A stretch of DNA of 64,000 nt from assembly GCF_009937995.1 (NCBI RefSeq), contig NZ_AP021881.1, positions 496,001 through 560,000 on the forward strand, read 5' to 3'. Positions 1-64,000 of the stretch are shown here, one piece after another. The notes beneath the pieces were generated by a model, which saw nothing but the letters and a program-made list of their open reading frames with translations, was not told the DNA's origin and did no database searches. Each line of letters opens with the position of its first letter. The stretch's first letter is position 1. The position numbers and the translations under genes were made by a program. This stretch comes from Sulfuriferula nivalis (GTDB lineage Bacteria; Pseudomonadota; Gammaproteobacteria; Burkholderiales; Sulfuriferulaceae).

Positions 1-198
1 GTGCAGGCAGCGGCCGAATATGAAACCCATAAATTGGGTATGCATGAGCCTATGGTAGTGAGTATCGGTATCGCCCATGCAGCAACGATTAACTCAGATG
101 TGCTGATGAGTTTGCATAAGCAGGCGGATAAAGCAATGTATCGCGCCAAACAGCAAGCATCGCAAAAATTAGTGGTGTATGAACCCAACATGGCATGA
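1..198 (+). CDS. Diguanylate cyclase, GGDEF domain C-terminus (partial)
   Basis: This is the last 65 residues of a GGDEF domain; the gene starts before the window. The strand SIGIA and the closing helix with ADKAMYRAKQ are the usual end of this fold. The family makes cyclic-di-GMP from two GTP. The active-site GGDEF loop and the N-terminal sensor lie outside the window, so activity and localisation cannot be judged. Only a short tail follows the domain, so no EAL domain is fused downstream. The 52-base gap to the next gene holds no clear terminator. Confidence 0.85.
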   Translation: MQAAAEYETHKLGMHEPMVVSIGIAHAATINSDVLMSLHKQADKAMYRAKQQASQKLVVYEPNMA

Positions 199-250
199 AT
201 TGTCTGGCTGGGTTAAGATGTTCGGGTTCGTCTACCGACCTTAATTATTC

Positions 251-556
251 ATGAAATTTCAACACTTGCCATTAGGCACTCGCTTTGTTTATCAAGGTGA
301 GATTTTCACTAAAATATCCCCTCTGGTAGCGTCTGTTGACGGTGGTGGTCAGCGTATGATCCCGCGTTATGCGAGTCTGTCTCCTGTAGATGGGGTGGAG
401 ATAACTGCACCTGCTAAAACGAAATCTGGGCTTATTGAACTGGATCGTGTTTGGCTGGCGCTGGACACACTGGAACATACGCTGGCGCAGTCTGTGCTGG
501 ATGCCGAAGTGGTTAAACTGGCTGTGGCGCAATGCAGGGAAACGATACGCGCATGA
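251..556 (+). CDS. Small conserved-looking protein of unknown function (101 aa)
   Basis: I do not recognise a named family with confidence. The N-terminal half (residues 1-50) is beta-rich with a pattern LPLGTRFVYQGEIFTK and GGQRMIPRYA. The C-terminal half is helical and leucine/alanine rich. No signal peptide or membrane segment is visible, so a cytosolic protein is expected. Its stop codon overlaps the start of the UbiA-type gene in an ATGA arrangement, which suggests translational coupling and makes this the first gene of a four-gene membrane cassette. Confidence 0.65.
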   Translation: MKFQHLPLGTRFVYQGEIFTKISPLVASVDGGGQRMIPRYASLSPVDGVEITAPAKTKSGLIELDRVWLALDTLEHTLAQSVLDAEVVKLAVAQCRETIRA

Positions 557-1425
557 AAATGTTGTCTGCATTGTGGCGTTTGATGCGCCCTCATCAATGG
601 CTAAAAAATAGTTTTGTTTTTACTGGATTGCTGTTTGGGCATGCCTGGAACGATAGCGTTATCGTGTGGCATGTGGTGCTTGTTGCGGTAGCGTTTTCGT
701 TAATGGCGAGTGCGATATATATTCTCAATGACATGGTGGATAGAGAGCAGGACAAGCTGCATCCTGTTAAATGCCTACGACCATTGGCAGCTGAGGAATT
801 GACATTGCCGACCGCAGGATTGTTTGCGATGTTGCTGACAGGTATCGCTTTGAGTATTGCGTATGCGGTCAGTAGCGTGGCGTTGATAATCGTAGTGGCT
901 TATGCGCTGATGAATCTGGCCTACTCGCTACGTCTCAAGCATGTGGTGATGCTGGATGTGTTTATTATTGCCATGGGATTTATGCTGCGCATACTGGTGG
1001 GTACGCTGGGTGTGGGTATCCCGCCGTCACAATGGTTGTTGCTGTGTGGTTTGATGGTCACACTTTTTTTGGGATTCGCCAAACGCCGTGCTGAAATGAC
1101 CGCACTGCATAATGGCGGCACTGCGCATCGCAAGGTGCTGGCGCATTACAGCTCAGTTTTGCTCGATAAGATGATAGGCATTACCGCATCCGGCGTGATT
1201 ATGAGTTACAGCCTCTATACCATGAGCCCGGACACAATACGCGCACACGGTACGGCATATCTGATCTATACCGTACCGTTTGTGATGTATGGTGTATTCC
1301 GCTACATTTATTTGCTGCATGAGCAACAGGGTGGCGCAGATCCATCGCGTGAGCTGGTGCGAGATGTGCATCTGGTAGTTGCGGTATTGGCCTGGGCATT
1401 GACGACCTTCTGGCTGATACGATGA
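553..1425 (+). CDS. UbiA-family prenyltransferase, decaprenyl-phosphate phosphoribosyltransferase-like
   Basis: A polytopic membrane protein of 290 residues. The first aspartate motif LNDMVDREQD is followed by HPVKCLRPLAA, and a second block YSLRLKHVVMLDVF leads into IAMGFMLRILVG. The HPxK..RPLA pattern and the LDV..IA.GF.LR block are typical of the branch containing decaprenyl-phosphate phosphoribosyltransferases, which transfer phosphoribose to a polyprenyl phosphate, rather than of ubiquinone or haem branches. The acceptor here is inferred. An in-frame ATG exists at 532, but the ATG at 553 overlaps the previous stop (ATGA) and opens directly on the conserved MRPHQWLKN region, so I chose it. 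The next gene overlaps by four bases. Confidence 0.85.
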   Translation: MKMLSALWRLMRPHQWLKNSFVFTGLLFGHAWNDSVIVWHVVLVAVAFSLMASAIYILNDMVDREQDKLHPVKCLRPLAAEELTLPTAGLFAMLLTGIALSIAYAVSSVALIIVVAYALMNLAYSLRLKHVVMLDVFIIAMGFMLRILVGTLGVGIPPSQWLLLCGLMVTLFLGFAKRRAEMTALHNGGTAHRKVLAHYSSVLLDKMIGITASGVIMSYSLYTMSPDTIRAHGTAYLIYTVPFVMYGVFRYIYLLHEQQGGADPSRELVRDVHLVVAVLAWALTTFWLIR

Positions 1426-2363
1426 TGTTGCAGGGCTGGCGACGGCACGCCTTATTGCTGGTGATGCTGGTCAGTGTCGCGGCATATCTGGGCTTTGTGC
1501 TGTGGACAGGCTGGGATGCGGTAGTGCACGCGGTCAGCCAGATAGGCTGGGGGGTGACGTTACTGGCGTTGGCGCTGTCTATGGTGAATTACATACTGCG
1601 CTTCGTTCGCTGGCAATTGTATCTGGCGCAGCTGGGACACAAGCTGCCGCTGGCTGAGCATTTCAAAATCTACATGGCAGGTTTTAGCATGACCATCGTG
1701 CCGGGCAAGGTCGGTGAGACTATCCGCAGCCTGTTTCTCAAAGCGCATGGCGTGGATTATGCTAAAAGCGTTGCGGTGTTTTTCAGTGAACAAGGTTCCA
1801 ATTTAATCAGTATGGTATTGCTCGCAGCGGCAGGCGCGTGGGTGTATCCCGTGGCGCAGCCTTTTGTGCTGGGTTTGAGTGCGGTGCTGGTGGTGATCCT
1901 GGTGTTGTTACAGCAAGCGCGGTTGTTATTGTTGATAGAGGGTTGGAGTACGCGTGTGTTGCCAGTTAAATTGGCGCGGATTATTCATGCCGGAGTCACC
2001 ACCGTGCAGCATGCCGGACGCTGTTTGCGTTTCCCGATCTTGCCCATAGGCATACTCATCGGCATGGTAGCGTGGGGCGCTGAGGGGCTGGCGCTGTATT
2101 TCATGCTGCACAGTCTGGGCAGTGATATCAATTTGCAAACTGCGATGTTCATTTATGCTTTTTCTATGCTGGTTGGCGCGATCAGTTTTTTGCCTGGTGG
2201 TCTCGGCGGTGTCGAGGCGAGTATGGTGGCATTGCTGATGCTGCAACAGTTGGATCAGGCGCATGCAGTGGCGGTGACCCTGTTAGTACGCTTGACTACA
2301 CTGTGGTTCGCTATCGCTTTAGGCGGCTTAGCGGTGACTCAAATTAAAAAAATCCATGATTAA
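1422..2363 (+). CDS. YbhN/AglD-like membrane protein (lysylphosphatidylglycerol synthase TM-region family)
   Basis: A 313-residue integral membrane protein with roughly eight hydrophobic segments. The pattern near residues 70-110 (RFVRWQLYLAQLG, then GFSMTIVPGKVGETIRSLFLK) and the late FLPGGLGGVEASM motif are those of the family related to the membrane half of MprF and to YbhN/AglD. Members are proposed lipid flippases or co-factors of glycolipid synthesis. The soluble aminoacyl-transferase half of MprF is absent. ATG codons occur at both 1422 and 1425; either overlaps the UbiA stop. Coupling to a prenyltransferase gene suggests a shared polyprenyl- or glycolipid task, which is inference. Confidence 0.8.
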   Translation: MMLQGWRRHALLLVMLVSVAAYLGFVLWTGWDAVVHAVSQIGWGVTLLALALSMVNYILRFVRWQLYLAQLGHKLPLAEHFKIYMAGFSMTIVPGKVGETIRSLFLKAHGVDYAKSVAVFFSEQGSNLISMVLLAAAGAWVYPVAQPFVLGLSAVLVVILVLLQQARLLLLIEGWSTRVLPVKLARIIHAGVTTVQHAGRCLRFPILPIGILIGMVAWGAEGLALYFMLHSLGSDINLQTAMFIYAFSMLVGAISFLPGGLGGVEASMVALLMLQQLDQAHAVAVTLLVRLTTLWFAIALGGLAVTQIKKIHD

Positions 2364-3258
2364 AAACAATACCATCTATTTGCTAGTCATTATCGCGACC
2401 CTGTTTTGGGGAGCGAATTTCGCCTTGGCTGGGCCGATCTTGCAGGAGATGTCGCCGCTGTGGCTGGCTGCCTCACGCTTCGGGTTGAGCGCAATGCTGA
2501 TGATGGTTTTTGCCAGTTGGCGCCGTGAACCGCTGCTTGCGCCTGCTATGCAACACATCAAAGCTTATTTGATCATCGCTGCAGTAGGGATAGGCGGATT
2601 TAATTTATTATTCTTTTACGCCTTGCAGACCACTTCAGCGGGCAATGCGTCGCTGATTATGGCAACCAATCCGCTTGTTACCATCGTGTTGGCTGCGTTA
2701 GTGCTGGGTGAGCGGCCCAGTAAACGATTGCTGTTATCCCTGCCGCTAGCCTTGGTGGGAGTGTTGGTGGTTATTTCCAGTGGGGATATGTCCAAATTAA
2801 CGCATTTGCAAAATATACAAGGGGACGTGCTGATGCTGGGCGGCAATTTGGCATGGGCTGGCTATAACGTGTTGAGTCGTAAGCTAATGCCTAAGCAATC
2901 GGCGTTAACCAATACGACACTGGTAATGTCAGCTGGGGCGTTGATATTGCTGGCCGCTGCAGCGTTAAGCGGTGACCACCTGACGACGCTTGGTTTCTAT
3001 CCAAGCGTAGATTTAGCCATTATGGTGGTCGGTGGTACGGTGCTGGCTTATCTGTTCTGGAACACGGGCATTGCGCGATTTGGTGCCGGGCGTACGGCTT
3101 TGTTCATGAATCTGATACCTGTTTTTGCGATGCTGACAGCGGCAGTGATGGGGCAGCTGCCCAATCTTGCGCAAATTATGGGTGGTGGATTAGTGATAAG
3201 TGGGGTTGCTTTAGCGATGATGCCGCTGAGAAGACGTCCGGAAGTTGATGAGGGTTGA
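2356..3258 (+). CDS. EamA-domain (DMT superfamily) transporter
   Basis: A 300-residue protein with about ten hydrophobic helices made of two EamA repeats. The first covers roughly residues 5-140 and the second 150-290. Landmarks are FWGANFALAGPIL at the start, NPLVTIVLAALVLGERPS at the end of repeat one, and NLIPVFAMLTAAVMGQLP in repeat two. The family exports small metabolites across the inner membrane; the substrate cannot be read from sequence. The start overlaps the preceding gene by eight bases, so it is the last gene of the 251-3258 cassette. It converges on the antitoxin gene with an 18-base gap. Confidence 0.88.
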   Translation: MIKNNTIYLLVIIATLFWGANFALAGPILQEMSPLWLAASRFGLSAMLMMVFASWRREPLLAPAMQHIKAYLIIAAVGIGGFNLLFFYALQTTSAGNASLIMATNPLVTIVLAALVLGERPSKRLLLSLPLALVGVLVVISSGDMSKLTHLQNIQGDVLMLGGNLAWAGYNVLSRKLMPKQSALTNTTLVMSAGALILLAAAALSGDHLTTLGFYPSVDLAIMVVGGTVLAYLFWNTGIARFGAGRTALFMNLIPVFAMLTAAVMGQLPNLAQIMGGGLVISGVALAMMPLRRRPEVDEG

Positions 3259-3276
3259 TATGATATCCCTGTATTT

Positions 3277-3582
3277 TCAAGAATGAACAGGCAGCGCAAC
3301 CAAACGCACCCCTAATGCGCCGCAAACACGATTGATGGTATCAAAGCGTGGCTGTGCACCTGATCGTAATGCTTTGTACAATGCCTCGCGGGTCAGGCCA
3401 GATTGTGCGGCAATTTCACTCATTCCGCGCGCGCGTGCTGCGACCCCAAGTGCATGTGCAAGTTCTGCTGCATCGCCTTCTTCAAGCACAATAGTCAGAT
3501 AAGCGGCAATGTCGGCTTCACTTTTAAGATGTTCAGTAAAATCAAATTCTGGCAAGTCGGCAATCCTAGTTTTTTTGTTCAT
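3277..3582 (-). CDS. HTH antitoxin of a RelE/HigB-type toxin-antitoxin pair
   Basis: A 101-residue protein. The N-terminus (residues 10-40, DFTEHLKSEADIAAYL) matches the 'addiction module antidote' family. A helix-turn-helix follows at about residues 53-95 (MSEIAAQSGLTREALYKALR, then FDTINRVCGALGVRL). The protein should bind and neutralise the toxin encoded just upstream and repress the shared promoter. The toxin-first gene order and three-base spacing are the HigBA-like arrangement. The gene is chromosomal and convergent with the EamA gene. Confidence 0.9.
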   Translation of the reverse strand: MNKKTRIADLPEFDFTEHLKSEADIAAYLTIVLEEGDAAELAHALGVAARARGMSEIAAQSGLTREALYKALRSGAQPRFDTINRVCGALGVRLVALPVHS

Positions 3583-3585
3583 GAT

Positions 3586-3882
3586 TTACTCCTCGATAGT
3601 TGCTGCAAGTTTGATGGCTTTGGCAATATCTGTTGCCTGAGTGGACTTGTCGCCACCACCCAGCATCACGATAATAATATCGTTGCGTTGAATATAATAC
3701 ATGCGCCAACCTCCACCAAAAAATTCACGCATTTCAAAGACCCCGTCACCTACAGATTTAACGTCGCCTAAATTACCTTGTGCTACCCGATCCAGTCTGC
3801 GACCAAGGCGAATACGTGTTACACGGTCTTTTAAGTTGCCGAACCATGTACTAAATTCGGGATGCTGTTTGACGATATACAT
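3586..3882 (-). CDS. RelE/ParE-fold toxin (addiction module killer family)
   Basis: A 98-residue basic protein. The order of elements fits the RelE/HigB-like killer family: a helical start (FSTWFGNLKDRVTRIRLGRRLDR), then GNLGDVKSVGDGVFEMREFFGGGWRMYYIQ, then the terminal strand IIIVMLGGGDKSTQATDIAKA. Members usually cleave mRNA in translating ribosomes. It is the first gene of the pair and is followed after three bases by its antitoxin. The gene is complete, with no stop or frameshift, so the module is probably functional. Gyrase-targeting ParE activity cannot be excluded. Confidence 0.88.
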   Translation of the reverse strand: MYIVKQHPEFSTWFGNLKDRVTRIRLGRRLDRVAQGNLGDVKSVGDGVFEMREFFGGGWRMYYIQRNDIIIVMLGGGDKSTQATDIAKAIKLAATIEE

Positions 3883-3888
3883 AACGAT

Positions 3889-3908
3889 AGTGTAATCGAA
3901 TGGTTACA
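3889..3908 (-). promoter_or_regulatory. Candidate operator/promoter of the toxin-antitoxin pair
   Basis: An inverted repeat TGTAATC-GAAT-GGTTACA at 3891-3908 has arms that pair at six of seven positions. It sits nine bases upstream of the toxin start. On the minus strand a possible -10 TACACT (3889-3894) overlaps its edge. This is the expected place for antitoxin-mediated autorepression. The -35 is weak, so the promoter call is tentative. Confidence 0.45.
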
Positions 3909-3972
3909 TTATTGCCAGATATTTTGGAATAGTCGTAGTCCAGTTTCCGGCTGTTAAGATGAGTGCTCACAG

Positions 3973-4007
3973 AAATAAAAAACCGCCTGTCCGAAGATCA
4001 GGCGGTT
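3973..4007 (-). terminator. Rho-independent terminator of htpG
   Basis: A perfect 9-bp stem, AACCGCCTG (3981-3989) with CAGGCGGTT (3999-4007), closes a nine-base loop. Read on the minus strand it is followed by a T-rich run (3973-3980). It lies 26 bases beyond the htpG stop. Confidence 0.9.
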
Positions 4008-4032
4008 GGATGAATAACTAAAAATGGTGTGC

Positions 4033-5898
4033 TTAGCTCAACGCTAAAATCAAACCATTCAAACGTTGTACAAACCCTGCTGGATTTTCCAGTTGTCCGC
4101 CTTCGGCCAGCATGGCCTGATCAAACAGCAGGTTGCTCCAGTCGGCAAATTTGTCTTTGCCCATTTCGGCTTTGACCTTGAGCACAATAGGGTGCGTCGG
4201 GTTGAGTTCGAGGATGGGCTTGCTGGTAGGCACGGCTTGTCCTGCGGATTTGAGGATGCGTTCCATATTGCCACCAATTTCGTTAGTGTCACTGACCAGA
4301 CATGCAGGTGAGTCAGTCAGGCGGTGGGTGATGCGGACTTCTTTCACGCGCTCGCCCAGCGTGGCTTTTACTTGATCGGTCAATTCGCGGAATGCATCGG
4401 CTTCTTCTGCCTGGCTCTGTTTTTCGGTTTCATCTTCCAAAGTACCCAAGTCCAGACCACCTTTGGCAACTGACTGCAAAGACTTACCTGCAAATTCCTG
4501 TAAGTTAGAAATTACCCATTCGTCGATGCGGTCGGTGAGTAGCAGCACTTCGATGTCTTTTTTGCGGAAAATTTCCAGATGTGGGCTGGATTTTGCAGCG
4601 GCCAGGTTGTCTGCAGTGATGAAGTAAATCTTGTCTTGACCTTCTTTCATGCGTGCAATGTAGTCATTAAATGACACAGCCTGGGTGTCGCTGGTGGTGC
4701 TGGCGAAGCGTAGCAATGCGGCGATGCGATCACGATTATTGGTGTCTTCGATCACGCCTTCTTTCATGACATTGCCGAATTCACCCCAGAACTTGGTGTA
4801 TTTTTCAGCCTGATTGGCAGCCAGATCATCAAGTACGCCAAGAATTTTTTTCACGTTGGCTGCGCGGATATTGTCAATGTCCTTGCTGTGTTGCAGGATT
4901 TCACGCGATACGTTTAGTGGTAAATCAGCGGTGTCGATAATGCCGCGGATGAAGCGCATGTAGTTGGGCATGAGCTGTTCTGCGTCATCCATGATGAATA
5001 CACGGCGCACATACAGCTTGATGCCGTGACGCGCTTCTCTGTCCCACATGTCAAATGGTGCGCGTTGCGGGATGTAGAGTAGCTGGGTGTATTCCTGTTT
5101 GCCTTCTACGCGTGCGTGTACGTGCGCGAGGGGTGGTTCGAAATCATGAGCGACGTGTTTGTAAAACTCGTCATACTGTTCCTGCGTAATCTCGGATTTT
5201 GGACGGGTCCACAATGCAGAAGCCTGATTGATAGTTTCTTCTGTGCCATCTTCCTTGGTCAGCACGATAGGCAAAGTGATGTGGTCGGAATACTTTTTGA
5301 CCACGGTGCGTAACTGCCAGTCATTGAGGAAGCTGGTTTCGTCGTCGCGTAAGTGCAGGGTGATTTCTGTACCGCGCTGTTCGCATTCCACATTGGCGAT
5401 GGTGTAGTCACCTTCACCTGCTGATTCCCAGCGTACACCGTGTTCTTTGCCCAATCCTGCGCGGCGCGTGGTGAGGGTCACTTTGTCGGCAACGATAAAT
5501 GCTGAGTAAAAACCCACACCGAACTGACCGATGAGGTTGGCATCTTTAGCCTGATCGCCGGTCAGCGACTGCATGAATTCCTTGGTGCCGGATTTTGCGA
5601 TGGTGCCGATGTTGCGGATGACTTCTTCACGGTTCATACCGATGCCGTTATCACGCAAGGTCAGGGTTTTAGCATCCTTGTCATAGCTGATGTGGATTTT
5701 TAGTTCGCTGTCGTTTTCGTAGAGGGCGCTATCGCTCAAGGATTCAAAGCGTAATTTATCCGCCGCATCCGATGCGTTGGAAATCAGTTCACGCAGAAAA
5801 ATTTCCTTGTTGCTGTACAAGGAGTGAATCATTAGCTTGAGAATTTGTTGGGTTTCGGTTTGAAAGCCCAGTGTTTCTGTCTGTGATGCAGTTGTCAT
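4033..5898 (-). CDS. htpG: Chaperone protein HtpG (Hsp90)
   Basis: A full-length bacterial Hsp90 of 621 residues. The N-terminal GHKL ATPase domain shows [14 protein letters not shown] (ATP/Mg site), DNGIGM and [11 protein letters not shown]. The middle domain contains [13 protein letters not shown] and [11 protein letters not shown], and the C-terminal dimerisation domain ends near [11 protein letters not shown]. It is an ATP-dependent cytosolic chaperone that works with DnaK. The gene stands alone between the toxin-antitoxin pair and a divergent DUF1800 gene, with its own terminator. No convincing sigma-32 promoter was seen in the short upstream gap. Confidence 0.98.
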
Positions 5899-5972
5899 GC
5901 TTGTATAGCTCCATTTTAGTTAACAAGTGAGCAATAAATGGCGTCTAGGTGTCGATGTTTCAAGGGGGATAC

Positions 5973-6009
5973 ATACTGTTACAGTATCTATTCCGGGTAA
6001 CTCTATAAT
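5973..6009 (+). promoter_or_regulatory. Candidate promoter with palindrome upstream of the DUF1800 gene
   Basis: A perfect -10 hexamer TATAAT lies at 6004-6009. Overlapping the expected -35 zone is the palindrome ATACTGTTACAGTAT (5973-5987; seven-base arms around one T). No good -35 consensus is present, so an activator bound to the palindrome, or a repressor, is possible. The site would serve the secreted-protein cluster at 6041-9705. Confidence 0.4.
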
Positions 6010-6040
6010 CTTAATAACAATAAATAGTGAGGGGATGATC

Positions 6041-7522
6041 ATGAAATGGTGGTTGTTGTGTATGGGTTTGCTCATGACAAATGCGCATGCCGAAATGACT
6101 GAGCAGCAACGTGCGGTTCATGTCCTGAATCGATTGGCGTTTGGCCCACGTCCAGGCGATATTGCCAGTGTCATGAGTATGGGTGTGTCACGCTATATCG
6201 ATGCGCAACTTGACCCAGATAGCATCCTTTTGCCAACCGAGTACAGGCAACGCCTGGATGCGCTGACTGCGCAAACTGTGCCTACAGAAGACCTGATCCA
6301 GGCGCTACGCCCTGACAAGCAGGCCGATGCCGAAGCGCGTAAGCAGCAGCGCACTGAACTGATTAAACAGGTTGCCGAGCATGATGCGCAATTGCGACTG
6401 GTGCAGGCACTGTATAGTCCACGTCAGTTACAAGAGGTGATGGTGGATTTCTGGTTCAATCATTTCAACGTGTTTGCCAATAAAGGGCTGGATCGTGTGC
6501 TGGTTGAGGATTATGAGCGCAATGCCATACGTCCGTATGCGCTGGGTCATTTTCGGGATTTACTGGGAGCAACGGCCAAGCATCCGGCCATGCTGTTTTA
6601 TCTGGACAACTGGCAATCAGTCGGTGCGGGCACGGAGCTATTCAGACCCCTGGCCAAGGCCGGAAAATCCAGCGGGCTGAACGAAAACTATGCACGTGAG
6701 GTGATGGAGCTGCACACGTTAGGGGTGGATGGTGGTTACACCCAGCAGGATGTAACTGAGCTGGCGCGGATGCTGACGGGCTGGACGTTCTACCCGCGCA
6801 ATCTGGGGCAGCGTGACGATGGCTTTCAGTTCAATGCGCGGGTGCATGATAACGGTGATAAGCAATGGCTGGGCTATCATGTCGCCTCACAAGGTGAGCG
6901 TGAAGGCGAATTCGCACTCGATGTGCTAGCAGCCAGTCCGGTCACTGCCAGACATATCAGCTACGAACTCGCACAATACTTTGTTAGCGACACGCCACCA
7001 CCTGCACTGGTCGATAAGCTCACGCGGCGCTTTCTCGACACCCATGGTGATATTACCCAGGTGTTGCGCAGCCTGTTTGACAGCCATGAATTCTGGGATG
7101 TGAGCAATGTCGGCAGTAAGTTCAAAACTCCGTACCAGTATGTGCTGTCTGCAGTACGGGCAACAGGCGATGACGTCAGTAATATACGGCCAATAATGGG
7201 CACGCTGTCGCAACTGGGCATGCCCTTGTATGGCTACCTAACCCCAAATGGCTACAAAAATACGGCAGATGCCTGGGAGAATCCGGAAGCGATTACTCAG
7301 CGCATTAATTTCGCCACCGCATTGGCAACCGGGCATCTACCGCTGAATCGGGAGCCGGATATGGGTAAACCAGCCCCCATGCCTGAGATAGATGCGGGGG
7401 ATTTGTTATCAACCTTAGGTGTGTCCATATCTGCACAAACTCGTGCCACAGTGATGTCGACAGCAACCGACAGATTACGTGCTGCCATGGTATTGGGTAG
7501 CCCAGATTTCATGCAACATTGA
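6041..7522 (+). CDS. DUF1800 family secreted protein
   Basis: A 493-residue protein beginning with a cleavable-looking signal peptide (MKWWLLCMGLLMTNAHA). The DUF1800 body follows, with HVLNRLAFGPRPGDI near the start, the block VDFWFNHFNVFANKG, and NENYAREVMELHTLGVDGGYTQ with LTGWTFYPR in the centre. DUF1800 proteins have no proven biochemical role and are nearly always paired with DUF1501 proteins, as here. In-frame starts exist further upstream (5927, 6035). The ATG at 6041 was chosen because AGGGG lies six bases before it and it opens directly on the signal peptide. The next gene begins ten bases after the stop. Confidence 0.85.
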   Translation: MKWWLLCMGLLMTNAHAEMTEQQRAVHVLNRLAFGPRPGDIASVMSMGVSRYIDAQLDPDSILLPTEYRQRLDALTAQTVPTEDLIQALRPDKQADAEARKQQRTELIKQVAEHDAQLRLVQALYSPRQLQEVMVDFWFNHFNVFANKGLDRVLVEDYERNAIRPYALGHFRDLLGATAKHPAMLFYLDNWQSVGAGTELFRPLAKAGKSSGLNENYAREVMELHTLGVDGGYTQQDVTELARMLTGWTFYPRNLGQRDDGFQFNARVHDNGDKQWLGYHVASQGEREGEFALDVLAASPVTARHISYELAQYFVSDTPPPALVDKLTRRFLDTHGDITQVLRSLFDSHEFWDVSNVGSKFKTPYQYVLSAVRATGDDVSNIRPIMGTLSQLGMPLYGYLTPNGYKNTADAWENPEAITQRINFATALATGHLPLNREPDMGKPAPMPEIDAGDLLSTLGVSISAQTRATVMSTATDRLRAAMVLGSPDFMQH

Positions 7523-7532
7523 GGAGATAAGC

Positions 7533-8753
7533 ATGCAGCGCAGAGAATTTCTGGCAGGGTTGTTAGGCATGGGTATGGTGGCTGTCGGTTCTTCGGCGTG
7601 GGCGTTGCGTACGCCTGTGCCGACACAGCGTAAATTGATCGTTATCATGTTGCGTGGTGCGGTAGATGGTTTAAGTGTGGTCGTTCCTTATGCCGACAAC
7701 AACTATTATCAGCTGCGCGACAGTATCGCCATTCCGCGTCCGAATATAGCCGAAGGCGTGTGGGATCTGGATGGCTATTTCGGGCTGCATCCTGCATTGA
7801 GCGCACTGCAACCTTTATGGCAGCAAAAAAAACTGGCGTTCGTACACGCGTCAGGCTCGCCCGATCCGACCCGTTCACATTTTGATGCACAGGACTATAT
7901 GGAGTCAGGCACGCCGGGACGTAAATCGACTGCTGATGGCTGGATGAATCGGCTGCTGGGAGTCTTGCCGGGTGCGACTACACCAACCCGTGGGATGAGC
8001 CTGGGTACGGTAATGCCACGGATTTTTATGGGCAGTGCTCCCGTAGGCAATATGGCTGCCGGGGCTGGCGCTTTGCGTCAGACCGCGCTGGACAGACCGC
8101 AGGTGAATAGCGCATTTGCGCAGTTGTACCAAGGTAACAGCAAGCTGGCGCAGCTCTATCAGGAATCGCAGGACACACGGCAGGAAGTGATGGGTGCGAT
8201 GGATAAGGAAATGACCGCAGCCAATGGTGGCGCAGCAATGCCGAACGGGTTCCCGCAGGATGCGGCGCGCCTCGCTAAACTGATGCGTAATGATAGTAAT
8301 GTGCAACTGGTATTCATGGACTTGGGTGGCTGGGATACCCATATCAATCAAGGCGCTGCACAAGGGCAGCTGGCAAATCACCTGCAACCGCTGGGGCAGG
8401 GGTTGGCAAATTTGGCGCAGGGTTTGGGCGATCTGTTTGATGATACAACGATAGTGGTAATGTCCGAGTTTGGACGCACTGCCAAGCAAAATGGCAATAA
8501 CGGGACTGACCACGGCCACGGCAATGTCATGTGGCTGCTGGGAGGGCGTGTTAATGGCGGACATGTAGCGGGCGATTGGCAAGGGCTGGACGATGCGCAT
8601 TTGCATGAGCAACGTGATTTGCCCGTCACCACGGATTTTCGTGCGGTATTAAGTCAAGTTGCAGAACGTCATCTGCAATTGAGTGATGCGCAGTTGAATA
8701 AGGTTTTTCCCGATATGGGGCAGATAAATAGCCACTTACAGTTAATCGTATAA
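7533..8753 (+). CDS. DUF1501 family protein with Tat-like signal
   Basis: A 406-residue protein. The N-terminus MQRREFLAGLLGMGMVAVGSSAWA carries a twin-arginine motif (RREFL) and hydrophobic stretch, so export in a folded state is likely. The DUF1501 body shows RGAVDGLSVVVPYAD, GSPDPTRSHFDAQDYMESG, LGGWDTHINQG and MSEFGRTAKQNGNNGTDHGHG. The late D-H-G and SEFGR elements resemble the alkaline-phosphatase/sulfatase-like metal-binding fold to which DUF1501 is related; substrate is unknown. GAGGAG at 7521-7526 sets the start. It forms a conserved pair with the DUF1800 gene upstream. Confidence 0.85.
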   Translation: MQRREFLAGLLGMGMVAVGSSAWALRTPVPTQRKLIVIMLRGAVDGLSVVVPYADNNYYQLRDSIAIPRPNIAEGVWDLDGYFGLHPALSALQPLWQQKKLAFVHASGSPDPTRSHFDAQDYMESGTPGRKSTADGWMNRLLGVLPGATTPTRGMSLGTVMPRIFMGSAPVGNMAAGAGALRQTALDRPQVNSAFAQLYQGNSKLAQLYQESQDTRQEVMGAMDKEMTAANGGAAMPNGFPQDAARLAKLMRNDSNVQLVFMDLGGWDTHINQGAAQGQLANHLQPLGQGLANLAQGLGDLFDDTTIVVMSEFGRTAKQNGNNGTDHGHGNVMWLLGGRVNGGHVAGDWQGLDDAHLHEQRDLPVTTDFRAVLSQVAERHLQLSDAQLNKVFPDMGQINSHLQLIV

Positions 8754-8763
8754 AGGTAGCAAG

Positions 8764-9705
8764 ATGAGACTGCTAAACATATTGTGGCTGTTGCTGGTAG
8801 TGGCTAATGTCAGCGTACAGGCGGCAGAACCAGTGTCGGTGCAGGATAGAGTGGTGCACGACGATAAACGTAATCGGGATATTCCTGTGCGTATTTATTT
8901 GCGGGCTATGCGACAACCTGAACCAGTGGTGCTGTTCAGCCATGGCTTGGGCGGTTCACGTGAGGGTTCAACCTATCTGGCACAACACTGGGCCGAGCAC
9001 GGTTACGTAGTGGTGATGCTGCAACATGCGGGAAGTGATGCTGCGGTGTGGCAGTCAGTGCCAGCCATGCAACGTATGCGGGCGTTACGGGAAGCTGCGA
9101 ATGGGGAAAACTTGCTACTGCGCATAGGTGATGTCAAAGCTGTGCTGGATCAACTCACACGCTGGCAACAGACGCCGGGGGATATGCTGGCTGGTCGGCT
9201 GGATATGCAGCATATCGGCATGTCTGGACATTCATTCGGCGCGGTCACCACGCAAATGGTCAGTGGCGAAATGTTGGGCAAACAGGATATGAGCGATTCA
9301 CGTATCAAGGCAGCAGTAATACTCAGTCCCAGTGCACCGCGGGCTGGGGATGGTGATACGGCATTCGCCAATGTACATCTGCCGTGGTTATTGATGACAG
9401 GAAGCAAGGATGTGTCACCCATCGGTAGCATAGATGTGGCTTCGCGCTTGAGTGTTTACCCAGCTTTAGCAGCGGGCGATAAGTATGAACTGGTACTGGC
9501 CGATGCACAGCATGCGAGTTTTGGTGACCGAGTTGCAAATACCGGTGACGCAGGTCGTGCCCATAGTTTTCATCAGGTGATACTGGCTTTTAGTACCGCT
9601 TTTTGGGATGCCTATTTGCGCGGGGACAAGACCGCCCGTTCTTGGCTAAGCAGCAAAGCTGCGAGCGCATTGCTGGAACGGGACGACCATCTGCAAAACA
9701 AGTGA
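8764..9705 (+). CDS. Secreted alpha/beta hydrolase (dienelactone/PAF-acetylhydrolase-like)
   Basis: A 313-residue protein with a signal peptide (MRLLNILWLLLVVANVSVQAAE). The hydrolase landmarks are the oxyanion region VVLFSHGLGGSREGSTYLAQHWAEHGYVVV, the nucleophile elbow GHSFGA near residue 155, a later acid region with LLMTGSKDVSPIG, and a candidate catalytic histidine in DAQHASFGD. It probably cleaves an ester or related bond in the periplasm. The ten-base gap and same strand suggest cotranscription with the DUF1800/DUF1501 pair. Its end converges on the bestrophin gene; a 7-bp palindrome (TGATGTG/CACATCA, 9703-9718) covers both stop codons but has no T run. Confidence 0.82.
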   Translation: MRLLNILWLLLVVANVSVQAAEPVSVQDRVVHDDKRNRDIPVRIYLRAMRQPEPVVLFSHGLGGSREGSTYLAQHWAEHGYVVVMLQHAGSDAAVWQSVPAMQRMRALREAANGENLLLRIGDVKAVLDQLTRWQQTPGDMLAGRLDMQHIGMSGHSFGAVTTQMVSGEMLGKQDMSDSRIKAAVILSPSAPRAGDGDTAFANVHLPWLLMTGSKDVSPIGSIDVASRLSVYPALAAGDKYELVLADAQHASFGDRVANTGDAGRAHSFHQVILAFSTAFWDAYLRGDKTARSWLSSKAASALLERDDHLQNK

Positions 9706-9710
9706 TGTGG

Positions 9711-10652
9711 TCACATCAGGCAGTAATTTACGGGCTGCAACGGTTTTAAATCGTGCTGTTCACCGAGTGCGTCGCGCATATTGATTTCTATGTTGCGACA
9801 GATTGCGCTTAATGCCAGATCATTCGGTGAATCCCCAAATGGTTCTTCGATCTCGTCACCTAAGGCATCCAGTCCAAAGAAAGTGTAAGCGACTATCCCG
9901 ACCACAAATGGTGTCATGAAGCCAAGGCTGTCAACCAGACCAAAAGGCAGCAGAAAGCAATATAAATAGGCGGTTCTGTGCAACATCAAGGTGTACGAAA
10001 ATGGTATCGGCGTGCTTTTGATACGTTCACAGGCAGCGGCTGCGCTCAAGAAACTGGTTAAAGTAGTATCAATATTTGCCGCCAGGCAGGGTTCTATGCG
10101 GTTCTCATCCAGGCTGGTACGCAGGTCTTGTGCCATTTGATTGAGCAAGTAATTGGGGAAGTTTGCCACCGTACCCACCTTTGCCCATTCATTTGCCGTG
10201 AGTAGCAGTCGTACCTCATCACGCGCATCGGTGTTGCGTAACAGGTGGCGCAGTGCATGTACATAAGCGATAGTGCGATAAATCATGCGTATGCGCATAT
10301 CGTCCAGCCCACGTGTCAATTGTAGTGGTTCGCTGTGCTTGATCAGGTTCATGCATTGTCTGGCCAGATTCTGGCTGTCCACCACGATATCCCCCCAGCG
10401 TTTACGACCTTCCCAGTAGCGGTCATAAGCCGCGTTATTGCGAAAGCCAAGGAAAATAGCCAGCGGCAAACCTATCAGGGTAAACGGGATAGCAGTCAAT
10501 GTGATCTTGAGGGCAAATAGATCACCGTGGTTGATCGTCACCAGGATAGCAATGATGATATTGACCAGCAGCACCTTCCAAATCTGCCGCAAAATTGAGC
10601 CGCGCAAGACAAAAAACAATTGCAAGCCTGAAGGGCGGCCTCGTACTATCAT
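9711..10652 (-). CDS. Bestrophin-family (UPF0187) membrane channel protein
   Basis: A 313-residue integral membrane protein. The N-terminal segment has RGSILRQIWKVLLVNIIIAI, followed by PFTLIGLPLAIFLGFRNNAAYDRYWEGRKRWG, which is the hallmark of prokaryotic bestrophins. FGLDALGDEIEEPFGDSPNDLAL near the C-terminus is the acidic cluster and belt region. Homologues form pentameric ion channels with a neck gate; prokaryotic forms can be cation selective, so ion preference is left open. It appears monocistronic and convergent with the hydrolase gene. Confidence 0.88.
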   Translation of the reverse strand: MIVRGRPSGLQLFFVLRGSILRQIWKVLLVNIIIAILVTINHGDLFALKITLTAIPFTLIGLPLAIFLGFRNNAAYDRYWEGRKRWGDIVVDSQNLARQCMNLIKHSEPLQLTRGLDDMRIRMIYRTIAYVHALRHLLRNTDARDEVRLLLTANEWAKVGTVANFPNYLLNQMAQDLRTSLDENRIEPCLAANIDTTLTSFLSAAAACERIKSTPIPFSYTLMLHRTAYLYCFLLPFGLVDSLGFMTPFVVGIVAYTFFGLDALGDEIEEPFGDSPNDLALSAICRNIEINMRDALGEQHDLKPLQPVNYCLM

Positions 10653-10908
10653 CGTTAAACCTCGTGTGCTGTGTGTATGTAATTACTGCTGCTAGTTTAT
10701 AGCAAAACGGGGGTGATGCTTGAGGAAGTGGTGTCTTAAGACATTGTTGCTCATTGCACTAGATGTTGTGATTGAACTGCTGAGAGAGTAAATGACCGCC
10801 AAATTTAAGGCCTGATATTCGCTTTCCTGCAAAGCATTAAGCTTGGGACACCCCCCTTCTGCACCACCACGTAACGTCGATAAAGTCGGGAACCGTCGGC
10901 GAGGACTA
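10653..10908. other. Intergenic spacer between bestrophin gene and IS element
   Basis: I see no gene or RNA here. The bestrophin promoter should lie near 10660-10740, but no convincing hexamers stand out. The last about 100 bases (from roughly 10810) resemble the repeat-like DNA found on the other side of the IS, and together they form the probable insertion target. Confidence 0.4.
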
Positions 10909-10913
10909 ATGTA

Positions 10914-10925
10914 ATGGACGCTCCC
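10914..10925 (+). repeat. Left subterminal inverted repeat of the IS
   Basis: ATGGACGCTCCC matches the inverted copy at 12313-12324 at all 12 positions. It starts one base inside the ATGT junction tetramer. Confidence 0.85.
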
Positions 10926-10997
10926 TTCCTAAAATGGCATCTCGGTGCCAAAGTAGTGATTGCACAATCACCACGCAACCAGAAAGGAGTGTCCACT

Positions 10998-12047
10998 ATG
11001 AAGATTACGACGATTGGAATTGATTTGGCAAAGACTGTATTTCAGATTCACGGTGTAGATGAACATGGCAAGGCGATCTTGCGTAAACGGCTTAATCGAT
11101 CAGAGATGACAGTATTCTTTGCCAAGCTAGCACCCTGTCTGATCGGCATGGAAGCCTGCGGCAGCGCACATCACTGGGCCAGAAAACTAAGCCAGTTCGG
11201 TCATGTTGTAAAGTTGATGGCACCACAATTTGTGAAGCCATATGTCAAAACCAACAAGAACGATATGGCTGATGCTGAAGCCATTTGTGAAGCAGTAGCA
11301 CGACCCAACATGCGCTATGTTGCTGTGAAAAATATCGAGCAACAGGGGGTGCTATCGATCCATCGTGCGCGTGCCGGATTTGTAAAAAGCCGAACCGCAC
11401 TAGCCAATCAGATACGCGGATTGCTCGCTGAATTTGGCATTGTAATCCCGCAAGGCATTCGCTCTATCATGAAGAAAATGCCATCAATACTGGAAGATGA
11501 GGAAAACGGTTTGCCAGGTGTGATGCGCAATCTCATGCGCGGATTGACTGAGCATCTGAAGGGGCTGGACACACTGGTTGCAGAATTGGAAATACAGATT
11601 CAGCGGTGGCACCGTGAGAGCGATGCCAGTCGGAAGCTGGAATCTATTCCTGGCATTGGCCCGATCACAGCGAGCGCGATCGTGGCAACTATTGGCAATG
11701 CAAGAGAGTTTAACAATGGTCGCCAGTTGGCTGCATGGTTGGGTTTGGTACCCAGGCAACACTCAAGCGGGGGCAAGCCAACACTGTTGGGGATTAGCAA
11801 ACGGGGTGATGCGTATCTGCGAACTTTGCTGATTCATGGTGCGCGGTCGGTGATCCGGGTTGCAGAAACGCGGATGGATGGTGATAACTGGCTGCGTAAG
11901 TTGTTGGCAAGGCGAAACAGGAATGTAGCGTCGGTGGCGTTGGCCAACAAGAATGCACGGATCATCTGGGCACTGCTGGTGCGTGAACAGTCATTCCAAC
12001 CTGGTTATGTTACGACAGGCAATTGGGCTGTGACATCTTCAGACTAA
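10998..12047 (+). CDS. IS110-family transposase (DEDD recombinase)
   Basis: A 349-residue transposase. The N-terminal RuvC-like domain carries the acidic residues D9 (GIDLAK), E52 (GMEACGS), D89 and D92 (KNDMADAEAI). The C-terminal Tnp20 domain begins around residue 218 (SIPGIGPITASAI) and contains RQHSSGGK near residue 255, where the family's catalytic serine sits, followed by GISKRGDAYLRTLLIHGARS. The enzyme cuts and rejoins DNA guided by an element-encoded RNA. An in-frame ATG at 10914 falls inside the terminal repeat. The start at 10998 has AAAGGAG (10983-10989) at good distance and opens on the conserved MKITTIGIDLAK, so it was preferred. Confidence 0.95.
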   Translation: MKITTIGIDLAKTVFQIHGVDEHGKAILRKRLNRSEMTVFFAKLAPCLIGMEACGSAHHWARKLSQFGHVVKLMAPQFVKPYVKTNKNDMADAEAICEAVARPNMRYVAVKNIEQQGVLSIHRARAGFVKSRTALANQIRGLLAEFGIVIPQGIRSIMKKMPSILEDEENGLPGVMRNLMRGLTEHLKGLDTLVAELEIQIQRWHRESDASRKLESIPGIGPITASAIVATIGNAREFNNGRQLAAWLGLVPRQHSSGGKPTLLGISKRGDAYLRTLLIHGARSVIRVAETRMDGDNWLRKLLARRNRNVASVALANKNARIIWALLVREQSFQPGYVTTGNWAVTSSD

Positions 12048-12094
12048 GAGGGTATCAGGGCACTATAGTTGAAATAGCAGGTTCAAAGTGTAAG

Positions 12095-12270
12095 TTCCAC
12101 AGATTGCTCAGGCAATCATGATGTGATGGTTAGACAGGTCAGACCGTGAGTGGCGTAACCTGCCTCAGACAAGGCACTTCGAGTGCGCAGGACTATAAGG
12201 TTCTACTCAGCGGATTCCATCAGGGACAGAAGCAAAAGCTTCACCTAAAGTCCGGATGTATGGCTGCAAT
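12095..12270 (+). ncRNA. Candidate bridge RNA (seekRNA) of the IS element
   Basis: Downstream of the transposase the non-coding end folds into three parts. First is a stem-loop GATTGC-TCAG-GCAATC (12102-12117). Second is an internal loop closed by AACCT/AGGTT (12157-12161, 12198-12202) and capped by GCACT-TCG-AGTGC (12174-12186). Its 5' side CTCAGACA (12164-12171) is complementary to the right flank TGTCTGAG (12328-12335), and its 3' side AGGACTA (12189-12195) is identical to the left flank (10902-10908). Third is a loop closed by CAGC/GCTG (12208-12211, 12263-12266) with inner stem GGAC/GTCC and hairpin GAAGC-AAAA-GCTTC. Its 5' side TCCAT (12216-12220) is complementary to the left IS end (10914-10918), and its 3' side ATGTATG (12256-12262) is identical to the right IS end (12323-12329). 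This is the target-loop then donor-loop layout known for IS110/IS1111 guide RNAs. RNA ends are approximate. Confidence 0.8.
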
Positions 12271-12312
12271 CTTTACCTTTCTATCATCATCGATTGAAAG
12301 CTTGGCATAACT

Positions 12313-12324
12313 GGGAGCGTCCAT
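12313..12324 (-). repeat. Right subterminal inverted repeat of the IS
   Basis: GGGAGCGTCCAT is the exact inverted copy of 10914-10925. Two bases separate it from the ATGT junction tetramer at 12327-12330. Confidence 0.85.
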
Positions 12325-12330
12325 GTATGT

Positions 12331-12522
12331 CTGAGACCGCAGGCCGAGTTCCGCAGCCGCCCACTTTGTTAGCCGCTACGTGGGAAGTCCGCAGGACTGG
12401 CACAGCGGGGTGCCCTTCTCTTAGCTTATTTTCTCTTGGGCAAGCAAGAGAAAGTAACTTGCCGTCGGGCAGTCCCGGCTTACCAAAACATGCAACTTGC
12501 GTGAATGTTAGAATTGACCCCA
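12331..12522. repeat. Repeat-like non-coding DNA flanking the IS
   Basis: No credible gene is present. A 13-bp hairpin with one wobble pair lies at 12426-12457 (TTATTTTCTCTTG, loop GGCAAG, CAAGAGAAAGTAA). The surrounding text (GGGTGCCC ... CTTGGGCAAGCAAGAG ... GCCGTCGGGC) resembles a short dispersed element I know from many proteobacterial genomes, sometimes mis-called as small proteins. At 12498-12522 (minus strand) is a 25-base motif starting TGGGGTCA that recurs at 38939-38963 with 20 matches. The transposon appears to have inserted at the edge of this repeat. Copy number cannot be checked within the window. Confidence 0.5.
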
Positions 12523-12543
12523 TTGTTCCTCGCTGACTTTCTC

Positions 12544-13191
12544 TCACCGCATTAATTTTTTTAGTTCTTCAATAGTAAATGGGGGTGTTCTCCTGTGAAG
12601 CATGGAATGACAATTGGGGCATATTGGCCGTAAATCTTTTACTGGGTCTAACTCATATAGTTTGCCAATTTTAGATATTGGCGTGATGTGGTGAACATGA
12701 ATAAAATCTAGCCCAATTTCACCATATATATTTTCGAAGTCCATATCACATACGCTGCATTTGTGACCATAATGATCTATGCATTTATCTCTCGCAGTTT
12801 TGCTTCTTTCATACTTATTAACATTTATCTGTCTTACCGCACCTTCGAAGAAAGTATCTGAAACATCATCTGGATAATTGATATCTATTTTTGCAGCTAG
12901 AGCTTCTGCTTTTTTTATTCCGAGTTCAGTTAATTCCCATACACCATTACCTGATTTTTTGGCATTGTGAAGATATTTGTAATCTACGAGTACTTTTCTG
13001 GCCCATTGCACCATATTGTTCCATTGTGGACGGTTCGTTCCGTCCGATAGTAATCGCATCGTTTCTTCATTCGTTAGATTGAAAATTTTTGCTAGTGGCT
13101 CGTAACATGATGAAGAGCTAACCTTTCCGCCTTTTTTATATATATTTAAAAGAAGTGGAATTTCTATTTCTTTGTAGCTGGGAAATGACAT
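12544..13191 (-). CDS. Mrr_N-HNH endonuclease (restriction-like)
   Basis: A 215-residue two-domain protein. Residues about 5-98 form the Mrr N-terminal winged helix (IPLLLNIYKKGGKV, then WNNMVQWARKVLVDYKYL, then GVWELTELGIKKAEAL). Residues 130-205 form an HNH nuclease of McrA type with the zinc knuckle C145/C148 and C191/C194, the HVHH core at 165-168, and CPNCHSMLHR. Such proteins cut DNA, often modified DNA, as host defence. No methyltransferase or specificity gene is adjacent, which favours a solitary type IV-like enzyme; that is inference. The gene is clearly more AT-rich than its neighbours and lies between an IS flank and lipA, both signs of recent acquisition. Confidence 0.85.
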   Translation of the reverse strand: MSFPSYKEIEIPLLLNIYKKGGKVSSSSCYEPLAKIFNLTNEETMRLLSDGTNRPQWNNMVQWARKVLVDYKYLHNAKKSGNGVWELTELGIKKAEALAAKIDINYPDDVSDTFFEGAVRQINVNKYERSKTARDKCIDHYGHKCSVCDMDFENIYGEIGLDFIHVHHITPISKIGKLYELDPVKDLRPICPNCHSMLHRRTPPFTIEELKKLMR

Positions 13192-13263
13192 TTGCTTTCC
13201 TAAGTAGGTCGGTACTGTATCCTTAGAAGAAAGGATGCGTTTCTTTTAAGTTTACTATTTGTA

Positions 13264-14190
13264 TCAAACCCCCATCGCCTGCTGATCCGCATGGTAGCTA
13301 CTACGCACCATAGGGCCACACGCTGCATGTTTGAACCCCATTGCCATTGCGGCAGTTTCAAATACTAAAAACTGTTCTGGCGTGACATAGCGGGTGAGCG
13401 GGATGTGATGTGCGGACGGTTGCAGGTATTGGCCTATTGTTAACATATCCACGTCATGCGCGCGCAGGTCTTGCATTAGCGCCAGCACTTCTTCGTCAGT
13501 TTCACCCAGTCCGACCATGATGCCGGATTTGGTGGGGATGTCTGGGTGGCGGGCTTTGAAATCTTTTAGTAATTGCAGGGAGTGGTCGTAATCGGCACCG
13601 GGACGGGCGGCTTTGTACAGGCGCGGTACGGTTTCCATGTTGTGGTTCATGACGTCGGGTGGGGCGCTACCGAGGATGTCCAGCGCGATGTCCAGGCGTC
13701 CACGGAAGTCGGGTACGAGGACTTCGATGCGAGTATTGGGTGACGCGCTGCGGACTGCGCTGATGCAGTCGGCGAAATGCTGAGCGCCGCCGTCACGTAA
13801 GTCGTCTCTGTCCACGCTGGTGATGACGACGTATTTGAGTTTCATCGCTGCGATGGTTTGTCCGAGGTGAGCAGGTTCGTCAGCATCTGGCGGCAAAGGT
13901 TTACCGTGACCGACGTCGCAGAATGGGCAGCGGCGTGTACACAGGTCGCCCAGTATCATGAAGGTGGCCGTGCCATGTTTGAAGCACTCGCCGAGGTTGG
14001 GGCAGGAGGCTTCTTCGCAGACAGTGTGCAATTTTTGCTCGCGCAATATGGCTTTGAGCGCAATGACTTCAGGCGAATTCGGCGACTTGGCACGTATCCA
14101 CGACGGCATTTTTAGGCGTTCCTGTGGAACGATTTTAATCGGGATGCGGGCGGTTTTCGCTTCGCCTTTGTGGAGTTTGATGTCGGCCAT
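13264..14190 (-). CDS. lipA: Lipoyl synthase
   Basis: A 308-residue radical-SAM enzyme that inserts two sulfurs into protein-bound octanoyl groups. The auxiliary cluster motif [12 protein letters not shown] and the radical-SAM motif [10 protein letters not shown] are intact, and the C-terminal RSSYHAD supplies the conserved serine ligand. It follows lipB with a two-base gap and is the last gene of the minus-strand cell-shape/lipoate run. No strong terminator is visible before the HNH gene. Confidence 0.97.
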
Positions 14191-14192
14191 GT

Positions 14193-14804
14193 TTATATGC
14201 TGATGTGGTGTATGAGTAGCTCGCGCAATTGCGCATTGAGCAGATTGAGGTCGATATTAGCACTTAAATCGCGTAATTGGGTAACCGCCATGCCTTGATA
14301 GCCACAGGGATTGATGTTGGCAAAGGGGCGCATGTCCATATCGACATTGAGCGCCAGACCGTGATAACTGCAACCATGTTTGATGCGTAAGCCCAGTGCG
14401 GCGATTTTGGCATCGTTTACGTATACGCCGGGTGCATTTTCGCGGCGTTGCGCGATCAGGTTGTAACTGGCTAACAGGTCGATAATGACTTGTTCCATAC
14501 GCTGCACTAGATCACGTACGCCATAGCCCCGGCGTTTGATGTCTATCAGCAGATAAGCGACGAGTTGTCCGGGGCCGTGGTAAGTGATTTGTCCACCACG
14601 GTCTATGTTGATGAGCGGTATGTTGGTGGCGTTGAGCAGATGCTCAGGTTTGCCTGCCTGTCCCAATGTGTAGACAGGTGGGTGTTCCAGCAGCCATATT
14701 TCATCCACTGTATCAGCGCCACGCTGGGCGGTGAAATCCTGCATGGCTTGCCATGTTGGCAGGTAATCTACACGACCAAGTTTGCGTATGGTTATATCTT
14801 GCAA
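14193..14804 (-). CDS. lipB: Octanoyltransferase
   Basis: A 203-residue enzyme that moves octanoate from acyl carrier protein to lipoyl domains, supplying the LipA substrate. Visible motifs are the [19 protein letters not shown] core and the region [32 protein letters not shown], which includes the conserved lysine and cysteine active-site area. Its start directly abuts the ybeD-like gene upstream, and lipA follows. Confidence 0.96.
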
Positions 14805-15080
14805 TTACAGCACCATTTTGACCATGTGATGCGAGGTCAAAGCGCGGTACAGATTATCCAGCTGTTCACGATTTTGGGCGCGTATGGTGCAAGTCAGGCT
14901 GAGGTAATTGCCTGCTGTGCTCGGACGGCACTCTATGGTTGCGGGCTCAAAATCGGGTGCGTGTTCGAGTACGACGTTGGCTATGGTTGCCTGAAATTCA
15001 GGATGGGTTGCCCCCATGATTTTCAATGGGAAATCAGTGGGGTACTCGATGAGGCTGTCTTCAGGTTTGATTTCGCTCAT
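14805..15080 (-). CDS. ybeD: DUF493 (YbeD-like) protein
   Basis: A 91-residue protein with the compact ferredoxin-like fold expected of YbeD: DSLIEYPTDFPLKIMGATHPEF at the start and GNYLSLTCTIRAQNREQLDNLYRAL at the end. Function is unproven; it is thought to be regulatory. Placement between dacA and lipB is the conserved order in many beta- and gammaproteobacteria, which supports the call. Confidence 0.92.
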   Translation of the reverse strand: MSEIKPEDSLIEYPTDFPLKIMGATHPEFQATIANVVLEHAPDFEPATIECRPSTAGNYLSLTCTIRAQNREQLDNLYRALTSHHMVKMVL

Positions 15081-15089
15081 GATATTTCC

Positions 15090-16220
15090 TTATTTAAATT
15101 TCAGCATCATGCTGTCCCAGGCGCGGCCGATAAAGCTGGCGACGCTGACATTTTCTAGTGCCACTACGGGGAATTGGGTAAGCACTTTATTGTCGAGGCT
15201 GATTTTAAGTGTGCCTATGTTTTGACCACGGCTCAATGGTGCCAATAGTGGCTGACGCGTGGTGAGTGTGGTTTTTAAATCTTTGCTGCGGCCACGTGGG
15301 ATGCTGACATATAAATCGCTGGTGAAACCTGCCTTAATCAGGCTTTGGCTGCCTTTCCAGACTTTTAGGGAAGCGACGGTCTGGTCATGGTTATAGAGCT
15401 TTGCGCTGTCATAAAATTGGAAGCCGTAGTTCAGCAGGCGTTGGCTTTCTGCCGCACGCAGCGCGTCTGAATTTGCACCCAGTACGACTGAAAGTAAGCG
15501 TCGAGTGCCGCGATGTGCTGAGGCGATCAGGCAATATCCGGCGCTTTCGGTATGACCTGTTTTCATTCCGTCTACGGATGGGTCGCTCCACAACAAGCGA
15601 TTGCGGTTGGGTTGGGTAATGTTGTTATAACGATATTCCTTAATTGAATACAGCGGATGGAATTCCGGATAATCACGGATGATGGCAGTCGCTATCAGGC
15701 TTAAATCACGTGCGGTGGTATAGTGTTGCGGGTCGGGTAAGCCCGTGGCTGTCACAAAGTGGGTGTGAGTCATGCCCAGACGCTGAGCTTCCTTGTTCAT
15801 CATGGTGACAAAGCCGGCCTCATTGCCACCTATGCTTTCAGCTAGTGCTATGGTGGCATCATTGCCTGACTGGACTATCATGCCATGCAGCAATTCATCC
15901 ACGGTGACGGGTTTGTTCGGCTCTATGAACATGCGTGAGCCTTCTGTTTTCCAGGCTTTGTCTGAAACCGGGACGGTGTCTGAGAGCTTCAGTCGCCCTT
16001 GTTTAATGGCGGCAAAGCTTAAATAGGCGCTCATCAGTTTGGTCAGTGAGGCGGGTTCGATGCGACGGTCAGCATCCTTTTCAACTAAAACCTGACCACT
16101 GTTTGCATCCATCAGTAACCATGCTTTGGCAGCCAGTTCCGGCGGTGGAGCCATGGGTAATTCGGCAGCAAAACTGAGTGTCGATAAAAAGAGTAGTACA
16201 AATGCAATAATTTTTTTCAT
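15090..16220 (-). CDS. dacA: D-alanyl-D-alanine carboxypeptidase (PBP5/6 type)
   Basis: A 376-residue penicillin-binding protein that trims the terminal D-alanine of peptidoglycan pentapeptides in the periplasm. A signal peptide (residues 1-18) is followed by the three catalytic motifs SLTK (PASLTKLMSAYL), SGN (VQSGNDATIA) and KTG (DGMKTGHTESAG). The C-terminal beta domain ends in an amphipathic helix (SFIGRAWDSMMLKFK) that anchors the enzyme to the membrane surface. It sits 21 bases downstream of rlpA in the elongation-machinery run. Confidence 0.96.
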   Translation of the reverse strand: MKKIIAFVLLFLSTLSFAAELPMAPPPELAAKAWLLMDANSGQVLVEKDADRRIEPASLTKLMSAYLSFAAIKQGRLKLSDTVPVSDKAWKTEGSRMFIEPNKPVTVDELLHGMIVQSGNDATIALAESIGGNEAGFVTMMNKEAQRLGMTHTHFVTATGLPDPQHYTTARDLSLIATAIIRDYPEFHPLYSIKEYRYNNITQPNRNRLLWSDPSVDGMKTGHTESAGYCLIASAHRGTRRLLSVVLGANSDALRAAESQRLLNYGFQFYDSAKLYNHDQTVASLKVWKGSQSLIKAGFTSDLYVSIPRGRSKDLKTTLTTRQPLLAPLSRGQNIGTLKISLDNKVLTQFPVVALENVSVASFIGRAWDSMMLKFK

Positions 16221-16241
16221 GGGGTGATATTGGTAAACGGT

Positions 16242-17078
16242 TTATTCAATGACAGTGCGTATGGGTTTTAAGTTCATGCGGGATTCAATTTCTTGCGCTG
16301 CGATTTTGGCGCTGTCGTCATCTTCGTATGGTCCGAGAGCGACACGGTAGTGATCTTGTTTGGTTAATATCACCAGCGCAGCATTGCTCTTGCTAAGCTG
16401 GGTACTGGCTCGGGCGAGGAGTTTTTCGGCATTGTCACGATTACTGAAGCTGCCTAGTTGTAAAAATATGCCTGTGGTAGTGGCAGGAATGTCGCGCCCC
16501 TGGCTTATTTCAGCAGGTGTGATCGCAGTGACTTCTACCATGCCGCTGCCACCCTGGACTATGCCGAGTTTGTATGCGGCGGTGTAGGACAGGTCGATGA
16601 TGCGTTTGCTGTGAAAAGGACCTCTGTCATTAATACGAACGATGACGGATTTGCCGGTGGTGAGTGATTTGACACGCGCGTAGCTGGGAATGGGCAGCGT
16701 CAGGTGGGCGGCACTCATGCCGTACATGTCATACGGTTCGCCTGATGATGTGGGTTTGCCATTGAATTTTTTGCCATACCAGGAGGCAATACCTTGCGCC
16801 TGATAAGTGCTGATTTCAGTAAGAGGGGTGTAGGATTCACCCAGGGTTACATAGGGTCGATTTGCATATTTGTGCAAGGGTTCTATTTTGGGGATGGCAT
16901 CGGGAATGGCATCAAGGTTGGCTGGCGGGTTATCGCCTGGGCCATCGTCCATATAATAACCGCCAGATTTCTTGGTGTGCGCGATAGTGCTGCTGGGTTC
17001 TGACGGCAGTGGACGTTTGGGTGCGCTGGCACAGCCGGCCAAACTGATAATGATGAATAAAATGAGTATTTTGTTCAT
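16242..17078 (-). CDS. rlpA: Septal ring lytic transglycosylase / rare lipoprotein A
   Basis: A 278-residue lipoprotein. The lipobox is SLAGC near residue 15. The double-psi beta-barrel spans about residues 95-185 (GIASWYGKKFNGKPTSSGEPYDM, then VIVRINDRGPFHSKRIIDLSYTAA). A C-terminal SPOR domain (about 205-278, FLQLGSFSNRDNAEKLL) binds denuded glycan strands at division sites. The start overlaps the rodA stop (ATGA), so it is coupled to that gene. Confidence 0.94.
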   Translation of the reverse strand: MNKILILFIIISLAGCASAPKRPLPSEPSSTIAHTKKSGGYYMDDGPGDNPPANLDAIPDAIPKIEPLHKYANRPYVTLGESYTPLTEISTYQAQGIASWYGKKFNGKPTSSGEPYDMYGMSAAHLTLPIPSYARVKSLTTGKSVIVRINDRGPFHSKRIIDLSYTAAYKLGIVQGGSGMVEVTAITPAEISQGRDIPATTTGIFLQLGSFSNRDNAEKLLARASTQLSKSNAALVILTKQDHYRVALGPYEDDDSAKIAAQEIESRMNLKPIRTVIE

Positions 17079-18172
17079 GATTTGAGTAGTTTCCTGTGGG
17101 TACTGACGCTCATTAAAATACCAAAGCCCAGCATCACGATAACCATCGCGGTGCCACCATAACTCATCATTGGTAAGGGTACGCCGACTACGGGAAGTAT
17201 GCCAGAGACCATGCCCATATTTACAAAAGCATAAGTGAAAAAAGCCAATGTTATGCTGCCTGCCATCAGGCGGGAAAATAGCGTAGGCGCGTTAGCCGCA
17301 ATTTGCAGCCCGCGCATAATAATAGCCAGGTAGAGTATCAACAGCAGGATGTTACCTAACAGTCCAAACTCTTCACCGTAAACGGCAAACACAAAATCAG
17401 TGGTATGTTCGGGGAGGAAATCCAGGTGTGATTGTGTGCCATGCAACCAGCCTTTTCCAAAGGTACCCCCAGAGCCGATGGCGATGGTGGACTGGATGAT
17501 GTGATATCCAGCGCCTAACGGATCCTGAGTTGGATCGAGTAAAGTGAGGATGCGGTTTTTTTGGTAATCGTGTAAAAAATGCCAGAGTACCGGCATGCTG
17601 GCACCAGCGGCGATAGCCATGGCTACCATTACACGCCAGGGGAGACCTGCAAAAAACAGTACGTAAAATCCGGATGCACTGATTAACAATGCGGTGCCAA
17701 GATCGGGCTGTTTCGCAACAAGGGCAACAGGAATGGCAAGCAGTAAAGCTGCTATACCGTAATCTTTGAGTTTCAGTGTGGCTTCATGATAGTGGAAATA
17801 CCAGGCGAGCATGAGTGGCATGGCGATTTTCATAATTTCGGATGGCTGGATGCGAGTCACGCCGAGGTGCAGCCAGCGGCGAGAGCCGTTGACCACATCA
17901 CCAAACAAGGCAACGCCAATCAGTAATACCACACCTGTGGTATAGAGTGGGACAGCGAGGGCAAGTAAGTATTGTGGCGGTACATTGGCGACGATGATCA
18001 TAATGATCAGCGCGACGAGCATGTTGATGCCGTGGGCAAGCAGTTTGCTGCTGTCTTCACCTGCGGCACTGTATTGTAAAAACAGGCTGAGCAACATCAG
18101 GGTAAATAACAACAGCAACATGGTGTAATCCAGGTGGCTGGCATATTTGAAAAGTTGGGCTTTAATCCGCAT
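17075..18172 (-). CDS. rodA: Rod shape-determining protein RodA (SEDS glycosyltransferase)
   Basis: A 365-residue polytopic protein of the SEDS family that polymerises lipid II during side-wall synthesis together with PBP2. Family blocks include GSRRWLHLGVTRIQPSEIMKI, KQPDLGTALLI, GSGGTFGKGWLHGTQSHLDFLPEHTTDFVFAVYGEEFG, and GIPLPMMSYGGTA-like PVVGVPLPMMSYGG. An in-frame start exists at 18190, but the ATG at 18172 has a GGAGGGAG site at good distance and begins MRIKAQLF, so I chose it; it overlaps the mrdA end by 11 bases. Confidence 0.95.
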   Translation of the reverse strand: MRIKAQLFKYASHLDYTMLLLLFTLMLLSLFLQYSAAGEDSSKLLAHGINMLVALIIMIIVANVPPQYLLALAVPLYTTGVVLLIGVALFGDVVNGSRRWLHLGVTRIQPSEIMKIAMPLMLAWYFHYHEATLKLKDYGIAALLLAIPVALVAKQPDLGTALLISASGFYVLFFAGLPWRVMVAMAIAAGASMPVLWHFLHDYQKNRILTLLDPTQDPLGAGYHIIQSTIAIGSGGTFGKGWLHGTQSHLDFLPEHTTDFVFAVYGEEFGLLGNILLLILYLAIIMRGLQIAANAPTLFSRLMAGSITLAFFTYAFVNMGMVSGILPVVGVPLPMMSYGGTAMVIVMLGFGILMSVSTHRKLLKS

Positions 18173-20072
18173 TGACACTCCCTCCAGCATCGCTAGCAGT
18201 GGCGTTGCTCATGCTTTTAGGCAGTTTTCCGAGCAAATAATAGTCCATCACTGCACGTGCAATGGGCGCAGCGGTCACACCACCGTGACCACCATTTTCG
18301 ACCAGTACTGCAATCGCAATTTTAGGTGCGTCGGCAGGCGCAAATGCAATAAATAAAGCGTGATCCCTGTGTTCGGCCTGCATATTGCCTGCGTGGTATT
18401 TCTCATTTTGGCGTATGCCAACGACTTGAGCTGTTCCTGTCTTGGCGGCAATCAGATAGGGCGCACCTGCGCTGGCAACCGCGGCTGTGCCGCCGGGACG
18501 GGTCACGTCTATCATGGCATCAACGACGGTTTTGAGTTGTTCTGGTGGAATGTGGGCGTCAGCGATAACTTCGGGCGCAATGTTGCGGCGTTGTCCGGTA
18601 CGGCTGTCGATGATGGCTGAAACCAATTGGGGTTTATAGGTGATGCCGCCATTGGCAATAGCCGCGGTAGCGACAGCCAGTTGCAAGGGCGTGGCTAAAT
18701 TGTAACCTTGACCTATGCCTGCAATCACCGTTTCACCCGGATACCAGGGTTGTCTTGAGTGTTTGGCTTTCCATTCGCGGGATGGCAGCACGCCAGCTAG
18801 TTCGCCGTCCATGTCTATGCCGGTTTTTTGTCCGAAGCCAAATTGTGAGAGATAGGCGTGCATGCGGTCTATGCCCAGATCATTGGCTAGTCGGTAGTAG
18901 TAGGTGTCACACGATTGTACGATGGACAGGTGCATGTTGACGGAGCCATGCCCGTTCGGTTTCCAGTCACGGTAGAGGTGAGTGCTGTTGGGAAGCATGA
19001 AATAACCTGGATCCGATATGGTGTCGTTAGGTGTGCGTACGCCGTAATGCAGCCCTGCCAGTGCCATAAATGGTTTGATGGTGGAGCCTTCCGGGTATGC
19101 GCCACGTAAGGCACGGTTAAGTAAAGGGCGGTCGGGTGAAGTATTCAGCTCGTTCCAGTTGGTGCTGTCTATGCCGTCAACAAATAAGTTAGGGTCAAAT
19201 CCAGGGTTGCTGACAAAGGCGAGTACGCCGCCAGTTTTTGGATCCAGTGCAACCAGTGCGCCACGGTACTGGCCGAATGCCTGCTCTGCAATGGCTTGTA
19301 ATTTGCTATCTATATTTAATACCAGATTGTCACCCGATATCGGATTAGTGTGTGACAAGGTACGCACGGCGTGGCCGCCTGCATCGGTTTCTATCTGTTC
19401 TGCGCCCGTGGTGCCATGGAGGACAGATTCAAAACTTTGTTCTATGCCGGTTTTGCCTATATGGTCGGTACCACGGTAGTTATTGTAATTATTGTCTGCT
19501 TTTAATTTCTCCAGATCCTCATCGTTAATACGGCCAATATACCCAATCAGGTGAGAAGCCGAGTTGTTCAGCGGATATTGACGGAATAGTCGTGCTTTAA
19601 CTTCGACGCCCGGGAAACGGTAACGATTGGCTGCAACGCGCGCGACTTCTTCGTCAGTGAGTCGTGTGCGTAACGGAAAAGTCTCGAAGTTATGGCTTTC
19701 AGCGAGCAGTTTGGCAAAATGTTTGCGATTGACAGGGGTGATATCAACCAGTTTGGCAAGTTCGTCTATGGTGGCAGACAGGTCCTTGATCTTGCTGGGT
19801 GTGAGTTCCAGTGTATAGGCCGAATAGTTGTGCGCCATGATAACGCCGTGGCGATCAAAGATAATTCCGCGGTTAGGTGTGGTCGGGGCGATGGAAATGC
19901 GATTGCTTTCGGCTAAGGCGAAATAGCGGTCGTGTTCCAGTACCTGTACATAGAAAAAACGCGCTAATAATATTAAAAACAGTACCACCACGAATCCCGC
20001 GGCTATCATGACGCGATGCCTGAAATCAGTCAGTTCGACCTGATAGTATTTGATTTCTGTGGGTTCGTTCAT
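18162..20072 (-). CDS. mrdA: Penicillin-binding protein 2 (elongation transpeptidase)
   Basis: A 636-residue class B PBP. One membrane anchor (about residues 18-40) is followed by the pedestal domain (from RGIIFDRHGVIMAHN) and the transpeptidase domain. The catalytic motifs are STIK (PEGSTIKPFMALAGL), SCD (QSCDTYYYRLA) and KTG (AAKTGTAQV). It crosslinks new side-wall peptidoglycan with RodA. It overlaps mreD upstream by four bases and rodA downstream. Confidence 0.96.
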   Translation of the reverse strand: MNEPTEIKYYQVELTDFRHRVMIAAGFVVVLFLILLARFFYVQVLEHDRYFALAESNRISIAPTTPNRGIIFDRHGVIMAHNYSAYTLELTPSKIKDLSATIDELAKLVDITPVNRKHFAKLLAESHNFETFPLRTRLTDEEVARVAANRYRFPGVEVKARLFRQYPLNNSASHLIGYIGRINDEDLEKLKADNNYNNYRGTDHIGKTGIEQSFESVLHGTTGAEQIETDAGGHAVRTLSHTNPISGDNLVLNIDSKLQAIAEQAFGQYRGALVALDPKTGGVLAFVSNPGFDPNLFVDGIDSTNWNELNTSPDRPLLNRALRGAYPEGSTIKPFMALAGLHYGVRTPNDTISDPGYFMLPNSTHLYRDWKPNGHGSVNMHLSIVQSCDTYYYRLANDLGIDRMHAYLSQFGFGQKTGIDMDGELAGVLPSREWKAKHSRQPWYPGETVIAGIGQGYNLATPLQLAVATAAIANGGITYKPQLVSAIIDSRTGQRRNIAPEVIADAHIPPEQLKTVVDAMIDVTRPGGTAAVASAGAPYLIAAKTGTAQVVGIRQNEKYHAGNMQAEHRDHALFIAFAPADAPKIAIAVLVENGGHGGVTAAPIARAVMDYYLLGKLPKSMSNATASDAGGSVNAD

Positions 20073-20587
20073 TGTGGATTTTTAGCATCTGGCGTGCGTT
20101 GGCTGTGCAAGACCGTCCATAATGGGATCCAGCATAAAGCACCTGTCAAAATGGCAGAAAAATATTGCAATGCGTGGAAACTGTCACCCACGAAGGTCGC
20201 AACAACGACGCTCATCGATTGTTCTATTAATAACAATCCTGCGATATGTATGGTTTGTTGCCACGGGGGGAAGTTAAACATGCGGCGTTGTAATAACATG
20301 AGGGCAAAGGTTGTGACTGCATAAGCCAGTGCATGTTGCCCAAGTATGCTGCCGTCGGTCAAATCAACTAACAGTCCCAATGCCCACGCTGCACCCAGTC
20401 CGACACGTGCAGGTTGATATATCAGCCAGAATAACAAGACGAGTAACAAAAAATCAGGTCGCAACCATAAATAATCTACAGACCACGGTAGCAAATTGAA
20501 CGCCAGTGCGAGTATCAGGCTGATCGTGATGACGTGTCCACTATGTGATATCTGTATGCTGGTGCCTTTAGGTTGAGTAAATGACAT
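20069..20587 (-). CDS. mreD: Rod shape-determining protein MreD
   Basis: A 172-residue membrane protein with about five hydrophobic helices, including LPWSVDYLWLRPDFLLLVLLFWLIYQP and GLLVDLTDGSILGQHAL, both family hallmarks. It links cytoplasmic MreB and periplasmic MreC with the elongation machinery. It overlaps mreC by one base and mrdA by four. Confidence 0.94.
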   Translation of the reverse strand: MSFTQPKGTSIQISHSGHVITISLILALAFNLLPWSVDYLWLRPDFLLLVLLFWLIYQPARVGLGAAWALGLLVDLTDGSILGQHALAYAVTTFALMLLQRRMFNFPPWQQTIHIAGLLLIEQSMSVVVATFVGDSFHALQYFSAILTGALCWIPLWTVLHSQRTPDAKNPQ

Positions 20588-21465
20588 CAGGGTTTGTCCG
20601 AAGCTTTATTGCTGGTTTTGTCGTTGGTGGTTTTTGGGGCAATAATCAATACCTGACGGTTACGATCTATGGCCGCGACAGGTTTGCAAATGATATGTGC
20701 AAAAGCGCGGCTGGTACTGAGGTCGATTTGAGTGACTTTAGCCACCGCCAGGCCTGAAGGGTATACACCGTCTATCCCCGAGGTAATGATTAAATCGCCT
20801 GCACGCACATCGGTACTGTGTGGCAAGTAGCGGATTTCTACTGTGTCGTCTATGCCTGTGCCAAACAGAACCGCACGTTGCCCCGTTCGCTGGACAGCAA
20901 CTGGAACAGATTGTTCGCTGTTGATGAGTAAGGTGACATCGCTGGTATGGCTATAAACTTGTGTGATTTGTCCCAGTAGGCCGCGCTCATCGATAACGGC
21001 AGTGCCTGGCTGTACGCCTTGCTCACTTCCTTGATTGATGGTGAACTGGCGTAAATAGGGGTCGCGTGGAATGGCAATGATTTCCGCGAGCTGGGTGTGT
21101 AATGGAGTGCGGCTTTGAGCGCCTAGCAGTGCGCGTAAGTGTTGATTTTCTTGTTCCAGTTCCTGATAACGTTGCAGTGCCGCACTGTAATTGATAAAAC
21201 GTTGCTGCAGGGCGGCATTTTCTTGCTGTAATTGAGCATGTTTGATAAAAAAGCCGCTCACTTTTTCATAAGTCAGGTAAGGGGTTTGCACCACTTCTGA
21301 TATGGGATAAATCAGGCTGTTCATACTTGAGCGGAACAGATTCAGCGCGTGATAACGTACATCAGCAATGATAATAGCTATACTGAGTAAAATATAAATC
21401 ATTAACCGTGCCCCCGCACTGATGCCGTGCGGGAACAGAGTTATGTGGGGGTGACGCTCGGACAT
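20587..21465 (-). CDS. mreC: Rod shape-determining protein MreC
   Basis: A 292-residue protein with an N-terminal membrane anchor (about 18-36), a coiled coil (about residues 70-115, rich in QQENAALQQRF and ELEQENQHLRALL), and two beta domains starting at LAEIIAIPRDPYLRQFTINQG. It ends in a charged, low-complexity tail. It lines the periplasmic side of the elongasome. It starts nine bases after mreB. Confidence 0.95.
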   Translation of the reverse strand: MSERHPHITLFPHGISAGARLMIYILLSIAIIIADVRYHALNLFRSSMNSLIYPISEVVQTPYLTYEKVSGFFIKHAQLQQENAALQQRFINYSAALQRYQELEQENQHLRALLGAQSRTPLHTQLAEIIAIPRDPYLRQFTINQGSEQGVQPGTAVIDERGLLGQITQVYSHTSDVTLLINSEQSVPVAVQRTGQRAVLFGTGIDDTVEIRYLPHSTDVRAGDLIITSGIDGVYPSGLAVAKVTQIDLSTSRAFAHIICKPVAAIDRNRQVLIIAPKTTNDKTSNKASDKP

Positions 21466-21474
21466 GGTTTAAGA

Positions 21475-22533
<1,059 letters not shown>

Positions 22534-22581
22534 TTAGGTTGAGTGTGAACTTGCTACGATACCGACATGGTATATGTAGCC

Positions 22582-22609
22582 TTGCATAAACGTAATATGA
22601 TACTCTAAT
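22582..22609 (+). promoter_or_regulatory. Candidate sigma-70 promoter of gatCAB
   Basis: TTGCAT (22582-22587) and TCTAAT (22604-22609) are separated by 16 bases and lie 30 bases before gatC in the divergent gap. Both hexamers keep four or five consensus bases. The mreB promoter must lie in the same gap, but no clear hexamers were found on that strand. Confidence 0.35.
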
Positions 22610-22638
22610 AGGCTTGTTTCCTGTGAAGATTTTGTACT

Positions 22639-22926
22639 ATGTCGCTAACACTGCAAGATGTAAAACGTGTCGCTACACTCGCCCGCATTGCGGTCAACGA
22701 TGAAGAAGCGGCGACCTATCAACAACACCTCAATGGTATATTTGGTTTGATTGCTGAAATGCAAGCAGTCGATACCACAGGTATCGAGCCTATGTCTCAT
22801 GCGCAAGACCTGAGTCAGCGTCTGCGAGATGACGTAGTGACAGAGTCTAATCAGCGTGACAAGTTCCAGGCGATTGCACCACAAGTTGCGGGTGGCCTGT
22901 ATTTGGTTCCTCAGGTAATAGAATAA
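22639..22926 (+). CDS. gatC: Asp-tRNA(Asn)/Glu-tRNA(Gln) amidotransferase subunit C
   Basis: A 95-residue Gat[18 protein letters not shown] at the start, [19 protein letters not shown] in the centre and LRDDVVTES at the end. It stabilises the GatA-GatB complex. It is followed one base later by gatA. Confidence 0.95.
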
Positions 22927-22927
22927 A

Positions 22928-24382
22928 ATGATAAATGCCAGTTTAAGTCAGCTCGCAGGTCTGCTTGCTGACAAGAAAATTTCCAGCGTTGAATTGACGC
23001 AAATATATTTGGATCGTATCGCTAAACTCAATCCTGCATTGAATGCGTTTGTGACGCTTAATGCAGACATGAGTCTGGCTGATGCACGCGCCGCTGATGC
23101 GCGCATTGCTGCGGGTCAAGCTGGTGCATTGACGGGCATTCCGGTTGCGCATAAGGATATTTTTTGCGCAGACGGCTGGCGTACCACCTGCGGCTCAAAG
23201 ATGCTGGAAAATTTCATCGCGCCTTATGATGCCCACGTTATTAGCCAATTCAAAACAGCGGGTACGGTAAGTCTGGGTAAAACCAATATGGACGAATTTG
23301 CCATGGGCTCATCCAACGAAACTTCGTATTTTGGTGCGGTGAACAACCCGTGGGATGCATCGGCTGTGCCTGGCGGTTCTTCTGGTGGCTCAGCCGCGGC
23401 GGTTGCTGCGCGGCTAGCACCTGCTGCAACGGGTACGGATACTGGCGGTTCTATACGTCAACCTGCTGCGTTGACCGGAATTACTGGTCTGAAGCCAACT
23501 TACGGCGTGGTGTCACGATACGGCATGATTGCGTTTGCATCCAGCCTGGATCAGGCTGGGCCGATGGCAAAATCAGCTGAAGACTGCGCATTGCTGATGA
23601 ATGTGATGGCCGGTTTCGATGCGCGTGACTCGACCAGTCTGGAACGTCCAGTTGAAGATTACACACGTGATTTACAGCAGCCGCTAGCAGGCTTGCGTAT
23701 TGGTTTGCCACGTGAATATTTTGCTGAAGGTTTGAGCGCGGATGTGGCGGCAAGTGTAGAAGCGGCTTTGCACGAATACCGTAAGCTGGGTGCGGTGACG
23801 GTGGATATTTCGTTGCCGAATACCAAATTGTCTATTCCTGTTTATTACGTTTTGGCGCCTGCTGAAGCATCAACTAACTTATCGCGCTTTGACGGCGTGC
23901 GTTATGGTTATCGTGCGCCTGAATATGGTGATCTGACCGACATGTATGAGAAATCTCGTGCGCAAGGTTTTGGTACTGAGGTTAAACGTCGCATTATGAT
24001 AGGCACGTACGTGTTATCACATGGTTATTACGATGCTTATTACATGCAGGCGCAGAAAATTCGCCGCTTAATCGCGCAAGATTTTGAAGCGGCTTTTCAG
24101 CAGTGCGACATCATCATGGGACCAACAGCGCCGAGCACCGCGTTTAATTTTGGTGAAAAAGCGGATGATCCGGTAGCGATGTACTTGTCTGATATATATA
24201 CCATCGCAGTGAATCTGGCAGGTCTGCCTGGTATGTCCGTTCCGTGTGGTCTGGGCAGTAATGGCCGCCCTGTAGGTTTGCAGATTATTGGCAATTATTT
24301 TAGCGAAGCCAAGATGCTGGGTGTTGCGCATCAATATCAATTGGCAACGGATTGGCATACACGTATGCCCGATAACATTTAA
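22928..24382 (+). CDS. gatA: Asp-tRNA(Asn)/Glu-tRNA(Gln) amidotransferase subunit A
   Basis: A 484-residue amidase that frees ammonia from glutamine for transamidation of misacylated tRNA. The amidase signature [17 protein letters not shown] contains the catalytic serine region, with the cis-Ser and Lys elements in [11 protein letters not shown] and [15 protein letters not shown]. It lies between gatC and gatB in one transcription unit. Confidence 0.97.
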
Positions 24383-24405
24383 TCCGCTAGCGGAAGGTCA
24401 CGAAT

Positions 24406-25836
24406 ATGCAATGGGAAATTGTCGTTGGGTTGGAAGTTCATACTCAGCTGTCTACACAGTCTAAAATTTTTTCGGGTTCCAGCACCGCGTTCGGTGCTGA
24501 ACCTAATACGCAAGCCAGTGCGGTGGATATTGCGCTGCCCGGTGTGTTGCCAGTGCTGAATAAAGGCGCGGTAGAACGTGCGATACAGCTGGGGTTGGCG
24601 ATCAATGCCAATATCAGCCGTCGTTCAGTATTCGCACGTAAAAATTATTTTTATCCTGACTTGCCCAAGGGCTATCAAATCAGCCAGATGGAGCTGCCTG
24701 TGGTTGAGGGCGGACATTTGACCATACAGGTCGGTGATGTCGAGAAAGTCATACGTATCACGCGCGCACACCTGGAAGAAGATGCGGGTAAATCTATCCA
24801 CGGTGATTTTCATGGTATGACTGGTATCGATTTGAATCGTGCTGGTACACCGTTGCTGGAAATTGTATCTGAACCTGATATGCGTGGCTCGGCTGAAGCT
24901 GTGGCCTATGCCAAGGCTTTGCATAGTCTGGTGGTATGGCTGGGGATATGTGATGGCAATATGCAGGAAGGCAGCTTCCGTTGCGATGCTAACGTTTCAG
25001 TTCGACCTAAAGGTTCGATTGAATTGGGTACGCGCTGCGAGATTAAGAATCTGAACTCGTTCCGCTTTATGGAACGTGCGATTGAGTACGAAGCACGCCG
25101 CCAGATTGAAATTAACGAAGACGGTGGCACCATACGTCAGGAAACGCGTTTGTATGATCCTGATCGCGATGAAACCCGTACCATGCGTTCTAAAGAAGAC
25201 GCACATGATTATCGTTATTTCCCTGATCCTGATTTATTGCCACTGGTGATTTCCGAGGAATGGATAGCGCGCACTCGCGCTGCCATGCCTGAATTGCCGG
25301 CTGCTATGCGTGAGCGCTTTGTCGGTGAATACGCGATTTCTGCCTATGATGCAGCGGTGTTAACCAGCACCAAAGCCATGGCAAGTTATTTTGAGGCTGC
25401 GGTGGGTGCGGCTGGTGGTGAAGCGAAAATTTGTGCGAACTGGATGATGGGCGAGTTGTCTGCTGCATTGAATCGGGCTGAATTAACTATAGAGCAAAGT
25501 CCTGTCAGCGCGGCCCAGCTTGCGATGCTGGTGCGTCGTATTAGCGACGGTACGTTGTCGGGCAAACTGGCAAAAGAAGTATTTGAAGCGTTGTGGCAGG
25601 CTGAAGGTGGTGTCGACGAAATTATCGAGGCGCGTGGCTTAAAACAGGTTTCTGACAGCGGCGCAATCGAAGCCGTTGTGGCGCAGGTACTGGCTGACAA
25701 CCCAAATCAGGTCGCTGAATATCGTGCGGGTAAGGAAAAAATGCTGGGATATTTGATAGGCCAGGCAATGAAAGCGATGAAAGGTAAGGCTAATCCGCAG
25801 CAATTGAATGAAATATTGTTACGCATGCTGGCTTAA
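24406..25836 (+). CDS. gatB: Asp-tRNA(Asn)/Glu-tRNA(Gln) amidotransferase subunit B
   Basis: A 476-residue GatB. The kinase-like domain starts [22 protein letters not shown] and includes [16 protein letters not shown] and [12 protein letters not shown]. The C-terminal YqeY-like tail domain (from about 330) ends [25 protein letters not shown]. It phosphorylates the misacylated tRNA and uses ammonia from GatA. The operon shares the window with tRNA-Gln(UUG), but which tRNA it serves here cannot be told. Confidence 0.97.
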
Positions 25837-25886
25837 ATTCAGTTCGGATTTTTGGCGAATACAATGAATAATTAAGTGGGGGAGTT

Positions 25887-26687
25887 ATGAATAGACGCTT
25901 GTTTTTGCAATCATTGTCCATCGCCAGCTTTGCTGTTAGTTATCCAGCTTACGCTCTGTTGTCATCAACATCTAATTTAACTATCGCTGTTTTTCCTGGC
26001 ACAGGGGCGGAAGAAGTTCCTGTGTATGTATTTCAGTCAAGCACGCATGCGATGACTGAAGTGCTGACGAAAAAAATCAGCAAAAAGGTTTATACCGAAC
26101 CCTTTCGTAGTTTCGCATTGTTGCGTAAAACAATTGATGATAATGCTGTCGATGCTTTGTTAGTGCCGCCTGTGATTGCGGCGTACGCAATGCAGCATGG
26201 TTATCAGCCTTTAGTGCGTATTCAGGATATGTCATCGGGTGCTCTCATTAGACGTAAAGGTCAATTAGTTACGCGCATAGGAATGACTGAAGCAGAATCA
26301 TGGCTTGGGGCCATGGGGGCGGACTTGGTTGCGCAGCATAAGTTAGTGCCTGCAAATATGCTGGAAATAGTTAAAACGTAAGATGCCGTTGTTTATTTGT
26401 TGCAGCAAAAAGTTGTGCAGGCAGCTGTGTTACGTAGCGAAAAGGCGAATATGTTAATTGCGACAGGTGAATATGAGTTGTGGTACCCATTGGCGGCCAC
26501 ACCTGATTTGACTTTGTTAATTCACGATAAACTTGCTTCAAGCTATGCTGAACCGCTCAGACAGGCTATGTTGAACTTGCCTGTGGAGGCGATTAATAGT
26601 TTGCAAGAAGTGATTCATGTTCCCATTAAGCGATTTGTTGTCAGCAACAAGCAAGATTATGCGCCATTGTTGGGGCTGCTCAAATAG
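25887..26687 (+). pseudogene. PhnD-like (phosphate/phosphonate-type) binding protein, interrupted by one stop
   Basis: One reading frame runs from 25887 to 26687 and is broken only by a TAA at 26379-26381; no frameshift is needed. The front part (164 residues) starts with a Tat-like signal MNRRLFLQSLSIASFAVSYPAYA and then LTIAVFPGTGAEEVPVYVFQSS. The rear part continues with DAVVYLLQQKVVQAAVLRSEKANM and PLAATPDLTLLIHDKLASSY. The order matches PhnD-like periplasmic binding proteins. In this family a glutamine or similar residue would sit at the stop, so CAA to TAA is a plausible single mutation. No permease or ATPase genes adjoin. The codon could also be a sequencing error. Confidence 0.7.
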
Positions 26688-26727
26688 CGCAAGGTTAAGC
26701 TTTGTTGTTAATGTTGTTATGAAGAAC

Positions 26728-27372
26728 TCAATATCGCTGCGTTAACGTCATGGTATTGCCATCACGTTGCATGTTGGTTTGATTGAGGAAACTCATGCCT
26801 AGCAAGGCAAATGGCAATCCGCCACCTTCTACTACTGTACCAGGTACCATATTTAAGCTGATCCCACCTACGCGTATGTTATTGAACATGACGCGGTAGG
26901 CTGCAGCGATGCCATTTGCTGTGCTGGTCGCGCCACGTTCTCCATTACGATAATTCACACCCAGGCGTTCAGCTTCCTGGGTGCTGATGGTGACTGAAGT
27001 TGCACCCGTATCCACGACAAAATTAACACTGCTGCCATTGATGGTGCCTATGGTGAAAAACTGGCCGCGGCTGTCTGCGGTCAGGCTTGCACTGGCTTTT
27101 GCACTATTGCTGCCGCCTGAGTAGGATTGTCCCATGGTCAATTCACGACGTTTGCCATCTACTTCAAAGATGGCCGATTGCGCATTGGCGCTGAGTAAGC
27201 GAGCGCCCTGCACAGTTTCACCGACCGCCATAACGTGAGGTTTCGCGCCATCAATCACTACCATGGCGTGATCTTTGAACAGGCCGGTAACATTAATATT
27301 AGCTGCATGTGCAATGGTGGTAGCGCACAAACTTAGCGACAGCATCAGTGTACTACGGCCTGATAATTTCAT
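26728..27372 (-). CDS. Retropepsin-like aspartic protease (clan AA, TIGR02281-like)
   Basis: A 214-residue protein with a signal peptide (residues 1-23). The catalytic motif VVDTGATSVTIS near residue 120 is the single DTG of retroviral-type aspartic proteases, followed by the flap-like region and GMSFLNQTNMQRDGNTMTL. Single-DTG members work as dimers. Substrate is unknown; export suggests a periplasmic role. It overlaps the DUF4124 gene upstream by four bases, so the two are likely coupled. Confidence 0.85.
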   Translation of the reverse strand: MKLSGRSTLMLSLSLCATTIAHAANINVTGLFKDHAMVVIDGAKPHVMAVGETVQGARLLSANAQSAIFEVDGKRRELTMGQSYSGGSNSAKASASLTADSRGQFFTIGTINGSSVNFVVDTGATSVTISTQEAERLGVNYRNGERGATSTANGIAAAYRVMFNNIRVGGISLNMVPGTVVEGGGLPFALLGMSFLNQTNMQRDGNTMTLTQRY

Positions 27373-27938
27373 TGTTTGCCTGTTAATTCAATATAGCGTG
27401 CGCGATCCGCAGCAAACTTTGCTTTGGCAGCTGCCATTTCAGTATTTTTCTGAGCGAGCAAGGCTTCGAGGTCGCTGATGCGTTTCATGGTTTCTGCGTA
27501 TTCAGCGCTTTTTGGCGGGAGTTTCGCCAGTTTGGCACGTAGTGGTTCAAGTCGTGCATTGGTGCCATCTATGACTAATTTGTATTGTTCCAAACTGCGA
27601 TCACGTGCCAAGTCAATTTCTGATGGGGAGGTATAGGTATTAAGTAGCGCAGAATCGCGGCGTTTTTGCTCGGTAATTACTTGCGTTTCTTTATCCAGTT
27701 TAGCTTGATCAGCCTGTTGTTGAACTCGTTGTTCAGGGGTGAGTGCGGCAGCGGTTTCTTTGATAATGCTCCCTTTTTTATTCATTTCTATCGTGGCGCG
27801 TCCAGCTGCTTGTGGTGGCATAGTGTCACCATAGTGGGTGACCCCTTGCGCATCTTTCCATTTGTAAATGTCTGCATGGGCAATAGGTGTCAGGCCAAGA
27901 ATAATGAATGTGCTGATGATTTTATATTTGGTGTTCAT
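27369..27938 (-). CDS. DUF4124 domain protein with coiled-coil tail
   Basis: A 189-residue exported protein (signal peptide 1-22, ending PIAHA). The DUF4124 motif DIYKWKDAQGVTHYGDTMPPQA follows at once. The rest is charged and helical, with a likely coiled coil over about residues 110-185 (LEALLAQKNTEMAAAKAKFAADRA). Function is unknown. It overlaps pyrE upstream by four bases and the protease gene downstream by four. Confidence 0.82.
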   Translation of the reverse strand: MNTKYKIISTFIILGLTPIAHADIYKWKDAQGVTHYGDTMPPQAAGRATIEMNKKGSIIKETAAALTPEQRVQQQADQAKLDKETQVITEQKRRDSALLNTYTSPSEIDLARDRSLEQYKLVIDGTNARLEPLRAKLAKLPPKSAEYAETMKRISDLEALLAQKNTEMAAAKAKFAADRARYIELTGKQ

Positions 27939-28582
27939 AGCGTGTTGGCTCCGTAAGTGAGTCGATATTGTGCGACTGCTGGTGCATATTGTTCCATGTT
28001 TGGGTGGCTTTGCAAATAGGTGAGCAAGTCATCCAGATTGGCGATCGCGAAAACAGGAATTTGATATTGCTGCTGCACTTCTTGTACTGCTGATAGTGAA
28101 CCGGTGCCACGCTCCATGCGGTCGATGGCAATGATGACTGCAGCAGGCGTTGCGCCATGCGCGTGGATGATTTCCACTGACTCGCGTACTGATGTGCCGG
28201 CAGAAATGACATCGTCAATAATGAGTACGCGTCCAGCGAGTGGAGCGCCGACAATATTGCCACCCTCGCCGTGATCTTTGGTCTCTTTGCGATTAAAGCT
28301 ATAGGGGGTATTTTTACCTGAATTAGCCAGTGCAATTGCGGTGCTGGCAGCGAGCGGTATGCCTTTATATGCTGGGCCAAACAGCACATCGAATTCTATT
28401 CCTGCAGCGAGTATGGCTTTAGCGTAAAATTCACCTAGTTGTTTTAATGCCAATCCATCGGCAAATAAACCTGCATTGAAAAAATAGGGACTCATGCGTC
28501 CCGCTTTGGTTTTGAATTCACCAAAACGCAATACGCTCTGGTTGATGGAAAACTGTAAAAATTCTTGTCTGAAATCGTTCAT
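27935..28582 (-). CDS. pyrE: Orotate phosphoribosyltransferase
   Basis: A 215-residue enzyme of pyrimidine synthesis that joins orotate and PRPP to OMP. The PRPP-binding motif VLIIDDVISAGTS and the flexible loop FNRKETKDHGEGGNIVG are present, as is the N-terminal FKTKAGRMSPYFFNAG. It is divergent from the xthA-type gene with only 22 bases between starts, so promoters must overlap coding sequence. PRPP is made by prs at 46703. Confidence 0.97.
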   Translation of the reverse strand: MNDFRQEFLQFSINQSVLRFGEFKTKAGRMSPYFFNAGLFADGLALKQLGEFYAKAILAAGIEFDVLFGPAYKGIPLAASTAIALANSGKNTPYSFNRKETKDHGEGGNIVGAPLAGRVLIIDDVISAGTSVRESVEIIHAHGATPAAVIIAIDRMERGTGSLSAVQEVQQQYQIPVFAIANLDDLLTYLQSHPNMEQYAPAVAQYRLTYGANTL

Positions 28583-28604
28583 AAGTATGAAGAAAGCCTA
28601 AAAA

Positions 28605-29375
28605 ATGCGTGTAATTACCGCGAATCTAAATGGTATCCGTTCAGCGACGAGTAAAGGTTTTTTTGACTGGATGCTAAGTCAAAATGCTGATTATATTTGT
28701 GTGCAAGAGCTCAAAGCGCAGCAAGCCGACATGCGTGATGAAATGTTATCACCGAATGGCTATATCGGCTATTTTCATTATGCTGAGAAAAAAGGCTATA
28801 GCGGTGTAGGAATATACAGCAAGCAGCCTGCAGATGAGATAATTGTTGGGCTGGGTATTGCTGACATTGATGCCGAGGGTCGTTATCTGGAAGCACGTTT
28901 TGGTAATTTGAGCATCGTGTCATTGTATTTGCCATCGGGTTCCAGTGGTGATGACAGGCAACAGGTTAAGTTTGATTTTCTGGCGCGGTTTTATCCGCAT
29001 TTGCAGGCGTTAGTTGCCAGTGGGCGCGATGTACTGGTGTGTGGTGACTGGAATATTGCCCATCAGCAAATTGATCTGAAAAACTGGAAATCTAATCAGA
29101 AAAATTCAGGATTTTTACCTGAAGAGCGTGCGTGGATGACGCAAGTTCTGAGTGATCTGAATTGGGTCGATGTGTATCGGGTGTTATACCCTGATGCAAC
29201 GGCAGAGGCTTATACCTGGTGGAGTAATCGCGGTCAGGCGTGGGCGAATAATGTGGGTTGGCGTATTGATTATCAGCTGGCAACACCTGATTTCGCAGCT
29301 AAGGCACAGTCTGCCAGCGTTTACAAAGAGCAACGTTTTTCTGATCATTCGCCCTTAATAGTGGATTATTTGTAA
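28605..29375 (+). CDS. xth: Exodeoxyribonuclease III
   Basis: A 256-residue AP endonuclease/exonuclease of the EEP fold for base-excision repair. Motifs are ITANLNGIRSA, CVQELKAQ (metal-binding Glu), VCGDWNIAH (catalytic Asp/Asn) and the C-terminal RFSDHSPLIVDY (catalytic Asp-His). Its length fits the ExoA/XthA class. Its stop overlaps the start of the next gene by one base. Confidence 0.96.
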   Translation: MRVITANLNGIRSATSKGFFDWMLSQNADYICVQELKAQQADMRDEMLSPNGYIGYFHYAEKKGYSGVGIYSKQPADEIIVGLGIADIDAEGRYLEARFGNLSIVSLYLPSGSSGDDRQQVKFDFLARFYPHLQALVASGRDVLVCGDWNIAHQQIDLKNWKSNQKNSGFLPEERAWMTQVLSDLNWVDVYRVLYPDATAEAYTWWSNRGQAWANNVGWRIDYQLATPDFAAKAQSASVYKEQRFSDHSPLIVDYL

Positions 29376-30742
29376 TGGCCCTACATCCCTGGATATACGC
29401 ACTCAAGGTTTATACCCATCCACGCGTAGCTGGGATGTTGTTTCTCGGCTTTTCGTCGGGATTGCCGCTGTTGCTGGTACTGGGGACGCTGTCGTTCTGG
29501 CTGCGTGAAGCAGGTATAGACCGTTCAACGATAGGGCACTTGTCCTGGGTTGGGTTGGCTTATGGTTTCAAGTGGCTGTGGGCACCGCTGGTTGATAGAG
29601 TGCCGTTGCCATTGCTCACGCGTTGGCTGGGGCGACGTCGGGCGTGGTTGTTGTTGGCGCAAGTCGTGGTCGTGGCAGCGTTGCTGGGTATGGCGAATAC
29701 CGATCCGTCGGTGAGTTTGCAGCCGATGATTTATTTTGCGCTGGCAGTTGCATTTGCTTCAGCAACACAAGATATTGCGCTGGATGCTTACCGTATCGAG
29801 GCTGTTACTCAGGAGAAGCAGGGGGCGATGGCGGCAACCTATCAGGCAGGTTATCGGATTGCGATGATTACTGCGGGCGCAGGTGTGTTGTGGATAGCAT
29901 CGGCTGTGGATGTTACGCCGACAGCGTATGATTTCATGCCGTGGCATGTGGCTTATACAGTGATGGCAGCATGTATGGCAGTAGGGATATTGGCAACTTT
30001 AACTATCAATGAACCCGAGCTGGCGCCAAATCTGATCGCGACACAGGAAGCTGGCGAGGTGCATGATGCGCTGGTGCGGCGTGGTTTACAGGGTAGAACT
30101 TTGCGTGTGGCGAGTTGGATGTATACCGCGGTACTGAGTCCGTTCATGGATTTTATTAAACGCTTTGGCTGGCAAGCAGCGCTGATACTGGCATTGATTG
30201 CGATTTATCGTATATCTGATGTGGTCATGGGGATAATGAGCAATCCATTTTATGTAGACATGGGTTATACCAAGGATGAAGTGGCGATGGTATCCAAGGT
30301 GTATGGCGTGGTGATGACTATCGTGGGTGCCGCTTTGGGCGGGGTGTTGACGGCAAAAATGGGAGTGATGCGCACGCTGTTTCTGGGCGCGGTATTGTCG
30401 GCGAGTACGAATCTGCTGTTCGTTTGGCTGGCAGGATTAGGGCATGACGTGTCAGCGCTGGTGTTTACTGTATCGGCGGATAATTTGTCTGCAGGTATCG
30501 CATCAAGTGCCTTTGTGGCCTATCTGTCGGGTCTGACGAACAGTGCTTATTCAGCAACGCAATATGCGCTGTTTAGTTCGGTGATGTTGATGCTGCCTAA
30601 ATTCATTGCAGGGTTTTCCGGGGATTTTGTTGATGCCTATGGGTATGCCGATTTCTTTACTGCAACGGCATTGTTGGGTGTGCCCGTGCTGTTGTTAGTA
30701 TGGTTGGTTAACCGACAAGAGAAGCGTAATGCTCGAGTTTAG
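29375..30742 (+). CDS. ampG: AmpG-family MFS permease (muropeptide import)
   Basis: A 455-residue transporter with 12 or more hydrophobic segments. Family blocks are GFSSGLPLLLVLGTLSFWLREAGI, LAYGFKWLWAPLVDRVPLPLL and FASATQDIALDAYRIE. AmpG proteins import anhydromuropeptides released by lytic transglycosylases for recycling, which fits the peptidoglycan genes elsewhere in the window. The start overlaps the nuclease gene by one base and its end overlaps the next gene by 14. Confidence 0.9.
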   Translation: MALHPWIYALKVYTHPRVAGMLFLGFSSGLPLLLVLGTLSFWLREAGIDRSTIGHLSWVGLAYGFKWLWAPLVDRVPLPLLTRWLGRRRAWLLLAQVVVVAALLGMANTDPSVSLQPMIYFALAVAFASATQDIALDAYRIEAVTQEKQGAMAATYQAGYRIAMITAGAGVLWIASAVDVTPTAYDFMPWHVAYTVMAACMAVGILATLTINEPELAPNLIATQEAGEVHDALVRRGLQGRTLRVASWMYTAVLSPFMDFIKRFGWQAALILALIAIYRISDVVMGIMSNPFYVDMGYTKDEVAMVSKVYGVVMTIVGAALGGVLTAKMGVMRTLFLGAVLSASTNLLFVWLAGLGHDVSALVFTVSADNLSAGIASSAFVAYLSGLTNSAYSATQYALFSSVMLMLPKFIAGFSGDFVDAYGYADFFTATALLGVPVLLLVWLVNRQEKRNARV

Positions 30743-31397
30743 TTTAATTTCTGTATTTTTAGTCGGGCTGTTGGGTGGCGTGCATTGTGTGGGGATGTGT
30801 GGTGGCATAGTGACGGCGTTGTCATTTGCCACACCAAATAATAAGCCTAGTCTGGCGATGCTGTTGGGTTATAACTTTGGGCGTATTTTGAGTTACGCAA
30901 TTGCGGGGGGTATTGCGGGTGCGATAGGGGCGAGTAGCTTGTTGCTGAATGACTTTATGCCAATTTCGCGTGGACTGTATGCTTTTGCCAGTGTGATGAT
31001 GATTTTGCTGGGCTTGTATTTGGCAGGATTGTCGCGTGCGGTGTTGGTGCTGGAACGGGTGGGTGGACATATCTGGCAGCGTTTGCAGCCTTTGATGAAG
31101 CGCCTGCTGCCTGTACGAAATGCGCCGCAAGCGGTGTTGGTGGGGATGATATGGGGCTGGTTGCCGTGCGGGTTGGTGTATTCAATACTGATTTCGGCTT
31201 TAGCGACAGGCAGTGCTGCTCAGGGTGCATTGGTGATGGCGATATTTGGAATGGGCACTTTGCCTAATCTGTTGGCTATGGGTATGTTGGCTAAACATTT
31301 GCAGGCATTTACACGTCGTCCAGCGGTGCGCTTATTGGCTGGATTACTGGTGGTGACTTTTGGCGTGCTGGGTTTGGCGCGTCTGTTATTGAATTAG
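30729..31397 (+). CDS. DsbD_2 / TauE-SafE-type membrane protein
   Basis: A 222-residue protein with about six hydrophobic segments. The first helix carries HCVGMCGGI and the fourth LPCGLVYS, the paired cysteine-bearing helices typical of the DsbD_2 group annotated as sulfite exporter or cytochrome-biogenesis-like. These proteins are linked to thiol or copper handling, often near cytochrome oxidase genes; no such genes are nearby here. Substrate remains open. Confidence 0.8.
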   Translation: MLEFSLISVFLVGLLGGVHCVGMCGGIVTALSFATPNNKPSLAMLLGYNFGRILSYAIAGGIAGAIGASSLLLNDFMPISRGLYAFASVMMILLGLYLAGLSRAVLVLERVGGHIWQRLQPLMKRLLPVRNAPQAVLVGMIWGWLPCGLVYSILISALATGSAAQGALVMAIFGMGTLPNLLAMGMLAKHLQAFTRRPAVRLLAGLLVVTFGVLGLARLLLN

Positions 31398-31403
31398 GAA
31401 AAT

Positions 31404-32681
31404 ATGAATACAAATGAATTGCAGCCGCCACTCAGACAGCTGTTGAAACGAGCTGCGGTGGCGATTGATGCGGTGGTGCATAAGGGTCAAAATCTGAACA
31501 AGATTATGGCAGCACAGCCTCTGGCTGGTCGCGCGACGGTGCAGGATATGTGTTATGCCAGTCTGCGTGAGTATGGCGAGCTGGCAGCAATGCGCGATGC
31601 ATTGTTGACCAAGCCATTGACCGACAGTGTGGTTGCGTGTTTGTTGGTGGTCGCATTGCGTCAGGTGCGTGCACGTCCAGATGCGACACATACAGTTGTG
31701 AACGAGGCAGTTGAAGCCGCAGCCGCAGTACAGCCTTGGGCGCGCGGGCTGGCAAATGCGGTATTGCGTAACTATTTGCGGCAAGTTGATAGCCTGGCGG
31801 AAAAGCTGGCAAGTAACCCGGTAGCAAATTGGAATTATCCGCAATGGTGGATAGATAAAGTGACGCTGGCATATCCGCAACATTGGCAAGCATTATTGAC
31901 AGCCGGTAATCAGCATCCACCAATGACATTACGGGTGAATACGCAGCACGGCAGTACGTTGAATTATCTGGAATGTTTGCAAGATGAGGGCATAACTGCG
32001 CAGCAAGTGGGCGATTCGGCATTGCAGTTAAACCAGCCGTGTGCAGTTACAGCTTTGCCAGGATTCGCTACTGGACGAGTTTCGGTGCAGGACGCAGGTG
32101 CGCAGCTGGCTGCGATTTTGCTGGATGCGCAAGACGGCCAGCGTGTGCTGGATGCTTGTGCGGCGCCAGGCGGTAAGACCGGGCATATTTTAGAGCTGGC
32201 AGATGTGCAGCTGACGGCTTTGGATAACGATGAATCGCGTTTAGTCCGTGTGCGCGAGAATCTGGCGCGGTTGCAGTTAAATGCAACGTTGCTGGTGGGT
32301 GATGCGGCCCAACCTGGCAGATGGTGGGATGGCGTAGCCTATGATCGTATTTTGGCCGATGTGCCATGTAGTGCATCGGGTGTGGTACGCCGCCATCCTG
32401 ATATTAAATGGCTGCGTCGCCCAGATGATATTGCGTTTTTTGCAGTACAGCAGGCGAAGATTTTAACGGCACTCTGGTCATGTCTGGCTGTGGGTGGTAA
32501 ATTGCTCTACGCGACTTGTTCTATTTTCCCTGAAGAAAATCAGCAGCAAGTTGATGCTTTCCTGGCGTGCCATACTGATGCACGACAATTGTCGCTGGCA
32601 GGGGATTGGGTAACACCAGGGCAGTTATTAGTGAATGACCAACATGATGGATTCTTTTATGCATTGCTGGAAAAAATTTAA
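31404..32681 (+). CDS. rsmB: 16S rRNA (cytosine967-C5)-methyltransferase
   Basis: A 425-residue enzyme. Residues 1-140 form the NusB-like RNA-binding domain (VVACLLVVALRQVRARP, then HTVVNEAVEAAA). The SAM domain carries LDACAAPGGKTGHILE, the first catalytic cysteine in DVPCSASGVVRRHPDIKW and the second in YATCSIFPEEN. It is the first gene of the conserved rsmB-DUF4390-NtrY-NtrX-like run. Confidence 0.96.
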   Translation: MNTNELQPPLRQLLKRAAVAIDAVVHKGQNLNKIMAAQPLAGRATVQDMCYASLREYGELAAMRDALLTKPLTDSVVACLLVVALRQVRARPDATHTVVNEAVEAAAAVQPWARGLANAVLRNYLRQVDSLAEKLASNPVANWNYPQWWIDKVTLAYPQHWQALLTAGNQHPPMTLRVNTQHGSTLNYLECLQDEGITAQQVGDSALQLNQPCAVTALPGFATGRVSVQDAGAQLAAILLDAQDGQRVLDACAAPGGKTGHILELADVQLTALDNDESRLVRVRENLARLQLNATLLVGDAAQPGRWWDGVAYDRILADVPCSASGVVRRHPDIKWLRRPDDIAFFAVQQAKILTALWSCLAVGGKLLYATCSIFPEENQQQVDAFLACHTDARQLSLAGDWVTPGQLLVNDQHDGFFYALLEKI

Positions 32682-33222
32682 GCTGTGGCTGGCGCTGTCA
32701 TTGCTGGTGTTAAGTAGCAGTGGGTGGGCAGCGACCGAAGGGATACAAATTAAATCGGCTGAGTTACGTCTCGCCGATGATGTCTATTATTTGCATGCGC
32801 AAATGCTGGTGACGCCAAATCCTACGATGGAGGAAGCGTTACGGAAAGGTGTGTCGCTCTATTTTGTGACCGAGTTTGAGCTTAAGCGCCCACGCTGGTA
32901 TTGGTTGAATGAGGATATAGCCACATACAGTCGCGTCAGTCGCTTATCGTATAACGCCTTGCTGCGGCAATATGTGGTGTCGGGTGTCAATATACATGCG
33001 CATAGTGTGGATAAGCTGGAGGATGCGTTAATGGTGTTGGGTGAGGTGAGTGCCGTGCCTATCATCACCCGGAATGAATTGACGCAGCAAGCGATCTATT
33101 CTGCAAAACTGACCATGCGTCTGGATACGACGCAACTGCCTAAGCCTTTGCAAATTAATGCATTGGCGACGGGCAAGTGGGATCTGGAAGCAACTCCTAT
33201 GGTGTGGACGTTTAAACCTTGA
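32659..33222 (+). CDS. DUF4390 domain protein
   Basis: A 187-residue exported protein. The start at 32659 gives MHCWKKFKLWLALSLLVLSS, a clear signal peptide, so it was preferred over ATG codons at 32635-32647 that lie deeper in rsmB. The body includes GIQIKSAELRLADDVYYLHAQ, a conserved SRVSRLSYNALLRQYVV region and the end LPKPLQINALATGKWDL. The function of DUF4390 is not established, but it is a steady neighbour of ntrY-like kinases in betaproteobacteria. Confidence 0.85.
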   Translation: MHCWKKFKLWLALSLLVLSSSGWAATEGIQIKSAELRLADDVYYLHAQMLVTPNPTMEEALRKGVSLYFVTEFELKRPRWYWLNEDIATYSRVSRLSYNALLRQYVVSGVNIHAHSVDKLEDALMVLGEVSAVPIITRNELTQQAIYSAKLTMRLDTTQLPKPLQINALATGKWDLEATPMVWTFKP

Positions 33223-35348
33223 AATTTTTAGTTCTAATCAGTTTTGTTGTCGGCGCTGGATTAGTTTATTTACTCTCTAGTGCTAGCGCGAATACAGACC
33301 TGTTTGCCCAGCATTTTACCTGGTTGTTGGTGGCAACAGGTGTGCTTGTTGCCGCCATGGTGGCGCTGGTTATTTACCAAATCATGCAATTGCGCTACAA
33401 AGTGCGTGCAGGTGTGTTTGGCACCAAGCTGACCATACGTTTGATTTTGGTATTCGGTCTGATGACCTTGTTGCCGGGTGCCGTTGTTTATGCGGTGTCT
33501 GTGCAGTTTTTGTCCAAGAGTATTGAGTCCTGGTTTGACGTGCGGGTGGATACAGCACTTAGCAGTGGTTTGAATCTTGGTCAGGCTGTGCTGGATAATT
33601 TGCAGCATGATACGGCCAGAAAAGCTGAGTCTATGGCGCAAACTTTGGCGGAAGCGCCAGTTGCCAAGCATGCTACGTTACTTAACAGTTTGCGCGAACA
33701 GTATGGCGTGCAGGAAACTACCTTATTTACGGATAGAGGCAAGCTCATCTCATTCTCAGGGAATGAGCGATCAGGGCTGAATCCTACTGCGCCTGACAAC
33801 AGTATTTTGCAACAGGTGCGCCAACAGCAGACATATTCGCGGATAGAAAATTGGGGTGACAAGGGCTTGTATGTCCATATTGTTGTGCCGGTTAATGTGC
33901 TGTCGTTTACTGAAAGCATACGCGTTTTGCAAGTGCTGCAGCCTGTGCCGCAAAAGCTGGCTGAGGATGCGGAGGCAGTGCGACTGGCGTATCAGGATTA
34001 TCAGGAGTTGTCGATTTCCCGTTTAGGGTTGAAACGGTTGTATGGGCTGACGCTAACCTTGGCGATGGTGTTGGCATTGTTAGCGACTATTGCTTTGGCA
34101 TTTTTAATCAGCGAGCAAATGGCCGCGCCGCTGCGTGCGCTGGCAAAAGGTACGCGCGCGGTGGCAAAAGGTGATTTCAGTCAGGTGCATCCTGTTAATA
34201 GTCGGGATGAATTGGGGATGCTGACGCAGTCATTTAATCGAATGACGCGGCAATTAGCCGAGGCGCGGCAAGCGACGGTGGATGGCCATGCCCAAATCGA
34301 GAAATCCCATGCTTATCTGGAGACGATATTAGCGAATCTGACCTCGGGGGTCATTGCGTTTGATGAGCAACTGCGTGTACGTAGTATTAATCCTGCTGCT
34401 GTGCAAATATTGGGTGTGGATGAAATGCTGATGCGAGGGCTGCAACCTTATCAATGGGCCAGCCATGTGCCACAGCTGGCTGATTTTGCGAATTTGGTGG
34501 CTGAGCAGTTCCAGACCCATACTGCGCAGGATTGGCAGCAGCAAATTACTTATCGCCCACCCCACGATAAACGTGTTTTGTTAATGCGTGGGACAAAATT
34601 GCCGAGCGGGATAGATAGCGGTTTTATCCTGGTATTTGACGATATTACACATTTGGTACGCGCCCAGCGTGATGCGGCATGGGGTGAGGTGGCGCGACGT
34701 TTGGCACATGAAATCAAAAATCCGCTTACGCCTATACAATTATCGGCAGAACGGATTGAACATAAATTTGCGAGTAAATTAAATTCTCCCGATGCTGAGG
34801 TGTTGCGTCGTTCTACGCAAACTATTGTGACTCAAGTGTCATTGATGAAAGAAATGGTGAATGCGTTTGCGGAATATGCGAAAACACCGTCAGCATTGTT
34901 GCAACCCGTTAATTTGAACGCGCTGATTCATGAGGTACTGGCACTCTATGGTCATGATGAACGTATCGATTTGAATTTGACTGAACCTTTGCCGCTGGTG
35001 ATGGGCGATGCCAAGCTGTTGCGTCAGGTGATTCATAATTTGCTGCAAAATGCACAGGATGCGCTGGTTGATATCGTAGATCCGAAGATAGATATTATTA
35101 CCCGTGTTGCTGAGCAAACTGTGCAGTTAATGGTGATGGATAATGGTATTGGATTGTCTGAACAGGTTAAAGACAGACTGTTTGAGCCTTATGCTACGAC
35201 TAAGTCGAAGGGGACGGGTTTGGGTTTGGCAATAGTGAAAAAAATTATAGAAGAACATCATGGTGCGATTCGTATGGAAAATCGGGATGAAGGTGGTGTG
35301 GTCGTATGTATACGGCTACCTATAGTGGAAGATGGAGTGCAAGTATGA
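33219..35348 (+). CDS. NtrY-like sensor histidine kinase
   Basis: A 709-residue membrane kinase. Two to three N-terminal membrane segments (about residues 1-25, 30-50, 70-95), a periplasmic sensor region, another membrane helix near 270-295, HAMP at about 297-345, PAS at about 365-470, the HisKA H-box EVARRLAHEIKNPLTPIQLS, and the ATPase boxes NLLQNAQDAL, DNGIGL and GTGLGLAIV. It starts with TTG overlapping the previous stop (TTGA), so expression probably depends on coupling to DUF4390. The partner is the next gene. NtrY kinases respond to nitrogen or redox cues; the signal here is unknown. Confidence 0.9.
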   Translation: MKFLVLISFVVGAGLVYLLSSASANTDLFAQHFTWLLVATGVLVAAMVALVIYQIMQLRYKVRAGVFGTKLTIRLILVFGLMTLLPGAVVYAVSVQFLSKSIESWFDVRVDTALSSGLNLGQAVLDNLQHDTARKAESMAQTLAEAPVAKHATLLNSLREQYGVQETTLFTDRGKLISFSGNERSGLNPTAPDNSILQQVRQQQTYSRIENWGDKGLYVHIVVPVNVLSFTESIRVLQVLQPVPQKLAEDAEAVRLAYQDYQELSISRLGLKRLYGLTLTLAMVLALLATIALAFLISEQMAAPLRALAKGTRAVAKGDFSQVHPVNSRDELGMLTQSFNRMTRQLAEARQATVDGHAQIEKSHAYLETILANLTSGVIAFDEQLRVRSINPAAVQILGVDEMLMRGLQPYQWASHVPQLADFANLVAEQFQTHTAQDWQQQITYRPPHDKRVLLMRGTKLPSGIDSGFILVFDDITHLVRAQRDAAWGEVARRLAHEIKNPLTPIQLSAERIEHKFASKLNSPDAEVLRRSTQTIVTQVSLMKEMVNAFAEYAKTPSALLQPVNLNALIHEVLALYGHDERIDLNLTEPLPLVMGDAKLLRQVIHNLLQNAQDALVDIVDPKIDIITRVAEQTVQLMVMDNGIGLSEQVKDRLFEPYATTKSKGTGLGLAIVKKIIEEHHGAIRMENRDEGGVVVCIRLPIVEDGVQV

Positions 35349-35992
35349 GCGGGCAGATTTTAATTGTCGATGATGAAATGGGTATACGCGAGTTACTGTC
35401 GGAAATTTTGACAGACGAGGGTTATGATGTGACTGTGGCTGAGAATGCAGCAGCGGCACAAAGCTACCGTGAAACCACACAGCCAGATTTAGTATTGTTG
35501 GATATATGGATGCCAGATATTGATGGTGTGAGTTTGCTGAAGCATTGGTCGGCTTCTGGACTGCTAACCATGCCTGTGGTGATGATGTCAGGGCACGGGA
35601 CGATAGATACGGCTGTAGAAGCCACGCGTATCGGTGCGGTTGGATTTCTGGAAAAACCGATTGCACTGAAAAAATTGCTAGCTACTGTCATGGATGTTTT
35701 GAAGCAGCACCCTGTAAACAGTGTTGCGACTGCTCCGGCTGTTACGACAGTTTTGGATAAGGTGATATCTCCGCTAGAGCCGATGTTAACTGGTTCAGAT
35801 AGTGATGATTGTATAGTGGATATGAGTTTGCCACTACGTGAAGCGCGAGATCAGTTTGAGCGTTTGTATTTTGAGCGGCTGATACAGCAGACAGAAGGTA
35901 ATGTGACTTATATTGCAGAACTGGCCGAAGTTGAGCGCACTCACCTGTACCGCAAATTAAAACAATTAGGTGTGAAGATACCTAAGAAATGA
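35345..35992 (+). CDS. Response regulator: receiver plus Fis-type HTH, no AAA+ domain
   Basis: A 215-residue regulator. The receiver (about 3-120) has the acidic pair DDE, the phospho-acceptor in LVLLDIWMPDIDG, threonine/serine in MMSGHGT and lysine in EKPIALKKLL. A variable linker follows, then a Fis-type helix-turn-helix at about 165-212 (LIQQTEGNVTYIAELAEVERTHLYRKLKQLGV). NtrX proteins normally carry a sigma-54-activating AAA+ module between these parts; here it is absent, so direct sigma-54 activation is not expected. The ATG overlaps the kinase stop (ATGA). Confidence 0.9.
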   Translation: MSGQILIVDDEMGIRELLSEILTDEGYDVTVAENAAAAQSYRETTQPDLVLLDIWMPDIDGVSLLKHWSASGLLTMPVVMMSGHGTIDTAVEATRIGAVGFLEKPIALKKLLATVMDVLKQHPVNSVATAPAVTTVLDKVISPLEPMLTGSDSDDCIVDMSLPLREARDQFERLYFERLIQQTEGNVTYIAELAEVERTHLYRKLKQLGVKIPKK

Positions 35993-36009
35993 AACAGTCC
36001 CTGTTCTTA

Positions 36010-36034
36010 ATTACAGAAAATTTTCTGTAATTTT
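36010..36034 (+). terminator. Palindromic terminator after the two-component operon
   Basis: An 11-bp perfect inverted repeat with no spacer (ATTACAGAAAA at 36010-36020 with TTTTCTGTAAT at 36021-36031) is followed by TTT. It lies 18 bases after the response-regulator stop. Confidence 0.6.
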
Positions 36035-36047
36035 GTACTGATAAAAT

Positions 36048-36083
36048 ATGAAACGGGGATGGCTGCTGCTATCCCCGTTTCAT
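36048..36083 (-). terminator. Strong hairpin between convergent genes
   Basis: A perfect 13-bp stem, ATGAAACGGGGAT (36048-36060) with ATCCCCGTTTCAT (36071-36083), closes a ten-base loop five bases beyond the lipoprotein stop. On the minus strand it is followed by ATTTTAT. It probably terminates the lipoprotein transcript and also blocks read-through from the plus strand. Confidence 0.75.
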
Positions 36084-36087
36084 AAGA

Positions 36088-36543
36088 TTAGAATGCCACG
36101 CGCGTCGTACCGCCACCACTGAGTACACGGACTCTGTCGCCAACGCGGAATTGTTCGTTGACATCAACAGCCTGAGTGATAGCGATGGTGCGGCCTGAAT
36201 CAAGTCTTACTGTGATTTCCACGCCATTTTGGGCTGTCACTTTCTCTTCTATTGCTGAGCCGCCCAAGCCACCTAAGACTGCGCCCAAGACTGCACCAGC
36301 AATCTGACCATTTCCACCACCAATCTGGCTGCCAGCAATACCGCCGACGGCAGCACCGCCTATGGTGCCTACAGGAGATTTAGTGCCCTCAATTTTAACG
36401 TTGCGCAGCGCCTGGATGACACCCATTTGTACTTCTTGTACTGTCCGTGCCTGATTGCGCGAATAGTCACTACTACCTAAACCACCGGCACAACCAGTGA
36501 GTGCCAGCGTGCTAACCATGAGTGCTGCAAGTAATTTGTTCAT
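36088..36543 (-). CDS. Glycine-zipper 2TM outer-membrane lipoprotein (SlyB/Pcp-like)
   Basis: A 151-residue lipoprotein. The start at 36543 gives MNKLLAALMVSTLALTGCAGG with a proper lipobox; longer upstream starts would spoil the signal peptide. The glycine-zipper region at about 60-110 (GTIGGAAVGGIAGSQIGGG, then GAVLGAVLGGLGGSA) is the 2TM motif, and the C-terminal part (VEITVRLDSGRTIAITQ, then FRVGDRVRVLSGGG) is the beta domain of the SlyB family. It supports envelope integrity. Ends in a strong hairpin. Confidence 0.9.
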   Translation of the reverse strand: MNKLLAALMVSTLALTGCAGGLGSSDYSRNQARTVQEVQMGVIQALRNVKIEGTKSPVGTIGGAAVGGIAGSQIGGGNGQIAGAVLGAVLGGLGGSAIEEKVTAQNGVEITVRLDSGRTIAITQAVDVNEQFRVGDRVRVLSGGGTTRVAF

Positions 36544-36583
36544 TTTCAAGCTCCCGTGAAAGATATGATATAGATAATACTGC

Positions 36584-37525
36584 TTATACAAGGTTCAGTT
36601 TGTAACCAAATGTTTCTTCAAATTTGGTCATAATTTCTGCACGCGCAGGGGTATGGTTTTGACCGCCGCGAGAGGCGATTTTTATCGCGCCCATGAGTGA
36701 AGCCAGGCGACCGGTCGTAGCCCAATCGAAATTATGTGTGATGCCATAGAGTAGCCCCGCGCGGTATGCGTCGCCACAGCCGGTAGGGTCGACGACTGCG
36801 GTAGCCGCAGCACATGGGATGTCAATAATAGCGTTGTCATAATGAATTTGCGAACCGGCTTCACCTCGGGTGACGATGAGGGCGCGTACTTGGCTGGCTA
36901 GTTCTGTCAGTGTTTTCCCTGTGCGCGCTTGCAGCATTTCAGCTTCATAATCATTTACCGTCACATAGTCAGCCAATTCGATAAATGCAAGCAGGTCAGC
37001 ACCATCAAACATCGGCATGCCCTGACCCGGATCGAAAATAAATGGCACGCCTGCGGCTTTGAATTCACGGGCATGTTGCAACATGCCGTCGCGCCCATCT
37101 GGCGAAACAATACCGATTTTCGCATCAGGTGCATCACTGACATGGTTGAGATGAGAAAAATTCATCGCACCAGGGTGAAATGCGGTAATTTGGTTATCCG
37201 CCAAATCGGTGGTGATAAATGCTTGTCCAGTATAACTATCATCAACAGCGCGAATGTGTGTGCGGCTGATATTGAGTTTATCTAAGTGCGCAGCATAAGG
37301 CGCAAAATCGATACCGCAAGTTGCCATGATGGTTGGCTCGCCGCCTAATAATTGCAAGTTGTAGGCAATGTTGCCGGCACATCCGCCGAATTCACGACGT
37401 AACTCAGGCACAAGGAAAGAAACATTCAGCATGTGTATCTTTTCCGGCAGGATATGGTTTTTGAAATGGTCCTGAAAAACCATGATGGAATCGAAAGCAA
37501 GTGAACCACAAATCAGAGCGGACAT
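36584..37525 (-). CDS. PfkB-family carbohydrate/adenosine kinase
   Basis: A 313-residue ribokinase-fold sugar or nucleoside kinase. The start MSALICGSLAFDSIM and the GGCAGNIAYNLQLLGGEP block form the substrate side, and DPTGCGDAYRAGLLYG contains the catalytic aspartate and anion hole. The sequence is close to the PfkB subgroup often labelled adenosine kinase in betaproteobacteria, but the substrate is not proven. The lipoprotein gene follows on the same strand after 40 bases. Confidence 0.88.
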   Translation of the reverse strand: MSALICGSLAFDSIMVFQDHFKNHILPEKIHMLNVSFLVPELRREFGGCAGNIAYNLQLLGGEPTIMATCGIDFAPYAAHLDKLNISRTHIRAVDDSYTGQAFITTDLADNQITAFHPGAMNFSHLNHVSDAPDAKIGIVSPDGRDGMLQHAREFKAAGVPFIFDPGQGMPMFDGADLLAFIELADYVTVNDYEAEMLQARTGKTLTELASQVRALIVTRGEAGSQIHYDNAIIDIPCAAATAVVDPTGCGDAYRAGLLYGITHNFDWATTGRLASLMGAIKIASRGGQNHTPARAEIMTKFEETFGYKLNLV

Positions 37526-37640
37526 AATGAATGTAGGGGAAAAATAAAATTAGATTATAGCCCACACCACGCTGCAAGCTTCATCAAAAGTTAATCATAG
37601 CATCATGAATTTGTCGTATATCCGGCTTAATCTGAGCTTC

Positions 37641-38483
37641 ATGAATAAAACCCTGAAATACCTTATCTGGAGCGTGCCATTACTGCTACAAGCTAATGAC
37701 GTTTATGCTTGGGGGCTTTATACACACGTATTTTTTGCACAATGGCTGGTTTGGGGTGTGCCGCTGCTGGATGGCGAATTGCGCCGTGCAGTGATGCGTT
37801 ATCCAAAATTGGTGATGGCGGGGGCATGTTTGCCAGACTTGGCTTTGGTTGGCAGCGCGGTCCGGACGAGCGCATTTACCAACACGCATGACTGGGAGCC
37901 AGCGCAAGTGATGCTCAATGCCGCGCGTAATGATCAGGAGCGTGCATTGGCGGTAGGATTTTATAGCCACTTGTTTGCTGATGTCGTTGCTCACCATCAT
38001 TTTGTTCCCGCGCATGAGCGCCTGTGGATGGATTGCCCTGTGCTGACTCATACGATATCCGAGTGGATGATGGATGCGCATCTAAGTGAGCACGTGTTGG
38101 CAACGCCCAAGCAATTGTTGATGGATGGCAGTGCCGAAATCGTAGCTTTTGTTGCATTTCATTTTTCTGTTCCTGAACAACAGGCTAAATCAGCAGTACG
38201 CTTATTGGCACGCGCCGACCACGGCTTGCGCTGGTGTCGTGTGCCACAGTTTCTATATAAGAACATCATGCGCTGGGATAAACGAGTTGCGTCACGATTT
38301 GATTATTTTATCAATGTGACCAATACCCGTTTTGCTGAATTAAATCAGGTGCTGGCTGGCGCATCTCCGATGCTTGCAGCCAACGGCGGTTGTGCCAAGG
38401 TGACCAGGCAGCGGATCAATAGTTATACGCCCCACGAAATTCAGTCTGGACACCCTTTGCCTGAGGATTGTTTTTGGTCGTGA
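37641..38483 (+). CDS. Zinc-dependent phospholipase C-like protein
   Basis: A 280-residue protein. The start at 37641 gives MNKTLKYLIWSVPLLLQANDVYAWG, a signal peptide whose mature protein would begin at the WG of the zinc-PLC fold; an in-frame ATG at 37605 is possible but adds a poor leader. Metal-ligand candidates are H in GLYTHVFFAQW, D in GACLPDLALVG, HDW in NTHDWEP, and the helix GFYSHLFADVVAHHHFVP. This matches the zinc-dependent phospholipase C / S1-P1 nuclease-like family. Neither start has a clear ribosome site. Substrate is inferred only by fold. Confidence 0.75.
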   Translation: MNKTLKYLIWSVPLLLQANDVYAWGLYTHVFFAQWLVWGVPLLDGELRRAVMRYPKLVMAGACLPDLALVGSAVRTSAFTNTHDWEPAQVMLNAARNDQERALAVGFYSHLFADVVAHHHFVPAHERLWMDCPVLTHTISEWMMDAHLSEHVLATPKQLLMDGSAEIVAFVAFHFSVPEQQAKSAVRLLARADHGLRWCRVPQFLYKNIMRWDKRVASRFDYFINVTNTRFAELNQVLAGASPMLAANGGCAKVTRQRINSYTPHEIQSGHPLPEDCFWS

Positions 38484-38576
38484 AAGTAGTAGTGAGTTGA
38501 GATTGATGGGAACCATGAAAGCTTTATATTTTATTCACTAAAGCTCAATTTAAAGACCTCATATCCTAAGCTGTAT

Positions 38577-38897
38577 TTATGATTTGATTTCGCTCACTAA
38601 CCAGTTACATAGTAAAAATAGCCCTACCCCTCCAATTAAGCCAAATGCTCCATAATAACTAGTTCGCATCAGCTCATTGCCACCTACAATAGCTGCATAC
38701 CCAAGAACACCTAAAAAATTAACAAGCACGATTAAGATTAATAATAAACCAATTGCATAAAGCCACACGCGATCGCTAGGATTGTTTTTCAATTTTTCCT
38801 GTCGTAGTCTGCTCAATAGATTTAAAAATCTAATTTGATAGGAAAAAGTAAAGGCAATCCAAACGCTAAATCCTGCAAACAATATGTTTTCGCCCAT
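38577..38897 (-). CDS. Orphan small membrane protein (106 aa)
   Basis: I do not recognise a family. Three hydrophobic segments are visible at about residues 4-22, 48-72 and 80-100, separated by a basic loop (RLRQEKLKNNPSDR). The gene is AT-rich compared with its neighbours and lies alone between spacer regions, next to a dispersed 25-base motif. The reading frame is clean and begins after a purine-rich stretch. It may be an acquired or orphan gene. Confidence 0.5.
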   Translation of the reverse strand: MGENILFAGFSVWIAFTFSYQIRFLNLLSRLRQEKLKNNPSDRVWLYAIGLLLILIVLVNFLGVLGYAAIVGGNELMRTSYYGAFGLIGGVGLFLLCNWLVSEIKS

Positions 38898-38938
38898 GAA
38901 TCAATTCCCCCCGATTAACAATTTATACGATGTTTTTT

Positions 38939-38963
38939 TGGGGTCAGTTCTAACTTTACTGCA
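38939..38963 (+). repeat. Second copy of a 25-base dispersed motif
   Basis: This stretch begins TGGGGTCAGTTCTAAC and matches the minus strand of 12498-12522 (TGGGGTCAATTCTAAC) with 20 of 25 bases overall. Similar TGGGGTCA-type motifs in other genomes belong to REP-like elements; that link is inference. The 207-base spacer around it (38898-39104) shows no gene. Confidence 0.5.
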
Positions 38964-39104
38964 TGTCCCCGTTTCCATGAAAATTATACGCTTGTTCCAC
39001 AATACGATAATCCGTCCTTTTGCTGTTTCTAGGTTAAAATCCAACATTGAATTGAGTGGGCTCTGGCTGGTTTGGGGTCGTTGGTTAATTGATTGGGGTT
39101 GTGT

Positions 39105-40142
39105 ATGAAATTTCAGCGTATTTGTGTGTTGGGTGGTAGTGGTTTTGTGGGTTCTGCGATTATACAAATGTTGGCGGCACAGGGACGTGAAGTGCGGGTG
39201 TTGACACGTAATCGTGACCGCGCCAAGGCGTTGACTGTATTACCTACCGTAGAAGTATTTGATGCCAATATCCATGATCAAGTCGAGCTGAATCGTCATT
39301 TTGAAGGTATGGATGCGGTGATTAATTTGGTTGGGGTGCTGCATGAGGGGCATGCTAGCAGGGTGGATAAGCCTTCTGCACGTCGTGGAGATTTTCACGA
39401 GAATCATGTTGAGTTACCACGCAAGATGTTGCATGCGGCAGCGGCGAATGGTGTGCAGCGTGTGTTGCACATGAGTGCGCTGGGTGCGGATCCAACTTCA
39501 CGCAGCGCTTATCAACGCTCTAAAGGGGTGGGTGAGGCGTTGGTGCGTGAATCAAGTATGCCTAGTTCAGACAATGAGCGCTGGTATTTGGATGGGCCTA
39601 AATTTGTACATGGCTATGGTATGAATACGACTATTTTCCGTCCATCGGTAATTTTTGGTCGTGGCGATAGTTTTTTGTCGATGTTCGCAGGCTTGGTGAA
39701 GATGCTGCCAGTAATCCCTTTGGCGAATGCAGGGGCTAAATTTCAGCCGGTATGGGTTGAGGACGTAGCACAGGCGTTTGTGGATGCGCTGGATAATACA
39801 GCCACTTTTGGCGAGACTTATGATTTATGTGGGCCACAAGTTTATACCTTGCAAGAGCTGGTTGAGCTGACTGCACAAGCTATCAATAAGCATCCGCGTA
39901 TTATTCCACTGTGCAAGAATTTGTCATATGCACAAGCATGGGCGATGGAATTGATGCCTGGTAAGAAGTTGATGACGCGTGATAATTTCTATGCGATGTT
40001 GGTTGATAACGTGTGTAGTGGTGAGCATCCAGCACCGCATAACTGGAAGCCGAGTGCGTTGGCCGCAATAGCACCTGATTATTTGAGTGGTGAGAATCCT
40101 CGTGGGCGTTATGATGCGTTTAGGCACTCTGCAGGCAGATAA
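39105..40142 (+). CDS. NDUFA9-like NAD(P)-binding SDR protein
   Basis: A 345-residue atypical short-chain dehydrogenase. The dinucleotide motif GGSGFVGSAII follows the start, then MDAVINLVGVLHEG and LHMSALGADPTSRSAYQRSKGVGEALVRES, in which the YxxxK pair is present. These are features of the complex I NDUFA9-subunit family. Bacterial members act as lone NAD(P)-binding proteins, possibly in lipid or quinone metabolism. The ATG at 39105 abuts the glycine motif and is better than 39093. It leads a gene run through cca, gmhB, plsC-like and ygjP-like. Confidence 0.87.
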   Translation: MKFQRICVLGGSGFVGSAIIQMLAAQGREVRVLTRNRDRAKALTVLPTVEVFDANIHDQVELNRHFEGMDAVINLVGVLHEGHASRVDKPSARRGDFHENHVELPRKMLHAAAANGVQRVLHMSALGADPTSRSAYQRSKGVGEALVRESSMPSSDNERWYLDGPKFVHGYGMNTTIFRPSVIFGRGDSFLSMFAGLVKMLPVIPLANAGAKFQPVWVEDVAQAFVDALDNTATFGETYDLCGPQVYTLQELVELTAQAINKHPRIIPLCKNLSYAQAWAMELMPGKKLMTRDNFYAMLVDNVCSGEHPAPHNWKPSALAAIAPDYLSGENPRGRYDAFRHSAGR

Positions 40143-40143
40143 C

Positions 40144-41358
40144 ATGCAAGTCTATGCGGTAGGTGGCGCAGTACGCGATAAGCTACTGGGTTTGCCTGTC
40201 AAAGACCGTGATTTTGTGGTGGTGGGGGCGACGCCTGAAATGATGGTGGCGCAGGGTTACTTGCCGGTGGGCAAAGATTTCCCAGTATTTTTGCATCCGC
40301 GTACGCGTGAAGAATATGCGCTGGCACGGACTGAGCGTAAAACTGCACCGGGTTATAAAGGCTTTGTGATTCATGCAGATCCAGATGTGAGTCTGGAGCA
40401 GGATCTGGCGCGGCGTGATTTTACCGTCAATGCGATTGCACAGGCTGATGATGGGTCGTTAATTGATCCTTATCAGGGGCAGTTAGATTTAGCGTCACGT
40501 GTATTTCGTCATGTGAGCGCAGCGTTTAGTGAGGATCCTGTGCGCATTTTGCGTGCAGCCAGGTTTATGGCGCGATTCGAAGATTTTTCCATTGCCCCTG
40601 AAACCATGCAATTGATGCGGGATATGGTGGCGGCGGGTGAAGTTGATGCGTTAGTGCCAGAACGTGTTTGGCAAGAGTTGGCGCGTGGATTGATGGAAGT
40701 GCATCCATCGCGGATGTTTATGACCTTGCGTGAATGTGGTGCGCTGGTGCGGATACTGCCAGAGGTCGAAGCATTATTTGGCGTGACCCAGCCTGAACAG
40801 CATCATCCTGAAATTGATACGGGTGTGCATGTGATGATGGTGGTGGATTATGCTGCGAGCATGAATTTTGAATTGCCTGTGCGCTTCGCAGCATTAATGC
40901 ACGATCTGGGTAAGGGAATAACGCCTCGTGAACTCTGGCCGAAACATCACGGACATGAGGGTAGTGGTGTGGCGTTAGTCAAGGCGATCTGTGTGCGTTT
41001 GCGTGTGCCCAAGGAGTGCGCAGATTTAGCTGTGCTGGCAACCCGTTATCATGGCGATATCCATCGCGCACAACAATTGCGGGCAGATACAATAGTGAAG
41101 CTCTTCGGAGCAGTTGATGCATATCGACGTCCTGAACGATTTGTGCAATTGTTGCAGGCGTGTCTTGCTGATGCGCGCGGGCGTTTGGGGTTTGAAAAGG
41201 TGGATTATCCGCAGATGGATTATCTGCTCGCAGCATTGCAAGTGGCGACGAATATAGATACGGCGGGGATAGTCGAAAATACGACTAATCCTGCGAAAAT
41301 TGGTGAGTGCATAATAGCAGCAAGAGCAGCAGCATTGACTGAATGGATAAATAAATGA
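40144..41358 (+). CDS. cca: Multifunctional CCA tRNA nucleotidyltransferase
   Basis: A 404-residue class II CCA-adding enzyme. The polymerase head shows YAVGGAVRDKLLG, DRDFVVVG (metal aspartates) and RRDFTVNAIA. The template region EDPVRILRAARFMARF follows. A C-terminal HD phosphohydrolase domain (FAALMHDLGKG, HHGHEGSG) marks the multifunctional form. All five tRNAs in this window already encode CCA, so the enzyme probably serves repair. Starts one base after the NDUFA9-like gene; its end overlaps gmhB (ATGA). Confidence 0.96.
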   Translation: MQVYAVGGAVRDKLLGLPVKDRDFVVVGATPEMMVAQGYLPVGKDFPVFLHPRTREEYALARTERKTAPGYKGFVIHADPDVSLEQDLARRDFTVNAIAQADDGSLIDPYQGQLDLASRVFRHVSAAFSEDPVRILRAARFMARFEDFSIAPETMQLMRDMVAAGEVDALVPERVWQELARGLMEVHPSRMFMTLRECGALVRILPEVEALFGVTQPEQHHPEIDTGVHVMMVVDYAASMNFELPVRFAALMHDLGKGITPRELWPKHHGHEGSGVALVKAICVRLRVPKECADLAVLATRYHGDIHRAQQLRADTIVKLFGAVDAYRRPERFVQLLQACLADARGRLGFEKVDYPQMDYLLAALQVATNIDTAGIVENTTNPAKIGECIIAARAAALTEWINK

Positions 41359-41891
41359 AGCTTATTATTTTGGATCGCGACGGCGTGATTAATCAGGACT
41401 CGGATCAGTTTATTAAACGTCCCGATGAATGGAAACCTATACCTGGGAGTTTGGAAGCGATTGCGCGTTTAAATCAGGCGGGTTATCGCGTGGTGGTGGC
41501 GACAAATCAGTCAGGCGTGGGTCGTGGTTTGTTTGATATGGCGATGTTGAACGATATTCATGCCAAAATGCATAAATCGGTAGTGAATGCGGGCGGTCGT
41601 ATTGATGCAGTATTTTATTGTCCGCACTCGGCGGAAGAAAAGTGTGCCTGTCGTAAACCGTTGCCAGGTATGTATCTGGAAATTGCTGAACGGTATGACA
41701 CTGCGTTGCAAGAAGTGTATGTGGTAGGTGATAGTCTGCGTGATTTGCAGGCCGCTGCTGCAGTTGCGGCTTTGCCTATATTGGTGTTGACAGGTAAAGG
41801 TGAGAAAACTGAGAAGGCGGGTGGGTTACCCGCAGGTACTCAGGTATTCGCCGATTTGGCAACTGTGGTTGATAGGTTATTAATATTGTGA
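41355..41891 (+). CDS. gmhB: D-glycero-beta-D-manno-heptose-1,7-bisphosphate 7-phosphatase
   Basis: A 178-residue HAD phosphatase. The catalytic LDRDGVINQD, the ATNQSGVGRG loop, the zinc-binding CPHSAEEKCACRKP and the acidic VVGDSLRDLQAA are all present. It removes the 7-phosphate during ADP-heptose synthesis for the lipopolysaccharide core. It overlaps cca by four bases and the next gene by one (TGATG). Confidence 0.95.
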   Translation: MKLIILDRDGVINQDSDQFIKRPDEWKPIPGSLEAIARLNQAGYRVVVATNQSGVGRGLFDMAMLNDIHAKMHKSVVNAGGRIDAVFYCPHSAEEKCACRKPLPGMYLEIAERYDTALQEVYVVGDSLRDLQAAAAVAALPILVLTGKGEKTEKAGGLPAGTQVFADLATVVDRLLIL

Positions 41892-42610
41892 TGGTATTGC
41901 GGTCAACGGTGTTTTTGTTGTTGCAGGCGGCATTGACGGTGATATTTGCAGTGTTTGCAGTAATGACGTTCCCTTTTTCTATTTTTATGCGCTATCGTGT
42001 TATTACACTCTGGAATCGCAGCATAATCTGGCTGGCGCGCTGGATATGTGGCATACGTTATCAGGTGATTGGGCGGGAGAACTTGCCATCAGCGCCAAGT
42101 ATTATCATGGCGAAACACCAGTCGGCATGGGAGACTATTGCGTTGCCAATATTGTTACCGCCGATGGCTATCGTATTGAAGCGTGAGTTATTGCGCATCC
42201 CATTTTTTGGCTGGGGTATGGCAATGCTGTCGCCGATTGCGATAGACAGAGCTGATGGGCGGGCGGCGTTGCGGCAGATTACTGAACAGGGTAAGCAGCG
42301 ACTGGCCGATGGTCTGGGTGTGTTGATCTTCCCTGAGGGTACGAGGGTGGCGCATGGTCAAATTGGTAAATATGGTATTGGTGGTGCATGGCTAGCAACG
42401 CATGCTCAGGCGCTGGTTGTGCCAGTTGCGCATAATGCGGGTCAGTGCTGGTCCAAAAATGCTTTCCTGAAACGGCCGGGCTTGATAACGGTGAGTATAG
42501 GACCAACTATAGACCCGCAAGGAATGAAACCAGATGCGCTTAACCAGGTTGTGCAAACATGGATAGAGCAAGAAATGGCGCGGTTGCCTGATGCCCAAGC
42601 GACTCGTTAG
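41891..42610 (+). CDS. 1-acyl-sn-glycerol-3-phosphate acyltransferase (PlsC-like)
   Basis: A 239-residue membrane-associated acyltransferase with an N-terminal hydrophobic segment. The catalytic motif is KHQSAWET, a variant of HX4D with glutamate, common in one branch of the family. FPEGTR is the substrate-binding motif. It converts lysophosphatidate to phosphatidate or a related acylation. A GTG at 41888 is possible; the ATG at 41891 forms a TGATG overlap with gmhB and was preferred. Confidence 0.9.
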   Translation: MVLRSTVFLLLQAALTVIFAVFAVMTFPFSIFMRYRVITLWNRSIIWLARWICGIRYQVIGRENLPSAPSIIMAKHQSAWETIALPILLPPMAIVLKRELLRIPFFGWGMAMLSPIAIDRADGRAALRQITEQGKQRLADGLGVLIFPEGTRVAHGQIGKYGIGGAWLATHAQALVVPVAHNAGQCWSKNAFLKRPGLITVSIGPTIDPQGMKPDALNQVVQTWIEQEMARLPDAQATR

Positions 42611-43310
42611 TGTTGAGTCGCGTTCGCTGCAATTACATGATCAGCTTTGCGCTTATCAATTAAAACGCAGTAGCATACGACGTACATTGGCACTGTTGGT
42701 AGGCAGGCAAGGTTTGGTGGTGCATGCGCCCTGGCGGTTGTCACTGCATGAGATTGAGCATTTCATTCATGCCAAGTCAGCATGGATATGGGCAAAATTG
42801 CAGCACTATGCAACGCAAAATAACTCATCGTGGGTATGGCACAATGATATGCGATTGTTATATCTGGGGCGTGAAATTAATTTGAATGTGAGTAATCACT
42901 CTCGCCAAATTTCGCTGGTAGGCGATGTGTTGCATGTGCCTAGTTTAGCACCAGAGAAAATTATTGCCTGGTATAAAACTGAGGCTGTACGAATTTTCCA
43001 AATGCGTCTGGCAGAATTTTCGCCGCGGCTGGATAAGTTACCGAGCGCATTGAGTTTAACAAATGCGCGTACGCGTTGGGGTAGTTGCACGAGTGCGGGT
43101 GTGATCCGTTTGCATTGGCGCTTGATACAAGCGACCATGGCTGAAATTGACTATGTGTTGGTGCATGAGTTAGCACATATGAAACATATGAATCATGGTG
43201 TCAGGTTCTGGCAACGGGTAGAAACATTGTTGCCTGATTACCAGCAGCCACATCGGCAGTTGCGCCAAGTGGGACATCGATATCATGATATGTGTACTGA
43301 ACTATCATAG
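42591..43310 (+). CDS. YgjP-like (DUF45) metallopeptidase
   Basis: A 239-residue protein with the zinc-metallopeptidase motif HELAHMKHMNHGVRFW near residue 192, where HELAH provides two histidines and a later acidic residue completes the site. RTRWGSCTSAGVIRLHWRL just before it is the DUF45/YgjP hallmark. The family is related to SprT/WSS1-type proteases; the substrate is unknown. It overlaps the acyltransferase gene by 20 bases. Confidence 0.88.
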   Translation: MPKRLVSVESRSLQLHDQLCAYQLKRSSIRRTLALLVGRQGLVVHAPWRLSLHEIEHFIHAKSAWIWAKLQHYATQNNSSWVWHNDMRLLYLGREINLNVSNHSRQISLVGDVLHVPSLAPEKIIAWYKTEAVRIFQMRLAEFSPRLDKLPSALSLTNARTRWGSCTSAGVIRLHWRLIQATMAEIDYVLVHELAHMKHMNHGVRFWQRVETLLPDYQQPHRQLRQVGHRYHDMCTELS

Positions 43311-43370
43311 AGTTGAGCATCTAATAGATAGAGTTAACGCGCAATATTGCGCGATATCAAAGGGAAGAAA

Positions 43371-45071
43371 ATGCGTTTGTCAATTTGGTCTTATGCAGTA
43401 TTGGGTTTGGTTTCGGTGTTGTCGATGCCGGTTATGGCGGCGACAAGCGAGAGTAAAGTAGTAACCACAGAAGCTACACTGCCAAAGTTAGTGCTTACCA
43501 ACCAAATACTTTATCAGTATCTGGTGGCGGAAATTGCGGCTCAGCGTGGTGATCTGAAGCTGGCAAGTGAGGCTTATCTGGACTTGGCAAAACAGACGCG
43601 TGATCCGCGTATTGCCAAGCGGGCTACTGAAGTGGCAATTTATGCGCAGCAAGCGCAAGCGGCGGAGTCAGCTTCGAAATTATGGCTGGATTTGGATCCT
43701 GAGTCAGCGCGTGCTCGTCAGGCTGCTGCGGGAATATTGTTGAATGGCGGTAAATTAGTTGATGCACAGCCCTATCTGCAGCAGCTGTTAAAAGCTAATG
43801 CGGCACAAGCAGGTACGGAGTTTATTCGTATTAGTGCATTGTTAGACAAGCAGGCAGATAAAGCAGCAGTTTATAATCTGATGCAGAGTTTGACGCAGGA
43901 TTATGCGACGGTGCCAGAAGCTCAGCTGGTGCTGGCGCAAGCTGCTGCCAGGGCAAATCAATTTGATGCAGCACTGCTGGCACTGGACAAGGCTGATAAA
44001 TTAAAAGCGAACTGGGAACCTGCGGCCATGCTGCGTATGGAGATAGTGGGGCGAGATGGCCGACCAGAAGGGGTGACGTTTGCTCAGTCTTACCTCAAAC
44101 AGAATCCAGGTGCACGTGAAATGCGTCTGGCTTATGCGCGGATGTTGTTAAAGCAAGGTCAGTTTACCGCTTCGCGTGAACAATTTCAGTTGCTAGCTAA
44201 AGCGGTTCCTACCAGTGCTGAAATGCAGGTTGCAATAGGGTTGATTTCATTGCAGTTAGGTGAGATGGATACGGCTCAGACAGCATTTAAATCGGCATTG
44301 GATTTGAATTATGCTGACGCAGCTATGATACGTTTGTATTTAGGCCAAATCGCAGAAGCGCAAAATAAACCGGATGAAGCCAAGACCTGGTATCTGAGTG
44401 TGCCGGCAGGTGATAATTACCTGACTGCACAGGCAAGATATGCGGGTATCCTTGCAAAACAAAAAGGTATGGAGCAAGCGCGCACTTACTTACATCAAGT
44501 TAAAGTGAGTGGTGAGGATGAGCGGATACAGCTTATTCAGGCTGAAGCCGAACTGCTCAGAAATGCAAAAGATGATGTGGGCGTATACGCTTTATTAACC
44601 AAGGCGTTGGCTGCGCATCCGGATTCTACAGAATTGCTCTATGACAGGGCGATGGCGGCAGAAAAGTTAAACCACCTTGATGTGGTAGAAAAAGATTTAC
44701 GTCAATTGCTCAAGTTACAACCTAATCATGTGCATGCATTAAACGCACTTGGCTATACTTGGGCAGATCATAATATGCGCTTGCCAGAAGCGCTGACATT
44801 ATTGCAACAAGCATTAAAATTATCACCGAATGATCCGTTCGTGTTGGATAGTATGGGTTGGTTGCAGTATCGTTTAGGTAATTTCAAAGATGCGGTCGAC
44901 TATTTGCAGCGAGCTTATAACGAGCGGCGTGATCCTGAAATTGCGGCGCATTTGGGTGAGGTAATGTGGGTGCAGGGTCAACATGATGCAGCACGTACAG
45001 TTTGGCAGGATTCTTTGAAAGAAGCGCCTGAAAATGCAAGTTTAATGGCAGTGATGGCGAAGTATAAATAA
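43371..45071 (+). CDS. Exported tetratricopeptide-repeat protein
   Basis: A 566-residue protein. The start at 43371 follows a GGGAAGAA-type ribosome site and gives a signal peptide (MRLSIWSYAVLGLVSVLSMP, cleavage near VMAA). Many helical TPR-like units fill the rest, clearest near the end (HALNALGYTWADHNMRLPEA, then PFVLDSMGWLQYRLGNFKDA). It precedes lolB and ispE, the usual betaproteobacterial order, and probably acts as a periplasmic scaffold for envelope proteins. Its stop overlaps the lolB start (TAATG). Confidence 0.88.
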   Translation: MRLSIWSYAVLGLVSVLSMPVMAATSESKVVTTEATLPKLVLTNQILYQYLVAEIAAQRGDLKLASEAYLDLAKQTRDPRIAKRATEVAIYAQQAQAAESASKLWLDLDPESARARQAAAGILLNGGKLVDAQPYLQQLLKANAAQAGTEFIRISALLDKQADKAAVYNLMQSLTQDYATVPEAQLVLAQAAARANQFDAALLALDKADKLKANWEPAAMLRMEIVGRDGRPEGVTFAQSYLKQNPGAREMRLAYARMLLKQGQFTASREQFQLLAKAVPTSAEMQVAIGLISLQLGEMDTAQTAFKSALDLNYADAAMIRLYLGQIAEAQNKPDEAKTWYLSVPAGDNYLTAQARYAGILAKQKGMEQARTYLHQVKVSGEDERIQLIQAEAELLRNAKDDVGVYALLTKALAAHPDSTELLYDRAMAAEKLNHLDVVEKDLRQLLKLQPNHVHALNALGYTWADHNMRLPEALTLLQQALKLSPNDPFVLDSMGWLQYRLGNFKDAVDYLQRAYNERRDPEIAAHLGEVMWVQGQHDAARTVWQDSLKEAPENASLMAVMAKYK

Positions 45072-45649
45072 TGTTGCGTGTACTGCTGCTCGGGTTGCTG
45101 CTCAGTGTTGCGGGGTGTGCCAGTACACCGCCTGTCGTTCAAGTTCAGCAATTAAATCCGACGGCCGCCAGAGCATTTGTATTGGATGGGCGTATAGCGA
45201 TGCATTACCAGACCAATGCCGCATCTGCTAATGTGCATTGGGTGCATAGTCAGGCTCAGGACGAAGTTACATTGTCATCCCCTTTAGGATCCACACTTGC
45301 CGTGCTGACGCGTGATGAATATGGTGTGCGCGTGGTTGATAGTGAGAAGAAAGTGTATGCCGGTCAGGATGTCACTGAATTAACTGAGCGCCTGCTGGGT
45401 GTGCGAATTCCATTGGATTATTTGGCATACTGGGTATTGGGGCAGGCTGTGCCTTATGCGCATTTTGAAACTAAAATGGACGCGGCGTCCATGCTGGCAA
45501 GCTTGCAACAAGCGGGCTGGACTGTTAGTTACCAGCGTTGGCAACAAGCGGGTGGCTATAATCTGCCGAATAAGTTGAGTGTGACAGGCGAAGGTGGTGA
45601 ATTGCGTATGGTAATAACGCGGTGGTATCTCAATGGTGAGGGAGTATGA
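45071..45649 (+). CDS. lolB: Outer-membrane lipoprotein insertion protein LolB
   Basis: A 192-residue lipoprotein with lipobox SVAGC near residue 16. The body shows FVLDGRIAMHYQTNAASANVHWVH, VTLSSPLGSTLAVL and IPLDYLAYWVLGQ, all LolB features. It accepts lipoproteins from LolA and inserts them in the outer membrane. The end overlaps ispE by four bases (ATGA). Confidence 0.94.
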   Translation: MLRVLLLGLLLSVAGCASTPPVVQVQQLNPTAARAFVLDGRIAMHYQTNAASANVHWVHSQAQDEVTLSSPLGSTLAVLTRDEYGVRVVDSEKKVYAGQDVTELTERLLGVRIPLDYLAYWVLGQAVPYAHFETKMDAASMLASLQQAGWTVSYQRWQQAGGYNLPNKLSVTGEGGELRMVITRWYLNGEGV

Positions 45650-46497
45650 ATTCGTTAGTTTGTGCCGCGCCTGCTAAATTGAATCTGTTTTTGCATGTTA
45701 TCGGCCGACGTTCTGATGGTTATCATTTATTGGAGAGCGTTTTTCGATTTATCGATTATGGCGATACTGTAACGTTAACTCGTCGTGCTGACGGCCTGGT
45801 AATAAGAGAATATGAAAATGTGGAAATCGCTGAAACAGTTGATTTGTGTTTGCGCGCAGCGCGATTGCTGCAACTGGAAAGTGGAACAGCATATGGCGTA
45901 TCGATAGGATTAGATAAACGCTTGCCGCTGGGAGGTGGTTTGGGTGGTGGCAGCTCTGATGCGGCAAGTGTCTTGCTAGGATTGAATCAGTTATGGGAGC
46001 TGAACTGGAGCAGGCAGCGTTTACAGGATTTGGCGCTGCAGTTAGGTGCTGATGTTCCCGTTTTCATTTTTGGCGAAAGTGCATTTGCACAAGGAATCGG
46101 CGAGATATTGCAATCGGTTACATTGCAGCCGGCTTGGTATGTGGTGCTGGTTCCTGATGTGCATGTGTCTACACCTAAGATTTTTGCATCAGAACAATTG
46201 ACAAGAGACAGTAAAAGCATCAGAATAGCGGACTTTTCTAGGTCTGAGATATTTTCAGACTTAACAAGAAATGATTTGCAAAGTGCAGTGTGTGGTATTT
46301 ATCCTGAAGTCGTTGAAGCATTAGCTTGGTTAGGTCAGTTTGGCTTGGCACGGATGACAGGTTCGGGCGCATGTGTGTTTGCAGAGTTTAAAGATGAGCA
46401 AGCAGCAAGGCTCGTTTATGATAAGTTACCGGCTGATGTGCGCGGATTTGTCGCGCAGGGATTGGATACTCATCCATTAAAGAATTTCGCGACGTAG
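45646..46497 (+). CDS. ispE: 4-diphosphocytidyl-2-C-methyl-D-erythritol kinase
   Basis: A 283-residue GHMP kinase of the MEP isoprenoid pathway. The start motif CAAPAKLNLFLHVIGRRSDGYH and the ATP loop PLGGGLGGGSSDAASVL are intact, as is the C-terminal MTGSGACVFAEF. It phosphorylates CDP-methylerythritol. tRNA-Gln follows within 30 bases. Confidence 0.96.
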   Translation: MNSLVCAAPAKLNLFLHVIGRRSDGYHLLESVFRFIDYGDTVTLTRRADGLVIREYENVEIAETVDLCLRAARLLQLESGTAYGVSIGLDKRLPLGGGLGGGSSDAASVLLGLNQLWELNWSRQRLQDLALQLGADVPVFIFGESAFAQGIGEILQSVTLQPAWYVVLVPDVHVSTPKIFASEQLTRDSKSIRIADFSRSEIFSDLTRNDLQSAVCGIYPEVVEALAWLGQFGLARMTGSGACVFAEFKDEQAARLVYDKLPADVRGFVAQGLDTHPLKNFAT

Positions 46498-46524
46498 TGC
46501 GAGCTACGGAGCAAACGTAACAAC

Positions 46525-46599
46525 AGGGGTGTCGCCAAGTGGTAAGGCACTGGATTTTGATTCCAGCATTCGTAGGTTCGATCCCTACCACCCCTGCCA
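46525..46599 (+). tRNA. tRNA-Gln (anticodon UUG)
   Basis: A 75-base cloverleaf. The acceptor AGGGGTG pairs with CACCCCT over seven bases, the discriminator is G and CCA is encoded. The anticodon stem CTGGA/TCCAG holds loop TTTTGAT with anticodon TTG at 46557-46559. Confidence 0.96.
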
Positions 46600-46621
46600 G
46601 TATTGTTTTAGCTAATAAATA

Positions 46622-46657
46622 AAAAGCGTGTAATCTGTTTTACACGCTTTTATTTTT
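46622..46657 (+). terminator. Rho-independent terminator after tRNA-Gln
   Basis: A perfect 12-bp stem, AAAAGCGTGTAA (46622-46633) with TTACACGCTTTT (46640-46651), six-base loop, followed by ATTTTTT. Confidence 0.93.
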
Positions 46658-46702
46658 TGTGGCTAATTTTGATGTTAGTGATGCGGTTTTGCGGGGTGTG
46701 TT

Positions 46703-47653
46703 GTGGCCTACGATAGCTTGATGGTGTTTACCGGGAATGCAAATCCTCGGTTGGCGGAAGATGTGGTGCGTCATCTCAATATTCATTTGGGGCGAGCAAC
46801 TGTTGCACGTTTTTCAGATGGTGAGGTGATGGTTGAGCTGCTCGAGCATGTTCGTGGTAAGGATGTGTTTGTGTTGCAGTCAACATGTGTTCCAACCAAT
46901 GACAGTTTGATGGAAGTCATGGTGATGGTTGATGCCTTGCGTCGTGCATCTGCAGGACGTATCACGGCAGCTATCCCTTACTTTGGTTATGCGCGTCAAG
47001 ATCGTCGCCCACGTTCAGCGCGTGTAGCAATTACTGCAAAAGTAGTGGCTAACATGTTAGCCGGTGTGGGTGTTGATCGTGTGCTGACTATGGATTTACA
47101 TGCCGATCAAATTCAAGGTTTCTTCGATATTCCTGTTGATAATATTTATGCATCACCGATATTGCTGGGGGATGTGTGGAAACAATCATATTCTGATTTA
47201 ATCGTGGTTTCACCTGACGTTGGTGGTGTTGTACGTGCGCGTGCACTGGCAAAACGCCTGGAGTCAGATTTGGCGATTATTGATAAGCGTCGTCCTAAGC
47301 CTAACGTTGCCAAGGTGATGAACATTATCGGTGACGTTGAAGGGCGTACTTGTATCATCATGGATGATATGGTGGATACCGCAAATACCTTGTGTGAAGC
47401 AGCAAAGGCATTGAAAGAGCGTGGAGCTAAGCGTGTGGTTTCATATTGTACACATCCTGTGCTGTCTGGTACGGCCGTGCAGCGTATAGAACAATCGGCT
47501 TTGGATGAATTGGTGGTGACTGACACCATACCGCTACGAGAAGATGCAAAAGCAAGTTCACGTATACGCCAATTATCGGTGGCTGAATTGCTGGCGGAAA
47601 CAATGCGTCGTATTAGTGACGAAGATTCAGTTAGTTCGCTGTTTATGGAATGA
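46703..47653 (+). CDS. prs: Ribose-phosphate pyrophosphokinase
   Basis: A 316-residue PRPP synthase with a GTG start. Markers are [42 protein letters not shown], the catalytic flexible region and the ribose-5-phosphate loop [18 protein letters not shown] feeds pyrE at 27935 and nucleotide and amino-acid synthesis. Placement after tRNA-Gln and before rplY is the conserved proteobacterial order. Confidence 0.97.
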
Positions 47654-47680
47654 TTTGTTGGTGGGGTAACCTGCTATGTG

Positions 47681-47705
47681 TTCATCGCCTGGTCGCGGGG
47701 ATGAA
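47681..47705 (+). promoter_or_regulatory. Hairpin between prs and rplY
   Basis: TTCATCGCC (47681-47689) and GGGGATGAA (47697-47705) pair at eight of nine positions. No T run follows, so this is more likely an RNA-processing or leader structure than a terminator. Confidence 0.35.
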
Positions 47706-47756
47706 TTAACCTTGGATGTATGCATGTTGTGTGCGTCCTTAATTTTGGAGTAGAAA

Positions 47757-48344
47757 ATGGAAGTTATTGCAAATAAACGTGACGTACAGGGTAAGGGTGC
47801 GAGCCGCCGCCTGCGTCGTAGTGGTAAAACACCAGGTGTTGTTTATGGTGGTAATCAGCCTGCCATGAATATTGAACTTGATCACAATGCAGTGTTTTAC
47901 GCATTAAAGCGCGAAGCATTTCATTCATCAGTTTTGACCTTGGATATCGATGGGGCTAAAGAGTCTGTGTTGCTGCGTGATTACGTTATGCATCCATTCC
48001 GTATGGAAGTTCAGCACCTTGATTTTCAGCGCGTAGATAAAACCCATAAATTGCATGTTAGTGTGCCATTGCATTTTATCAATGCTGATGTTGCGCCAGG
48101 TGTGAAATTAAGTGGTGGTAATGTAAGTCATATTATGACTGAGTTGAATATTGCTTGTTTAGCAGATAGTTTGCCTGAGTTTATCGAGGTTGACTTGGCT
48201 AAATTGGAAGCGGGCCATTCGATTCACGTTGCTGATATTAAAATGCCAGCGGGTGTTGAGGTAGTATTGCATAAAGGTGAAAATCCACCTGTAGCAACTA
48301 TCGTTGTGCCGCGTGGTGCCGCAACTGAAGAAAGCGCAGCTTAA
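47757..48344 (+). CDS. rplY: 50S ribosomal protein L25 (CTC form)
   Basis: A 195-residue long-form L25. Residues 1-95 form the 5S rRNA-binding domain (ANKRDVQGKGASRRLRRSGKTPGVVYGG), and residues 96-195 are the CTC extension (VSVPLHFINADVAPGVKLSGG) that short gammaproteobacterial forms lack. TTGGAG lies nine bases before the ATG. Confidence 0.95.
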   Translation: MEVIANKRDVQGKGASRRLRRSGKTPGVVYGGNQPAMNIELDHNAVFYALKREAFHSSVLTLDIDGAKESVLLRDYVMHPFRMEVQHLDFQRVDKTHKLHVSVPLHFINADVAPGVKLSGGNVSHIMTELNIACLADSLPEFIEVDLAKLEAGHSIHVADIKMPAGVEVVLHKGENPPVATIVVPRGAATEESAA

Positions 48345-48355
48345 TAAATAAACCC

Positions 48356-48931
48356 ATGGAGGCGATTAAGCTTATCGTGGGTCTGGGTAATCCAGGGCGT
48401 GAGTATGTTAATACGCGCCATAATGCGGGGTTCTGGTGGGTAACGCAATGTGCAGAAATAACGCGCATTGGGTTGAAGCCAGAGCCCCGCTTTTTTGCGG
48501 TTGCGGGGCGTCAATTAGGTGATGAAGCTTTGCATTTATTGTTGCCGCAGACTTTTATGAATCTGAGCGGTAAATCTGTGGCGGCATTAATGCATTTTTA
48601 TAAAATTCCGGTAGAGGCGTTGCTGGTGGTGCATGATGAATTGGATTTGCAACCTGGTGAAGCGCGGTTAAAAAAGGGCGGCGGTCACGGCGGACATAAT
48701 GGTTTGAAGGATATAGCGGCACAGTTGGGAACGTTAGATTTTTGGCGTTTACGTCTAGGGGTGGGACATCCTGGGCATAAAAGCGAGGTATCTAATTATG
48801 TATTAAATCCACCTAAGGTGGATGAAATGGGCGAAATTGAATCGGCAATCATGCGTAGTTTGCATGTGTTGCCAGAAATTCTACGCGGAGATTTATCTGC
48901 CGCAATGTTAAAACTTCATACTAAAGTGTAA
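48356..48931 (+). CDS. pth: Peptidyl-tRNA hydrolase
   Basis: A 191-residue enzyme that frees tRNA from stalled peptidyl-tRNA. Motifs are [19 protein letters not shown] (catalytic histidine), [14 protein letters not shown] and [30 protein letters not shown]. It lies between rplY and ychF, as in many proteobacteria. Confidence 0.97.
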
Positions 48932-48936
48932 ATATC

Positions 48937-50028
48937 ATGAGTCTTAAATGTGGCATAGTTGGCTTGCCCAACGTTGGAAAATCAACCCTATTCAATGCGT
49001 TAACGAGGGCAGGTATAGCCGCAGAAAACTACCCTTTCTGTACGATAGAACCAAATACCGGCATCGTAGAGGTGCCAGATTTGCGTATGGCGGCACTAGC
49101 TGAAATTGTGAAACCAGAGCGTATGCAACCTGCAATCGTTGAATTTGTAGATATTGCCGGTATTGTTGCTGGTGCATCGAAAGGCGAAGGTTTGGGTAAC
49201 CAGTTCCTGGCAAATATCCGTGAAACGGATGCAATTACACATGTGGTGCGTTGTTTTCAAGATGACAATGTCATACACGTCGCGGGTAAAGTTGATCCCA
49301 TTTCTGATATAGAAACCATACAAACTGAATTAGCATTGGCAGATTTGGCAACGCTGGAAAAAGCGGTAGCTCGTTATCAAAAGACGGCGCGTTCTGGAGA
49401 TAAAGATGCGATAACTATTATGGCATTGCTGGATTTGGTACGTGCGCATCTGGATCAAGGTAAGCCAGTATATGCGATGGGCTTAGATGGCGATCAGCAG
49501 GCGCTAATTAAACCGCTATGCTTATTGACAGCAAAACCTGTGTTATACGCTGCCAATGTTGATGATAGCGGGTTTGAGAATAACCCTTTGCTGGACAAAG
49601 TGCGTGCCCACGCGGCTAAAGAAGGCGCGCCAGTAGTAGTAATTTGTGCCGCGTTAGAAGCAGAGCTAGTTGATATGGAAGACGAGGATAAAGTAGCGTT
49701 TCTGGCGGATTTGGGGCAGACAGAGCCAGGTTTAAATCGATTGATACATGCTGGATATAGTTTGCTGGGTTTAGAGACTTATTTTACCGCGGGTGTGAAA
49801 GAAGTGCGTGCATGGACAATACACAAAGGCAGTACTGCACCGCAGGCAGCTGGTGTCATACATACAGATTTTGAACGCGGATTTATTCGTGCTGAAGTTA
49901 TAGCGTATCAGGACTTTATTGCGTGTAAGGGTGAGCAAGGCGCAAAAGAATCCGGGAAGATGCGATTGGAAGGTAAAGAGTATATTGTCAAGGATGGTGA
50001 TGTCATGCATTTTAGATTTAATGTTTGA
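48937..50028 (+). CDS. ychF: Redox-regulated ATPase/GTPase YchF
   Basis: A 363-residue OLA1-family P-loop protein. The Walker A is [14 protein letters not shown], with [12 protein letters not shown] and [20 protein letters not shown] following. The central coiled coil and the C-terminal TGS domain ([14 protein letters not shown], then [13 protein letters not shown]) complete the family. It binds ribosomes and ATP. Its stop codon overlaps the -35 of the tRNA promoter downstream. Confidence 0.97.
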
Positions 50029-50053
50029 CAAGTGCGAATAACTATTAGATAAT
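50025..50053 (+). promoter_or_regulatory. Sigma-70 promoter of the tRNA-tuf operon
   Basis: A perfect -35 TTGACA (50025-50030), a 17-base spacer, and -10 GATAAT (50048-50053) lie 14 bases before tRNA-Tyr. It is the strongest promoter-like site seen in the window and fits a highly expressed tRNA and EF-Tu unit. Confidence 0.8.
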
Positions 50054-50067
50054 AGCTGGCTTAATTT

Positions 50068-50152
50068 GGAGGGGTGGCCGAGTGGTTAAAGGCGACGGAC
50101 TGTAAATCCGTTCTCTCAGAGTACGAAGGTTCGAATCCTTCCCCCTCCACCA
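50068..50152 (+). tRNA. tRNA-Tyr (anticodon GUA)
   Basis: An 85-base class II tRNA with a long variable arm. The acceptor GGAGGGG pairs with CCCCTCC, discriminator A, encoded CCA. The anticodon GTA is at 50102-50104. Confidence 0.96.
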
Positions 50153-50208
50153 GATTCGTAGTGAAAATTGCAAGCCATGCGTCAAGTCGCGCGGGATCTC
50201 AGGTGTGC

Positions 50209-50282
50209 GCGGGTGTAGCTCAATGGCAGAGCAGAAGTTTTCCAAACTTATGACGAGGGTTCGATTCCCTTCACCCGCTCCA
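50209..50282 (+). tRNA. tRNA-Gly (anticodon UCC)
   Basis: A 74-base cloverleaf. The acceptor GCGGGTG pairs with CACCCGC, discriminator T, encoded CCA. The loop TTTCCAA gives anticodon TCC at 50241-50243. The outer anticodon-stem pair is a G/A mismatch, leaving four good pairs. Confidence 0.94.
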
Positions 50283-50330
50283 ATCGTTGTGCATGATATG
50301 GGTAAGTAGTGTAGTTTGGTATGGATTAAA

Positions 50331-50405
<75 letters not shown>

Positions 50406-50447
50406 CATTAATATTGTAGTCATTGTTAGATTAAGAGGAATTAAATC

Positions 50448-51638
50448 ATGGCAAAAGGCAAGTTTGAACGTACCAAGCCGCACGTAAACGTAGGCACAAT
50501 TGGTCACGTTGACCACGGTAAAACCACATTAACAGCAGCGATTGCGACTATCCTCTCGAAGAAATTCGGCGGTGAAGCCAAGAACTATGCTGATATTGAC
50601 TCAGCGCCAGAAGAAAAAGCGCGTGGTATTACTATCAATACTTCACACGTAGAATACGAAACAGAAAAGCGTCACTACGCACACGTAGACTGTCCAGGTC
50701 ACGCTGATTACATCAAAAACATGATTACCGGCGCTGCACAAATGGACGGCGCAATCTTGGTTGTATCCGCTGCTGATGGTCCTATGCCACAGACTCGCGA
50801 ACACATCCTGTTGGCACGTCAAGTTGGCGTACCATACATCATCGTCTACATGAACAAAGCAGACATGGTTGATGATGCAGAATTGCTGGAACTCGTAGAA
50901 ATGGAAATTCGTGAATTGCTCAGCAAATACGACTTCCCCGGTGACGACACACCAGTTATCACCGGTTCAGCATTGAAAGCCCTTGAAGGCGACCAATCAG
51001 AAATCGGCGAAGCATCCATCTTCCGTTTGGCAGATGCGTTAGACAGCTACATCCCAGAACCGGAACGCGCAGTAGATGGCGCATTCCTGATGCCAGTTGA
51101 AGACGTATTCTCAATTTCTGGTCGTGGTACCGTAGTAACAGGTCGTATTGAACGCGGCATCGTAAAAGTTGGTGAAGAAGTTGAAATCATCGGCTTGAAG
51201 CCAACCGTTAAAACCACCTGTACCGGTGTTGAAATGTTCCGCAAGCTGCTAGACCAAGGTCAAGCAGGTGACAACGTAGGTCTGTTGTTGCGTGGTACCA
51301 AGCGCGAAGACGTAGAACGTGGTCAAGTTTTGGCTAAACCAGGTTCAATCAAGCCGCATACAAAATTCAGTGCAGAAATCTACGTACTGTCTAAAGATGA
51401 AGGTGGTCGTCATACACCATTCTTCAATGGTTACCGTCCACAGTTCTACTTCCGTACAACTGACGTAACTGGCGCAGTAGATTTACCAGCAGGTACCGAA
51501 ATGGTGATGCCAGGTGATAACGTATCAGTATCAGTAGCACTGATCGCACCTATCGCTATGGAAGAAGGTCTGCGTTTCGCGATTCGCGAAGGTGGTCGTA
51601 CTGTAGGTGCTGGTGTGGTCGCTAAAGTAATCGAGTAA
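50448..51638 (+). CDS. tuf: Elongation factor Tu
   Basis: A 396-residue translational GTPase. G1 [11 protein letters not shown]2 in [14 protein letters not shown]3 [12 protein letters not shown] and G4 NKADM are intact; domains II and III follow from about residue 210. It delivers aminoacyl-tRNA to the ribosome. It lies in the classic tRNA(Tyr-Gly-Thr)-tuf order and ends in a terminator. Confidence 0.98.
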
Positions 51639-51648
51639 TAAGGATCTT

Positions 51649-51698
51649 GGGTTTGGCGGTCTTGGATTTATACAAGACAGTCAGACCCTTTTTGTTTT
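51649..51698 (+). terminator. Rho-independent terminator of tuf
   Basis: A two-part stem: GGGTTTG (51649-51655) with CAGACCC (51682-51688), including one wobble pair, and inside it GTCTTG (51659-51664) with CAAGAC (51673-51678). TTTTTGTTTT follows. Confidence 0.85.
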
Positions 51699-51701
51699 AA
51701 T

Positions 51702-51777
51702 AGGCCAGTAGCTCAATTGGCAGAGTATCGGTCTCCAAAACCGAGGGTTGGGGGTTCGAGGCCCTCCTGGCCTGCCA
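51702..51777 (+). tRNA. tRNA-Trp (anticodon CCA)
   Basis: A 76-base cloverleaf. The acceptor AGGCCAG pairs with CTGGCCT, discriminator G, encoded CCA. The anticodon CCA is at 51735-51737. It precedes secE, as in many proteobacteria. Confidence 0.96.
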
Positions 51778-51825
51778 AATTAACGGGAGTGTGAACGCCT
51801 TGAAATAAAGGCTCACAAGTTTCAG

Positions 51826-52176
51826 ATGACCGAAAAAATCAAAATGCTGGCTGCTGCGTTATTAGTAATTGCAGGTATAGCCGGCTACTACTATTTTTCA
51901 GAAGCGGCTGCTTTTGTTCGCGTATTGTCAGTTTTAGTGGGTGTGTTTGCTGCAGTTGGTGTTATGTGGCAAACCCCAGTGGGCCAGCAGTTCTTCGTGT
52001 TTTCACAAGAGTCTGTGCGTGAAGCGAAAAAAGTAGTTTGGCCAAGTAGAAAAGAAACGATACAAACAACAGGTATCGTTTTTGTTTTCGTAATTGTGAT
52101 GGCTGTGTTTCTATGGTTCGTCGATGCGGGTTTGATGTGGGCTGTAAAAATGCTGATGGGGCGGAGTGATACATGA
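51826..52176 (+). CDS. secE: Preprotein translocase subunit SecE
   Basis: A 116-residue protein with three hydrophobic segments (about residues 8-25, 32-48, 80-105), the long proteobacterial form. The conserved cytosolic helix [23 protein letters not shown] marks SecE. It clamps SecY in the Sec channel. It overlaps nusG by four bases (ATGA). Confidence 0.95.
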
Positions 52177-52706
52177 GTAAACGTTGGTATGTAGTGCACG
52201 CCTATTCTGGCTTTGAGAAATCAGTACAACGTTCTTTTCTAGAGCGGATTGAGCGCGCTGGTATGCAAGATATGTTTGGCCAGATTCTTGTCCCAGTTGA
52301 AGAAGTAATCGAAATGAAGGCGGGTCAGAAATCAATTACTGAGCGTAAGTTCTTTCCAGGCTACGTGCTTGTAGAAATGGAAATGAATGATGATACGTGG
52401 CATTTGATTAAAGATACACCGAAAGTAACAGGGTTTGTTGGTGGGACAGCGATGAAGCCTACGCCTATCACAGCTAAGGAAGTTGATGCAATATTGCATC
52501 AGGTTCAAGAGGGTGTTGAAAAACCAAGGCCTAAAATCCTGTTCGAAATTGGTGAGTCAGTTCGTGTTATCGATGGGCCATTTAATGACTTTAATGGCGC
52601 AGTTGAAGAAGTGAATTATGAAAAAAACAAGTTGCGCGTATCGGTGTTGATATTTGGTCGTGCTACCCCTGTTGAACTGGATTTTGATCAGGTAGAAAAA
52701 GCCTGA
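52173..52706 (+). CDS. nusG: Transcription termination/antitermination factor NusG
   Basis: A 177-residue NusG. The NGN domain begins [20 protein letters not shown] and includes [13 protein letters not shown]. The KOW domain (about 125-160) has [19 protein letters not shown]. It couples RNA polymerase to ribosomes and Rho. Confidence 0.97.
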
Positions 52707-52800
52707 TAAGTAAAGAGCGATGTGAGTCGCTCAATTTTTGAAGTCGGGGAGATTGATCTAGTTTGATTAATCGTGATTACCCATTTTAGGAGTCGTCAAA

Positions 52801-53232
52801 GTGGCAAAAAAAATCGTTGGCTACGTTAAGCTACAAGTACCTGCGGGTAAAGCAAATCCAAGTCCTCCTATCGGACCAGCGCTGGGTCAGCGTGGTTTGA
52901 ATATTATGGAATTCTGTAAGGCATTTAATGCTCAGACTCAAGGTCTGGAGCCAGGTTTGCCTATTCCTGTTGTGATTACTGCATATGCGGATAAGAGCTT
53001 CACTTTTGTGATGAAGACACCGCCTGCTACTATTTTGATCAAAAAAGCAGCTGGAATTACTAAAGGTAGTCCAAAGCCACACACAGACAAAGTGGGTAAA
53101 TTAACACGTGCACAAGCTGAAGAAATTGCTAAAGCTAAAATGCCTGATTTAACCGCGGCTGATATGGATGCTGCAGTTAAGACAATTGCAGGTAGTGCTC
53201 GTAGTATGGGTATTGAAGTGGAGGGTGCATAA
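52801..53232 (+). CDS. rplK: 50S ribosomal protein L11
   Basis: A 143-residue L11 with GTG start after AGGAG. Sequence shows [23 protein letters not shown] and the C-terminal 23S-binding domain ending [12 protein letters not shown]. It forms the GTPase-associated centre with L10 and L12. Confidence 0.97.
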
Positions 53233-53233
53233 A

Positions 53234-53926
53234 ATGGCTAAAATGTCTAAGCGCCAACAAGCGATTGCTGCAAAAATTGATCGCAATAAAAGTTATGCCG
53301 TGGCTGAAGCCTTGGCTCTGATTAAAGAAACTGCAACTGCAAAATTTGATGAGTCTGTTGATATTGCCGTTAATCTAGGTATTGATGCGCGTAAATCAGA
53401 CCAGCTAGTACGTGGTTCGGTAGTGTTGCCACGTGGGACAGGTAAAACTGTTCGCGTTGCTGTATTCGCACAAGGCGAAGCAGCTAAAGCGGCTACAGAA
53501 GCTGGTGCTGATATCGTTGGTTTTGAAGATCTTGCTGCAGAAATTAAAGCAGGTCGTATGGATTTCGACGTGGTTATTGCGAGTCCTGATGCCATGCGCG
53601 TAGTTGGTCAGTTGGGTCAAGTGCTAGGTCCACGTGGTCTTATGCCTAACCCAAAAGTAGGTACTGTGACACCTGACGTTGCTGGTGCGGTCCGTAATGC
53701 ACGTGCTGGTCAAGTACAATATCGTACTGATAAGGGTGGTATTGTACAGTGCACCATCGGCCGTGCCTCGTTTGAAGTAGATGCGTTGAGTGAAAACTTA
53801 GCTGCATTGGTAGATGCCTTAGTTAAGGCTCGCCCAGCTTCAGCTAAAGGTGTGTACATGAAGAAAGTTTCTGTATCAAGCACGATGGGTGTTGGTGTGC
53901 GTGTAGACGCAAACAGCATCGCGTAA
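53234..53926 (+). CDS. rplA: 50S ribosomal protein L1
   Basis: A 230-residue L1. The ATG at 53234, one base after rplK, opens [19 protein letters not shown]; an earlier in-frame start would lie inside rplK. Family blocks: [17 protein letters not shown] and [16 protein letters not shown]. It binds the L1 stalk of 23S rRNA and typically represses its own operon. Confidence 0.97.
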
Positions 53927-54198
53927 TAAAAATTATCTGCGATAAGCAGGTTGTAGAACTTTGGGCTGTCAGCGATTACCGCTGACAGGTTGTCAAAGAC
54001 CGTAGGGTTTGATTGGCTAACTAGCCATCAATTTAATTGTAAGTCTAAAAGCTTGCTCCCAACGTAGATGGCGCTCCCTGAACCAGGATAAGCTTTTGCA
54101 GTGCAATGGTAACTCCTGATGATAGGTCGCCGACTCTCGGATGTTAGCAGGGTTTCTCCCCTGTTGGTGTTCGGTGTTTTTAAGAAGGAGGTAAGACC
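53927..54198 (+). promoter_or_regulatory. rplJL leader (probable L10/L12 autoregulatory RNA)
   Basis: This 272-base gap has no gene. A 9-bp stem CTGTCAGCG/CGCTGACAG (53966-53988) lies at its start and further imperfect stems follow. Its length and position match the L10 leader that binds the L10-L12 complex and controls rplJ translation, but I could not identify the kink-turn core with certainty. AAGGAGG at 54185-54191 is the ribosome site of rplJ. Confidence 0.5.
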
Positions 54199-54720
54199 TT
54201 GAGTCTGAATCTAGAGGAAAAGAAAGTAGTTGTTGCCGAGTTAGGTAATGAACTAGTTGGTGCGCAAACCATCGTTGTTGCAGAATATCGCGGCATGGGT
54301 GTGGTTGGTATGACTACTTTACGTGCTAAAGCACGTGAAAATGGTGTTTACCTGCGTGTGTTGAAAAACACTTTAGTACGTCGCGCGGTTGCAGGAACTG
54401 CCTTTGAAGGTCTAACCAATGCTATGGTTGGCCCTTTGGTTTATGGTATTTCTAAAGACCCAGTGGCTGCAGCTAAAGTGCTGGCTGATTTCGCGAAAAC
54501 CAATGACAAATTAATCATTAAAGCGGGTGCTATGCCTAATTTTGTAATGTCTGCTGCAGATGTTGCAAACTTGGCTAATATGCCTAGCCGTGATGAATTG
54601 TTGGCGAAATTGTTGGGCACTATGCAAGCACCTATTGCCAAGTTTGTTCGTACACTTAATGAAGTTCCAACCAAATTTGTTCGTGGTTTGGCTGCTGTAC
54701 GCGATAAGCAGGCAGCTTAA
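54199..54720 (+). CDS. rplJ: 50S ribosomal protein L10
   Basis: A 173-residue L10 with a TTG start seven bases after AAGGAGG. Blocks: [33 protein letters not shown] and [16 protein letters not shown]. The C-terminal helix (about 140-170) anchors L12 dimers. The weak start codon may be part of its control. Confidence 0.95.
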
Positions 54721-54767
54721 GCTAACAAAATTATTTAATATTTACCCTTTTAATCAGGAGATTTACC

Positions 54768-55145
54768 ATGGCTTTATCCAAGGCTGATATTTTAGATGCA
54801 ATTGCAAACATGACCGTTCTTGATCTTTCTGATCTGATCAAAGAAATGGAAGAAAAATTTGGCGTATCTGCTGCAGCTGCTGTTGCTGTTGCTGCTGCTC
54901 CAGCTGCTGGCGGCGCTGCTGCTGCTGAAGAAAAAACTGAATTCGATGTGATCTTAACTGGCGCAGGCGAAAACAAAGTTAACACCATTAAGGTAGTTCG
55001 TACCATTACCGGTCTTGGCTTGAAAGAAGCTAAAGATTTAGTTGATGGCGCACCTAAAGCTGTTAAAGAAGGTGTTTCAAAAACTGAAGCTGAAGCAGTT
55101 CAAAAGCAATTGGTTGAAGCTGGCGCTACTTGCGAAGTTAAGTAA
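54768..55145 (+). CDS. rplL: 50S ribosomal protein L7/L12
   Basis: A 125-residue L12. The N-terminal dimerisation part, an alanine-rich hinge (about 33-55), and the factor-binding C-terminal domain ([21 protein letters not shown], then [16 protein letters not shown]) are all present. Confidence 0.98.
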
Positions 55146-55157
55146 TATTGTTGTTTT

Positions 55158-55234
55158 TGCATTATCTAAGCTGGTCTTAGGTAATGCAGAAAACATAAGA
55201 CAGCAGGACAGCATAGTGCTGTCTGTTGTCTTTT
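55158..55234 (+). terminator. Two hairpins between rplL and rpoB (attenuator/processing region)
   Basis: Hairpin one pairs TGCATTATCTAAG (55158-55170) with CTTAGGTAATGCA (55176-55188), 13 pairs with one wobble. Hairpin two pairs 55197-55213 with 55217-55232 around a TAG loop, with one bulged base, and ends in TTTT. This resembles the rplL-rpoB attenuator and RNase III site known in other proteobacteria, lowering rpoB relative to L12. Confidence 0.65.
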
Positions 55235-55265
55235 GTCTTCTGCGCAGGCCCCTCTAGGAGATTCC

Positions 55266-58200
55266 ATGAGCTACTCATTCACCGAGAAAAAACGTATCCG
55301 TAAAAGCTTTGCAAAACGAGCAAATATATTACAGGTGCCTTTCTTGTTGGCAACACAACTTGAATCATTCCGCGCTTTTTTGCAAGAAGATGTTGATCCT
55401 GCAACGCGTATTAATGATGGTTTACAGGCAGCATTTACCTCAATCTTTCCTATCGTTAGCCACTCTGGTAACGCCAAATTAGACTTTGTGAGCTACGTAC
55501 TAGGTGAGCCTGCTTTTGACATGGTTGAATGTCAACAGCGCGGCTTAACCTATGCATCTCCATTGCGAGCAAAAGTCCGCTTGACGATAATGGATCGTGA
55601 AGCTTCTAAGCCTACTATTAAAGAAGTAAAAGAGCAGGAAGTCTACATGGGTGAAATGCCTTTGATGACACCTACTGGCTCTTTCATCATTAATGGTACT
55701 GAACGCGTAATCGTTTCTCAGTTGCATCGTTCGCCAGGTGTGTTCTTTGAGCATGATCGCGGTAAAACGCATAGCTCAGGCAAGTTGTTGTTCTCTGCTC
55801 GGATTATTCCATATCGTGGCTCATGGCTGGATTTTGAATTCGACGTAAAAGATTACCTATACTTCCGTATCGATCGTCGTCGTAAGATGCCAGTTACTAC
55901 ATTGCTGAAGTCACTGGGTTACAGCAATGAACAAATACTTGCAGAATTTTTCACTACTGACGTATTCCATTTAAGCAATCAGCTGATTCGCTTTGAATTA
56001 GTGCCTGATCGTTTGCGTGGCGAGATTGCTCGGTTCGACATTATTGATAAAGATGGTGCGGTTATTGTTGCTAAAGATAAGCGCATCACAGTCAAGCATA
56101 TACGCATGATGCAAGAAGCTGGGTTACAGCAGATTGCTGTGCCAACTGACTTTATTCTGGGCCGTGTACTAGGCACTAATGTTGTCGATACAGCAACAGG
56201 CGAAGTGGTTGCGCATGCAAATGATGAAATCACTGATGTATTGTTAGCTAAGTTGCAAGAAGCGAATATTGCTTCAGTTAAAACTCTGTATGTGAATGAG
56301 CTAGATCAGGGTGCATTTATCTCGGCGACTTTACGTACAGATGAAACACAAGATCAGTATGCTGCTCGTGTTGCGATTTATCGCATGATGCGTCCTGGTG
56401 AGCCTCCTACTGAGGACTCTGTAGAAGCGCTATTTAATTCACTATTCTTTAGTGAAGATCGCTATGACTTGTCAGCCGTCGGTCGTATGAAGTTTAACCG
56501 CCGTATCGGTCGTGAAGAATTGGTTGGTAGTGGTGTGTTATCTACTGAAGATATCGTTTCAGTGATTAAAATATTAGTTGAGCTGCGCAATGGCCGCGGT
56601 GAGATTGATGATATTGATCACTTAGGTAATCGACGTATTCGTAGTGTTGGCGAGTTGGCAGAGAATCAATTCCGTGCTGGTTTAGTTCGTGTTGAGCGTG
56701 CTGTTAAAGAGCGTTTGTCACAAGCTGAGTCTGATAACCTGATGCCGCATGATTTGATCAATGCGAAGCCTGTTTCTGCAGCTATCAAGGAATTCTTTGG
56801 TTCCAGCCAGTTGTCGCAATTTATGGATCAAACCAATCCGCTGTCTGAGATTACGCATAAGCGTCGTGTTTCAGCTTTAGGACCCGGTGGTTTGACACGT
56901 GAACGCGCAGGTTTCGAAGTCCGTGACGTACATCCTACTCACTATGGTCGCGTCTGTCCGATTGAAACGCCTGAAGGGCCAAATATCGGTTTGATCAATT
57001 CATTGGCTTTGTATGCTAAAACTAACGAATACGGTTTCCTGGAAACCCCTTATCGTAAAGTAATAGATTCAAAAGTAACCGATCAGATTGATTATCTGTC
57101 AGCGATTGAAGAGGGCAAGTATGTTATCGCTCAGGCCAATGCTGAAATGGATGCCGAAGGTCGTTTCACCAGCGAAATCGTTTCATGTCGTTCTAAGAAT
57201 GAATTTGAGTTGGCAGCACCTGACACCATTGATTATATGGACGTCGCACCTTCACAAATTGTATCTGTTGCGGCTTCATTGATTCCTTTCCTGGAACACG
57301 ATGACGCGAACCGCGCATTGATGGGTTCTAACATGCAACGTCAGGCTGTACCTTGTTTGCGTGCTGAAAAATCATTGGTAGGTACGGGTATTGAACGTAC
57401 TGCTGCAGTCGACTCAGGAACGACAGTTCAAGCTAAGCGTGGTGGTGTGGTTGATTACGTTGATGCTGGTCGTATTGTTGTTCGTGTAAACGACGATGAA
57501 ACCAAGGCAGGTGAAGTTGGTGTGGATATTTACACACTGATCAAGTACACACGCTCTAACCAAAACACAAATATCAACCAGCGTCCGTTGGTGAATGTTG
57601 GTGATAAGCTGATGCGTGGCGATGTGATAGCTGATGGCGCGTCTACCGATATGGGTGAATTAGCCTTAGGTCAGAACTTGCTCGTGGCATTTATGCCATG
57701 GAACGGTTTCAACTATGAAGATTCGATTTTGATATCTGAAAAAGTTGTTGCTGATGATCGTTATACTTCAATACATATTGAAGAATTAACAGTTGTCGCG
57801 CGTGATACCAAGCTCGGACCTGAAGAAATTACCCGTGATATATCAAATCTATCCGAGCGCATGTTAAACCGTTTGGATGATTCTGGTATTTGCTTTATTG
57901 GTGCTGAAGTCGAGGCTGGTGATGTTCTGGTTGGTAAGGTGACACCTAAAGGTGAAACTCAACTGACACCAGAAGAAAAATTGCTGCGTGCTATTTTCGG
58001 TGAAAAAGCATCAGACGTGAAAGATACGTCCTTGCGTGTGCCTTCAGGCATGGCTGGTATAGTAATTGATGTGCAAGTGTTCACGCGCGAAGGTATCGAG
58101 CGTGATGCACGTGCGAAACAGATTATTGAAGACCAATTAGCCGGATATAAAAAGGACATGGCTGACCGTATGCGTATCGTTGAAAACGATACCTTTGCGC

Positions 58201-59339
58201 GTTTGCAACGTTTAATTACCGGTAAGCTTGCTAAAGGCGGTCCGAAAAAACTTGCAAAAGATACCGCTGTTGATCTTGCATACCTGGAAAGCATAAGTCG
58301 CTATGACTGGTTCGATATTCGCTTGGCTGATGACGAAGCAAGTCGCCAAATGGAATCACTTAAAGACAGTCTCGACCAGAAACGTATCGAGTTTGATGCG
58401 ATGTTTGAAGAGAAGAAAAAGAAATTGACCGCTGGTGATGAATTGCAAGCGGGTGTGCAGAAGATGGTTAAAGTCTATGTTGCAGTTAAACGTCGTCTGC
58501 AACCTGGTGACAAAATGGCGGGTCGTCACGGTAACAAAGGTGTTGTTTCCAAAATTGTTCCGATTGAAGATATGCCGTTCACCGCAGATGGTACACCGAT
58601 GGATATCGTCTTGAATCCATTGGGTGTGCCTTCACGTATGAACGTTGGTCAGATTCTGGAAACGCATTTGGGCTGGGCTGCCAAAGGGCTTGGTAAGAAA
58701 ATTGATGCCATGTTGCAAGCGCAGAAGGAAGTTTCTGAAGTGCGTGAATTCATCGGTAAGATTTACAATTCTACTGGTCACAAGGAAGATATTGATAGTT
58801 TCACGGATCATGAAGTTATCGAATTAGCCAAAAACTTGCGCCAAGGTGTGCCTTTCGCAACCCCAGTGTTTGATGGTGCTTCTGAAGAAGAAATCAAAGA
58901 CATGCTGGAGTTGGCTGATTTACCGCGCAGTGGACAAATCACCCTGTTTGATGGTCGTACTGGTGAAGCGTTCGATCGTAAGGTAACCGTTGGTTACATG
59001 CACGTATTGAAACTGCATCACTTGGTCGATGATAAGATGCATGCTCGTTCAACTGGACCGTACAGCTTGGTTACGCAACAGCCGTTAGGTGGTAAAGCGC
59101 AATTCGGTGGTCAACGTTTCGGTGAGATGGAGGTATGGGCACTGGAAGCTTATGGCGCATCGTACATCTTGCAGGAAATGTTGACGGTTAAATCTGATGA
59201 CGTGAATGGTCGTACCAAAGTGTATGAAAACATCGTTAAAGGTGAACACAAGATTGAAGCAGGTATGCCTGAATCTTTCAACGTGCTAGTGAAAGAAATC
59301 CGTTCCTTGGCAATTGATATTGATCTCGAGCGTTATTAA
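55266..59339 (+). CDS. rpoB: DNA-directed RNA polymerase subunit beta
   Basis: A 1357-residue subunit, the usual proteobacterial size. The ATG at 55266 follows AGGAG and opens [15 protein letters not shown]; an earlier in-frame start at 55233 lacks support. The rifampicin region reads [20 protein letters not shown] and [18 protein letters not shown], with wild-type residues at the common resistance sites. The C-terminal blocks [15 protein letters not shown] and [23 protein letters not shown]-like [20 protein letters not shown] are intact. Confidence 0.98.
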
Positions 59340-59345
59340 TGCAAT

Positions 59346-59368
59346 GAGGGGTGATTGGCGCGCCCCTC
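59346..59368 (+). promoter_or_regulatory. Small hairpin between rpoB and rpoC
   Basis: GAGGGG (59346-59351) pairs with CCCCTC (59363-59368) in the 57-base gap. It lies before the GGAGAG ribosome site of rpoC and has no T run. Confidence 0.4.
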
Positions 59369-59396
59369 TGTTGTACGCGCCTCATTGGAGAGAACT

Positions 59397-62300
59397 ATGA
59401 AAGCATTGCTCGACTTATTTAAACAAGTCACTCAAGAAGAAGAATTTGACGCGATCAAGATTGGTCTTGCGTCACCTGAAAAAATCCGTTCATGGTCTTA
59501 TGGCGAAGTAAAAAAGCCTGAGACTATCAACTATCGCACGTTCAAGCCCGAGCGTGACGGTCTGTTTTGTGCCAAAATTTTCGGCCCAGTAAAAGATTAC
59601 GAATGTTTGTGTGGTAAATATAAGCGCTTAAAGCACCGTGGTGTTATTTGTGAAAAATGTGGTGTCGAGGTTACTTTATCCAAAGTGCGTCGTGACCGTA
59701 TGGGTCATATCGAGTTAGCAAGTCCTGTCGCGCATATCTGGTTTTTGAAATCATTACCATCCCGCTTAGGTATGGTGCTGGACATGACTTTGCGTGATAT
59801 AGAACGCGTACTGTACTTTGAAGCATATGTCGTTACCGATCCTGGCATGACGCCGTTAAATCGCTATCAGTTATTAACTGAAGATGATTATCTCGCAAAA
59901 TATGATGAGTATGGTGATGAGTTCCGTGCCAGCATGGGTGCTGAAGGCGTGCGTGAGCTTTTGAAGAGCATAGATATACCGGCTGAAATCGCTTCAATTC
60001 GTGCCGACATGGAAAAAACCGGCTCCGATACCAAAATCAAAAAATTGGCAAAGCGTCTTAAAGTCATCGAAGCGTTCCAAAAATCAGGTATTAAACCTGA
60101 GTGGATGGTGCTCGAAGTCTTGCCGGTCTTGCCACCAGAATTACGTCCATTAGTACCGTTGGACGGTGGTCGTTTTGCGACTTCAGATTTGAATGATTTA
60201 TATCGCCGTGTGATTAACCGTAACAATCGTTTAAAGCGTTTGTTAGAGCTTAAAGCACCTGAAATTATTCAGCGTAACGAAAAGCGTATGTTGCAAGAAG
60301 CAGTTGACTCATTGCTCGATAACGGTCGTCGCGGTAAAGCAATGACCGGCGCCAATAAGCGTCCATTAAAATCTCTTGCTGACATGATTAAGGGTAAGGG
60401 TGGTCGTTTCCGTCAAAACTTGCTTGGTAAGCGTGTTGACTATTCAGGCCGTTCCGTTATTGTGGTTGGTCCACAATTGCGCTTGCATCAGTGTGGTCTG
60501 CCGAAAAAAATGGCGCTGGAGTTATTCAAGCCATTCATATTCCACAAGCTGGAAGTGTTAGGTTTGGCTACAACAATCAAAGCTGCTAAACGCATGGTTG
60601 AAACCGAAGAGCCAGTCGTTTGGGACATACTTGAAGATGTTATCCGCGAGCATCCGGTCATGCTTAACCGTGCACCAACCTTGCACCGTTTGGGTATACA
60701 GGCATTTGAACCACAGTTGATTGAAGGTAAGGCAATTCAATTGCATCCTTTGGTATGTGCTGCGTTCAACGCCGACTTCGACGGCGATCAAATGGCGGTG
60801 CACGTACCTTTATCATTAGAAGCGCAAATGGAAGCGCGCACATTGATGCTTGCATCAAATAATGTGCTGTCTCCTGCTAACGGTGAACCTATTATTGTGC
60901 CATCGCAAGATATCGTTCTGGGTCTCTATTATATGACCCGTGAGCGCGTAAATGCGAATGGTGAAGGGATGAAATTCGCAGATGTGGACGAAGTGTCCCG
61001 TGCTTATGAATCACGTCAGGTCGAACTTAATGCAAAAGTTACTGTTCGTATCAAGGAAGCTTTTTATGACGAGCAAGGCGAACGTGCCGAGAAGGTGACT
61101 CGTTATGAAACAACTGTAGGTCGCGCATTGCTTTCAGAAATCTTGCCGATAGGTTTGGATTTCATGCATATCAACAAGATATTGAAGAAAAAAGAAATAT
61201 CAAAATTGATCAACGTCAGTTTCCGTCGTTGTGGCTTGCGTGAGACTGTAATCTTCGCCGATAAATTAATGTACACCGGTTTCACCTATGCAACTCGCGG
61301 TGGTATGTCTATTTGTGTTGATGATATGTTGGTACCAACACAGAAACAAGAAATTATCAGCGCATCCGAAAAAGAGGTGCAAGAGATTCAGAATCAATAT
61401 ACATCTGGTCTGGTAACTCAGGGTGAGCGTTATAACAAGGTGGTTGATATCTGGGGTCGTGCTGGTGATCAAATTGCAAAAGCGATGATGACTCAGCTAG
61501 GTAGCGAGCCAGTTATTACACGTGATGGTGTAGCGACTACGCAAGAGTCATTCAATGCTATTTACATGATGGCAGATTCTGGTGCGCGCGGTTCGGCAGC
61601 TCAGATTCGTCAGTTGGCTGGTATGCGTGGTTTGATGGCCAAGCCAGATGGTTCGATTATTGAGACACCGATCACGGCGAACTTCCGTGAAGGCTTGAAT
61701 GTTCTGCAGTACTTTATTTCAACCCACGGTGCGCGTAAAGGTTTGGCTGATACGGCGCTGAAAACAGCTAACTCAGGTTACTTGACCCGTCGATTGGTTG
61801 ATGTGACGCAAGATCTGGTCATCATTGAAGATGATTGCGGCACACGTGATGGTGCTGTGATTAAAGCGCTGGTTGAAGGTGGTGATGTAATTGAGCCGTT
61901 GAGTGAACGCGTATTAGGTCGTGTAACAGCTCAAGACATTATTCATCCTGAGACTGGCGAAACAGTGATAGAAGCTGGCGTCATGCTCGATGAAAATATG
62001 GTTGAGCATATCGAATCACTTGATATTGATGAAGTGAAAGTTAGAACTGCGTTAACCTGCGAAACACGTTATGGTTTATGCGCCAAGTGTTATGGCCGAG
62101 ATTTAGGTCGTGGTTATCTGGTGAACGTCGGTGAGGCTGTGGGTGTGATCGCTGCTCAGTCGATTGGTGAGCCAGGTACTCAGTTGACCATGCGTACGTT
62201 CCACATCGGTGGTGCTGCATCGCGTTCAGCCGCAATTAGTCAACTTGAATCTAAGTCAGCTGGTGAGGTGGTGTTTAGCCCTGCGATGCGTTATGTCACA

Positions 62301-63593
62301 AGTGTTAAAGGTGAAGATATCGCTATTGTACGTAGTGGTGAAATTATCATTATGGGTGAAAACGGTAGAGAACGTGAGCGCCATAAAGTGCCTTACGGAG
62401 CGACCTTAACCACCAAGAATGGTGACAAGATTAAAGCTGGCCATGTAATGGCGATGTGGGATCCACATACACGTCCGATTATTACCGAATATGCAGGACG
62501 CATACGTTTTGAAAACGTTGAAGAAGGTTCTACTGTTGCAAAACAAATTGATGATGTAACTGGCTTGTCAACTTTGGTTGTTATCGATCCTAAGCGTCGT
62601 GCTGGTGTGGCGAGTAAAGGGTTACGTCCACAAGTTAAACTTCTGGATGATGCCGGAGTAGAAGTTAAAATGGCAGGCGGTGAAACCCCTGTTAATATAA
62701 CTTTCCAAATTGGCGCTATTATCACGGTTAAGGATGGACAAGATGTTGGTGTTGGCGAGGTATTAGCACGTATTCCACAAGAGTCATCTAAAACTCGAGA
62801 TATTACTGGTGGTTTGCCACGAGTAGCAGAATTGTTTGAAGCGCGTTCACCTAAGGATGCTGGTGTGTTAGCTCCAGTTACAGGTACCGTTTCATTTGGT
62901 AAAGATACTAAGGGTAAACAACGCTTAGTAATTACCGATATGGATGGTCAGGCGCATGAATATCTGATACCAAAAGAAAAACACGTTACTGCGCATGATG
63001 GTCAGGTGGTAAACAAGGGCGAAACCATAGTTGATGGTCCAGCAGATCCACACGATATTCTTGCGTTAAAGGGTGTTGCGGAATTGGCTCGATATATCAC
63101 TGATGAAGTGCAGGATGTATATCGTTTGCAAGGCGTTAAGATTAACGATAAGCACATCGAAGTTATCGTGCGTCAGATGTTGCGTCGTGTAAGTGTTGTC
63201 GATGTTGGCAATACTAAATTCATTCAAGGCGAACAAGTTGAGCGTGCTGAACTGCTAATCGAAAATGAGCGCGTAGTTGCGGAAGGTAAAGAACCAGCAA
63301 CGTTTGATTATGTATTGCTAGGTATTACCAAAGCTTCACTTTCTACAGATTCATTCATCTCTGCGGCTTCGTTCCAAGAAACAACGAGAGTGTTAACCGA
63401 AGCTGCAATTATGGGTAAACGTGATGAGCTGCGCGGACTGAAAGAAAACGTTATTGTGGGTCGCTTAATCCCAGCGGGTACGGGTTTGGCTTATCACAAT
63501 GCACGACGTATGCAGAAATTAGGTTTAGATATAGCTACTGAATCTGATATTTTTGTAACACCTGAAACTGTTGATACCGAGCAGTCGGCTTGA
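59397..63593 (+). CDS. rpoC: DNA-directed RNA polymerase subunit beta'
   Basis: A 1398-residue subunit. The N-terminal zinc ribbon [20 protein letters not shown], the catalytic [12 protein letters not shown] (three magnesium-binding aspartates), the bridge-helix region [17 protein letters not shown] and the second zinc site [16 protein letters not shown] are all present. The start at 59397 is set by GGAGAG just upstream and by the conserved [10 protein letters not shown]. Confidence 0.98.
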
Positions 63594-63608
63594 CACTAGT
63601 TAAGTAAG

Positions 63609-63694
63609 CCTATAAAATTCATCGTCTTTTTTACCGAATATGAATTTTATAGGTAAATATTTAGTAATTTAACGTACTTGTGCGAGCAAGTACG
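63609..63694 (+). terminator. Two strong hairpins between rpoC and rpsL
   Basis: Hairpin one has a perfect 14-bp stem, CCTATAAAATTCAT (63609-63622) with ATGAATTTTATAGG (63640-63653), and a 17-base loop. Hairpin two pairs CGTACTTG (63673-63680) with CAAGTACG (63687-63694). T runs after the stems are weak, so partial termination or RNA processing is more likely than a full stop before the rpsL operon. Confidence 0.55.
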
Positions 63695-63728
63695 CTACAC
63701 AGCATCCTTTTTTAGGGTGTGCGCGTAA

Positions 63729-64000
<272 letters not shown>

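Follow-up and report, generated by a model that had tools for sequence, protein, structure and literature searches.

RNA-guided insertion, by a seekRNA or a bridge RNA, is an established mechanism among insertion sequences (IS). In the part of the seekRNA study available to us, IS1111 elements encode a transposase with the family motif GL-P----S(t)G and have subterminal inverted repeats (sTIR), usually 11 to 13 bp long, with asymmetric extensions of 7 bp past the left repeat and 3 bp past the right; an 82-nt seekRNA was sufficient for the movement of ISEc11 (PMC11187229). Likely donor-binding nucleotides in IS1111 bridge RNAs were suggested by Durrant et al. (available part of PMC11208160). 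IS elements aiming at palindromic (REP) repeats are also described in the accessible portions of two papers (PMC1525189; ISPa11 in PMC11187229). The 64,000-nucleotide stretch of Sulfuriferula nivalis DNA analyzed here (the window) holds a further element of this type, for which the sequence evidence is unusually complete.

An intact IS1111-group element

The window contains an intact insertion sequence that the initial annotation had recognized as a member of the IS110 family. Its profile matches (NF033542, 2.9e-111; PF02371, 3.4e-28; PF01548, 3.3e-14), its motif, its sTIR, and its 7+3 ends confirm this and place it in the IS1111 group. The parts of the element are as follows.

10907 to 12327, + strand: IS1111-group insertion sequence, 1421 bp, defined by the sTIR, the 7/3 extensions, a second copy, and intact empty sites
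10907 to 10913, + strand: left terminal extension, TAATGTA (TAATGG[AT] in close relatives)
10914 to 10925, + strand: left subterminal inverted repeat, ATGGACGCTCCC, 12 bp, perfect
10998 to 12047, + strand: transposase gene, 349 amino acids, IS110-family RNA-guided transposase (NF033542, PF01548 plus PF02371, GLVPRQHSSG)
12313 to 12324, + strand: right subterminal inverted repeat, GGGAGCGTCCAT, 12 bp, perfect
12325 to 12327, + strand: right terminal extension, GTA, placed by the 7+3 rule and kept in relatives

The transposase frame is intact (translation of positions 10998 to 12047), and both the DEDD (RuvC-like) N-terminal domain and the Transposase_20 C-terminal domain were matched at the profile level. 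The sequence GLVPRQHSSG corresponds to the IS1111 motif. On the 3′ side of the gene lies a 265-nt noncoding stretch (12048 to 12312), which contains the RNA fold described below.

The left boundary had to be moved. As read at first, the left flank took in two bases, TA at 10907 to 10908, which the 12-bp sTIR and the 7+3 rule assign to the IS. TAATGG[AT] and GTA recur at these positions in close relatives whose flanks are unrelated, so the TAATG-type left end and GTA are bases of the element, and a 5+5 placement of the ends was rejected for this reason.

Landing site in a dispersed palindromic repeat

With these ends, the flanks join into the 14-mer GAGGAC/TGTCTGAG (slash, insertion point; also written GAGGACTGTCTGAG), the left flank ending with GGCGAGGAC at 10906. 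The exact 14-mer was intact at 12 places in 6 of the 18 genomes of the genus, none of them in the element's own genome, and one-base variants occurred at 7 further places in the genus, three of them in the own genome. Around each of the 12 exact places, the sequence is that of the repeat itself. The landing site is therefore GAGGAC/TGTCTGAG, with no target duplication. The empty site proposed earlier, GAGGACTA-ATGT-CTGAG, had to be abandoned, as its 16- and 17-base forms were found at 0 of the 242 fetched loci; GAGGACTA followed after 0 to 25 bases by CTGAGACCG had no match in the own genome. A search of that genome for GGACTATGTCTGAG with up to 3 mismatches was uninformative because the reversed control gave more matches (295 versus 139).

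The interrupted repeat occupies both flanks.

10853 to 10906, + strand: left part of an interrupted palindromic intergenic repeat (contig match 506853 to 506905, equal to window positions 10853 to 10905; last base from the empty-site comparison)
12328 to 12477, + strand: right part of the same repeat, from the repeat match

The repeat is about 200 bp long and strongly palindromic: one set of inverted arms spans 24 nt (88%), another spans 14 nt (100%), and the single-strand DNA fold has a z score of -6.88. The insertion point falls in the apical part of its long hairpin. Matches were found in 9 of the 18 genomes of the genus, 2 to 10 in each, partial ones included; a further example is at positions 1430 to 1690 of locus L034. 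The neighbours of the repeat in the window are a bestrophin gene on one side and, on the other, a gene for a protein with Mrr_N and HNH endonuclease domains (12544 to 13191, - strand), which adjoins the element and possibly encodes a restriction-type nuclease.

Within the own genome, both IS copies are flanked by the two halves of the exact GAGGAC/TGTCTGAG site, and each of the five uninterrupted repeat copies is mismatched to it, either by one base (GAGGATTGTCTGAG, in two copies, and GAGGACTATCTGAG) or by two (GAGGACTATTTGAG and GAGCACTGTTTGAG); a sixth match is partial and does not include the insertion-site region. This pattern, with the exact site at the IS flanks and a mismatch in every intact copy, is guide-like, although the numbers are small.

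A predicted, conserved RNA fold 3′ of the transposase gene

Comparison of sequences from 19 relatives predicts that the region following the transposase gene forms a conserved RNA fold. Its parts are a long stem, an internal loop with a hairpin that closes it, and a second domain; both the stem and the hairpin covary.

12107 to 12281, + strand: predicted guide (seek/bridge) RNA domain (covariance model R1, 174.7 bits; fold covariation)
12174 to 12186, + strand: hairpin GCACTTCGAGTGC between the target arms, a covarying stem

Model R1 was built from 19 sequences that include the window RNA. In the fold, 94.4% of 701 cells were paired (19 sequences) and 87 cells were changed on both sides, as opposed to 31.9 in shuffles, with the covariation score equalled in 0 of 500 shuffles; these counts were made on the same sequences that yielded the fold, and the shuffles do not preserve relatedness. 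Sliding the pairing partners lowered pairing to 35 to 49%. The hairpin at 12174 to 12186 was put into the fold by hand. Folded as a single sequence, the window's noncoding region is ordinary (z score, -0.73), and a search of the window against Rfam at the gathering threshold returned five tRNAs and no guide-RNA family. The two-loop architecture first read in the window is kept in homologues.

In the own genome, the covariance model found two RNAs, which are those of the two IS copies. Among 399 sampled genomes of the order, own genome included, 47 had matches to the RNA family.

The first loop matches the landing site

Two arms flank the hairpin of the first loop, the T arm lying 5′ of the B arm, which is the order found in IS1111 seekRNAs.

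12164 to 12171, + strand: T arm, CTCAGACA, right target guide, complementary to the right flank TGTCTGAG (12328 to 12335) at 8 of 8 positions
12189 to 12194, + strand: B arm, AGGACT, left target guide, equal to the left flank AGGAC plus the first target base T

The strings quoted in the initial annotation are all in place: CTCAGACA at 12164 to 12171, TGTCTGAG at 12328 to 12335, AGGACTA at both 12189 to 12195 and 10902 to 10908, TCCAT at 12216 to 12220, and ATGTATG at 12256 to 12262. The reading of AGGACTA as left flank holds as a string match, but the flank reaches only to AGGAC and the final TA are IS bases; the real match is AGGAC/T, 6 nt, beyond which the B arm departs from the target (6 of 8 positions). 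In 5,000 dinucleotide shuffles of the noncoding region, the four quoted words arose by chance in 1.4%, 2.1%, 27%, and 1.7% of cases, and all four together in none. The 5-base donor word is not significant alone (27%).

We extended the comparison to relatives. The survey of the order counted 82 RNA places. Sixty were fetched, after exclusion of the 17 weakest, two short matches in G330, G105:C19, and the element's own two copies. From 88 sources, 80 RNAs were aligned (8 had no RNA match). Automatic detection of the ends was dropped because it chose chance inverted repeats at many loci, and guides and flanks were extracted by one motif rule. Sixteen of the 80 rows had no usable right flank and T arm, and the other 64 contained 49 distinct arms.

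The T arm matched its own right flank at a mean of 6.43 of 8 positions, as opposed to 3.51 in mispaired combinations (0 of 10,000 permutations; 49 distinct elements). Nineteen of these elements had 8 matches, 8 had 7, 8 had 6, 8 had 5, and 6 had 4 or fewer, so that 14 of the 49 matched at no more than 5 positions. For the B arm and the left flank, the means were 6.29 and 3.72 of 8 (0 of 10,000; 35 rows, 21 distinct); these permutations ignore shared ancestry, but guides and flanks do vary from element to element. The register of the target arms is conserved in the RNA fold. By this covariation between guide and flank, the first loop of the downstream two-domain RNA is read as encoding the target, as had been proposed.

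Copies with the same RNA in a single genome were also scored for the T arm (six G229 copies, 7 to 8 of 8; three G196 copies, 6 to 7; five G001 copies, 5 to 7) and for the B arm (5 to 7 of 8, 6, and 5 to 7, respectively), the B arm being looser, as in the G229 copies. The six G229 copies (L176 to L181) share their guide arms and have AG(C/T)AGC(A/G)CA to the right of every copy, with varied left flanks; they are a natural gauge of the tolerance of each guide arm.

A candidate donor loop

Two further arms lie in the second domain.

12214 to 12222, + strand: donor arm 1, ATTCCATCA, complementary to the outer left end TAATGTAAT at 7 of 9 positions
12256 to 12262, + strand: donor arm 2, ATGTATG, equal to the right IS end ATGTA plus the core TG

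Both had been assigned to the IS ends before, and the first assignment needed correction. TCCAT lies in the right loop, but the register of pairing in the family is that of ATTCCATCA with the outermost TAATGTAAT, not with the sTIR. ATGTATG equals the right IS end over ATGTA, and its remaining TG is the core. The donor arm 1 match is lower in the window element because its left end, TAATGTA, departs from the TAATGG[AT] of close relatives at one position.

Across subgroups, arm 2 follows the right end and core (4.09 versus 3.07 of 5 nt; 0 of 10,000 permutations; 32 distinct pairs), and it does so for the extension and the core tested separately (0 of 10,000 each; 26 distinct combinations). The test of arm 1 was weak (6.05 versus 5.76 of 7; 13 of 10,000). 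None of the donor-arm permutations is corrected for ancestry, and subgroup ancestry could give part of the signal.

It is conceivable, if somewhat unlikely, that the target loop is real and there is no separate donor loop, the transposase reading the IS ends through the sTIR and ATTCCATCA and ATGTATG being scaffold or chance matches. The sufficiency of the 82-nt seekRNA for ISEc11 would agree with this, as would the seekRNA model, which has no donor loop in the available part of PMC11187229, the presence of TCCAT in about a quarter of the shuffles, and the weak result for arm 1. Arm 2, on the other hand, tracks the right end and core both jointly and separately, ancestry uncorrected, and the donor-binding nucleotides suggested for IS1111 RNAs (PMC11208160, as available) also speak for a donor loop. 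Pairing between the second loop and the joined ends of the IS is probable, with weaker support than there is for the target loop.

State of the element and its second copy

The B arm of the window element reads AGGACT-AT and is one nucleotide short just after AGGACT. All 76 aligned rows from relatives, some of them multiple copies from a single genome, are longer there by one or more nucleotides (the other 4 of the 80 rows are 2 without letters at this place and the element's own 2 copies). By the alignment, the absent position could equally be the second core base or a base beside it.

The second copy in the own genome lies at about 2678964 to 2680384 of G000:C1. The two copies align over 1,569 bases, 1,540 of them identical (98%), with no gaps. 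Mismatches inside the IS are confined to its 5′ part, the noncoding region being identical throughout, and the right flanks are identical for 35 bases and then diverge. Target, orientation, and RNA are the same in both. The only other copy found therefore occupies the same site as the first, and none with this RNA was found at an unrelated target in the own genome. Possibly the two copies do not represent independent events, and the pattern could reflect gene conversion; independent insertion followed by gene conversion and spread by recombination between repeats are indistinguishable here.

These features bear on whether the element is a decaying copy, with an RNA that no longer works, matches that are a fossil of past targeting, and a second copy made by homologous recombination between repeats. 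The nucleotide absent from the B arm, the left end unlike that of close relatives, and the noncoding region and 35 right-flank bases exactly common to both copies speak for this reading. The intact transposase frame, the two perfect sTIR, the fully matching T arm, and the same RNA at the exact site in both copies argue the other way, and we regard decay as unlikely. The element may still be active despite the base missing from its 3′ target arm.

Core bases and the circle junction

The target core is TG and the left end of the IS starts with TA; the B arm of the window element is without one core base or a base beside it. In 19 of 22 distinct elements, IS and right flank begin with an identical base, and in 5 of 22 they agree in their first two. 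Not all four guide pairings thus include the core dinucleotide, as they do in IS621, and for this reason we file the element as IS1111 and not as an IS621-type bridge element.

Joining the two ends in a circle would form a promoter sequence.

12302 to 12307, + strand: TTGGCA, -35-like half of the predicted circle-junction promoter, with the -10 TATAAT formed by 12326 to 12327 joined to 10907 to 10910

The predicted junction reads TTGGCA, 18 bases, TATAAT. In 26 of the 26 distinct junctions listed, the -10 position at the joined ends was TATAAT, TACAAT, TAGAAT, or TAAGAT; in relatives this likeness is partly built in, because the motif rule that places the ends demands ATG within the left extension and, on the right, an extension from a short list. 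For the window element, the ends were instead fixed from the sTIR and the empty site. A simple promoter scan of the integrated form (10800 to 12450) gave 0 promoter-like sites, with 1.7 expected.

The A at the second position of the left end may thus be kept for the promoter and not for the guide. Tentatively, and with rather less than even confidence, we suggest that this IS1111 subgroup uses a complete RNA of the bridge type, in which both target arms and the right-end donor arm contain the core; the left end would share only the first core base because it must also build TATAAT. If so, a promoter and a recombination code overlap in the same two bases, and the window RNA may have lost one core contact yet still work.

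Proposed mechanism

Taken together, the element is an IS1111-group IS, and an RNA encoded in its 3′ noncoding region most likely guides the transposase in the choice and orientation of the landing site, a reading that we hold with high confidence. The two arms of the target loop would specify GAGGAC/TGTCTGAG in the apical part of the dispersed palindromic repeat, and the second loop would probably pair with the joined ends. Abutting in a circle, the ends would create the TTGGCA-N18-TATAAT promoter for expression of transposase and RNA, and reinsertion would leave no target duplication. The ends, the empty site, the covariation of the fold and of guides with flanks, and the junction promoter sequence were read here from DNA; RNA production, formation of a ribonucleoprotein, the circle intermediate, and strand exchange would follow by analogy with experiments on relatives. 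In the IS1111 family, the RNA co-purifies with the transposase and is indispensable. That the guide-flank matches are due to chance, or that the transposase or the repeat structure alone picks the target, is very improbable: the target does lie inside a strongly palindromic repeat and short words match easily, but no permutation reproduced the agreement of either target arm among distinct elements with different targets, and the arms keep their register in the fold.

Relatives and comparison with known systems

The exact 40-base target-loop stretch had 0 matches in viral contigs and, in plasmids, only a 39-base near match. At lower identity, plasmids carry IS110-type relatives, at least 20 among the matches listed covering at least 80% of the IS.

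One group of IS1111 relatives (L151 in G061; L153 to L157 in G001, of the same genus) has the guide arms CAGGAGA and ATGATG, which resemble a Shine-Dalgarno sequence and a start codon. These six and L169 (G064) sit, in 7 of 7 cases, 7 to 9 nt upstream of an ATG with which a frame of 86 or more codons begins. The downstream proteins differ: one is a short-chain dehydrogenase, three are without a Pfam match, and the others have below-cutoff likenesses to CusF, MFS, and HTH_17. The 5′ arm of L169 matches its own flank poorly (2 of 8), and L158 is not of the translation-start type. Possibly, this group consists of RNA-guided IS aimed at translation starts in general, which, if truly targeted, would be a striking choice of address. 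In G233, three copies of a related element (L183 to L185) have CTAACGAA both beside the left end and in the guide; the motif rule for the ends failed there. We take CTAACGAA to be reminiscent of integron attC sites. Such sites are a known target of ISKpn4-type elements.

The earlier suggestion that such an RNA and target pair is readable here for the first time may hold for this element, and no paper recognized as dealing with it was met in the open-access literature, where it was not searched by name; target matches in IS1111 RNAs as such are established in the available parts of PMC11187229 and PMC11208160. At this locus, the guide, its target, the empty site, and the ends of the IS are all readable and can be cross-checked, which makes it a natural worked example. 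Dozens of aligned natural guide-target pairs make the pairing rules of IS1111 RNAs testable, including the presence of a donor loop, on which the founding papers PMC11187229 and PMC11208160 differ in the parts at hand.

As described in the accessible part of PMC11187229, ISEc11, ISPa11, and ISKpn4 share with the window element a DEDD transposase of about 340 to 350 amino acids with the GL-P----SG motif, sTIR with 7+3 extensions, no target duplication, and a downstream noncoding RNA in which the top-strand match lies 5′ of the bottom-strand match. The window element differs from them in its target and guide and in a 3′ target arm without one nucleotide, and its probable donor loop sets it apart from the seekRNA model given there. 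Like other REP-targeting IS, ISPa11 among them, it uses one position and one orientation in a dispersed palindromic repeat, but this repeat, at about 200 bp, is not a classic short REP (PMC1525189 and PMC11187229, as available). With the bridge RNA of IS621 and IS110, as far as the available part of PMC11208160 describes it, the window RNA shares two loops with two arms each, the core being read by both target arms in most relatives. Unlike that RNA, it lies in the right and not the left end of an element with long sTIR, its arm order is reversed, and its target core TG and left-end TA share the first base only.
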